Positions 1 to 64,000 of a stretch of DNA of 64,000 nucleotides are shown here, piece after piece. The DNA is taken from the NCBI RefSeq assembly GCF_032854445.1, contig NC_088299.1, forward strand, positions 8,222,324 through 8,286,323, given 5' to 3'. Within the stretch, counting starts at the first letter, position 1, and the number at the start of each line of letters is the position of its first letter. The stretch is from Liolophura sinensis. Lineage: Eukaryota > Mollusca > Polyplacophora > Chitonida > Chitonidae. Below the pieces are notes generated by a model. The model made no database searches. It worked only from the letters and a program-made list of their open reading frames with translations, and was not told the origin of the DNA. Made by a program: the position numbers and the translations under genes.

Positions 1-6893
<6,893 letters not shown>

Positions 6894-7560
6894 CTGTGAA
6901 AAAAAATGGAGTTTGTTTAGCTTCATTTTTCAGTTTGATCCAGGTACATGTAGATTATCAGGATATCCAACAAGATAAAAGTACTACTTCACAGTGAGCA
7001 AAAAGGTATCATAAATGTAATTTTACCTTTTTGCTATCCCACAGCTTGTCATATTCACTGTTCATAAATGGAGGGGGAACAGGGCATTAGTAAGACAATT
7101 TTATTCACACAAAACTATCAATATACTATAAAATAAATAGAATACATCACACTGAAGTCTGAAAATAACAGATAGTGTATATATTTCTGAAATGTGGAAA
7201 GCCTTATTCAGCTGACAATTATTCTCTAATTCAAAGAAATGAAAATACAGCATTCAAACTTCACTGAGAGTATTTCCTGAACTGACTATATACAAACTGA
7301 TGAAAAATGTAAGAGGTTGACTTCCCTAAGTCCCATTCCTTATAATACTAAACTATCAGTATAAATATATCCTAGAGCACAACAAGGTAAGCAAAGACTT
7401 ATGATGAGATGCAAATGGCTTTGTCTTAAGACTTCCATTATTACACTAGGTCAAACCAATATCTGTAACACAAGCTGAAGGAAATAAAGTATTCATGTTA
7501 CAAAAAAGAAGTCTTCCTGATTTACTGAAACTTCAACCTGAGAAATGTTACAGAGCAGGA

Positions 7561-7567
<7 letters not shown>

Positions 7568-7603
<36 letters not shown>
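7568..7603. repeat. TA dinucleotide microsatellite
   Basis: An uninterrupted run of TA repeats lies directly beside the tail of a SINE fragment. Confidence 0.95.
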
Positions 7604-7606
<3 letters not shown>

Positions 7607-7609
7607 ATT

Positions 7610-7735
7610 TATTTATTTATTTGATTGGTGTTTTACGCCGTATTTAAGAATATATCACTTATACGAAGATGGCCAGCATTATGGTGGCCGGAAACCAGGC
7701 AGGGCCTGGGGGAAACCCTCCCCCATCTGCGAGTT
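7610..7735 (-). mobile_element. SINE fragment (tail half)
   Basis: Its tail side reads 'tttatttgattggtgtttta', followed by 'gccagcattatggtgg' and then the 'ggcagggcctgggggaaacc' stretch. It stops in the middle of the family consensus, so the tRNA-like head is missing. Confidence 0.85.
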
Positions 7736-7817
7736 TATATATCATTACAAACAAGAATTATTTGTCTTAAGGCAAGGCCCTTGAACCTCAATGATTTGTG
7801 CTGTTTTCGTTCCTATG

Positions 7818-8017
7818 NNNNNNNNNNNNNNNNNNNNNNNNNNNNNNNNNNNNNNNNNNNNNNNNNNNNNNNNNNNNNNNNNNNNNNNNNNNNNNNNNNN
7901 NNNNNNNNNNNNNNNNNNNNNNNNNNNNNNNNNNNNNNNNNNNNNNNNNNNNNNNNNNNNNNNNNNNNNNNNNNNNNNNNNNNNNNNNNNNNNNNNNNNN
8001 NNNNNNNNNNNNNNNNN
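7818..8017. other. Assembly gap of 200 N
   Basis: A run of exactly 200 N lies between two SINE copies in the same orientation. The round number suggests an arbitrary gap length. The open frames running through it are artefacts. Confidence 0.99.
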
Positions 8018-8021
8018 AATA

Positions 8022-8296
8022 GATTTATTTATTTATTTATTTGATTGGTGTTTTATGCCGTACTCAAGGAATATTTCACTTATACGACGGCGGCCAGCAT
8101 TACGGTGGGTGGAAACCGGGCAGAGCCCGGGGGAAACCCACGGCCATCCGCAGGTTGCTGACAAACCTTCCCACGTACGGCCATAGAGGAAGCCAGCATG
8201 AGCTGGACTTGAACTCACAGCGACCACATTGGTGAGAGACTCCTGGGTCATTACGCTGCGCTAGCGCGCTAACCAACTGGGCCACAGAGGCCCCCT
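8022..8296 (-). mobile_element. Near full-length tRNA-derived SINE
   Basis: Read on the minus strand it starts GGCCTCTGTGGCCCAGTTGG (A-box region), has a B-box-like GAGTTCAAGTCC, a conserved central part with GGGCTCTGCCCGG, and ends ACACCAATCAAATAAATAAA. Little divergence from the copies at 12321 and 38622 implies recent activity. The tail side touches the assembly gap, so the target duplication cannot be checked. Confidence 0.92.
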
Positions 8297-9060
8297 AAAG
8301 TATAATAGACCAGCCAGGTTAATAAAATACTATATATTGAACTTCAATACTTAAAGTCGTGTTATGTTGAACAAGAGTTCTGATAATATCACCTATCAGC
8401 TCCTAGGTATTGCAGCTAGCAGTAAACTGTATATGTATTTTATTTGCTACATCAACATGCAGTGGTGAGATTTGCCGTGGTGTGTGTGTGCTACTGGTTG
8501 CTTCCCACAGACAACGATATGCTCATGTTCTGATCCTACCCTCTGCTTAGAATTAGCTTCCTCCCAATTTCACACATAGGTCCTCGGGTTTTATTCGTCT
8601 AAATGGAAGACCTATTTTTATCTGGCTGTGAGTCTACAACTACAGATTGGTCTCTAGTGTTTTCTAAGTCTGACTGCTCTTGGCAGGCTCATGCAGTGTG
8701 ATTCATGTACATGTTATTGCACAAGTGCGTTGTACTAGATAAATTGCTGAACAACAAGCACATTTGCACATTCTTGTGGATGTTTTTTTGTTAAGCAGAA
8801 CTGATTTCCTCCTTTGACATGTGATGTGATGATTGTATGGGATACTTTTTACTCCCAAATTGAATAACGAACAGCATTAGGAAGATTGGAATATTTCTTT
8901 TATTTTCACTGGATTTTTGTAATAATTTTTTGTAAATGGCTGAACAGTCTTTGAAACTGGCTTTTTGTTCAGCAGCCAAAGTTCTGTAGATCATGCTGTG
9001 ATCATGTTGAGAAACACTCAACTTCTTTGTGTAACACATTTTTATTGGTTTGAAAATGAA

Positions 9061-9223
9061 GGCTGGCTTTCTCCTATGTGAGAATGTCTGCCAGCGACCT
9101 GCGGATGGTTGTGGGTTTTCACAGGGCTCTGCCCGGTTTCCTCCTACCATAATGCTGGGTCGCCGTCTTAGAAGTGAAATATTCTTGAGTACAGTACAAC
9201 ACCAATCAAATAAATAAATAAAT
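9061..9223 (+). mobile_element. 5'-truncated SINE
   Basis: It runs from the 'ggctggctttctcc' position of the consensus to the AATCAAATAAATAAATAAAT tail. The tRNA-like head is missing, as expected for incomplete reverse transcription. Confidence 0.9.
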
Positions 9224-9274
9224 GTATACAAAATGTACAATTATACGATTTACTATTGGAATACATGTTTAGAT

Positions 9275-9345
9275 ATGCAATTAATTTTAAAGCATGTATA
9301 TGTTATGCAATTAATTTTAAAGCATGTATATGTTATGCAATATAT
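9275..9345. repeat. 30-bp tandem duplication
   Basis: A unit beginning 'atgcaattaattttaaagca' starts at 9275 and 9305, with a partial third copy from 9335. Confidence 0.9.
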
Positions 9346-9355
9346 ATTATAAAAT

Positions 9356-9590
9356 CAAGGTTACTCTAATTCCTCAACCTTTTTCATATAAAAGACCAAT
9401 TTTTCAGTGCAGTTTATGTATAATTTTGGTTTGATTTTGGAGACAATACTACATTGGTTGGATTGGCCAGTTTCAGGACTTCACAAAAAGTATAATTATA
9501 GCAGTCAACACAGAATAAAGCCTTAAAGAATATGCTTGAATAAACACCTTGCAAACATGTGAAAAAGTTGAAGAATTACAGTGTCAGTAA
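9356..9590. repeat. Repeat family C, copy 1
   Basis: It shares a colinear set of motifs with 12652-12872: 'tttgattttggagacaa', 'tacattggttgg', 'tttcaggacttcacaaa', 'taaacaccttgcaaac' and 'gttgaagaattacagt'. Not identified. Confidence 0.6.
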
Positions 9591-10974
9591 AGATTTTTGT
9601 TGGTGATGTTAAACCCAACTGGATCTCCAAAAAAAGAGCCTTAAGCTGTCAGTTTATATTGGAATTTTGATGCATTTTTTTTTAAAATTTTTCTCCCAAT
9701 CAGTTTTTCTATAAAATCTCTACTGACCTATCCTCTTGTACCCCAGCATAAATTTAAGGATGTTTGTGAGCATTGCTTGCATGTTGATATGTGTAGGTAC
9801 TTTTGTATCTTGAACTAGATTATAAATAGACCTTACAGTTCCTTTCACTCAGTGCTGTTTATTTTCCTAAAGGATGGGTTATATATCCAGGCATAGTTAG
9901 TTAAGCTAACTGAGATATACATGTAAAGCAACAAAGCTTGTCCCAATGTCATGCCTGCCTGGTACTTGTCATTCACAGCTCTGTTGTTTATACATCACTT
10001 CAGATTAGATGTAGTATATCATGAAAAAAAAAGAAAAAAGAACTGTATCTTAATATTCACAAGGCAAAGTAATTTTGTCCTGTATTTTTTCTGTGTGGCC
10101 TTTAATAGAAATGTAGACAAATTCTGACATGTTTATGTGGATAGTCAAATTTCTGAGTGGCATGAATTCATCTGAGAGTTAACCATATGTCAGCAGCTGA
10201 CATAGCTCAGTACCGTCACTTCTTGGCTCATCTGCTTTGCATGTCAGTGAAACTAGTGTTTGGTAGCAGCCTTTAGTTAATTGGTACATTAGTTCCCTAC
10301 TGAGTACCAGAGTCAGCTGAGGTGGGGTGGGGGTGGGTGTGGGGTGTGATTCACAGTAGTTTTAATAATACATCACATCATCAGTTTATCTTAAGGAAGC
10401 AGTGCCCTTAAGGAAATGACAAGTCTTACGACTTTTTGTGACTTTCATTTCTGACAAACTTGTGGGCATTATGCAATCAGCAGTTAGCTTGATGTCAGAA
10501 GTTATACAGCATGATAGTATTGGGGGTAGGGCAGTGAATATCACGGAATTGGATCATTATGGCTGGAAGAATGCTTCTACTTGTTGCTGGGTTGAAATAA
10601 CGCTGTGGGGCTGTGTTCGCTCTTTGTCGACATGAGTGACTTCCGTCATTGATATTATTTGTTTGATAGTATCCTGTCAACAACCTACTTGATTGTGACG
10701 CATAAAGAGTTCGTGACACATTTTATGGTCTCTTGCGGCTTTTAACCTTCAGCATTCCAAAGACATGCAAACTTCCATCATATGACAGATGCTGCGAGTC
10801 AAAATGCACTCCAACCAAATTCGTGGGCAGGTCCCACAGAAGGCCTGTATCGTTTTGGTGTGTAATTTTAAGGATTATCATGTCGTGAACGGATTTGCCG
10901 TATTCCTTATTCATTCACATTTATACAATCATGTTTGCGAGAAAATGAAGATTATGCTGTCAAACTCTATGTAG

Positions 10975-11192
10975 TGACCCAGAAGCCTCTCACCAATCCG
11001 GTCACTGTGAGTTCAAGACCAGCTCATGCTGCCTCCCTCTCTGGCCGTACGTGGGAGGGTCTGCCAGCAACCTGCGGATGATTGTGGGTTTCCTCCGGGC
11101 TCTGCCCAGTTTCCACCCACCATAATGCTGGCCACCATCGTATAAGTATTCTTGAGTACGGCGTACAACACCAATCAAAAAAAAAATAAAAA
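10975..11192 (+). mobile_element. SINE copy with A-rich tail
   Basis: It starts inside the head ('tgacccagaagcctctcacc'), has a B-box-like GAGTTCAAGACC and ends ACACCAATCA followed by an A-rich tail. It is only modestly diverged. Confidence 0.9.
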
Positions 11193-11756
11193 ATCAAACT
11201 CTGTGTGCCACACTTTTACGCTCCTGAAATACAGTCATGCTCACATATTTTGTTTAATTTAGCTGTTCAAATCAAGTTCCTGGTGTTCATCGAGAGCCGT
11301 GGTGAGCACACTGCCTCTCCGAAACCAAAACAAGGCCTGATGTAGCATTTTACAACATACCCTGTGTATTACAGCAAATGATAATACTGTGCATTCAAAG
11401 TCATGTGAGAGGGAATCCCTGACATCCTGTTTCGTTTATCAAATATAGATTTTATGTGCATGTACATACGTGTGTGGCTGTTTTCAAAAATAGGTACAAA
11501 AGCCAAAAATATTGACCTGTGCAAACAAACATGTTGAAAGCAGGAAGCTATTAATTAGTGGATTGATAATGTTGTTGTGTAATTGAAATGTGTGGGAGTA
11601 GGAAGTTTGTGCACAAAATTGTCACAGTATACATGTATCGTTGTATACATGTGATTGTGTGTTGAATTTTAAGAGGCTATACCCGAGATTTTGGGCCAAA
11701 AAAGTTCATATTCACTAATCAAATAAGATTTCTGTGTTAACTAAGAATAGCTCAGA

Positions 11757-11915
11757 TTATTGCCTTTCACTATCAGCCTTGTTTCTGTACTATTTATAGT
11801 TATAAAAGATAAAAGAAAAGTTATAATGTGACCTACTTGATAAATTTTCTCATTGGATTTGCAGTGATGATTTTTTGGTCAAAAATCTCAATATAGCTAC
11901 CTTTAATAGAAGTAC
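11757..11915. repeat. Repeat family B, copy 3 (shorter)
   Basis: It shares 'gcctttcactatcag', 'ataatgtgacctacttgata', 'ggatttgcagtgatgatttt' and 'tatagctacctttaat' with the copies at 5657 and 24517, in the same order. Confidence 0.45.
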
Positions 11916-12320
11916 ATGAAGGTTATCAGAGGCAAAAGCACACATTTACATGACGTGTTAGACAGGTGAGATTAACTAGCATTTTAGTTGGTCATATAAC
12001 ATTACAGGTGAGCGCAGGTTTTTGCTGGATATTTCCAGATTTCTATGGTATGAGAATTTATTTAACTGTGTACATATACTAAAGTATACATAGTAAATGT
12101 GCAATTTCTTGACATCTATAACTATTTTCCATCACTTTTCCGTATTGAAGAATTCTTTACAGATTTTGGTATTTTGTTCTATAATTCTCACGATGTTAAT
12201 AACTTGTAAATTAACTCATCTACTTCTGGACAGTTTGATTTATTGACTGTGTGAGTGCTGTCATTTAAATCAAAACTGCCTTGCAAATGTAAGTGTGCAG
12301 ATAATGATTACCATCATCAT

Positions 12321-12589
12321 GTATTTATTTATTTATTTGATTGGTGTTTTATGCCGTACTCAAGAATATTTCACTTATACAACGGCGGCCAGCATTATGG
12401 TGGGTGGAAACCGGGCAGAGCCCGGGGGAAACCCACGACCATCCGCAGGTTGCTGGCAGACCTTCCCACTTACGGCCGGAGAGGAAGTCAGCATGAGCTG
12501 GACTTGAACTCACAGCAACCGCATTGGTGAGAGGCTCCTGGGTCATTACGCTGCGCTAGCGCGCTAACCGACTGAGCCACGGAGGCCCC
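12321..12589 (-). mobile_element. Full-length SINE with 10-bp target duplication
   Basis: The whole family structure is present. On the minus strand it begins GGGGGCCTCCGTGGCTCAGT, carries A and B boxes, and ends in ATAAATAAATAAATA. The flanks 12311-12320 and 12590-12599 are both CCATCATCAT, a target-site duplication, so both ends of the element are fixed here. This is the best reference copy in the window. Confidence 0.95.
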
Positions 12590-12651
12590 CCATCATCATT
12601 TAGAAAGAATATCTGGCTGAACACAATGATACTAGAGAAGAGTACGGCGTT

Positions 12652-12872
12652 AAACCCCAAATTGTACTACTGCCCTATTTCCTCAACCATTTTACATATG
12701 AAAGAGCATCTTTCAGCCCCATTTATGCACATTCTTAATTTGATTTTGGAGACAAAACTACACTGGTTGGGTTTGCTAATTTCAGGGCTTCACAAATCTG
12801 TAATTTTACAGAATAATGTCCTTAAATAAACATCTTGCAAGCATACAAAAATGTTGAAAAATTACAGTATGT
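12652..12872. repeat. Repeat family C, copy 2
   Basis: Colinear with 9356-9590 (see that entry). It begins near 'ccaaattgtactactgccct' and ends near 'gttgaaaaattacagt'. Confidence 0.6.
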
Positions 12873-13596
12873 ACATGTGTAGTACCATTTGAAGTAGTGT
12901 AGTAGTGTATATCAAAATTGCATGGATTTAAATATCCAGTTAATACATGTATATAGTTCGCACATTTATCCATCCTCACACATGAAATATTGTTGTATCC
13001 CATATGTGGACTCTGGGCTGTCTCATCTTGTTTGAAGGTAGGACAGGTGTGATGAGTGAGTCAGTTCTTGATAAAAGGGGGCGGGGTCATGTGTATCTAG
13101 TGCATCTGGTGTATATAGATGCTACATCAGTATTAAAACATGACATGTATATGAAGGCACACATCATGTGGGTGATATGTGGGTGATGTGTGGGAGCCGT
13201 CTGCCGTATGACTCTGACCTGGATACTACTGGCTGCGTCTGCCAAGTAATTTCATTCAGATGTTGATTAATGTCACAGGTGGATGAATTGAAGTGATGCA
13301 AGAGAGATTACCTGTAACCTGTAAGTCTATGTGCGTATCCAACAGGGATCATACCTTGACAGATTATTAAGCATCTTTAGCAGTAGGTAGGTGTACCCAG
13401 CTGGACATGTGTGTCCTTCGATCACTGTAAAGTAAGGATCCCTGGATTTATCTATTCCTGAAAATCCACATTTACCGTTATTTCTTAAATGTCAATTTCT
13501 CATGTGTTTCATTAGTATAACATTCATATTTTGACACCTGACAGAATTATCAGAAATTGACAATTTACACAAATGTATCTGAAATTTAGGTTGTTT

Positions 13597-13599
<3 letters not shown>

Positions 13600-13660
<61 letters not shown>
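13600..13660. repeat. TA dinucleotide microsatellite
   Basis: About 30 TA repeats lie immediately before an old SINE remnant. Confidence 0.95.
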
Positions 13661-13664
<4 letters not shown>

Positions 13665-13667
13665 GCA

Positions 13668-13850
13668 GTATGTGGGAAGGCCTTCTAGCAACCTCTGGAT
13701 GATCGTGGATTTTCCTCAGTGATCGTGGATGTCCCTGAAGATCAGCCCGATTTCTTCACATTAATGCACACCATCCTTGTACAGGTGATTTATTCTGATT
13801 AAAGTGTGAAACTCCAGTCAGATAAATTATTTAAATAAATAAAATATACA
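13668..13850 (+). mobile_element. Old SINE remnant
   Basis: It keeps 'tgtgggaaggccttctagca', a doubled 'gatcgtggat' segment and an AT-rich 'aataaataaa' tail, in family order but heavily diverged. Confidence 0.55.
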
Positions 13851-15464
13851 CTGAAACGTTTTGAATGCAAATTCTTTCTGGAGTTAAATCAGTTCAGCCT
13901 ATAAATGTTTAAAATTTAAATGTTTCATTGTGTATCTTTTTTCTGTGTAGTGATTATTGAGTAAGAAAGAGGCATGAGTTAGATACATATACCAGATATA
14001 TCAAGTTTTGGAAGCAAATATTGCCGGTCTGAATCACATGTTTATTTCTATAATAAAATAATATTGTTTGATGAATGTCACTGATCAGTGTTGACACATG
14101 CATTGAAGTTAACAATGTATATGTGTGTGATATGTACGGTACATGAACACATCAGATTGTGGGTGAACAAGAAGCTGGTTAGCATCAGTGAAGAGAACTA
14201 GACAGTATTGACAGTATTATTTTATAGAGACTAAATATGTCTAAATTTCCTAAATATGTCTAAGAGCAATGTCTAATGCATAATACTTTGATTTACATTA
14301 TGACCATAAATTTAGGTTTTACTTTGTAAATTTAAAATATTTTCTCTCTAAATGTGGAAATAATAACATTTTTGTACAATGTGAAATCAAACCCTGTGAA
14401 CTTACTCTGAGGAAAAAAAAAAAAAAAAGGAAATATGATCAACACCAGGACTTAGTTGGCAAAGGTCTCTGGCTGACAAGATTGAGATAAATATAATATG
14501 AATCATTTAAAAGTCTTCATTCAGTGTGTGCTCTCCTCTCCCGGAGGTACAGATGTCAGATTGTTTTGATATGATGAACACAAGCACACATAGTGAGTTA
14601 ACAAATCTCCAGTGCTGCCTCTGCAACTATAGACATGAAACTTGATTAATTCTTCAACTTTTAAGAGTCATATAATTTTATGGGGGTTTTTTTTTTTGCT
14701 TGCATTTTTATAATGTTTTTTTCATTTCCTCCAATTCGGGGCACTAGCTGTGTTTAAAATTGAGTGGTCCTCAGGGGATGTTTACTACTAAATTGTTGTG
14801 AATGTAAAAGACTTGCATATACTGTCAGATATTGACAGCTGGCTTCCTGAGTTGACACAGTTAGATTTTGGGATATTTTGTGGGAGTGTTTTTATAAATT
14901 TAATAGCACTGTTTATTGTTCATTACAATAAAAATCTTGTGTAACACCAGATGTGGTGTTCATATATTTGAATTCTGACATTTTATAGGCTTCTGAGCTC
15001 GGCCAATGGCAACTAAGGTCCAAGGTGGGCTGATTGTACATGTGTTAATTAAGCGTGTCATATCACAGAATTGTTACCATTATGCTCTGAATATATGCAC
15101 AGATATGTGCAATGGACATTTGACAACGTTTCAGTATGTAATAGCTTTTCTGTATTTTCAAAAAACCTGTATCAAAGAAGGATATGATGTGTATTTTTGT
15201 AACTTATGACAATGTGTTACACTTGCATGTACATGTGGGTAGGGCCAATGACACATAATGATCAAAGCTGATATGAGTTTATGTTATTAAATCCTATCAT
15301 ACCCTCTGATGAGAAAGTTTTTACCTGTGTGCAGGGTTTTTCAATGGTTTACCGATAAAGTTTACTTTTTTTAGTGATACATTTTGTTTGATTCTGATTG
15401 GTTCATACATTTTTAGTTTCTTTTCGGAAAGACTTTATGCCTTTATGTGCTTCTGCAAGCCTTT

Positions 15465-15622
15465 CACCAGAGAGGTTACTGTGAGTTCAAGTCCAGCTCA
15501 TGCTGACTTGCTCTCTGAACGTAAGTGGGAAGGTCTGCCAGCAACCTGCAGATGGCCGTGGGTTTTCCTCCCACCATAATTCTGACCGCCGTCGTACAAG
15601 TGAAATATCCACGAGTATGGCA
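15465..15622 (+). mobile_element. 5'-truncated SINE
   Basis: It contains 'gagttcaagtccagctcatg' (B box), the central part with an internal deletion, and ends at 'gtgaaatatccacgagtatgg' without the usual tail. Confidence 0.85.
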
Positions 15623-16340
15623 AAAAAGGTTATGTTAAGTCTGAGCTTAGAATTGAACAATTGTTGAATCAAATGTTTTGATATAAAGACAGGATTTTAT
15701 GCTGCCAGTACTATACATGTATGAACACGTACATGAAGGGAAGGGGAAATTCGTACTAATTTGGACTAATGGCTGTCTGTCAGGTTGACAAGACAGAGTT
15801 GCAAAACAGGAAGGGATTCAGTTTACAGGAGGGATGGGAACAGGCTTTAGTTATAGGAAGTACCAGGCAATAGTCATGGGTTAAAGTTACTTGAAACCAC
15901 TCAGTGCTTGCACATGATGTGGTTTGCTGATAACAGTTTAAAGTTTTTCATCGTCAAAACTTCTGTGAGATGGATAGACTGGTTCAGAGAGTATGTATCC
16001 CTGTCTGGTTGTTATACGCCTATCTGATGTTTGGACAAATGGTATGAAGAATGGTAACTAAGTTGCATATTTGTTTTCAAGACTGCACTTGAAATGTGCA
16101 GGATGTTTGTTGAAATGATTTGCTTGCCTTTATAGATTTAAAACCTACAAATTTTGTTTCCATTGACATGCAGGAATTACTGCCTGCTGAATGTTCTTAT
16201 GATATTGGCTTGTCATCATTCGTTGTGCCAGGCCTTATATAATATGTTTATTGTAGTTGGATACACTGTAAGGGTAATATTTAAGATGTCACCAAAAACA
16301 TTTATTCAAATTCATAGATGGATACATAACATTATTTACT

Positions 16341-16540
16341 TGTGAGTTCAAGTCCAGCTCATTCTGGCTTCCTCTCCAGCCGTACGTGAGAAGGTCTGTC
16401 AGCAACCTGTGGATGGTCGTGGGTTTCCCCCGGGCTGTGCCCGGTTTCCACCCACCATAATGCTGGCCGCCGTCGTATAAGTGAAATATTCTTGAGTACG
16501 GCGTAAAACACCAATCAAAAAAAAAAAAAAAAAAAAAAAA
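16341..16540 (+). mobile_element. 5'-truncated SINE with 13-bp target duplication
   Basis: It starts just before the B box (GAGTTCAAGTCC) and ends ACACCAATCA followed by a long pure A tail. AACATTATTTACT flanks it on both sides (16328-16340 and 16541-16553). The pure A tail and perfect duplication mark a young insertion. Confidence 0.95.
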
Positions 16541-16669
16541 AACATTATTTACTGATATATTTGTTATTACTGTTGCAATATAAATGGTAATTTTTTTGCT
16601 AAAGATATTTAATGACATAAATTGAACTAAAATCTCTCCAAGGACAATATTAGTTACACATTTTGCTTG

Positions 16670-16822
16670 GTGACGAGAGTTGTGGTTTGTTTTGGAAGTT
16701 TAGGATGAGCTTCTCAAAAATTCTAGTTTCAGCAACAATAATGATACATGTATTTTACGATATTTATTTACTTCTAGAAATGCACTTTTTAGGTGACAGT
16801 TTAGGTCATTTACTACAAAGTC
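16670..16822. repeat. Repeat family A, diverged copy, reverse orientation
   Basis: Contains 'gtttgttttggaagtttagga', 'tttatttacttctagaaatg' and a terminal 'tttaggtcatttac', matching the order of motifs in the copy at 21657. Confidence 0.45.
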
Positions 16823-16939
16823 ATTATTATTGCATATGCTGAGTGTCTTCTACATTTTTTTTTCCCAGGTTACATACAGAAACAATGATGGATCTGATCC
16901 GGAATTCCACCCAAAACCTTTATGTTTGTGAAATGGCTG

Positions 16940-17269
16940 TCATGGGATGGATTGACTTGGTGACCGGTGATCTGGGCTGTGCCTAACCAATTCGTAGGAC
17001 GTTTCATGCGGAATTCTGACTGTTGTGCCAACCAACTGAAGCTCATGATCAAGATGAAAGCCCTGCACTATTTCAACAGCTCTATTTCTAACAGTTTTGC
17101 GCTTTATATTGGAGAAAGTTTTCTCATTCTCACTCAGTGGATGGTCAGAGGATGAAATGAGTTTTGACTCAACGTGAGACTGTGCTTGTGACACTAGAGA
17201 ACTTTTGAAACTGGGAAGCTGAACAAATTTTCCTCCATCTTTCTCCACATGTGCGAAGTTCACTTGGTT
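16940..17269 (-). other. Unassigned open frame of about 109 codons
   Basis: Open from 17269 down to a stop at 16940. The first codon labelled as a start is GTG, so no ATG start is apparent. Its composition is not obviously repeat-like and no family is recognised. It lies about 490 bases upstream of the GARRE1-like start, on the opposite strand. It could be a chance frame, an exon of a divergent gene or a gene fragment. Low confidence that it is coding. Confidence 0.2.
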
Positions 17270-17755
17270 TTAAACAGTCATTTTCCTTGTGTTCCTGGAC
17301 TCTTGGGATTGTGGACAAAACCTGTATTAGCCATAAATATTGCTGCTCCGAAAAAAACCCAGAGCTTGATAGTATATATTTTTCACGTAATATTTTTCTC
17401 TGGATTGTACTACCTGTTCTAGTCCAGGTATAAATTGGTTTATTTCATATTTTTGTAAAATTCTATACAGGAATTTCCATTTGGTTGTAAAGAACTGCAG
17501 GTCAGTACTTTTTATGAAATGTTAACTTCAGCTTAATTTTTCGTTATTTTGTACGATCATACACGTGTTAAGTAATATATGTTAAAGCTCACCAAGTGCA
17601 AGTTCCTTGTTAATAGAATTTTGAAAGCTGTGAAAACGGTTGTAATGGTTCCCAGTTGTAAGTTTATGTGTTTCCATGGACACAAGTTTTAAGACAATTT
17701 TGCAATTGAATTTGCGTACACTCATCACCAAATTGAGAAGGCAAGGTTTTAAAAA

Positions 17756-20700
17756 ATGGAGAATATTCGGAGACATTTTCCTTTCACTGGGCAAACCAAC
17801 AAAGGTCTTGCCAGTGCGGAGCGTTCATCTGTGTTTCATGTGGAGATGAAGCAAGAGGCAGACCGTTCTTGTGCCCCGGATGGTATCAGGTCAGAGGTCA
17901 CCAACCAGCCAGCCAATCAGGGATCAGCAGAATCTGTACAGCAGCTTCTAGCCGGCTTTGTGCAATGCCTGTCCAAGTACCACAGTTCAGGCACCCAGTT
18001 ACGACAGGAATTGGGACAAACCCTAAAGGGCACCCTATATCAACCCTTGGGGGCTATGTGTACTACTAAGTTGCCCCACAATATTTTTGACCGAAGAGCA
18101 GACTTCCTTCAATTGGCCAATGACATTCATGCACTGCTCACGGGACTGCAGGAGAATCCCCCCAAAACAGAGACCAGCCAACAGGTGAGTACAAAAATGG
18201 CTTGCACAGGTTACTGAAAGGGTTTAAAGGATATATACAAAAAGGTACTATACTGCGAAGAGGAGGGTGTTAAGGAAAATGAAGAAAGATATGCCAAAAA
18301 ACAAAACAAAAATAATGTGATTAAATTTTTTTTTCATTTTTGAGACATATTGTGTATTTTATAATAATCCTGCTATTTTATGCATATTTTCTTTCGGGAA
18401 TATTCAGAAATGATGTCGTGGATGAACATACTGGGAACATGGGACTTGCGCCCTCAATTCTGGCTGTACTACCTGCTGTCCTCCACTCTACAAAGTCGTT
18501 TTCACAGCCACCGTCACCATATTATGACATTAATATCTCATGGTTTTTGGACTCTTAACACACAGACTGCTAGAAGAGAGCATTCGTGATGCATTTAAAT
18601 GTATAGAGCTTTGAAGACATTTGACAAATAGACCTTGAAACTTTTTCAGTATGGTATGCAGTTTTTTTCCACTTATAAACCTGACTCCCAGCAAAGTGAA
18701 ACATTCTTGAGTATGAAGGGGGAAAATGTCAATCACATAATTAACTATACATAAACAACCCATTTAACCATATATAGATAACCTATTTAACCTTTCCAGG
18801 GGTTGGGAAAAATTGAAAGTGGAGCTGATGTGGATGTCATGTACATTTGAAAAGCTGTAGAAATGACTATTTTGGACACCATTTTTTTCATCCCTTTTCA
18901 AGGGTGATACATGTACTGATGTCGAGTGAGTGAGTGCTTGGGGTTTAACGTCGTACCGATGTCAAATGAACTAGAATAATGAACTTGAATAATGAACTTG
19001 GATTTTAGAGTTTGGGGAAAAAAAATTGAAGAGCTACATGTATAAAACCCAAAAGTACATAATCCAAGTCTGTAAATACATAGCAGGACAAGGACAGTGC
19101 CCTGCACCAAATAGCATTTTGACATAGGTCAGAGAACCAAACAGCCTTATAAATAACATGATTTTTATAACGCTCTTAATATTGTGAATAGCTGGAAGAC
19201 CTGCCATTATGTCCTTCACCATCTTAAAAACTTATTTCTGGGCTTGTTAATCTGCAGGTGTATGATACGTACTTTATACAGACTGACAGCACATGAAGAG
19301 AATACAAAGCTCTGCATACGTGTACGTGTACATAAACAATTCCAGACATTATTGGGTATCATTTGTCTATATTTATGTATGGCCACAGACCCCCATTAAT
19401 TTTCCATAAGCGACAGTCTTAACGTGTAACTCAGCCCCAAACATTCCGGTGCCAATAAGCTTTGGTCCATACCTGACCGAGCCTGTGAGAAAGAAGCCAT
19501 TAAAATCTTGACATAGGTTGACTGTCAAAATCTGGACCTTTCTATGCCGGCAGCTGGCAGGGGTGCCTAGGAATGCCAGGAGAGGTCACTGGCAACCTCA
19601 TCACCACCTATCTCCTTGTGTCCTCTCGCCCAGAATTTCAAACTTTCATCATTAAAACTCATACCTGCCCAAAGCTTAGACAATTTCCAGCATTTTGATA
19701 CCAAGCATGCACCTGTACACCAAAAACGGCATGCTGGCATCAAAAAAAGATTTTACACCCTAAAATACACAGAATTACATATGGAAGTTGTAATGGGGGT
19801 CTGTGTCCATGTGTTTTTCCTCATAAATGATCTGTAATGTTCTTGCCTTTGCAGTGACTGTGATAAATCTTATACAGGCTTTCATACATACTCGTGTAAA
19901 TGCATTAGCTCATGTTGCTGCAGAAAGCTGTACATATGCATCTGTGACGACACTAGCTATTATTAGTTACCATTTTGTCCAGATATGCTTAATTGACCTG
20001 GTCAGTCTTTTCTGTGTGATGTACAGACCTGTGTACATGTATTTTATACATTAGCTCATGAAGCAACAGAAATCTCAGCCTCTGCATCTACATGTAGATA
20101 TACAATCATGACAACACCAGACATTATTGGTTATCATTTTGTCTGTATGTATGTTTTCCACGTAATTGACATTGCTTTGGATACATAGAGATTATCAGGA
20201 CAGTCCATGATCCACGATCATGTATGAGCTAGTCTAAGAATTGTCTGAGGTTGGCCTGTTGTATCAGCGTGACCTTGTAATTTAGGTTGTTTAGGGGACA
20301 AAGTTAGGAATTTTCACCAAAAGGGTCAGTCATATAATCATTGAGTTCTAATAGATGCTGGGACGTCATGGTGTTAACCATGCTTGATTTGTAGAACAAG
20401 TTAATTTGGGAGGCGCGATCAAAGTTTGGGCAGTTTTGGACTCGAAAGTTAGATAATTTCCGCCCAGGCTGTAGGGAACATGCTTGTCGTTTCTTTGCGT
20501 GCTACAATTAAAATGAAGACCATTCAATGTGTTTTCTTTACAATTTAATGTTGTTGTTGTACATATAGTTACCTCACCATAATGTCCGATGTTAGTTCAG
20601 GGCTTTCCCTGGTAAAGTGCGCTTTGAATGTAAACATTGAAAGTAGTTTCTGTTTTCAGAGGATACATATATACGGACCATCATTCACGGACAGTATAGG

Positions 20701-23700
20701 CTGCTACTCTATGAGTTGGGTAACAGTTGGGTGATAAAATACATTAGAATAAGAGCTGTTTTCAGCTAGCCTGATTTCAAAATGGCCTATACTATATACA
20801 CATACATGTACTTCACAAGCAGCTGCCAGTATATTTATAGTATGGCTTACAATGCTGGCACATAATTTACATGTAAGGCTTTCATGTTAGATTGTATCGA
20901 TACTGTAATATTGTACACCCAGACAGAGAATAATCTACATGCATGTAGAGTAGACCATTCCGCCCACATCATTATCAATAAAATTGATTTTACCTCATGT
21001 TCTTAATATAGCAATCTAGTATAAACAGCTGTACTCCTTTAGCACACTTTTGATGCATACATAAATTCTGATTCAGATTTGTTTTCTTGAAAAGATAGGT
21101 TTTCAGAATGAAACTCATTTACCTGTAGTATTAGCATTCGGTAACACCTTTAGGAGCTACATGTACTTTGTGCTGTAACAGTCCATTATAACATTTGATA
21201 TACACATATACATATAATACCAGTACATCATGTACAGTTTTAGTTTAAATTTCACTCCGCCAGACATGGGAAAAATACCTGTCAATATCTGAGTTGCTGA
21301 GTAATGGAAATAAGAAAATGTCTTTACCTTGGTATTTTTGTATTATTCATATTCACATACACTCCAGCACTTGAGATGTACATACATGTGTGCTGGAACC
21401 CAGCTCCCACTGCCATGACTGAATGGGTCAACCAGTAGAATGTATACTTGGACATGGTTTTGTCCTGGGCTGACTTTATTCAGAGCTTTGGTGTCTCTAT
21501 TCAGTTTCCTAAACCTTTATTAATCAGACTGCCTTTATACATTTATCAGCAGGTAGGTTCAATATTTTGTAATGTTTGGTATTACGAAATAATGATAGAT
21601 GTGTTTTAGATCACATTTATGTGTATATGGATGATATAATCTTAGATGTCTTAAGTTGACCTGAAATTTCGCCCATGACTGTGAAGACATTTTGACTAAT
21701 TCTGAAAGTTCTGTTGATCTTAGAAAGGTGCTTTGAGGTTTGTTTGGAAGGTAGGATGATAGTCTACTGGGAAAATGTAAATAATTTGACTTTTATTTAC
21801 CTCTAAAATGCACCCATTTGGGTGATATTTTATGTCATTTACTTCAATAATTTTTTTTTTTTTTATTTCTGTACATGTATTTTGAAATTGTATTTAGCAA
21901 ACGTACTCTGGACACAATCTTCTATTTCTTTTTGTCTGGTTGTTTTTCAGGCTGTGCTCAAGTGCATGTTGTTGCTGTTAAAACTCGAGTCTCAGTACCA
22001 TGAAATGTGTCTACAGGAAATGCAGACGACTTTACGAGAACTTGCTCAGTCATGCGCCAGTCATAGTTGCCATGACGTCCTCCAGTTAATGGCTAGTCTA
22101 GGATTGGCCAGTCAGGGATCTCCTAACAGAAGCCTTGGGAAATCTGTTGGCCAGTATTCAGCCTTGAGTGATAAAGGCACACCCCATACTCAAGGTAGCC
22201 ATGACGACTTGCTGTCAATCAAAGAAAATGGAAGCATAGAACTGGAAGAAACTGCCAAATTACCGGCTAAACAGGGCTCAAAGTCTTCAATATTCTCTTT
22301 GTTTGGTCGCAAAAATTCACCAGAGGATGTGAAGAACAATGGAAGCTCATTTTATGTTGACATAAAGTCTGACAAACAGCCTGTGAACTCTAAATCTTGT
22401 GGCCTGTCAAACATGTCAAACCAGCAGCTACATGTGGACACAGGAAGTGTGCTGTCACTATCTGTGACTCCACCCCCGAGTGATGGCAGTACCAAAACTT
22501 CTCTGACCTCTGACAGACTTGGCATTATTGGAAGCAAGAGCAAAGGTAGGCAACTCTTGTGCTTTCAGCAGGGGTGAGACTTTTCAGCTGATAACAGCTG
22601 ATTTCAGCTGATTTTAAAGTGCTCTCTCAGTCCCAAGAGCTGCCAGGCGGAAATATTAAACTGATATGAAGGGTACCCTATGCAGTATAGCTAGCACCAG
22701 GGTTCAAAATATTTACAATAGAAAATGCTATTTATAACCCCTATCAGTGAAGAGCCCTTAAAAGCAAAAGCTTCTTCAGTTTCTGTAAAGTTTTCCTGAT
22801 GTTACGGGATAATATTCCTTATGTGACAATGAATCAGGCTGATATGGCGTCGAGTATTAAAGGCAGTTATGCTGGAATGACATCATGAGCATTGGAAAGA
22901 ACATCATTTGTTGGTGTAGGTCAGTGATGGGCGACGTCAAGTGTTCTTGCATGACGTCACACGAGGCAAAATGGGAATCGACAGAAAACTTTTGTTTCCG
23001 TATTATCCTTCCGAACTATAACATCGGTTCTTATACAGTCCCTTTTTTGTTGTTGTTGTTACAAATTAAGAAAGTTATTCCTACAATCTGGATCCTTATC
23101 ATTTAACCTTGCTTTTAGGACAGACATGTCTTAACACTAGAGTAGCTCTTTAAGGGAAATCAAGTATTATATTTTTGGGGTCAGCTAGGAGAAGAAATTT
23201 CTCACTGAATCAAATGTTTAAATTGCTGGCTTTCAATCCTTAACCAATGAGATTGCATGTTTGATCCAGCTCAGTCACATATACCTGATCGATACCAATC
23301 AAATACATGTGAGTGTTAAAATAAAGTAAATAACATTTGGGTGCCATGCTCTTGTATATTTCAGCCTCACGGAACAGTCAGCTTGCATCTGAGGAAGAGC
23401 TAGACAGTGTTATTAATCTGTTATCTGGCTGTGGGGCCAGCAACAGTAGTAACAGTAGCAGTCGGGCCTCGCCACAAATGCAAAGTATACCCGAGAACAA
23501 AGTGGCATCCCCGAGGCTTGAACTGCCGCGGGACCACCTCCCGCACCATCACCACACAACGCCCAGGGGCCTCTCCCCGACCCCTGCCAGCACAAACTCC
23601 TCAGGGGTTGGGCCTGTCGTCACCCACATTCCCATCACCGTGACACGAGAACCTGACAGCCTTAAACCTCCGCCTCGCACCCAGCACCATAGACGCTCCG

Positions 23701-26464
23701 AGGGGTCCATAGACTTCACCAACAGCGACTTCTATGGCCGGAATACCTGGCCACATCAGCACCGCACCAGTCTTCCAAATGGACCCCCTGGTGCCCCCCA
23801 GGGACTTTATGACCCTCTGTCTCAGGAACAGCAGTCCTTTGCTCGTCGCTACTCTTCCGATCTGCAGGCCAGACCACGCGGTTACTGCGGTAACCATTTG
23901 TTGTCCTACCCTCAGTGGACGTTTCCCGAGTCTAAGTTCCAGACATGGCAGACGTTGTCGAGTCATACCAGTTCTCAGGCCAGTGGACTGGCTACAGCTG
24001 GGTAAGTTAGCTAAAGCAACCCTACATTAAGGTCAAGAACTGCATTGTAGCCATGATTGTAACTCATAGATCAAGGTTATAAAGCAAGTCACTTTTTTGG
24101 TATAAAATAGAAAATGTCACGCAAAAGCTGATGCAAATTTTTAAAAAAAAAAAAAACAGGCTTGGTGTAGACGTATTTTGTTTGTTAATCAGTGAAGTGA
24201 CCTTGCTTGAACCTTTGATGTTTTGTTTGGTCAGATCTGACACGATGACCAGTAGCTGGTCTGGCTTCCAAGACTCCAGTGACCTCAGTGATGATTCGTC
24301 TAGCGGAGAACAGTTCTTTGCGGTCGGATTGGACCTGGTCAACGCATTAGACTCAAAGTGAGCATACGTTCTACATGTCTTTTTTTTTTGGAGGGGGGGG
24401 GGGGTCCCCACAGTAGATAATGATTTTGTGATTATTGGCACAAATATATCATATTTTTCATGTATGTTGTAACTCTTGGGTATGGTATTAAATATTGAAA
24501 TTTCATGATTGAAATATACTGCCTTTCAGTAGATATCAGACTCATACCTGTACTAATCTACTTATATTGTTAAAGTGATTCTGAAGTTTGAAACAGTTAT
24601 AAAATGACACACTTTATCAATTTTACAAGCATTATTGCCAATTTTGTGAAAATGAAATGCTATTCTAAAATGATAACAAGAACTCAGGAGGATCAGAGCT
24701 GATAAATTTTTTGACAAAAATATCTGGTATAGCCTCATTAAACTTTTGTTCTGTGATACAATAATGTTCAAGATATACAAATCAAGTATTAAATTTTAAC
24801 ACTCAACGATTAATGTGTTGAAGTTTATACTGCATGTATGTCAGCACAGTGCAATGACCCAGGAGCCTTCCACAGAGCGGTCGCTGTGAGTTCAAGTCCA
24901 GTTCATGCTGGCTCTGCTTGGTTCCTCTCACCATAATGCTGGCCGCCATTGTATAAGTGAAATATTCTTGAGTATGGCGTAAAACACCAATCAGATAAAT
25001 AAATAGATTTATACTGCATGTATTACGTTTCCAACTCTTTCTCTGACAGAAATGATAGCAGTGATGAAGAGCTTGAACAAAGAGCTTTTCTCCGGGATGC
25101 CAAAGAACAAAGACCTAGAAGTCTGGAAAATCTTCTGGTAAGTATGTACACACACATTTATAGGCTCCAGAGGGTTTCCGTGTGATTCTGTATATTCCTC
25201 TGTCACACTCAAGTTACATAGATGACAGTGTCTTTGTGACATATTGTATCAAAACAAGTGTGCAGTGAGCTCTTACTGGCTTCCTCTCTGACTGTCTGTG
25301 GGAAGGTTTGTCAGCAACTTGCAGATGGCCGAGGGTTTCCCACCATAATGCTGGCCGCCGTCATATAAGTGAAATGTTCTTGAGAATGGCGTAAAACACC
25401 AATCAGATAAATAAATCAATCAATCAAAACAAGCAGTTGTGTGAGTGGACAGTAGATAAGGGGAGATGTAAGGGAAGGGAGGAGATGGTCTTTGGTGATT
25501 GAGTGCATGTCTGTCTGTTTGTCCATCGATAGAAAAAATTGCCCTATACACAAATTTTTGTGTTTGTTTTGTTAATAATTTGTGCATAATAATTGCAGAA
25601 TTTCGTGCTTTATTGTTGGATTTAATTGGCTGTCTTAACAGTGGTAAGTTTTATGAAGTAGCAGGAAAAAAAGACCTGTTAAGTGTTACTTCCTGGATGT
25701 TTGGGGCTGTTTCTGCTCATGGCCGTCTGTGATTTACATCATTGTGATCGATGAAACGGATTAAGTGCTGTTTCAACTTGATGTCAGTTGCTGAGAGTTA
25801 ACTTCGTTGAAACTGCTTTCAGTTGTGTTTTTCTTCATTTCCTTTATCGCATGGCAGGACGTGAAATCCAACTACACCTGGCCTCCCAAGCAGCCCTGGG
25901 CAAGGTCTGCACTGGTGATCAGTGAGGCCATGGAGGCGTCTGTCCACGACAATGCTCACCGCCCTCTGCAGATGCAGTGGAGTGATCCCATGTCCAGTCG
26001 CAATGTCTGGGGTGCAGCAGGTAAGGGAGCTAACTCCAAGCGGACTTTTATCTCTCCACGTACAAAGCTTACTAATTTGTACTTTAAGGGAGATAACTTG
26101 TAGAAAACTCAAATTTGGCTTAGGTTATGTTCATGTCAGATGCAGCCCCCTAGTTGGCCACTTGTATGTAGTACAAATCTTTGTGTTTGCCCTAAAACTT
26201 CATCCCAATATGTATATTTCATAGGGAAATAAATTTTGCTGCTTACAGTTTCCAAGTTGTTTGCCTTCCAACCTTCCAAACAAACTTCAAAAACACCTTT
26301 CTAAGACCAGTAGAGCTCTCAGATTGGGATTAAGACTTAATCATGGGTAAAATTTTAGGTCAAGTACAGGTCAACAATTTATTGTAGCTTAATATCAATG
26401 ATTGTAAAATACGTTAACATGATTATTATGAGAAGTTTTATTTGACATTTCAGGAATCTTGTGA
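17756..26464 (+). CDS. GARRE1: GARRE1/KIAA0355-like Rac effector homologue
   Basis: Exons are 17756-18184, 21951-22545, 23365-24001, 24235-24357, 25050-25137, 25858-26020 and 26454-26464. All have AG/GT borders and the phases match, giving about 681 residues. From memory of the vertebrate protein, a cytoplasmic granule-associated effector of Rac/RhoG, these segments correspond: an N-terminal helical part (QQLLAGFVQCLSKYHSSG to KLESQYHEMCLQEMQTTLRE, residues about 45-175), an acidic SEEELDSVINLLSG, NTWPHQ, SSWSGFQDSSDLSDDSSSGE, TWPPKQPW and MQWSDPMSSRNVWGAAG near the end. Most of the rest is low-complexity Ser/Pro/His/Gln. It is clearly shorter than the vertebrate form (about 1,070 residues): the middle region is absent and the C-terminus stops three residues after the last coding splice. 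The start is the first ATG of the conserved frame, in a plausible context. The family call rests on motif order. Confidence 0.82.
18926..18960 (+). repeat. Short fragment of another dispersed repeat
   Basis: The segment 'gtgcttggggtttaacgtcg' has a reverse-complement partner at 53852-53875. The rest of the element is missing here. Confidence 0.4.
21657..21843. repeat. Repeat family A, copy 2 (reverse), in a GARRE1 intron
   Basis: It starts 'gacctgaaatttcgcccatg' and ends 'tgatattttatgtcattt'; these two ends are inverted versions of each other. The core reads 'ggtttgtttggaaggtagga'. It lies about 110 bases before the exon at 21951. Confidence 0.65.
24517..24750. repeat. Repeat family B, copy 2, in a GARRE1 intron
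   Basis: It starts 'gcctttcagtagatatcaga' and ends 'tatagcctcattaaactttt'. Colinear with 5657-5880. Confidence 0.55.
24842..25003 (+). mobile_element. SINE with internal deletion, in a GARRE1 intron
   Basis: It carries the head end ('tgacccaggagccttccac'), the B box GAGTTCAAGTCC, a central deletion and the ACACCAATCAGATAAATAAA tail. It ends only 47 bases before the exon at 25050, so it sits in the branch-point to acceptor neighbourhood. Confidence 0.88.
25264..25428 (+). mobile_element. 5'-truncated SINE in a GARRE1 intron
   Basis: Central and tail parts are present, including 'ataatgctggccgccgtcat' and ACACCAATCAGATAAATAAA. The 'ATAA' version of the tail is shared with the copy at 24842. 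Confidence 0.88.
26200..26366. repeat. Repeat family A, copy 3
   Basis: It holds 'ccttccaaacaaacttcaaa', 'acacctttctaagaccag' and the terminal 'tcatgggtaaaattttaggt'. It lies between the last two GARRE1-like exons. Confidence 0.55.
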
Positions 26465-27284
26465 GATCGCACAGGTTGAGACAAGACAGGGATGGGGGCT
26501 CTCACGGCTAAAAGGCGGGATTTGACAGCAGCTGCTAATGACACTGCTGAGCCAACAGACCCGGCTATGCGAGATGTTTATTCAGTCTAGCTAGTACTGT
26601 AAAATCTCGCCTATTAGCTGCGTGCATTTGCGAGAGCCTCCACCTTGTCGGGTCCATATCTGCTTGAACTCGCAGGACTCTTGAAATGCTGACTCGACTT
26701 TTTATGATTACCGGAAAGCAAAAAAATGAAATTGCTGGATAAATTTACAGGCCTGGGACCCCAGCTTCAACACCGAGCGATGCACGATTTTGGACCTCTG
26801 CCTCACTGACAACAGGAAGACGTTGGAAACACTGTTACTAATATAAAATGCTCTTGGAAGGACTAAGGGTCATGCTTTGGTTATCTTCCCATCCTGTGCT
26901 ATGAAGTGACTGCTGACCTCAGGTTATCCCCCTTTATGGTGCTCTTTTCTCTGAGAACAAAATATGTCATTTTATGAGTTTAACTCCAAATGATAAGTTG
27001 ACTTATGATAACCTTTCACTGTAATTTTATTGTTTTAGTACTGCTGGATGAGAGAACATTTTAAGACATAATTAACAATCATGGGGCATTGATATTACTT
27101 CATCTACTTCCAGGTACATTTGCTGGAATGATGTAGATCTCTGATTTTGGTGCATAATTTACAGTAGACTAGTGATTATCAGGCTGTTTTCATCACATTT
27201 CATTGGCTCTAAGCTTACTATACACAAGGATATGAATTGGATAGCTTGCTTTGATAAACCACTTCCATATTAAAGCTTCATTTA

Positions 27285-27395
27285 TTGACAGCCGTCTTCA
27301 CATATTGCCAGAGCCAAACATGGTAAAGGCTAGTCTCACTACAACATGGCTGAAATATTGCCGATATGGCGTTAACCCGCATTCATTCATTTATT
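27285..27395 (+). repeat. Tail fragment of another possible SINE
   Basis: 'ctgaaatattgccgatatgg' followed by 'cgttaacccgcattcattca' resembles the 3' part of a SINE type I know from mollusc sequences. There is only one copy here, so this rests on memory alone. Confidence 0.3.
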
Positions 27396-27490
27396 CATTG
27401 GCCATAGCTCCTCAAAGAAGCTGACACCAGATTTAGCAGTGTACTACTGTGATTTTTTAATGAAACTTTTCACTTCCACGTAATTCTGCC

Positions 27491-27690
27491 ACATTGAAAC
27501 AGTGTTATATTCCCAGGCCCCCGTGGCCAAATCCAGAAATAGTGGCCACGAGTGATGATGAAACAGAAATAACATTAAAACAGTGTAATTTTCCCAGGCC
27601 CCCATGGCCAAATCCAGAAATAGTGGCCACACGTGATGATGAAACAGAAATAACATTGAAACAGTGTAATTTTCCTAGGCCCCCGTGGCC
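27491..27690. repeat. 81-bp minisatellite containing a SINE head
   Basis: Units start 'acattgaaacagtg' or 'acattaaaacagtg' at 27491, 27572 and 27653. Each contains 'ggcccccgtggccaaat', the 5' end of the SINE at 27677. The third unit runs into that SINE rather than completing. Confidence 0.85.
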
Positions 27691-27846
27691 AAATGGTTAG
27701 CGTGTTAGGGCAGCACAGTGACGCAGGAACCTCTCACAAATGGGGTCAATCTGCGGATGGATTTGGGATTTCCCACAGGTTCCTGGCCGCCATCTTATAT
27801 GTGAAATAATCTTGGGTATGGCATAAAGAACCAGTCAAATAAATGA
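27677..27846 (+). mobile_element. SINE with internal deletions
   Basis: It begins GGCCCCCGTGGCCAAATGGT (A-box side), loses the B-box region and part of the centre, and ends near 'ccagtcaaataaatgaa'. The head is shared with the neighbouring 81-bp repeat. Confidence 0.85.
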
Positions 27847-28000
27847 AAGTTAAAGTCTGAGCAGACAAATTCAGGTCAGATTTATGAGTGCATGCTGTTG
27901 TCAAGAAAGGAATATTGAACTTTATGATAAAATAAAGAAATGATTGTCTGTACATATCGTACAGTAGCTTGCTAAATAAAAAATAAGGGCTTAAGCTCTG

Positions 28001-28250
28001 GATACACATTGCTTTCTTCACCAATTCATATTTCTGTGTCTGTTCTCTGAGACATATTGCTTTCTTCCTCAATTCATATCCCTATGTGTGTTTTCTGAGA
28101 CATATTGCTTTTTTCCCCAATTCATATCCCTGTGTGTGTTTTCTGAGACATATTGCTTTCTTCCCCAATTCGTATCCCTGTGTATGTTTTCTGAGACATA
28201 TTGCTTGCTTCCCCAATTTGTATCCGTGTGTGTATTTCCCCAGAGAGCAG
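28001..28250. repeat. 48-bp minisatellite, about five units
   Basis: 'gagacatattgct' recurs at 28049, 28097, 28145 and 28193, with partial units either side. Because 48 is divisible by three, long repetitive frames appear on both strands. They have no other sign of coding. Confidence 0.92.
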
Positions 28251-29489
28251 GAATATTGCCCGTCATTTTCATCATTCATCTGTTATTGTTTAAACCTTTT
28301 TTTTTTTAATTCACAGTATTAATTTATGTACATACATGTCAGTTAGTTTGTCTGCTTCAGGAAATTGTCTGAAATCTGATTGAAAAGTTAAACAAAGGTA
28401 TATAAGCATGATTCTGATGTGGTCTTAGCTTGTAATGAGGTAACGGCTGCCATGAAATTTTTTAAGTTTTTGTCTTTTTTTTTTGATATTATATTTGAGT
28501 TCTCTGGTTTACATCAATCAAATCCATTGCAGCAGATTTTGGAGAAGTAAAGCGAACTTTCCTGAATTGTTGAGATAACAGAATACATATATCTGTGTAC
28601 TTGTTTTAGAATTATTTTACAGTATTAACACATTGTTTTTATTTTAGTTTGATGCATATTAACATCATCTCTGTACTTGCATTCTAAATTGGTTGTTTTT
28701 GTTGAAGTTTTTAGAAAAGTTTATTACAGACATGTACATATCCCTAGATTGAAGGCTGCAATCCTTCATATTACCCATGATCCTTTGTAATACTTTTGTG
28801 AACTCACTGTGAGCTTTTGAATATAAGCAGTGGAGATATTGTTGGTTGATAATATTCAATATTTACAAATAATGCAGCATATTAGTTACGGTTCAACCAT
28901 GTATAATTAGGACGGTAGATTCACTGGAACTTGATGTACAAATTTGAAATGTGCTTTGTATTCCAAAAAGTTCAGAAATTCAACATTGTTGAATAAGCTA
29001 TCGGCTGGGTTTAAATTCGTTGGCCAACATTTATTGGAAGTTCACAACTACCAGGGAAAGTGCTGCTCGTGTTTTTTTTTTTTGGGGTTTTTCTTTTTTC
29101 TCTTCAAGTTAATATGAAACAAAAACAGAGTTGATCTCGTGTTTTTTGGCTGGGCCATACTTTACAAGGTAATTATTAGCCAGGGGCTTAATAAGGAATT
29201 GTGTGGTTTAGACACTATTTTTATATCAATGTTGTTGTGGAAATGTCCCCTCTATATAAGTTACATGATTACTAATGTGTACTAGGTGACGAATTCCTGT
29301 AACAACTTTTTTAAGAAATGAACTGCTCACGGCATAATGTCATACTGTCATACTGTGAGTTTGCAGAGAGTTGCAACATGTATACACCTAACTGTAATTG
29401 TTTGAAGATACATCTGGAAAGCAGATGCCACGCTTTGTAATGTCATCATGCTGTGTCATACATTGTGATGTCATAGAACATGTGATGTC

Positions 29490-29665
29490 ATCTCTTTGGA
29501 ATAACATCCTGCATGTACGTGTCAGATGTTATGATGTCACACTATGTGATGTCATACTACATGTATGTGATGTCACACTTTGTGATGTCATATTAAATGT
29601 ATGTGATGTCACACTTTGTGATGTCGTATTACAAGTATGTGATGTCACACTTTGTGATGTTATTT
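29490..29665. repeat. Roughly 36-bp repeat rich in TGATGTCA
   Basis: Three to four units each carry 'tgatgtcacactttgtgatg' and a spacer of the 'tattaaatgtatg' type. The octamer TGATGTCA occurs repeatedly. Confidence 0.85.
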
Positions 29666-31276
29666 CGCTGCATGTATGCCATATACTGACGACAGCCAAT
29701 TCCCCAGAGCCAGTTTTGACGTAACTTAAAATGTAAAATTTGATTTGAACGCTCATTTTTGCACCCCCCGGAGTTCAAAATTGGGAGCACCTAACAAGTG
29801 TTATGTCAAGATAAAAGCGTCACAATTTAATCTTCGAAGACAGTAAAGTACGCAACATATTGAGGTTTGAAATTCTCACCAAGTCTAACAGATTTGTGGA
29901 ATTGAGCCGTGGTGCTTGGATATCGTGTAATGCCATCTTGTTACTTAATAATGAATATCACCACATAGGGTGTCTTGGTGATGTGACTTTGTCAGTGAGC
30001 TGGTGTCATTTTTGTGATGCAGAGTCAGAGGTTTGGAAAACATTTTGTTATGTACCATTTTGTTGATGTTTCCAAAAGTTAATCTGAAACTTCAACATAT
30101 ATGTTATCACATTAGAATATTTTGGTGTCAGTAATAACAAGAAAAGTGTGATGATAATTGTGTTAATTTGATGGAAGTTTGTCAGTGGGAGTTTTAGAAA
30201 GAAAATGGCGAGGCTTTGAGACTCCTAAAAGCTTATAGCTGTTGTACAACTTAAGTTTGTTGAGTACAGCTTAAAGACTTTAATCATGTTTATATTTAAA
30301 TTAGAATGCAATTATCAAAATTAATGTACTTTTTACGACGATGACGAGTCTGTTATATTTCCAATAAATTCATATTCTTTTGGACTGTAAACCAGTTTTA
30401 TCAATGTCACAGGCTTGTCATCGTCAAACAAGTAAAATGGGTCGCTGGCAATGAATCATACATGTAGGACAAAGTTTCTCCATAAAGTGTTTGCATGTAG
30501 GTTAGTGCTCTGTGGCAAAGATTGATCATATTGATCTGTTAGTTTTATTGATTGTAGCACTGGTGTGTTGATGTGGCTTAAATTTCATGACCATGGTGAA
30601 TTGATTTATCTGTCAGTACAGTACTGTCCTTTGGTTTTATGTGCTTTTTTTTTTGTAAAACATCAGTTTAGTGCTTTATTCCCAAACCTGGAAAGGTATT
30701 GTTGCCTTTCTTCCATACCTTGGCAAACATAAATTTGGATTTAGCAGAATGTGTAGAATTGCTGGCAATTTTGTATCATGGGATTTGGTCTGAATATTTT
30801 GGCTTAAAGTTTAAGGGGAACTACTGTTTCTTTTTTTGTTTTTGCGTGTATATTGTTTTCATTCGGGGATGTTGGTTCCATGTTTCCAGATTTTTCTGAA
30901 AATCAACATATATACAAGTGTTGTTGCTGAGCAATAAGTTATGAACAATATTGATGTGTAGAAAAGTCAATAAATTGTCCAGTTTGGCTGAAATTTAGTT
31001 GGTCTTGGCTTCATTTTATTTTTATCCATTTCCTTTTTAAGCACCCATTTCAAACCAATTTTAGCATGATCACAAAGCCTTGAAAAATAGTGAAATTAGA
31101 AAAACATTTCTTGACATTATTTTGTGGACATGGATGACTGTTTCATATATGTGCAGTAGAACTGTCTGCTGTCCTGGGCCAACCAGTGGCCCAAACACTG
31201 ATCATTACATACAGGTAAATAAATGCAACATTCCACGTCAATGCAAAGAAGTACCAACCTCCATAATCATATTCTT

Positions 31277-31483
31277 GACTGATTGGTGTTAAATGCTGTA
31301 CTCCAGAATTTCTCCTCTTGTATTAGTTGACCATAATCAGGTTTTACGGGTGGAAGAACCACTGAATTCGTGAGGGTGCTTGACCAGCCCGCTGAGAAAG
31401 CTGCAGCACAAACAAGAGCTGGATTCTAATACGCAACCCCATTGGTCAAAGGATTTTACCATCTGGGCCAACAAGGCCCCATC
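31277..31483 (-). mobile_element. Old SINE remnant
   Basis: From 'gattggtgttaaatgctgta' through 'gagctggattctaa' to 'tgggccaacaaggcccc', in family order but strongly diverged. Confidence 0.6.
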
Positions 31484-34400
31484 TTATTCTAAGGCATAAT
31501 TTACACAATAAAATATTTTGTAAGAACTGACCTGGGGGGTAGGTGACTTTGTACAATATTTTCTCCCTACACATTGGAAGTAACAAAAACTATTCCATAA
31601 TTAGGGAAAAACTTTTAACATACAACAATATGCATACACTGTATATGTATCATTAACAATTTTTATTACAAATGTATTGAGGCTTTGTATACCCAAACAT
31701 TATAAAAGCTAGCAAATCAGTAAATTGCATAGGCTTCTACTGAATGCAATACAACATTTCAAAGAACAACATAAAATGTCTTCACAAAGTGCATGAATAC
31801 AAAATGTTGATGGGCTTTGGTAAGCTTAATGGAAGCTTTATCCTAGGTAAATCATGATTGTCTCCCCTGCACATACAGAACACATGGCAAACTGCAAGCT
31901 TTTCCTGCCCTTTGAACGTGTACCTAGGGTAATTGACGGAATGGAAAGGAATAAAACCAGTTCGAAGTACAGTTTAACATGACTGATCATTCTTATGTAA
32001 TGTTGTGTTATAGGCGAAAATATAAATCAAGGAATTAGTAGCACTAAGGGGGCCATCAGTTATAAATTCTTTTAACCAGATATATGTATGTTAGTTGGGA
32101 TTTAACATCGCTTTTACCAGATATGATGGATGACTACATGCCCGCCAGCAGGACGCACACTCAGTAAGTTAGTTGAACTGGCAACAATCCTTGTCAATGA
32201 GAACAGAAATACATACATGTACAACCTAAGACAAACTGTACACATTTCACCTGTACGTGTAAAACTTCCCTTGTCAGTTGTTAAGTCATGAGGTAAATAG
32301 TATGAGTTGTAAAAGCATGGATATTTAATAAACATCTGTAATCAAACTGAAATATAAAACAGGTTTTAGATTTCCTTGATAATTGGAAAATTAACAGAGT
32401 TACACTTGTGGTGGGATTTTGGCAGTATTGCATGAATTGCGTTACAAAAAGAGACTCTTTGGTACAAATTTGACTGATAAAAGCAACATTAACAAGGCTT
32501 AGGGAACTGCAGCTAATCACCAAGGTGAATTAAAAACATGGTGCAAAAGTAACACATCCTCATCAATAAAAATCTGATACTCATGTAAATCTGTCTTTGC
32601 GAAGGGATAATTATGGCAGTACGGAAATGACAATTCTCTTCAAATATATATTTTATCAGAACTATCTGATGTTCACTGTGATCCAGTTTTAATGTTTCTC
32701 TTTGTAATAGTTACATCTATGGCATCTGCTTTATTCAGTTTCAAACAGAATTGAAGACAACACTAGATCAAATATACATTGAAAAAGTATCCCACCCAAA
32801 GTTTAAAAAGCATACCATTATGTTTCCGTGATGTTGTGAATTAAACTGAGATATCACAGTTCAAAGTAAGCAAAATCGTTCACAAAATAAAAAGTGATGC
32901 TGTTGTCAATTTTACTCAATCAGTTCAATTTTTTTTTCTTCTGAAAGCTGCGTGTCAGAAATCACATGTGTTTCCCAATATGGCCTATCTGCTGGTTTCA
33001 TAAGAATTCCAGATTAAATATTGATTTATACAGTTACATGCACCAAGCATGTCAAAAAGGAAAGGCTGTGGTTGTTTGTTAGTTTTCACACCTTGTCTGA
33101 AGTAACCAAGGTTAAATCATTTCATTTCTTTCAAGGCTAACTGGATATAACATATATGCTATGGGTTAATGATTTCGCAGGGTTTTTGTACAAATTATGT
33201 ATATAACGACTTACACAATTCAGAACTACCACAACTATACAATCAAAACTACAGTTGTATAAAAATATAACACGAAACCACTATAAAAGTAGCCCTTCTA
33301 CAACTATACATGTATAAAAATAATGTACAAACTGACACAAGCTCAATTCCTTGCAATAGCAAAATGCTAATTATATAGAGCAAGCATTATTAATAAATTG
33401 GTTTCTAAGGGTATTGATGATGACAACACTGTAACCAGTTTTGCCACAAAGTGCAAAACTGGAGGAAATCTGTAAATTTAGTATTTGGATTTATTCACAA
33501 TTAAGCACCTCACCAAGTTAATCATATGATATCAAGACGTATTCATGTGTAAAATACTCCACAGGCTTTGCTAATACAAATGGTTCCCTTTTGGTTTACG
33601 GAGCAAAGTAGAATATGTAAAAATACTACAAAAACAGAAGAACATTCACATTTGCTCAGGTAAATTATTGCAAAATTCTAATAAAAGACAAAATTTTCAT
33701 GTGGCACATGCTGTTCTAAGTTAGGCTTCCTGATACTGAAAATGGTCAGTTTTACTGAAACATTAATGTAAAAAAACCTGACCTGAAATTTTGATTCAAG
33801 CACATTAAATTATAAATGTACTCAGTATTGACATGACTTACAAAATGAGGTATGGACGGACAAGCAAAACAAGAATAATGATGAAATATATACATTCTAC
33901 AAAATTACAAATTTAAGTACAAGTTACGGCCACCACACATCATGCATGTGCCCTTTCGCTTAAAGTAGTTCATAAAAGTTGTCTCTGATTAAAAATGATA
34001 TATATACCACAACCATTTCTTTTCTGTACAAAAGATTGTCTCTGTGAATAGAATGTGTATTGTTCAAAAATGAAATGTATTCCTGGCTGATCCATTATGT
34101 TCCAGTGGTTCTTTGTTGCTTTTCAAATTTTGTAGTCTAAATGCCAATTGTTCTGTATTGTGCACTGTTACATACATCAGAGACATGTACAAATCAGTAT
34201 GCATGATCCATTTTATCAAAATAATACCTTGCATAAAGCTAAACTAGCAGCTAACACTGTCACCACTTTGATTTGACATCATTTTAAATTTAACTGACAA
34301 TAATTATACACCTGATTTAATCACACTGATATTTCAGCCGGCAGTTTTAATGCAAACTACATGTACTATGTAGATAAAGAGTATACTGGTATAAAAACTA

Positions 34401-34877
34401 TGCTGCTCACATTACCATGGACCTTGAGACCACTGAGTGCACAATTATTTCGTTGTCATAGCAATTGCCAATAAGTACACCAAATGATCTGTGCCACATA
34501 ACCAGCAAAAGTACACCACCTGTTGGAAGAATATGTGCTTGTTTCACTGTAGTGGGAGTTTCATAACCAGGGTATGTGAGGTTTGACAAGCGTTCACTGA
34601 AAATTCAGTGACTGATTTTTAATACCAGTTATCAAACAATTTGAAGTAAACTTCCTTGTATCTCTCGAAGGATCGATTTCAGACTTGATCCCATCAACAG
34701 CTCACAGAAACATCTCAAAACAGACACATGCACTCATGGCCCATTTAAAGAGCACATTAGTCACCTCAAGCAATGTAGAGACGTTGAGCTCAAACCCACA
34801 TAATGTAGATCAAAAATAGTTTCAAACACCATCTATATTGGAACTTTTCTTTCAAACTGAGCAGTTCAGCAGATACC

Positions 34878-37800
34878 CTACTCCTCATCAAAGTCCATGG
34901 AGTTTTCCATCATGGCTGCCTCCCCTGCTATCAAGTTCTCATAGTCCACTGCCTCCACTGTTTCCAAATCGTCCTCTTCCTCTTGTTCCCCGTCCGGCAG
35001 GGGACAGCGTAAACACTTCTCCTCCCCAATCCCGTAATCCAGACACGAGTTGCCGATGCACTGACAGCAGCCATGCTCATGGAACCAGCGGTACCGTGCA
35101 GCCCCCATGGACTTGCACGAGTCTTTGCACTTCCTCAATGACATGCACTGCGACATGAAAGCCACGGTACAGTTCAACACTGTATCACTGTCTGTCTGCT
35201 CTGGAAATATACAATATTACACAAGGTTGAGAAGACTTTCACCAAATTTGAACTTTTTTCAGATTTCTGAAGCATTTTCAAGTTTGGACTCCTATCAAAC
35301 TTTTTATATTTTGGTTGTTGTTTATTTTCATTGTCATAAAGCCTCGTTTTTCTTACTAACAAGAAGGTGGTCAGTTGTATGCATGGAAGACTGACAAAAA
35401 GATTACACGTACACTGTACATATAAGTTATTCTGTGATGTTGGACGGACTCGGATAAATCTGACAAATATGCACATCAGGTATGCTTTAAGATTTTATAA
35501 GCACAAAAATCTGGTGTAAATGTCATTATATTTCAACTCCTTTAAGATTACAATGTCCGGCATTAGTAAGACACAAAGGAGCACAGATTGAATGATTCTT
35601 TAATGTTGGACAAAGGACTAGAGAATATATAATGTATATTCTAGTCCAATTTTGCTTTCTTTATGTCCATGTGGGTAAAATTTTAGGTCATTTAGGGTAT
35701 TAAAAGAGAGACCATGATAATGTCTGAGGCTAATTGATGTAAACCATTGACCTCTGGACCAGATACCATAGGACACCCAGCACAGTACAGGCCTTTAATT
35801 AGCTCGATGGCTACATGATCCCACCAAGATGTTTTGTGACCTGTTTTGTCACATCAACACAGGCTGCATGCTGATTTTCACTTGTTCACAAAACCACCCC
35901 ATGAATCTTCAGTCCTTCAGTCCACATCACCCTAACTTTGTCCACTGTGCCCTACTGTCCCAGCATTTTCTTTTCTTTTATGTCAGGGCTCAAGTGAGGG
36001 GTAATGGTACTTTAAATACCGCCCTACCTGCTGGTTACCATGGCAACAGACATGAGAGTATAGAGGAATCCAGTAGCACCCTGCCCACCACTGAGGGGGC
36101 ATAACAAACCAGTATTTTAGGGAGTCCAGAGTGCTCTGTGTTTACAGTTGAGTTAGAGCCCGCTCAGGGCTGGTTAGTATCAAATCTTTACCTACTGTAA
36201 AACATCCTAAAAATCTGTTCTCTATAATAGTCAGGACAATGGCACAAGTACAGGCAGCACACATTCAGCTTCTTGACTAACCTATCTAAGATATCCAAAC
36301 TTTATCTCAAAGCATCCTTGTGTATTATTGTAACAAAATAACCAATATTTGCAGGTTTTTTCAGACAAAACACCCCCCCCCCACACACACACACACCCAC
36401 ACACCAGATGGAGCACACACAGAAACAACCATAGGCCAGTACATGTAATTTAGGGAGCTTGGAATTAAGTTCAATGTGCACCAGTCCAGAACTTTAATAT
36501 TAATAAAGCTAATAACCCATCACTGACAAATTGGGCCTACAAATGGTCAATGTGTTCATTTCTTTAAATCTGCATTTCTTAGACTGTTTTGTACTGCTCC
36601 TGCAAACCATGAGAAAGAAATGTTACAGTTACTGAAAATGTATGATGCTGACACATACAAATTATTACAATGTTAATGTTTACAAGCTAAGCACACAGAT
36701 ACCCTAAATAACCTAAAATTTCCCCACACATAAGTGCATTTTTAAAGGCAAATAAATGTCACAAAGTATTATTTCTGGGGCTGAAACTTTTCCAGTTGAA
36801 TACCATCCCAAGTTCTAAGCAAACCTCAACACTCCTTTTTAAAATCAATAGAACTTTCAGAATCAGGAAAAATGGGCAAGTTAGTCATGGACGAAATTAA
36901 TGGTCATTTAGGGTAATTCATTTTAATATAGTGCTTTCAGTGAAATATGAAAAAATTGTTTGCATTTCATCGACTAGGTCCCAAAAGTATGGCTCCTGCA
37001 ACAAATTTGTATCTTCAGGGTGAGTACATTTTCAACTTTTTGGAGGTTTTACATCAAAGTCTTTTCTGTCCTTCTTTTTCACCCACATGGCAGAGAAAAT
37101 GTTGACAAAGTACAAGCAATTAGTGCTGTAGTTAACCAGGATGAGTGGGAAGTTACACATACCATCAGGGGAACCCTGTAACTGGCACTGTTACTGTTCA
37201 GTAGTCTACATCTTCATTTAACATCCACACCTACACAGCTTTTAAACATATCTCAGCAACCAGGAATTTTGTCCTCAGCCAAAATACATGTAATGCCCGA
37301 GACAGTAGTCAAAACAAGCTAGAAGTAGATATGGACCATCACTCAGAAAAGTATGGACTACTTTAAAGCCTGGTCTTCAGTCTTAAACTGGTGGTGTACA
37401 CCATTGTATAACACCACCAGTTTAAGACTGAAGACCAGGCTTTAAAGTAGTCCATACTTTTCTGAGTGATGGTCGATATCTACATCTAGCTTGTTTAACA
37501 TCACAGTATTTCGGCTACATCAGGTATTCAGAAAAGTGACAGTCCAAATATTTAATTCCCTACAAAATTATTCCAGTTCTTTTTTTCTTTTACTTAATTT
37601 TAAGTTTTGTTACATTTTACTAGCTCTTTCAAAAATAAATTCGGTTTCACATGTTGCTTTTAGCTCACAACAAGGCTCTGATACTGAGCATTACCTTTTT
37701 CAACTACAGTACTTGTAACTTTGTTTAATGAGTCATGTGGACAACCACTACTGAATGCAGGAGAAGTAAATCACTGCACTGCTCACTGAAGGACCAAGTT

Positions 37801-40800
37801 ATATAGTTTATAAATGTCAAAGATATTAATTTATTTTTATTTGATTGGTGTTTTACGCCGTACTCAAGAATATTTAAGTTATAAGACAGCAGGTTGCTGG
37901 CAGATCTTCCCACGTACGGCCGGAGAGGGAACCAGCATGAGCTGGTCTTGAACTCATGGCGACCTCATTGGTGAGAGGCTCCTGGGTCATTACGCTGCAC
38001 TAGCGCGCTAACCAACTGAGTCACGGAGCCCTCTCCAAGATATTGAGTATTTGGGTCATAATATTAAGTTTATTTTTTACTTATTCTTTAATTAGATTGG
38101 GTCAAAAATATTTCCTTCATCAATGCAATGGAGGGCAGAGTTATGGTGGGATGAAACCAGGCAAAACCTACAGGAAACACCGAACCGTTCAAAAGGCTGC
38201 AGACCTTCCCATGTACCTGTACGACCAGCATGATCTGTACATGAACTCACAGCAGTCACATTGTTGAGAGACTCTCAGAGCCTTGGTTCAAGAAATGAAA
38301 AGTGTTTCAGTGTACATGCATTTTCTGCAGGTCTTGTTATATCAAAAATCTCTTGATACAGAACCTTGATACAATGGTTCTTTTTAACAAAACTTTTGCA
38401 AATACATGCATACAGGACTTCCAGTAAAAGCCTATGTCTCATTGACGGTTACCTTTCTACCAATTTTATCATTCTCATTACAATTTGACTGTAAATGCAG
38501 TATTTTATGGGGGGGGGGTGGGGACGGGAAAAATCAAAAAAATCCCAAGTGACCTACCCTTATTTTCAAACTACAGTTCGGGAATTTGAAACAAACACTT
38601 TTTTATGGATGGCCTTGCTATTTATTTATTTGATTGGTGTTTTACGCCGTACTCAAGAATATTTCACTTATCCGACGGCAGTCAGCATTGTGGGGGGAGG
38701 AAACCGGGCAGAGCCCACGGGAAACCCACGACCATCCGCAGGTTGCTGCAGACATTCCCACGTACGGCCGGAGAGGAAGCCAGCATGAGCTGGACTGGAA
38801 CTCACAGCGACCGCATAGGTGAGAGACTCCTGGGTCATTGTGCTGCACTAGCGTGCTAACCGACTGAGCCACGGAGGCCCCTCATAGCCTTGCTATGATT
38901 CATCTGTATTCATAAACCATGTGTGTGTAAGAATAGACAACATGCACTTAATTACATTTTGTACAAAATCAAATTTCTGCCAGACAGGTTTTTATACATG
39001 TGTGATTAATCTTCAGCATAGCCTCTACAAACACCCTGATACTGAGGATGAGCATAGCTATATACAACACCTGGAGCTGTCAACACAGACACCTCCCCAT
39101 CCATCATACCTGTCAACTTACCTGGCCACAATGTATCAGGTATATACAATAGCTATGTACAGCATACACCATATCAGCAATCTGTCATTTTAATGTGCTG
39201 AAGATGAATTTCTTCACCACAAATGGTGCACGCTGTCAGAATAATAACATCTAAACGGTTACTTGCATGTCTTTTCCTGCAGGGAAGAGAGTCTTTCCCA
39301 TCAAAATGAGTTGAAATTTCTTCCTCTTGCTGATGCCCATTAGTGAAACGATTAGTTTTGGCCACTTCATTTAAAGATAAGATACTTTGAAAATCCTGAT
39401 TTCCCTAAAAATCATTTGAAAATTCTTATCCCTGTGCATGCATATAAATGAAAGTCAAGGCACAATGTACACAGATTTAGGGTTTGAAAGAATTGCCAAG
39501 CACCAATCGTGTACAGGCCCACTTGAACTTGTAACTTGAGCCAGAGAACTGGGTGCACAGGCATAACAACTGCATGTTAAAAAAAAAGAAAGGAAGAAAA
39601 AAAACAACAACAAAAACAAAAATGCTGAGTCCAGACAGTGGTTAACTCTGAAGACTGACACAAAATCACCCACACATAAAACTCAACATGAACTCTGCAT
39701 AAGAATCAGTACACCAGTTCATCAGTTCAAGCTCTCTTGTCAGTCTAAATGTCCCTAACGTTCTCAATTATAAATTTATCGAAAAAAAAAAAAATCACAA
39801 TAATAATAATACCAGGTTTTCAAAACTTTCTTAACCTGAATGCAAGAAAACATGCTAATGTGCATCCGGCAGTTTTGTTGCACAGTAGACTGACTGGTAT
39901 AAATTTCTTCCTTACAAGCAAAATTTGTAAACCTGGATATCTAATCAAAACAATGATCACAAACAATCTAAGCCTCACTGAAGCACAGAATTGCTGTCAC
40001 TTACCCATGTTTGTGGAGAAGTCCATGTCTACATGGTGAGGTTTGTAGATATAGGAGTCATCATGTACAGGATAACGGTGGATGGACCAGCGCTGTAAGA
40101 TATCGTCCTCCTCAGTTAGCACATTGAACAGGTCAGGAATAGGATCATTCAAGTCTTCAATTGCACTTGTCCTCTGAATGTTCTCATTTGCTTTTGGAGG
40201 GTCACACATACCTCAAAACAACAACAACAACAACAATAGAAAGGCTCATACTCTAGATCAAGATAAGACCATGTTTTTTACTCAATGTTATTTTTCCCAT
40301 ATAGGTTAGATGTATGTCCAACTGAGTCTCTGTCCTTCTTAGCCCGCTCTACAAAGTGATAGTAAGCTCTGTTCAGAGTAACTGAACTCCCATTGCAATA
40401 TACAACCGCATATATGTATTCCAGACCTCTAGCTTCAAACAAACAGGGGCAAGGTGGCATTTTTCCAAAAAGGGCACAGTTTTAGTGCGAATAATAGCTT
40501 TAAAGGGCGTTTTTTTCTCCTTGCATCTTTAATACTGAATGTGATTAATAAATATTCTAAGGATATTTAGCAGTAAAAATAGCATACTAAACACCGAACT
40601 ATGCATTTGTATACAGTAATCCTTCTAATTTTCAGAACATATGAATTGGAAGTGATTAAAACAGATAATTGTAATTCTCAAAAAGACATTTATATGTTGT
40701 TCATTGGATGTACTAACCATGTGGGAGAAAAATATCTATCCCTGTTACAATTACAGTGTGTACTGGTTAAAAAGGGCAGACAAGATATCCCAACAAATAG

Positions 40801-41918
40801 AAGAATTGAAAAGTATATGTTCACAGCAAGTGTTTCCTGCTTTAGGAGATTACCCCAAAATGGACAAACAAAAAATTTATAAAACTACTGATCATTACAG
40901 AGGCCTTATTTAGAGCCTTGAAAAAATAACTAATAAAAAGAGCTTTACGTCTGATGTTAAGGTACAGACATTAATTAAAGATGCTAGTTGTGGTATGTGA
41001 CTAAATATAACTTTGGCTCTGCAAGTTGCTGAGAGACCTTCCCACGTCACTGTTTAATAAAAAAGCAGGATTTCAAATCCTGCCATGAAAACAGAAATCA
41101 GATGGAGAAAAATGAAAATGTGATCCATTGGAGTATAATGTTCTGTTTCACAACACTGCATATTCCAGTATTATGTTCGTATCAGGTCTCTGACTTGAAA
41201 ACAACAATAATTTACAAGTATGTGTGTTTTCGCAATGACACAGTGAAAAAAAACCAAACAAAAAAAAAAAACCCACACTGCCCGACTGGGTGCAGTCGAT
41301 CTTTCAGCTGTAAAACAGCTCAGCTTAAACAATTCAACAAATCAAAAATACTTTAACTTGCATGCTTTGTACAAGTGAGAGGTCTGCATTCTACTTAGGC
41401 TACAATCTACAGCGAGGTTTAATCTTTGACTTCAGTCAAAAATCGCTTTGTGGAATCAAACCCAGCACTCTGAATTTATTTTTCTTTCCCATTGTTTATC
41501 TTTGAACTTAATATCAAAAAGGTCAGGAATGAATTCATTGGCACTTGTTTTGAACACCAAAACATCCTCTCCAGATGCAAAATAACACATTTCAAACCAG
41601 TTTTTGACCAAGCAATCTACATGTACATGTAGATGAACCCAAGATAACTACCATATCCCTTTCAGTATTTGATGACATGGTGAACTTACCAACACAGGAA
41701 CAGCAATGCAGGTAGTGTTTGGCCAAACACATGTGACAGTCCTTACAGCATGTACAGTTCCTTTTATTGGTCATATCACACTCACAAGACTTGATCAACA
41801 TACACTTGCTGACCACACTGGCACATATCGCTTTATTACATCCATTAGAACCTGTTGCCATGGCTACCAGTCCTACCATGCTTAACAACAGAAGTGCCCA
41901 AACACACCACTTCATCAT
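34878..41918 (-). CDS. TWSG1: Twisted gastrulation protein homologue
   Basis: Coding exons on the minus strand are 41918-41690, 40211-40005 and 35200-34878, in phase, giving 252 residues (vertebrate TWSG1 is about 223). The product is a secreted modulator of BMP ligands acting with chordin. Residues 1 to about 24 form a signal peptide (MMKWCVWALLLLSMVGLVAM). A Cys-rich N-terminal BMP-binding domain follows (CNKAICASVVSKC, CTCCKDCHMCLAKHYLHCCSCVGMCDPP). A linker contains LNDPIPDLFNVLTEEDD, and a Cys-rich C-terminal domain has CMSLRKCKDSCKSMGA, YRWFHEHGCCQCIGNSCLDYG and EKCLRCPLPDG. The protein then continues for about 37 mostly acidic residues, absent from the vertebrate protein as I recall it. 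Two adjacent ATGs open the frame. An acceptor at 41933 implies a non-coding first exon, for which the donor at 43031 is a candidate. No lesion is seen. Confidence 0.95.
36700..36915. mobile_element. Complete MITE-like element of repeat family A, in a TWSG1 intron
   Basis: The left end reads 'taccctaaataacctaaaat' and the right end 'atggtcatttagggta', an imperfect inverted repeat of about 22 bases. The body holds the family core ('gcaaacctcaacactccttt', 'agaactttcagaatcagg'). At about 215 bp with no coding capacity it fits a non-autonomous DNA transposon. A terminal fragment of the same family lies at about 35655-35701. Confidence 0.65.
37313..37495. repeat. Long near-perfect inverted repeat (hairpin) in a TWSG1 intron
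   Basis: Two 85-base arms (37313-37397 and 37411-37495) match at 83 positions by eye and are separated by 13 bases. It resembles none of the other repeats here. The TWSG1 primary transcript would contain it as a long hairpin. Confidence 0.95.
37830..38034 (-). mobile_element. SINE with internal deletion, in a TWSG1 intron
   Basis: The tail ATTTATTTTTATTTGATTGG lies on the left and the tRNA-like head in reverse on the right ('gcgcgctaaccaactgagtc'). The middle, between 'cttataagacagc' and 'aggttgctggcagat', has lost about 60 bases of the consensus. Confidence 0.9.
38094..38275 (-). mobile_element. Old SINE remnant in a TWSG1 intron
   Basis: It keeps 'gttatggtgggatgaaacca' and 'gaactcacagcagtcacatt' with heavy divergence. 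It lies directly beside the younger copy at 37830. Confidence 0.6.
38622..38886 (-). mobile_element. Full-length SINE with 10-bp target duplication, in a TWSG1 intron
   Basis: Complete structure from ATAAAT tail to tRNA-like head. GCCTTGCTAT flanks it at 38612-38621 and 38887-38896. A young insertion. Confidence 0.94.
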
Positions 41919-42184
41919 GCTTTGACTGATCTGAAAAACATAAACATACAGATTGTAAAGAAATGGTGATTAATGATTTCACACATGATGTATCATGTAA
42001 CAATGAATGTCAATATGTAAATTTTTAAAAGAACGCAGCGATACATCTAGAACTGAAAGAAAAAAGCCCTAAAAGCTGAAAACCTACTAACACGACTAAC
42101 AAGCATCTCAAGACTGCAAAATTGGGCCATTTTCACTGTTTCCTTGCTCTAAGGGACTGGAATCATTGCTTAATGGCTGGTGGG

Positions 42185-42305
42185 AGAAATAGGAAAGCCC
42201 TGGCTAAAAACTATACATTTAATCAAGCATGACCAATTCTGCAGGATTTAACCTGGTAACTCCACTGTCAGTCATTCAGCATCGATTCTGCATCTCATCA
42301 AGGAC
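42185..42305. repeat. Repeat family D, copy 1 (TWSG1 5' intron)
   Basis: 'gcaggatttaacctggtaac' followed by 'cactgtcagtcattcagc' recurs in order at 51150-51215. The upstream part ('aggaaagccctggcta', 'caagcatgacca') also has a counterpart there. The 'aggatttaacc' segment could be a decayed Pol III B box. Confidence 0.5.
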
Positions 42306-43032
42306 ATATCTGGGTTGTGAAATGATGATGACGAAGCGAAATGTCACATAAAAAAGAATACAAAGCATAGATGTTAAACTTAGGCCAACATGGCCTTCTC
42401 TGTTTTCAATAAAAGAACCAAAAAAAAAAAATTATGATGAAGCCAGACAAGCAGTTGTAACAGTTCAACTGCACAGCTGCAAGATATGTGTATGTCCAGA
42501 ATCTTGAAAGGGGCAAGAGTGATCGAGACAGGTATATATACACCATGGACTCCTTCACGGTGGTAATTTATCTATACTAAAGCGAGATCTAATCCTGGAA
42601 TAACCCACAGAGTAAATCCTCCATTCACTCACATGATTTTAAATTTGGGGAGGAGTCAATCTGCCAACATGTTCAGTTTTTGTCTCAAATTAAACTTTAC
42701 AAGAGAGCCGAAAACACGGTGACCGTGCAATGCCAGCTCTTGCTGGGTCTACTTTTAGTCTTAGGCCTAAAATGATGTCAGTGTCACAGATTATCAGAAT
42801 TCCTAAAAGAACTCACAACCCGCGATCAGCAATTGAAGAACCTGACTTGTAATGTCTTTTAATATCAGATTTAGTCTGACTGAAAGAAATAAGATACAAG
42901 CTAACACGTGAAAACTTCGAAAGACTAATGTTTCCCAACTTCATCAAATACCATAAAACCGATTGCACAAACTTTACGCTGTCATTAGCAAATTTCCTTG
43001 ATTACTAATTAATCACGTGCACACGTCTCACC

Positions 43033-43097
43033 ATCTCCAAACCAGCGTCTTCCTTACAGAATCGTTATGAGCTTCACCGCAGACGTGCTTCGTTAAA
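43033..43097. promoter_or_regulatory. Probable bidirectional promoter between TWSG1 and the RNF gene
   Basis: On the minus side a donor-like GATG|GTGAGA at 43032/43031 would end a non-coding TWSG1 exon, pairing with the acceptor at 41933. On the plus side an ATG at 43098 in good context starts an open exon. Head-to-head transcription would then begin within roughly 100 bases. No TATA box is apparent. Transcription start sites are inferred, not seen. Confidence 0.4.
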
Positions 43098-43175
43098 ATG
43101 GAGTCGTCTGCACATAATTCAGCGACATCTATCGGAGGAATTCTGGATGAAAATTTTGAACTCTTCTATGTGGAG
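43098..43175 (+). other. Possible alternative first coding exon of the RNF gene
   Basis: ATG in good context (aaaATGG) opens 26 codons ending at GTGGAG|GTAAGA. The next acceptor (43396, tcgcag) begins an exon that stays open in the same frame for 38 codons up to the ATG at 43511. Joining the two would add 64 residues to the N-terminus. The family normally starts close to the RING, so this may equally be 5' UTR. Confidence 0.4.
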
Positions 43176-43510
43176 GTAAGAAAAGTATACAAACTCCAGC
43201 GCATAATATTGTTACTTGTCCTCTGCCGGAACGTACGAGGATTAAAGTATGTCGGTGACTAATCTGTTGGTAAAAATCCCACTCAATTAAAATCATTTTG
43301 AGTGTTAATAGCTGTTTGGAATAATAATGTTCCTTGCGTAATGCGGTGAAGAATAAAAAAATGAGTTTTTTTTACCATTAAGAATAGTAATCGCAGGGAG
43401 AAATAGTCCGTCGTCAATTCCGAGACCATGAAGGTGGAGAAAAGTCAGCTGAGGAGACTGACACAAACAAAACACAGCTGAACTCTTGCACGTTTGTAAA
43501 TATCTGTGGC

Positions 43511-46500
43511 ATGAAAATGGCTTCGGGAAGTTCCAAGTCTAAACTGAAAGTGTCGCCATCAGAAATGGATTCCGTGACATGTTCAATATGTTTAGATATA
43601 TACGAGAAGCCGATGAAAATAGCTTGTGGTCACAGGTTGGTATCTTTTGCTCTAGGATGATAAATTATCCGTTTTCTCTTGTGACCCTTCTCGCCACGAA
43701 AACCAATGTATACAAAGGCCCTCGGAGATAACTAAATGAAATGTGCGCAGCTGCATGTGTGACCCTTTTGGCTTTCTTTGTGTGGTTGTCTGTTTTAAAT
43801 AAGTGTTGAACTTAAAGGACGTATCATCCTTTTATGGTCACACGTTGTTAGTTTATTTCCAGGCGAAATGAATATGCAACTGGTTTCATTATAATCCTAT
43901 AACAGTTTCATTATTTTTTTTTCCTTTGATTTTAATCTTGAAAATGAAAATCGTTGTGTTTATTTTGGCTGTAACGGATATAGGAGTCACACGATTGTCT
44001 TCTCATGTAAGCTGGTTGTCAAGTCAAGGTGGCAATGTATTAGAATTGTAATGATCAGTTGTTTCAGACTTGTCTCAAACCAATGAACAGAACTCTCATT
44101 CAGGCACTTTGTGAGAGTTACAGAGAAAAATATTCACATAGTGTGCGACAGTCCATATAAAAGTGCTAAGTTAGCTGGCCCAGTATCCCCTGTGTAAAAT
44201 TTGTTGATGACATGAAAGCCCAAAACTGACAGGAAATATGCATATGAGGGCGTCTATTAAGAGATATAAAATATGCCTTGACATTGAAATTTTTCTTTGT
44301 TTATTTCATTTTTTAGGCATAACCTTTTTTTCATTTCTTTTCAAGACATAATCCTCATTTTTGAGTTCCTTTTCATGCATCCCTTAACTTTCTGTGTACC
44401 TTTTTCTTACCTCTGCGCTGTAACAACATTCGTTTGTGTTTACTCATGAAAGATACATAGTCAGACTCGATCCGTTCTGCCTTACCACCCCATATAACAT
44501 GTTGAGGACCCTCATTGGCCAAGTATATAATGGCGTCAGTTGATGGTTCATTGACCCGTTAACTAATGAGGCATAATGTTTTGATTTGGCCAAAGACTAC
44601 CATTAAGCCATTAAGCTTGTTCACGATGTCTCTGACAAAGACCTATAGTTTCCTCTAGACCCTTTCTGGTTTCCTCCATACAAAATCCTGACTACTGTCT
44701 TACATGCATATAGGAATGGCCTAAGCATGAATCAGATGATAAATAGATATAACACAACAGCGAATTTAACGTAACACAAGTGAGATTAGTTTCGGTAAAA
44801 ACAAGATTACTATAAAGCACGCAGAATGTAGTTTTATGTTACAGCAACGATGACATAACAGAAAGCATGATATAAGCCTTCGAGACTCATTGAAATGTTG
44901 AGAGATGCATTCAGTGTTTTTCAGCATAAGTAGAATTTTCATTAGGGCAAGGGTTTTTAAATTACCTGTTACGTTTATTTTGGACTTTCCAAATAAGCTT
45001 CACAAAATTAAAATCTCTTTTAAGAATAGGCTTTCAACTAGGTGTAGCTTGTGCTGCAATTCCAAAACTTGTTATTAACAATTTTTGCGGAGGTCCCACC
45101 TAAACACAGCTTACTTCTAAAATGCATCTTTTGAACAGGACAGTGACCTCAAGGGAGGTAATTTGGTGAAGCCCTATTAAGATAGCTGGAATGGCCTGAA
45201 GGGATTATCTGCAGCACAGTTGCCCTAGATTTGGATCAGTTCATTTACAACTGAATGGGTTGGTTCGACAGATGTTGCAGTTTAGCTGCCGTTACTCACA
45301 CTAAATATAACCTTTCATTGAGGTGGATGTGAAATTTTCATAACAATGAACCACATGTGGTGTGTTTTAAAAGGCTGTGTTTTTGATGTTACTGAGTGTG
45401 TGCTTATTATAGACATTTAATAGAAATACATACAATGTAGCTGTTTTGACATTACAATAAAGTGTTTTTCTACGTGGTTTACAAATAGCATGAGAAAAGC
45501 ATAAATAAAATTGGTGGTGTTTGTTGTAATCACATGGTTTGGGGGGTATGTTGTAGTGTAAAAAGTAGGATGCAGAATTGCGAAAGCAAAAGTAATACAG
45601 AAGTAGCAAAAAATGTAGAGACTGGAAGTTTTGTTGAATATGGCACTGGGGTATATGCTGCATTGAGTTAATGCTTGTCTTTCGATCTCTACTAGGATGC
45701 TCAAAGTGTTGCAATAATCCCCCCGGCTTCCATAAGTGGTCTCAAGAAGTTTGCTGATCACTTGCACATTCCATGAAATAAACGTGCAATAAATATATAC
45801 ACCTTAAGATTGCTCTACGCGAAAAAAGTCGGGTGTGTGAAAGTTTGTGTTTTTACCAAAGCATGATGATTTACTCTGGATATTTAAAACTGATTTACCT
45901 CTGTGCAGGTAAGAAATTGCTATTGGACAATTCGTTTTTATCTCTCACCTTTATTAGGTTGTATTATAGTTTTATATACTGTATGTTTATATATATAGTA
46001 ATAGTGAGTTTAACGTTGCTCTGTATCTTTTGCAGATTTTGTGAACATTGTATAAAGCCGTATAGTTCGCTCTCTCAGCCACAGTGCCCGCTATGTCGTC
46101 AACTTTTTGACCCAAAGTCCACCCGGAAAGACAGTGATCTGAAGAAATTTATCAGTTCTAGCAAAGGACAGTGTACATGGTGTGGGAAAGAGGTACGTGC
46201 TGTGCCACCTGTTACAGGCTTCTGAAAGCTGTGTTCCCATGTTGTGAGAAGTGAAGTATGTTTTTTTTTTTTTTGTTTGATTGGTATTTATTGGCACCCT
46301 TGAGAAACATTCATTTTTTGGATGGCAATTTATTGGCAGAAGAAACCAGAGCGCCAGGAGTAAATTACTGCTCTTTTCCAGGTACTGGTACTTGAGAAAC
46401 TTCCTAAAGCAAAATTGGAAGTGGCTGGATTTGAACCTGCAACATCTTTGTCAGAAATTGATCAACTGCAGCGAAAATGCTTCAGACACTAAGACTAATG

Positions 46501-49500
46501 AGTCATAAAAGATTAACTTACACTGCAAGGGTTCTCACTAGTTATAAATGTAGTTCTGGTCTTGATTTAGTAAGTTGACATAATTAAAAAAATATACAGG
46601 TAGGCCCTACTCTAATTGTTCAACTTTTCCATCCACCAGTACAGCCAATATTTTGCAACATTCCGAGAGAAATATGGGGTGTAGTGAAATAATCTGCATA
46701 GAAAAAAATTATTTTTGGTGTAATTTTCATAATAATTGAATGCATAAATTTCAATGACGAAAGTGTTGCAGAGATTCAAGAGATGAAGACTTACAGTAAG
46801 TGAAAAAGTGCCGTATGTCTTGTCATACAGTACAAGTAGTTCTGCAGGGTATAATGTGAAAAAAAAAAATGATATTCGACTGGTTTTCTCACATCAGGAT
46901 GCATTACTTACTTTGAATTTAGTCATACATAGCTATGTTCCCGTAAAGAATAGATGCTCATATTATGTGCCATCTGAGACCCGATAAAAAGTAACATACA
47001 TTTAATGTCTCAATATATGATTAATGTCTGTTCATTTCTGTTCACCACTTCGTCTTCATTTTTACAGATGAGTCTGTCCAAACTTCGATCTCATTCATCG
47101 TCTTGTTCTAAAATGGACAAATCTGTTCCCCATTTTCAACCAGTGGCACACACAAGCCAGCCCATCCCAAAGTAAGTCTTCCATAAAGCTTCTTTTAAAT
47201 TTTGCATAAAAACATGTATCTGTTGAATCTGAGCTTTAGATGTGGTGTAATTTGAGGCACAGATGTTATGTGATGGCAAGGGATGTACCAAACCACTCCA
47301 CGTTTCAGTGCCCATACTGTGGCCTGACTTTTTGGTGTTGTTGCTTTTCAGCGATGTACCAAACCACTCCACGTTTCAGTGCCCATACTGTGGTCTGACT
47401 TTTTGGTGTTGTTGTTTTTCGGTGATGTACCAAACCACTCCACGTTTCAGTGCCCATACTGTGGTCTGACTTTTTGGTGTTGTTGCTTTTCAGCGATGTA
47501 CCAAACCACTCCACGTTTCAGTGCCCATACTGTGGTCTGACTTTTTGGTGTTGTTGTTTTTCAGCGATGTACCAAACCACTCCACGTTTCAGTGCCCATA
47601 CTGTGGTCTGACTTTTTGGTGTTGTTGTTTTTCAGTGATGTACCAAACCACTCCACGTTTCAGTGCCCATACTGTGGTCTGACTTTTTGGTGTTGTTGTT
47701 TTTCAGCGATGTACCAAACCACTCCACGTTTCAGTGCCCATACTGTGGTCTGACTTTTTGGTGTTGTTGTTTTTCAGCGATGTACCAAACCGCTCCACGT
47801 TTCAGTGCCCATACTGTGGTCTGAAGAACCTTGATACTCATGGCCTTGTAAAGCACTGTAATGAACAACATCAGAGTGGACCATCTCAACTTGTAAGCTT
47901 TTTTTATTAAATATCTACTTGCATATACATTGTACATCATATTGTACTAGATTATAAGGTAAGTTTTATTATTAAAATTTCCTCAAAGTTCGCCCATGAA
48001 TAAGTTGCACAGTTTACTTCATGTTGAGAGTGGTATTGATCTTAGAAAAGTGTTTGGAGATTTGTTTGGAAGGTAGGATGATGCCCTGCTGGAGTTTTAA
48101 GACCAAAAATAATCATTATGACATATTCTTGCTTGTAAAAAAGCTCTTTCTTAGCGCTTATTTTGGAGTTTGAACCAAAGACTTTTTGGCCTGTAATTGC
48201 CTTTCTAAAGCCAGATCGAAATGGTTATTCCCATGGGCTCTGTTTTTTTGATAGCCTGGTCATAATTTATGCGTGTTTTGCATCCATTTGTTGGGTGTAG
48301 CATATGCTTTTTAGTCATGCCAGTCTTACCCCATGTTCAAATTGAATTGTCTGAATCGAAAATTATTTGATGTCAGCTTACATGTACTTGAATGGTAATA
48401 AACTAGTCATACAGCGGTACTGTAATATGAAATGTTCTGTTGCTGAAGATCAAAGATTTGTCTGGCTCTGAAATTCATTAACATGCTGACACTATTTTTT
48501 TTTTCAATATTTTGTAATACACGTCCTATTTGTTTGGTGATCCGTCACCCTACAAAATGTACACTTAACATAGTATGTTAAAACTCTGAAACTCATTGGC
48601 ATGTTGAATTTGAATCTTTAATATATATCTGTATACATTTTAGGCTTTCAGACTTATCTCATTTGTTCAGTAAACAATTATCGTAATGTAAAATAGGGGC
48701 CTTGATACCAAAGCTAGAAATTTGTGCTTTATGTAAAGCTGTGAAACACATCAACATATTGGATTTGAAACCTTGATTTTTTGGTAATTTATTTTTGGCT
48801 TTTCAGACATGTCCAATTTGTTCAGCCATGCCTTGGGGTGACCCCAACAGGAAGAGCAGCAACTTTATACAACACCTAAATCTGAGACATAAATTTGAAT
48901 ATGATACATTTGTGGTGAGTAATTAAACCTATAAAATTTATTGAACTCTGTTGTCGTTAAAGGTAAAAACAGTTCTGCTGTAGCAAATGACTTGTGAAAA
49001 ATGTTAGGCAGCCTTTGTTGACGTTATTAATGTACCAATCACTTATCTCACCGTAGCTCAGAGGCACAAATGAAACCTTCTTCATTTAGAAAGTTCACAA
49101 ATGTTCAGCTCCTCATTTTTCTCCATTGTTGATGTACTGGTACATGTACTTTAAAAAGCTTTTCGTGAAACTTTTTCCAGACCCCCCATGTTATAATAAA
49201 TGTGGTCAATAATTAATAGTTGCTTAACATTTATGACGGGTTGTTGAAACACAGTAGGACATTTTTTTACCTTTAGCAAAAAAAAGCTCGAATTCGAAAT
49301 TCCCCTATTATAACCGTTTCATAATCAGGATAAACAGCCCTGGACCACGGTATACAGGTGTATTATGACTCATTAAAACGCTGCCTCTCCACGACTATCA
49401 GATCCTTGACAAATGAGGTTGCATGTTCAAATCCAGCACTTGCTGTATTGGCTGTGGCTTTAAGTTATTTATTTATTTGATTGGTGTTTTATGCCATACT

Positions 49501-50644
49501 CAAGAATATTTCACTTATACAAAGGTGGCCAGCATTATGGTGGGTGGAAACCAGGCAGAGCCCAGGGAAAACCCACAACCATCCACAGGCTGGTTAGCAC
49601 ACCAGCACGGCACAATAACCCAGGAGCCCCTTACCCCTTGCAGTGAGCTCATGCTGACTTCCTCTCCAGGCATACTTGAGAAGGTGTGCAGCAACCTGGG
49701 GATGGTCATGGGTATCCCCTGGGTTCTACCTCCTAACATAATGCTGGCCGCCTTCGTATAAGTATTCTTGAGTACGGTGCAAAACACCAATCAAATAAAT
49801 AAATAAATATTTTTTGTAAAACATCAGTGAATATAGCATTAAACAACAATGAAATAAATAAATCATACTTTTTATTTTTTATCACCACATACATATATAT
49901 ATATAGATGTCGGATGGGCATAAAAAAATGGGCCATAGTTTGATGCTGCATTGCTCCAGTATCCTTTGTTCAAACCCTTTCAAACTTTAGCTATTGAAAT
50001 GACATAATTTTGTTAATATACTGATCAATTTTCAAGGTCATAGCTTGAGTAGTCTGTACACAGGGTAGAATGAAAACTCAAAAACGCACATTCCGGTGAC
50101 CCACATTGCATCACCTGTCAGGTGTCATGAGTAGGGCACATGCTGCACCTGTGTGACACGCATCAAGGACTGCTGGGAAAAAAATTACTCTTAAGGAGAT
50201 TTGGGACTCAATCAGTTCATGGAAGAAACGTTTGCGCGCCGTCTACCAAGAAGATGGAGGACCAATTGATCACCTTTTCAAGTAAAACAAAGTAGCACAT
50301 TTTGAAATGTCAGGAATATGCGTTTTTGACTCTGTTTTGATTTTGGTCCCATGAACAGAAATCTTAAAGGACGAAATTGAAATTTGCTCTGTATTCTTAG
50401 GACATAATGGGTTTTGAGTGTGTAAATTTTTAGAAGCTGACGTAAGAGGGTTTCGGAGATATTGAATGTCAAAGTATGGCCCATTTTTTTTATGCCCACT
50501 CGATATATATGTTGGAAAAACTGCTGCTCTCAGCATTTAGCGCAAAACCATGTTTTTTTTTTTCACCGTTTGTTGTAGGACTTTGCTCAGGACGATGACA
50601 CAATGCTGCAGGCAGCATTACAGGCATCATTACAGGAATTGTAA
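43511..50644 (+). CDS. RING/zinc-finger/UIM E3 ubiquitin ligase, RNF114/RNF166 group
   Basis: Exons from the conserved start are 43511-43635, 46036-46192, 47068-47171, 47778-47892, 48807-48914 and 50579-50644, in phase, giving 224 residues, which suits a family of about 230. The product is expected to ubiquitinate substrates in the cytosol or nucleus. It contains a C3HC4 RING ([19 protein letters not shown] then FCEHCIKPY and CPLCR, residues about 24-65), a C2HC finger ([20 protein letters not shown]), two C2H2-type fingers ([20 protein letters not shown] and [13 protein letters not shown] to HLNLRH, then FEYDTFV) and a C-terminal ubiquitin-interacting motif ([16 protein letters not shown]). 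ATG codons at 43511 and 43517 are both possible; the exon is open upstream to 43397. A donor-like site at 50641 (GAATT|GTAAGT) with an acceptor at 51335 would change the last residues from EL to EFS. Which paralogue it is cannot be settled by eye. Confidence 0.92.
46270..46505 (-). mobile_element. Old SINE-like remnant in an RNF intron
   Basis: It begins on the left with 'tttgattggtatttattggc' like the SINE tail side, and on the right holds 'ggatttgaacctgcaacat', a reversed Pol III B box. It probably belongs to the longer SINE variant seen at 59593. Confidence 0.55.
47282..47825 (+). repeat. Tandem array of eight 71-bp units built from an exon start plus its 3' splice site
   Basis: 'gatgtaccaaac' starts at 47282, 47353, 47424, 47495, 47566, 47637, 47708 and 47779, exactly 71 bases apart. 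Each unit has 47 bases matching the start of the RNF exon at 47778, followed by 24 bases matching the end of the intron before it. The last unit is the real exon start. Six of the seven internal junctions end in CAG; the one at 47420-47422 reads CGG. Units differ by only a few bases. Confidence 0.97.
47970..48105. repeat. Repeat family A, copy in an RNF intron (reverse)
   Basis: Contains 'gttcgcccatgaataag', 'gatcttagaaaagtg' and 'gatttgtttggaaggtagga', colinear with the copy at 21657. The left terminus is eroded. Confidence 0.55.
49466..49589 (-). mobile_element. SINE fragment, left member of an inverted pair
   Basis: Tail half only, from 'tatttatttatttgattggt' to 'cccacaaccatccacagg', where it meets the next copy in opposite orientation. 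Confidence 0.88.
49590..49804 (+). mobile_element. SINE, right member of an inverted pair
   Basis: It starts in the head ('ctggttagcacaccagcac'), loses part of the B-box region ('gcagtgagctcatgctgac') and ends ACACCAATCAAATAAATAAA. Together with the copy on its left it forms a long interrupted inverted repeat in an RNF intron. Confidence 0.88.
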
Positions 50645-53330
50645 GTCAACACTATCCAGATGTTTATATGCCCTGAAATTTTGAAATCATGTCTATAAAT
50701 GAATGTTGCTGCAGGCATCATTACAGGAATTGTAAGTCAACACAACCTGATGTGCCCAAAGTGCCCATTTTAGCAAAACTTTGTGAATACCTTTTTTTTG
50801 TGTGTGTGTAGCTCTAGACCCTTTGCGCAAAGTGAGTTCACAAAAGTACAACTTTTTATTTTTAAATTGGGTCTGTATCGAATGTTTATTGAACGTAAAC
50901 AAATGCATTCCTTGTTATAAAGGATGCATTAAAATGGACTACAAAATGAAGAGAGAAAGGGTTTAAGGAAAATTTTTACAACCCAATAAGAAAGCTGAGA
51001 ACTTTTTCTATTTGTATATGTTAGGCCATATTATATACACCATATTAAAGCAATACAGAATTTATTTTGATTGGCTAGTGTGCGGGAAAGGCAAGTCTAG
51101 GCTACCCCTAGCTGAGGCTGACTTTTATGTATGGCAGATTTATTCAAGTGTGACCAAGGCTGCAGGATTTAACCCAGGATACCGTATCTTCACTGTCATC
51201 CAATCAGCTTCGCTTCTGTTTAAGAAATAAGAGCCAAGCGTTTCATATCCGTTAACATAGCCCCACAAAACCCAAGCCAGTTATTTCCCTGTGCTGTGGA
51301 ATTCACCGTTCATGATGTACTATTTTTACTTTCAGTTCTTAACGTGGAGGATGACAGGTTGAAGTATAAGGTGGTTATCTCTGGGCCATCATCTTAACAT
51401 CTGCCCAAGGTTGTTAAAGAATATAGTCATACATCTTAACATAAGTACATAAACAGCTTAAAAATTCAATGGAGAAATGCAAGTTTTAAGCTGTGTTACA
51501 TAGTTTTTGTTTTTTGTTTTATGTCACAGTTTTCATGTGGAACACATAAGTACCTGTATTTACTCCCAACACATCAACCAAATGTTGCCTGAAAAGGTAC
51601 TTGTATATCTTATTCTCCACAGAGCAGCTGTAACAATCAATTTTCCTGGTTTGTATCAGTCTTTTTTTAGTTTGTTTTCATAGCTTACATGTATGCTAGT
51701 GGGGAAGAAATTTAGTGAATCTTTTTTTAGGGTTTTGTTGATTCTGAATGTTTGCTTTTATTATGATATGATTTTAGAGACTGTGTAGAGGAAGTATTTA
51801 ATTATATAATGAACCACACTACTTCCTTTGTTATTATTGAAATGTTGATACTGGTAGCAAGATAACGTGTGATGCTAGAACACATTTTGTGTATACCTCC
51901 TGGTCTGCATTGTAGTCTCTTGTTTGTACACGATTATGTGGGATTGATTTGTTTTATTCTCCTTATTCATATTTTTTATGACCAAATCAGTTTAATGTAA
52001 GAATGAAAATCTTGAATTGTCTTCTGGGACATGTGTTTCATGAATCATGTGTTAAACATGTAATTGTCTCAATTGTCTAAAATGTCAAAATCATACTATC
52101 TTCAGTGTTTCTGACAGGTTAGGTGTTTGTACAATATGTAATATATAAATAGACCATAAGCCCAGTATTAGAGATAGATTTGTAATGCGAACCTAGTCAC
52201 ATTAATCACCAATATGTCCCATATATAGGCCTGTGTGTAGTTTTAGAGTTCCTTTGAATCAGGAATCAGGAAGAAAAGATTCCACATTTAATGTTAATAT
52301 TCCTGTGATTTCTATACACTGTTTTATTTAATATGATAGCATATGAAAATATAATATCTGAGGCACTTCTACAGCTTCACCTTGGTATACACATGAGTGT
52401 AGCTTGGGTAGAGAGAGTATATCAGTTTGAAACAGTAAAATGGGTGCACTGTTTTGTAAAAAAGAAAGCATAAAAGGAATGGAAGCAGTAAAGAATTTTC
52501 TCTATGAACTTTAACTTGTTTTTTTTTTATATAGCAGTATAGATAGCTGTACAATGATCATTGCATCTTTGAAGTTACATATTCTTCTGGTCTTGTCCTA
52601 AGTAATGAAAGATTGACATCCCCTATGCACTTTTAACAAGCATTGCAATAATGAGACAAATTTTCAGTGCTTTTATAATTCAAGGTTTTTAACATGAGAA
52701 AACTTAGATAAAAGTTTTAACTCAGAAGTGATTGTGAATTATAAAGCCACATTGTGATATTACTTAATTGTTTGTGGATCATTACCTAAGGCTCTTGCTG
52801 CCTAAAGCTTAGTGCTGTCATTTTTATGGGTTTTTTTGGGTTTTTTTCATTTGTTTCGAATTTATCTCTGAACTGTATGTGAAAGTATTGTATAGCTTAC
52901 TCTGTCTAGTATTTGTATAAAACTCTAAAAATGTATTATAATGCAAACAAAGTGTAACAAAAACACAATAATATTATAAAGCTTCCAATGTGAATCACTA
53001 CAAATATTGGTCTTTGTCTTTTAGTCTCTCATGGTTTCAGCACACAGATCTAATTAGTCAGCTAAAGTTAAAGTCCAGCTCATACTGACTTCAGATCCTG
53101 TTGTCTTATCGTCTCCTTGGTTTAAGGAGAGTTTCTGATACCCAGTATATTGGTTACCACTGACTATGAACAGTAAACATTGTAAATGTAAGTAATTTTG
53201 CAAGTGGAAATACACCGAGATTGTGTATTATGGTGTACTGGGCTATTTCAAAATGGTTCTTGGTTTTTTTAGCGCAAGGGGAGATCACTCTCACAGACCT
53301 TCCATTCACAGAGTAGCCTCCCATTGTCCA
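50645..53330. other. Probable RNF 3' end and following spacer
   Basis: It begins with a partial copy of the end of the preceding exon (50702-50740). An acceptor at 51335 starts a possible non-coding last exon. From there to about 53000 the sequence is AT-rich without recognised SINEs, which would suit a long 3' UTR. No coding frame is supported. Confidence 0.4.
51060..51225. repeat. Repeat family D, copy 2
   Basis: 'gcaggatttaacccaggata' and 'cactgtcatccaatcagc' match the copy at 42185 in order. Confidence 0.5.
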
Positions 53331-53344
53331 CCCCTTACTGAAAC

Positions 53345-53575
53345 GCGCACATCAACTTCTCACTCAGTGGATGATTTGCAATGGCAGCCATCTTTCAGGT
53401 AAGTTTGTGTATATTGCCCATTGTATGCCCTTACTAACCAAGGGCCTCTGTCCGGCTTATAACACCTCTAACAACAGACACCCAGTGGGCGATACACAAA
53501 CTTACCTCAAAGATGGCAGCCATTGCAAACCGACAAATCGAAGTGTGAACGCGGCTTCACCATTATCTTCATTCC
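53345..53575. repeat. Foldback element (interrupted inverted repeat)
   Basis: 'gcaatggcagccatcttt' followed by 'aggtaagtttgtgtat' at 53378-53414 is repeated in reverse complement at about 53495-53529, with about 80 bases between. Similarity extends more weakly outwards. It may be a small non-autonomous transposon. Confidence 0.6.
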
Positions 53576-53814
53576 ACTGTATCGGTTCATGAAATCTCAC
53601 CCTTTCGGTCCATGAAAATGACCGGCCTACGTGTTGCAGTCTTGCTTGGCGCTCTGCACTGACATGCTAGAACAAAGAGACCAGGAGTGGTGAGTGGGAG
53701 GTGTCAGTATAATGTGACTTGGTTAAATGGGCTGTCATGCCTGATGTCTGAGGCATTTGGTGACATGGACTCGCCCTGCAACGAGACTACGCTCTATATA
53801 TGCTTCCGTAATGA

Positions 53815-53880
53815 TTCCAAGTCGTCATATGACTGAAAAATTGTTAAGTAGCCTAAGACGTTAAAACCCAAGCATACATT
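53815..53880 (-). repeat. Fragment of a dispersed repeat shared with 18926
   Basis: Read on the minus strand it contains 'tgcttgggttttaacgtc' then 'cttaacaatttttcagtcat'. The first part matches 18935-18956. I recall this sequence type from mollusc genomes. Confidence 0.45.
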
Positions 53881-53950
53881 GACATATACACCCACACATA
53901 CACACATTCCTTCCACTTTAGTCTAGCTGTAGGCCTATATAGGCTTTTAT

Positions 53951-54960
53951 GTGTACTCAAACAGGTCAACGTTAGCCTACATTAACGTCAGAAGCAATAA
54001 GGCTTTCTTTAGTTCTTCTCTTTATAAAGGTTACCACACATGGGATGTTACATTATTTATTGAATTACTTGAATTTCTCATTAATAACATCTATGTGAAA
54101 TTCGAGGATACCATTTATTTATTTATTTATTTGATTGGTGTTTTACGCCGTACTCAAGAATATTTCACTTATACGACGGCGGTCGGAGAGGAAGCCAGCA
54201 TGAGCTGGACTTGAACTCACAGCGACCGCATTGGTGAGAGACTCCTGGGTCACTACGCTGCGCTATTGTGCTAACCAACTGAGGATACCATACCGGGATA
54301 CCATTTACCAACAGTGCATAGATATTCCATTGGGTACCAATTGTGCTCCTCATTTGGTAGACCTATTCCTGTTTTCATATGAATACGACTTTATGCAGAA
54401 ATTACTTAAAAGTAATATCTTTAAAGCTCGATCCTTTTCATTTACCAAGCGGTATAATGATGATCTACTGGCGTTAAATAACACCCATATTGCTGAAGCG
54501 GTGAAGGAAATCTATCCGCCTTCATTGGATTTAAAGGAGACGACAGATAGTCCTGATGGTACATCTTACAGATCTATATTTGTACAAAGACGACCAAGGT
54601 CTCCTTTCACGCCGCCTTTAGGACAAAAGAGAAAATTTCGATTTTGATATTGTAAATTATCCTTATTTGGATAGCAATATACCAAAGGGTCCCGCAAACA
54701 TATCTCACCTTGTAGCATTTGTCAGATCTTGCGTTAATTGTGATGACTTTAATCTGCGTCACAAGTTGCTAGTTCAAAAACTAGTTTGTCAAGGATACTC
54801 CACCAAACGCCTTCATTCTAAGTTTCTCAAATTTTACAATGAGTATAACATTCTCGTTGGCAGGTATGGACAGAGCGTTCAGAATCTGGCGATCTGCATT
54901 GTGATCAACCACATAGACGGCGCTATTATCACTATGTACATAGCTTTTATACAGACCAGT
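53951..54960 (+). pseudogene. Reverse transcriptase fragment, broken, interrupted by a SINE
   Basis: The frame before the SINE (WDVTLFIELLEFLINNIYVKFED) continues after it (TIYQQCIDIPLGTNCAPHL, DLFLFSYEYDF, FTKRYNDDLLALNN, IYPPSLDLKETT). It then shifts frame before DKRENFDFDIVNYPYLDSNIP and ends around KFYNEYNILVGRYGQSV. IPLGTNCAP and the Y-x-D-D box are reverse transcriptase motifs. The wider set (F-x-Y-x-D-D plus LYDKR and NFP-like stretches) resembles retroelement proteins common in marine invertebrates and fish. The class, perhaps Penelope-like, is not certain. A frameshift lies between about 54575 and 54625, and both ends of the element are missing, so it is dead. Confidence 0.8.
54115..54280 (-). 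mobile_element. SINE with large internal deletion and 11-bp target duplication, inside the RT fragment
   Basis: Tail and head are intact but the centre is lost at 'cggcggtcggagagg'. GAGGATACCAT flanks it at 54104-54114 and 54281-54291. Just after the right duplication, 'accgggataccat' repeats part of it again. Confidence 0.93.
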
Positions 54961-55900
54961 ATGTCATGTGTAACATCATAGATGGCGCCTCTTGTATTAT
55001 CAGATCTTTACATATTAACGGGAGATACGTAATCGTCCGTTACTTTTGAATCACAATCTATTCGGTTAAGGCCGTAAAGGTAGCCATGCTCATTACATCT
55101 GCATGATGCTTTTATGAACAGTTGCAATCAAAGCGCGACTGAGATACTTGTTATTTGACCTGGTACTCATTCATGGACCACGAATTTGAACGTTCATCTC
55201 CATGCAGTAAGTTTAGTAACAGATGTGTAAGGTATGAACTCGTCTTTAGTGATAGCCAAATAATGTTGGCTGTGTGCTTAGACCGTTGGGGATTTCGATC
55301 TGTCAACAATTTTCCCACCATACAACGGGCATATTCGTATTTGACAGGGTGTTGTTTTGTTTTGTTTTTTTTTTTAACCCAGATTTTTATTTTAATGACG
55401 AGCTCGTAAAATTCCTTTGCGCCTTACACAATGCTATGTACTATTTTGTTCTATCCTGTAGTACAGGTCGAGTTGTTACGTCGTTCCTAACAACTATTCA
55501 GTCATATGGTGACAAGGAATTATTACAGGTGTGTGTGTGCAAATGAGCCTTTTAATTATTTTGTCTACTTATGGCGAATCCATGCCGCCAAAGAGCTGCC
55601 GTCACTGAAGTATCATGACGTAGACACCAGACATGACACCACACCCAGTCACTTCATATAGGCCTACTGACACCGGGCCAACCAGTTCTGTGCGGAGAGC
55701 CAGGCTGGACAGCAACGAGTACATGAAGGCCTACCATTCTTCGCCAGGGTTGGATCCCAGGTCTCCCAAGTTCGGGACGGACGCTCCCACCATTAGCACC
55801 GCAGCGGTCCTCTCCTTTGATCCGTCACATCTTTAAGTGTATGTGTGGTTACAAAACACTGATGCAGCACAAGAACATTCCAGTGTTACAGCAGAAATCG
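54961..55900. other. Spacer without recognised features
   Basis: Several short frames are present, none with a recognisable domain. The sequence has 'taggccta' motifs, which are frequent from here to the right edge. Confidence 0.4.
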
Positions 55901-55919
55901 ATGTGAGATGAGTGCCCAT

Positions 55920-56338
55920 GCCGTGTATTCCAACCCCTGTTGGGATTCATTATGGGATGTACCCCAACAGTTGTCTAGGACGAATGCCCAAGCGGTGTAT
56001 TCCAATCATATTGTCTAAGGCGAATGACCAAGCGGTGTATTCCAATCATGTTGTCTAAGGCGAATGACCAAGCGGTCTATTCCAATCATATTGTCGAAGG
56101 CGAGTGACCAAGCGGTGTATTCCAATCATATTGTCGAAGGCGAACGCCCAAGCGGTGTATTCCAATCATATTGCCTAAGGCGATTGACCAAGCGGTGTAT
56201 TCTAATCATATTGTCGAAGGCGAGTGACCAAGCGGTGTATTCCAATCATATTGTCTAAGGCGAACGCCCAAGCGGTGTATTCCAATCATGTTGTCTAAGG
56301 CGAATGCTCAAGCGGTGTATTCCAATCATGTTGTCTAA
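55920..56338. repeat. 40-bp minisatellite, left part
   Basis: The unit 'ttgtctaaggcgaatgacca' plus 'agcggtgtattccaatcat' is repeated about nine times from 55980, with degenerate units before. The repeat continues at 60485 on the other side of the Harbinger element. Confidence 0.95.
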
Positions 56339-56477
56339 AGCTGCGTTTACCGAACACGCGGTATGCGGATTGCGGGTCGCGGCAACGGAATGCGGTATGC
56401 GAAACGCGGTAAATATACCGCACTGTCTATTTATCGGTACGCGTTACCGTGGCGGTATCACTTCAGGTTTCATAAGC

Positions 56478-58617
56478 ATGGCGCCCATCTGGTCCGCCCC
56501 TTCTCAATCACGACGCAACCGAATCCAGCAGGATGTAATCATCGCTGTTGGGGCCTTTGTGATAGCAAGGAAGAGACGTTCTAGACGAAGGCGAAGATGG
56601 GCAGTTCATCCTATTTTCAAGAGACGGAAGGAACAAGGAGCATATCACAACCTGGTACAGGAGCTGGGATTAGACGAAGATATGTTTCAACGCTACTTTC
56701 GATTCAGACGTGAACAATTTGCCCAGCTCTTGTTCGTACTACGTGGGGATCTTGTCAAGTTCCATCGATCGACAGAAGTCCTTTGTCCAAGACAACGTTT
56801 GGCAATTTGCATAAGGTAATAAATAAACGCAAATAGGACTTTTCAATACTTGTAATTGTTTTACTGGAATGATAGAAACCAAATATTGACGTAAGATAGG
56901 TGCAAATGACTTAACTTTTTGACTTCACAATATTATGCCGTTAACTGAAAATAGTTTTTGTCCAAGGCATGGCTTACAGGTAACAATGAAAACAATTAAA
57001 ATCACAGCAAAGTAATCAGAAACCCTTCTTGATTTAGATTCGCAACGCGACAAGAGATTACTGTATGCGAAGTTGTTCTGTTCTGCACAGCTACTATTGA
57101 AAAGTCATGTGCATAGCCGCAGAAAGCAGGTCGGACGTTGCTCCAGAACACTCGTTTTGGCTCCGTATCCCTGTGTCCTCGTAGTGGGTAGATATCGGCG
57201 GCAGGTGCTTGTTAGCATATTGAACATTTGGAGCAAAAGGAGCAAGTTCATTTCGCGGTGGTAGAGGCGTTAGGCGAATCTGTATTCCACTCTGATTTTC
57301 TGCGTTAAATAAGACTTGTGACAATTGGACCTTAATAAATGCTTGTGTTTCCTTTGGTAGTTTCTTCATACGCTTGGCATAACTCGCGAATAGCAGCTCA
57401 TCGGGATTAGTTTAGGTATTTCCTTGAAGTTCTTCATGATTCTTCATGCTTTCATTAATGAAATCAGTCAGAGCTGCTTCAATTGAAGAAGTGTCCTCTG
57501 CTAAGTGTCGTTTTCCACTTCTCTTTGGAGCTTTACCGACTCTTCCAGTAGATGTGCTTGGGGTAGGCGAAACTGATGAAGCTGCTGTTTCCAGTGGCAG
57601 AGATTCACTAAAGGAGCTAACTTCAGACCTATGAAAAAAAGAATGTAGTCAATCTACTTATAACTATGCTATTTTTGCAGGTACCTGGCAACCGGGGAAT
57701 CATATGCATCGCTCGCCTTCAGCTATCGCGTCGGTGTCTCTACAATATCTAAGTTGGTACCAGAAGTATGCGATGCTATTTGGAAACAAAGAGATGTTGC
57801 GATGAATGTACCCAGCACCAGCGACGACTGGAGATTGATAGTAGCTAACTTTTGGGAGAATTGGCAATTCCCACACTGCTTAGGTGCACTAGATGGGAAA
57901 CATGTGGTTATGATGAAGCCTTGGAAATCGGGGTCTTTATATTTTAATTATAAAGGGACTTGTTCTATCGTTCTAATGGCCCTTGTTGATGCTAACCTTA
58001 AGTTCATTGCAATTAATACCGGTTCGTTGGGTAGAAATAGCGACGGAGGAATCTTTGCCCGAAGTAACATGTGACAACGTTTCGCTAATGGGACATTCAA
58101 TTTTCCATCTAGCTCAGTGATACCGGGTTTTGAAAGTCTTGGTCCTTTACCATATGTTGCGGTGGGAGATGAGGCGTTCCCTCTACTTCCAAACTTAATG
58201 CGCCCTTTCCCTGGTAAAGATAACTCTTTGGAAAAGCAAATATTCAACTATAGACTAAGTCGAGCTCGTAGAATAGTGGAAAATGCATTTGGTATTTTGG
58301 CCGCTCGATGGAGGGTATTTCACATGAAAATCGCCCTGCACCCATCCCATGCCAATTCCGTCGTCAAAGCTGCATGTGTACTGCATAACATGTTGCAGAG
58401 GACAAGTAATCCAGCCCAATTGACTCAGCTGATGGAAGAAATGGCAGACATGGACGCCGTCGATAGCCTCGCTCCTTTGTCACGTATGGGAAACAGGGCC
58501 AGTGAAGAAGCAATTTCTGTTCGTAATACCTTCAAGGATTTCTTCATGAGAGACAAATCGCTTCCATGGCAGAGACAACACGTGTTGAGAGGTTCTTTTG
58601 ATGCTGATAACAATTGA
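56478..58617 (+). pseudogene. Harbinger (HARBI1-type) DDE transposase with one nonsense codon
   Basis: Exon 1 is 56478-56815 and exon 2 is 57681-58617, joined IR|YLATGESYASLAFSYRVGVS in phase. Exon 1 starts MAPIWSAPSQSRRNR and contains a basic stretch (RKRRSRRRRRWAVHPI). Exon 2 has the DDE_Tnp_4 catalytic motifs: the first Asp in GALDGKH, the second in ALVDANLKF and the Glu in RIVENAFGILAARW. It ends in RGSFDADNN. The enzyme would cut and join the element's ends. An in-frame TGA at 58072-58074 follows RSNM, and the frame continues unchanged after it. No other lesion is seen, so the inactivation looks recent. Confidence 0.92.
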
Positions 58618-59376
58618 TGATACGTACCTGTTATCTTCATTAACACTCTGTGTACCAGCGCACGAATCGTTGTCGTCCGTTTCTTCAATATCAGGAACAT
58701 TAGTGTCGGCCCTGGAAAGAAACAAAGAATGGTATGTTGTCGTTTCAAATGATTTTCTTTTAGAAAGAACCTTGCAGTATTGCAGACTCGAACACAAACA
58801 CTGATATAAACAAGACTTGTTGGGTCCTGAAAGTGCATGCATCTCTTGCTTGGTTCAGAAACAGCAACACTTCTTCCTGCCAAAGTACATTGTGTTATTC
58901 ATTTGTAAGTATAGGCCTAGACAATGACCAAGTTGTTTTATTTGTGAACATACTCATTTTTAGCTATGTCTGGTTCCAGAAACGACAGATAATAACAATT
59001 GATGATACGTACCTGTTATCTTCATTAACACTCTGTGTACCAGCGCACGAATCGTTGTCGTCCGTTTCTTCAATATCAGGAACATTAGTGTCGGCCCTGG
59101 AAAGAAACAAAGAATGGTATGTTGTCGTTTCAAATGATTTTCTTTTAGAAAGAACCTTGCAGTATTGCAGACTCGAACACAAACACTGATATAAACAAGA
59201 CTTGTTGGGTCCTGAAAGTGCATGCATCTCTTGCTTGGTTCAGAAACAGCAACACTTCTTCCTGCCAAAGTACATTGTGTTATTCATTTGTAAGTATAGG
59301 CCTAGACAATGACCAAGTTGTTTTATTTGTGAACATACTCATTTTTAGCTATGTCTGGTTCCAGAAACGACAGAAT
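58607..59376. repeat. Tandem duplication of 385 bp inside the Harbinger element
   Basis: 58607-58991 and 58992-59376 look identical by eye. The unit contains a whole exon of the minus-strand gene and the end of the exon before it. Confidence 0.95.
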
Positions 59377-59592
59377 ATCAAAGAACTTCCATTTATGGAC
59401 TTTTTTAAGCTGCGTCACCACTTTTCTTTTCCTTCAGAAATCTGCGTTGCTTCAGGTAGCTATCTCGCAAGTTTTTCCATTTTCCTCGCCATGCCTTTCC
59501 TGTAATAATAAACAAAGGCGTTTTCTAGCCCTTGCACTTTTAAATAAGTAATACAATCATGTGCAAATGCGCAGATATCAACTCAAACATGA

Positions 59593-60002
59593 TTGTTTGT
59601 TTGTTTGTTTGATTGGTGCTTATAGCCATACTTAAGAATCTTTCACTTATATGAAGGTTTGCCAGCTTACGGGTGGAGGAAGCCGGAGTACCCGGAGAGA
59701 ACCACCGACCTTTGGTGAGTGCTGGCCACTCTTTCACATATGTCATACATCCAGTTCCACACACAGAGCGCAAACCAGGAGTACATCACAGTGGTGAAAG
59801 GCAAGTGATTTCGAGCGAATGCATCACTGCTTTTTTGCAGATGTACAAGCGTTGTCAATCACTTAGCCACCAAGGCCCCATAACAGTGTGAGCGAAAGAA
59901 TCATTACAATTCTCTGACCGAGGCTGGATTTGAGCCCGAGCCTCGTATGTCCGAACAGCTGAAAGACATGCGCCTTTAGCTACGCGGCCACGACCGGCTC
60001 CA
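59593..60002 (-). mobile_element. Longer SINE variant with 13-bp target duplication, nested in Harbinger
   Basis: The tail side reads TTGTTTGTTTGTTTGATTGG then 'tcacttatatgaagg'. The tRNA-like head, on the minus strand, has GTGGCCGCGTAGC (A-box side) and GGGCTCAAATCC (B box). AACTCAAACATGA flanks it at 59580-59592 and 60003-60015. It is about 410 bp against about 270 for the main family, sharing the tail-side region but with a different head and centre. Confidence 0.93.
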
Positions 60003-60484
60003 AACTCAAACATGAAGCTCATCATCTAGACCTTCCACTTTCAACGTTTTTGCTATGCTCTCCCAGGCATTACTCATCTTCTGCCCATCCATATGACTGT
60101 CGTCCTTGGCATCGAAGATGAAAGGCCGTTCCCTGACGAGTCCGACCCAACGTTCGATTGCATCGTCCGGAAGTTGTTTTCCTCTCGGCATTTTAGCTGT
60201 ATGAGCGCACGCAGGACTGCATGGAAACAATAAAAGAAAGTTCGGATAATTGCTGCACGTGGACTCTAAACCGTTACGGTATATTATACCGCGCGGAAAG
60301 ATCGCTACACCGACCGATCGGTTTTACCGCGTACCGCGTGCCGCGACCGACTCGCATAACGCATACCGCGTTCCGCGGTCCAGTAAACGGATTTAGGGAA
60401 ATGGCTTGGAGTGAAAAAATCTCTATACCGCATTCCGTTGCCGCGTCCCACGATACGCATACCGCGTGTTCGGTAAACGCAGCT

Positions 60485-60800
60485 TAAGGCGAATGCCCAA
60501 GCGGTGTATTTCAACCCTATTATCAAAGACAAGTGCAAAAAGGGATATAAATCCAACCCTGTTTGTCTAAGACCACTGCTTAACCCGTGTATTCCAACCC
60601 TGTTGTCTAAGACGAGTGCCTATAAGCTGTGTATTCCAGCTCTGTTGTTTACAAGTGCCCATGGGCTGTAAATCCAACCTTGTATGTTGTCTACGGCGAG
60701 TGTCAAAGGGCTGTAAATCCAACCAAGTTGTCTAGGACGACTGTCTAAGCAGTGTATTGCAACCCTATTCTCTAAGGCGAGTGTCTAAAGCGTGAAATTC
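60485..60800. repeat. 40-bp minisatellite, right part (diverged)
   Basis: It starts 'taaggcgaatgcccaagcgg', directly continuing the unit broken at 56338. Units here vary much more in length and sequence than on the left. Confidence 0.9.
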
Positions 60801-63800
60801 CAGACGACTGCTCGAACCATAATTGCTTAATTAGTATCAACATATCCCCCCGCTCCCCCTCCCCCAACATTTAATAAACAATATGACGAATATCCAACAA
60901 TCCTAAACCATTGTGCTTAAATTGGTTGTGCTACCGACAAACGGCGGTATTATTTCCACATTAACCTAAAAATCCGTGACTATAATAACGTATTAAAACT
61001 CATATCAAATAAATTAATATATGAGGTAATACCGCACATCTTTATCGAGAAACAGACGTGGTTGATGGAAAAGGCAGACCCACTTAAATAACATTTTTCA
61101 GTAAACTTAAGAACAAGCATTATTTATCATGGAAAGTAACATAATAAATAAAGTAAAGTAAAATAAAGTAAGTGTCAGTCAATCAACCAAGAAAGTCATT
61201 TATTTCAAGGGATAAGTCATTCAAAGCCAAAAGTGAAATGCAAATAACCGCGGTCAATCAAGAACGACTGAATGCTTTTATCCTAAATTAACGTCGGTAG
61301 TATTTCAGCCATATTCTGACGATATTGCCCCAGGAAAAAAGCTATTAGCAGATCAAATAGCTGTTGTGCTTCAAGTATTAACAAAAACTAAAATGACAAC
61401 ATTTTAAACAATGGATAATATATGAAAAGTATGCAAATTTATTACGATTATCAACGCATTTATTCAAACAGTTCGGTCAGTCAAACAATTTGACCCCGCA
61501 TGTGATTTACAATGATGTTTATAGCAGTGACACAAATCCAGATCAATCAAAACCCAAGATATCTCCATGCTTGTACGAATAATATCTTGGAAGCGAACTA
61601 AAATCAGCACAATAATGTATATGTAAAGTATAGAATGACATATAGTTTGCATCATGATCAAGCACGAGTGAGTAGCAACAAATTATTATAGACATAAACA
61701 TTTTTGGCAAATGTGGTTACACCATATTTTCAAATTTCGTCAAAATTCGACTAGTCGAATGAAAATACAGAACACGTCTTGTTTCATAAGTCTAGTTCAC
61801 ACAATGCGATTTGTTGAATTCTACCTCGTATGAAATAGCATTTGTCATAGCATTTCATTCCACTTTTCCAATTCGACAAATCGATACGACAAATTTGTCG
61901 TATCGACTCGTCGTATTTCCAGGAACAATATGACAAAATGGATTTGCACAACATTTGTATGCATTCTGTTAAAATCTATTGACGGTTCGCATATAGCATT
62001 TTTTTTATGTATTCTGCAAATCGGTGCGACGAATCGCATTGTGGGAACGTGGCTATAGCGAGACAACATATGTCGTTGACATTAAAGCATATACTTATAT
62101 ATATTCATTATTCGTAACGAGCCAAACTATGGAAGATGTAAATAAAAAAAGCATACAGTTCACATTATGTTTTCTTTGGGCATCCGAATTTATCACATGC
62201 CTTTGTTGCCAATAGGTAAATATAACACTATGGTTCGAACAAAAGCTACTTTAGACCTATTGTACGCCATACGTCATTTTATCTGTGCAGATAGAATTCA
62301 ATTTATGATGGTCAAAATCAGTTTTTGTTGTTCACAGATGGCATCGTTTGATTTTAGACACATCTGTATTTCATACTGAATCCAGCAACGTAAGCAATAA
62401 ATAGAATATTAACAAGCTAATAACAGGCTGATACTTTTCACTTGTGCTCGATGCTGCCCAACGCAGAACACCCTGGCCCATGTCTACGAGGCCTGCCTGT
62501 AGCATTTCAACCAGATAGTTAGAAAACATTCAGACTAAGTATCTTGGTAGATACGATATATTTTTACATTAATAGTTTACCAAAGGCCACAGTTGCTAAG
62601 TAATAAAATATTGCACTTTTGAAATACTTTAGTAGGCCTACGTGTAGCTTTCTGCATATCCTGCTTGAAACTATGCTCGATTGAAGTTTGCAGTCTTTAT
62701 CCAAATAATTTTTTAAATGGTAACATGGATATTAGTGATAGTACTTGTGTATGTGTGTAGAGCGATTCTGATATACAGCTTCTGACATTTGTTGAGGTGG
62801 GTGCTTTCGTGAATTATCGACCAATGTCAAATGATGTTCATTCCGAGAGTGAGGATGTTGGTAGTTGACTGATCACAGCAGAAGCAGACGACACATACTT
62901 CGTGACGTCATTTTGAACAGGACGCGCTGTTGGTGTATTGGACAGTTGCCAAGTCGACAAGCTGTCTTCTCCTACGCTAGCTCTACTCAACAAAGCTCGT
63001 TTTGTGCAAACTTTTTGTTGCCATGAAACTTGCAATCAACCACGACAGCCAAATCAGGAATACATTTATGAATACATTGCATGAGAGATAATGGTGAAAG
63101 TATACCTTGGTAGGCCTATATGTGACGACTATTAAGTGACTGACTTACATTTTGCCAATAAAATGTCTGGTGGCCGTCTACGAGTCCGAATATTATATCT
63201 GGTCTTTTCGGACCCAAGACAAGAACAGCTGCTATTTTGTGTTCTCCTGTGTGAATATTACGATTATATGTGTGAGGAAATAAATTATCTGAGTCAATAG
63301 GCCTAGTATATTTAAATTTCAAATTATATGCCATCTCGTCTGTTTGTGAGCAAAATTTTCGTAAAATGAGTAACATATTACTTGATAGTCCGCTCTTTCA
63401 TACCGTTATTGACACGGTTTTACCAAAAGGGATTGTGCCCTTGGCTTATTGCAACTAGGAGCATATTTTTTTTATCATAATGTTGCCGTGATGGTTAGGC
63501 CTACAACCAACTTAGTCAACGACCCCATTGTGTAACGTAAATCTTCCGCAAAACAATCGTATATAGGCTAAGATGATATAAACATATAACTTCAACATAT
63601 GTTGTTATATACGCGTATGATAGTTACAATCAACTTAAGCTACGATTCTTTTTGAGTTCAAATTATGTTGGTTATCACAAACGTCTTACAACTGACGCTG
63701 TTCATAGGCGTATAAAACAATGGCGCTTTGTTTACTCAAGTCAACAATGAAAAAATGCATAAATACAAATAAATTTTTACAATTATGGCAATCAAATTCA

Positions 63801-64000
63801 AAATGACGCTGCATATAATGTAAGCCAAAGATGCGGAAGCAAACTGGAGCATTTACAGTTGGCAGAATTATAAAAGCATGGCTCTACACTCAAACAAATC
63901 ACGTTTTGTCGTTGTATACTTAGGTTTACATATAATTTATTTCAGTACATCGGTTTTGTTAACAAATTATAGGCACTTCATTTCTCCACTTCCCAAGTCT
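60801..64000. other. AT-rich end region, no gene recognised
   Basis: Short frames on both strands show no domain or splice pattern I can support. It holds a MITE-like element at about 61793-62052 and several 'taggccta' motifs. No SINE of the main family was noticed. Confidence 0.45.
61793..62052. mobile_element. MITE-like element with central palindrome
   Basis: 'acacaatgcgattt' at the left (about 61797) faces 'cgaatcgcattgtgggaacg' at the right. Between them a 26-base perfect palindrome (61881-61906, centred on AAATTT) and several 'cgacaaat' and 'tcgtcgta' motifs occur. About 260 bp, no coding capacity. Confidence 0.6.

Follow-up and report, generated by a model that had tools for sequence, protein, structure and literature searches.

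A mirage-type minisatellite carrying copies of a 3' splice site ahead of a zinc-finger exon of a RING-finger gene in the chiton Liolophura sinensis

In amphioxus, minisatellite-like tandem duplications of intron/exon boundaries, in which the splice signals are copied along with the boundary, have been described under the name of mirages (PMC3087553, PMC3902484). Cases named in these two papers include Adh, troponin C, the globin genes BflGb6 and BflGb9, and PGBD5, with Adh and troponin C being given as further mirage cases by the PGBD5 paper (PMC3902484). According to the same papers, the Adh units measure 10-72 bp, the BflGb6 mirage repeats an intron's 3' end together with the 5' portion of the exon after it and leaves its edge copies out of homogenisation, and regular splicing is reported for the amphioxus mirages (PMC3087553, PMC3902484). 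The PGBD5 case is based on a gene model that mRNA does not support across the repeats (PMC3902484).

Two other systems show part of the same pattern. In the potato RdRp gene, an intron end (branch site, tract, and AG) was duplicated together with an exon start; this was one duplication, with a GTAAG donor, and it yielded a real new intron (PMC4974935). In the human genome, variable minisatellites at exon-intron boundaries, found between recent paralogues from segmental duplications and with units of ~30 bp on average, are able to alter splicing (PMC2812944). In that study, 66% of the intron changes were also accompanied by a transcript that retains the repeat in an exon, and boundary arrays are therefore not always silent (PMC2812944).

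Here, we analyzed a 64,000-nucleotide stretch of the genome of L. sinensis (hereafter, the window; all positions are counted within it unless stated otherwise), a species whose genome was published as that of Liolophura japonica and then corrected to Liolophura sinensis (PMC12441733). The array that we found in it is a new mirage, in a mollusc, of a kind already described in amphioxus. As in the amphioxus cases, the tandemly repeated unit spans an intron/exon boundary, joining 24 nt of intron end to 47 nt of exon start, and it copies the splice signals; its length of 71 bp, with 97% matches between copies, lies beside the 10-72 bp of Adh, and the parts that it copies are those copied in BflGb6 (PMC3087553, PMC3902484). 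Unlike those mirages, the array belongs to Mollusca and to a RING-finger gene. It shares with the potato gene the duplicated intron end and exon start and differs from it in the number of extra units, seven, and in lacking a donor of that kind (PMC4974935). No mollusc mirage was recognised among the literature matches listed, judged by titles and abstract openings, which is not proof of absence.

The host gene and its array

The host gene lies on the forward strand and consists of six coding exons, which together form an open frame of 222 codons; all five introns have GT/AG ends. The coding part of exon 1, counted from the start codon (43517-43635), encodes the first half of a RING finger, and exon 2 (46036-46192) encodes the remainder of the RING finger and the start of a C2HC finger. 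Exon 3 (47068-47171) is followed by the donor AAA/GTAAGT at 47172. Exon 4 (47778-47892, 115 nt) opens a Di19-type zinc-binding region, the remainder of which is encoded by exon 5 (48807-48914), while the coding part of the predicted exon 6 (50579-50644), located from its acceptor and from where it falls in the protein, supplies the C-terminal 21 codons and the stop. A Pfam search with the first 201 residues of the protein returned zf-Di19 (62.0 bits), zf-C3HC4_2 (37.7), and zf_C2HC_14 (29.6), all over their curated cut-offs, and the best solved structural relative of the protein is RNF125. The protein has the RING, C2HC, and Di19-type fingers of RNF114/RNF166-like RING E3 ligases, and we take it to be a ubiquitin ligase resembling RNF166/RNF114. 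A protein search for a paralogue of exons 3-5 gave four matches, three of which are this gene's own exons; the fourth is a weak relative of part of exon 5 on contig C6 (47% identity, E 3.8e-4).

Immediately ahead of exon 4, Tandem Repeats Finder identified an array at 47282-47824 on the forward strand, with a period of 71, 7.6 copies, 97% matches, 0% indels, and a score of 1037, that is, seven units of 71 bp and a 46-bp partial one. Together with an alignment of the units, this confirms what a sequence-only reading of the window had proposed, namely seven extra 71-bp units before the RNF exon at 47778, each made of 47 bases of exon start (47778-47824) and 24 bases of intron end. The array opens and closes with an exon piece, such that it is composed of eight exon pieces, the last of which is part of the real exon, and seven intron pieces. 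The near-identity claimed for the units also stands: the seven full units differ pairwise at 0-4 of 71 bases (mean 1.52, or 2.1%), and units 4, 6, and 7 are identical.

This arrangement creates seven acceptor positions (six upstream and the real one), of which six read CAG and one reads CGG. Five upstream AGs are found at 47350-47351, 47492-47493, 47563-47564, 47634-47635, and 47705-47706; their use would move the start of exon 4 to 47352, 47494, 47565, 47636, and 47707, adding 426, 284, 213, 142, and 71 nt, respectively. The mutated CGG position (47421-47422) precedes a would-be exon start at 47423, and the real acceptor AG is at 47776-47777; of the seven positions, this one alone yields the full protein. 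CTGAC occurs at all seven positions, with a spacing of 24 nt from its A to the final base of the AG position, and pyrimidines occupy 12 of the 17 bases from -20 to -4 at each of them. The earlier count of six intact acceptors and one CGG, each with CTGAC, is thus correct provided that the real site is included, and the description of complete 3' splice modules ahead of a zinc-finger exon of a RING gene is supported. The six CAG acceptors have the same branch motif and AG, and their tracts and the following 46 nt are alike save for single bases; what distinguishes them is their position and the exon context past those 46 nt.

A DNA search of the whole assembly (609,464,459 bases in 632 contigs, slightly less than the 609,495,693 bases given in the genome report; PMC11068029) placed the array at a single location and found no second copy of it; this search skips very common words, and some stretches of the assembly read N. 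The human boundary repeats lie between recent paralogues, in contrast to this single genomic match (PMC2812944).

Upstream acceptors and competing readings of the array

Translation of the predicted splice products gave 165 aa for all five upstream CAG acceptors, with differences among the five confined to single residues in their tails. In all five, the premature stop is the same, namely the TGA of the TCTGA that lies in the second exon piece downstream of the acceptor. The sequence-only reading had expected a frame shift and an early stop at any upstream acceptor, given that 71 is not a multiple of three. The stop was borne out for all five, whereas the frame-shift argument applies to three of them: for acceptors 47352 (+426 nt) and 47565 (+213 nt) the added length is divisible by three, so that the overall frame is kept, and the same stop is met nonetheless. 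From this stop to the exon 4/5 junction there are 68, 139, 210, 281, and 423 nt for acceptors 47707, 47636, 47565, 47494, and 47352, respectively. The rule for nonsense-mediated decay (NMD) is a stop more than 50-55 nt before an exon junction. Since all of these distances exceed that range, the transcripts from the five upstream CAG acceptors are predicted to be subject to NMD.

We put the probability at roughly three in four that this is a mirage-type array sitting on a functional RNF166/RNF114-like gene, close to neutral, with the last acceptor serving the protein. A tandem duplication straddling the junction of intron 3 with exon 4 would have founded a minisatellite within the putative ubiquitin-ligase gene, and its expansion would have produced the seven extra units. 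The last acceptor would be used by enough transcripts to keep the gene working, while transcripts from upstream acceptors would undergo NMD or yield the 165-aa protein, which would lack the C-terminal end and the Di19-type zinc fingers. The array itself would then be close to neutral, young, and variable in length between individuals. The 222-codon frame is open only via the last acceptor (exon start 47778), and the intact gene and the amphioxus precedent suggest that this acceptor is most likely the one that makes the protein and that the array is most likely tolerated rather than useful.

Several features argue in the opposite direction. In branch motif, tract, and AG, the upstream modules are on a par with the real one, which is evidence against a preference for the last acceptor. 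In addition, intron 3 would be short if the array were taken out (110 nt and the intron piece of 24 nt), which favours intron definition and could thereby favour the first acceptors. The donor of the real exon 4 matches the consensus at 6 of 9 positions in a simple match and is the weakest of the gene's five donors (7-8 for the others); this would count against the near-neutral reading. The abrupt left edge of the array, which a plain tandem duplication does not account for, would likewise count against the preferred explanation. So would the human survey, in which tandem repeats at exon-intron boundaries frequently changed splicing (PMC2812944), and the limited mRNA support behind the PGBD5 mirage (PMC3902484).

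The equality of the modules also bears on dose control, an unlikely alternative in which the upstream acceptors would take a large share of the splicing, NMD would destroy the products, and the number of units would set the amount of ubiquitin ligase. Five upstream CAG acceptors carry modules as good as the real one, one stop is common to all of them, and transcription passes five of the six CAG acceptors before it reaches the productive one. The shared stop, however, is no sign of design, because random 71-mers nearly always give one: with inserted sequences of one or two random units, all 20,000 of 20,000 trials each met a stop ahead of the exon 4/5 junction, and with three units 87% did so, making a stop nearly unavoidable for a 71-bp insertion. 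Moreover, the amphioxus mirages are reported to splice normally (PMC3087553, PMC3902484), although the RT-PCR reports on them cannot see transcripts lost to NMD. We therefore regard throttling of the gene through NMD as unlikely. The more specific idea of a heritable, length-variable brake, in which the row of acceptors would divert into NMD a share of transcripts set by the unit number, is in our estimation quite improbable.

An assembly artefact, either a wrong number of units or a misassembled array, is very unlikely. The HiFi reads have a mean length of 8,347 bp, much more than the 543 bp of the array, and their coverage is 14x (PMC11068029). The array has a single place in the assembly, which offers no second haplotype for comparison; on the other hand, individual units are marked by differences of their own, one CGG and one GGCC among them.

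Least probable of all is intron gain under way in the manner of potato RdRp, whereby an upstream acceptor would be used, a donor in an exon piece would be spliced to the next unit, and the excess would be removed as a new intron: the topology is alike, with intron end and exon start in tandem, but the potato case possessed its GTAAG donor (PMC4974935), whereas no usable donor was found within the duplicated exon piece, the best GT inside the array matching the donor consensus at 5/9 against 6-8/9 for the gene's five donors.

Origin and age

The junction between units reads TCTGA in six of the seven units and CCTGA in the first, and the presence of TCTGA there is compatible with microhomology. 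At its left edge, the array begins with an exon piece that lacks its intron piece. The bases before this first exon piece are GGCAAGG, pyrimidines make up only 7 of 17, and a search for YTNAY in the 40 nt before it found no match. Intron 3 upstream of the array resembled the unit no better than shuffled sequences did (415 of 500 shuffles scored at least as high), and its best local match, which includes TCTGA (TCTGAGCTTT), is at chance level. The side running from exon 4 into intron 4 was also no better than shuffles (383 of 500). Given a left edge without an intron piece and without likeness to the adjoining intron, the first event was not a plain tandem duplication; our guess is a template switch in which the first intron piece was lost.

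The sequence-only reading had placed the slippage point at the shared TCTGA. This agrees with the junction in six units, and it does not extend to the CCTGA of the first or to the left edge, which is not a simple slippage product. Plain slippage at TCTGA as the whole origin was rejected, as the left edge starts in an exon piece and the upstream intron has only shuffle-level likeness to the unit.

The real exon has CGC (Arg) at a codon that reads CAC (His) in every one of the seven upstream exon pieces, and the first copy has a private base. Either the extra units therefore descend from a single founder copy, or selection has held only the real exon; the difference looks as if selection at the protein level acted on the real exon alone. 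Weaker homogenisation at the edges, as in the globin mirages, cannot be claimed, because the first and second units are equally divergent (a mean of 2.33 differences for both), and the one base at which the real exon differs from all seven copies could also be due to coding selection. The divergence of 2.1% between units, set against a genome heterozygosity of 1.24% (PMC11068029), would point to a young array.

Repeats in the genome and what the array may mean

In eleven random 10-kb pieces of the genome (110 kb), we found 24 arrays with a period of at least 25. They cover 6,919 of 100,000 bases (~7%) in the ten samples that remain when one satellite-filled piece is set aside and 16,919 of 110,000 bases when it is included. 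That arbitrary 10-kb piece (L016; G000:C4:8000000-8009999) is filled by a satellite with a period of 391 and 25.8 copies. Since minisatellites are dense in this genome, an array straddling an acceptor needs no special cause, and the overlap is not surprising. Of the arrays that do harm a gene, most should be lost to selection.

The window holds further repeats. Two minisatellites lie close to each other at 27491-27694 (81 bp x 2.5), which by eye seems open in one frame, and at 28004-28237 (48 bp x 4.9), which ends near TTTCCCCAG. A two-copy tandem repeat of 385 bp at 58607-59374, with zero mismatches over the 383 bases compared, contains an 84-nt exon-like stretch on the minus strand, flanked by AG and GT (59096-59013 and 58711-58628); its length is a multiple of three, and the repeat is possibly a very recent duplication of a whole exon. 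Frames at 54204-54981 bear a resemblance, by eye, to a Penelope-kind reverse transcriptase; a Pfam search with two pieces of this region gave no match at E 0.1.

Elsewhere in the assembly, COX1 occurs seven times on contig C99 at steps of ~15.5 kb and once on contig C632 (8 matches), and the mitochondrial genome seems to have been assembled as a head-to-tail concatemer. The order of the mitochondrial protein genes, set beside the ancestral mollusc order, fits a mollusc, and a lancelet source for the window, entertained in view of the mirage literature, was rejected on this ground. A piece of a mitochondrial contig (L006:4452-4859) has a long TA-rich tract beside cox3, with Met-Tyr runs in several frames. 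A tRNA search on the mitochondrial pieces under the bacterial code found none.

If the array did act as a brake, a fast-mutating minisatellite would give different individuals different doses of a ubiquitin ligase. The array is also a natural competition experiment among six near-identical CAG acceptors. As a mirage-type array in a mollusc, it suggests that the phenomenon may reach beyond lancelets.
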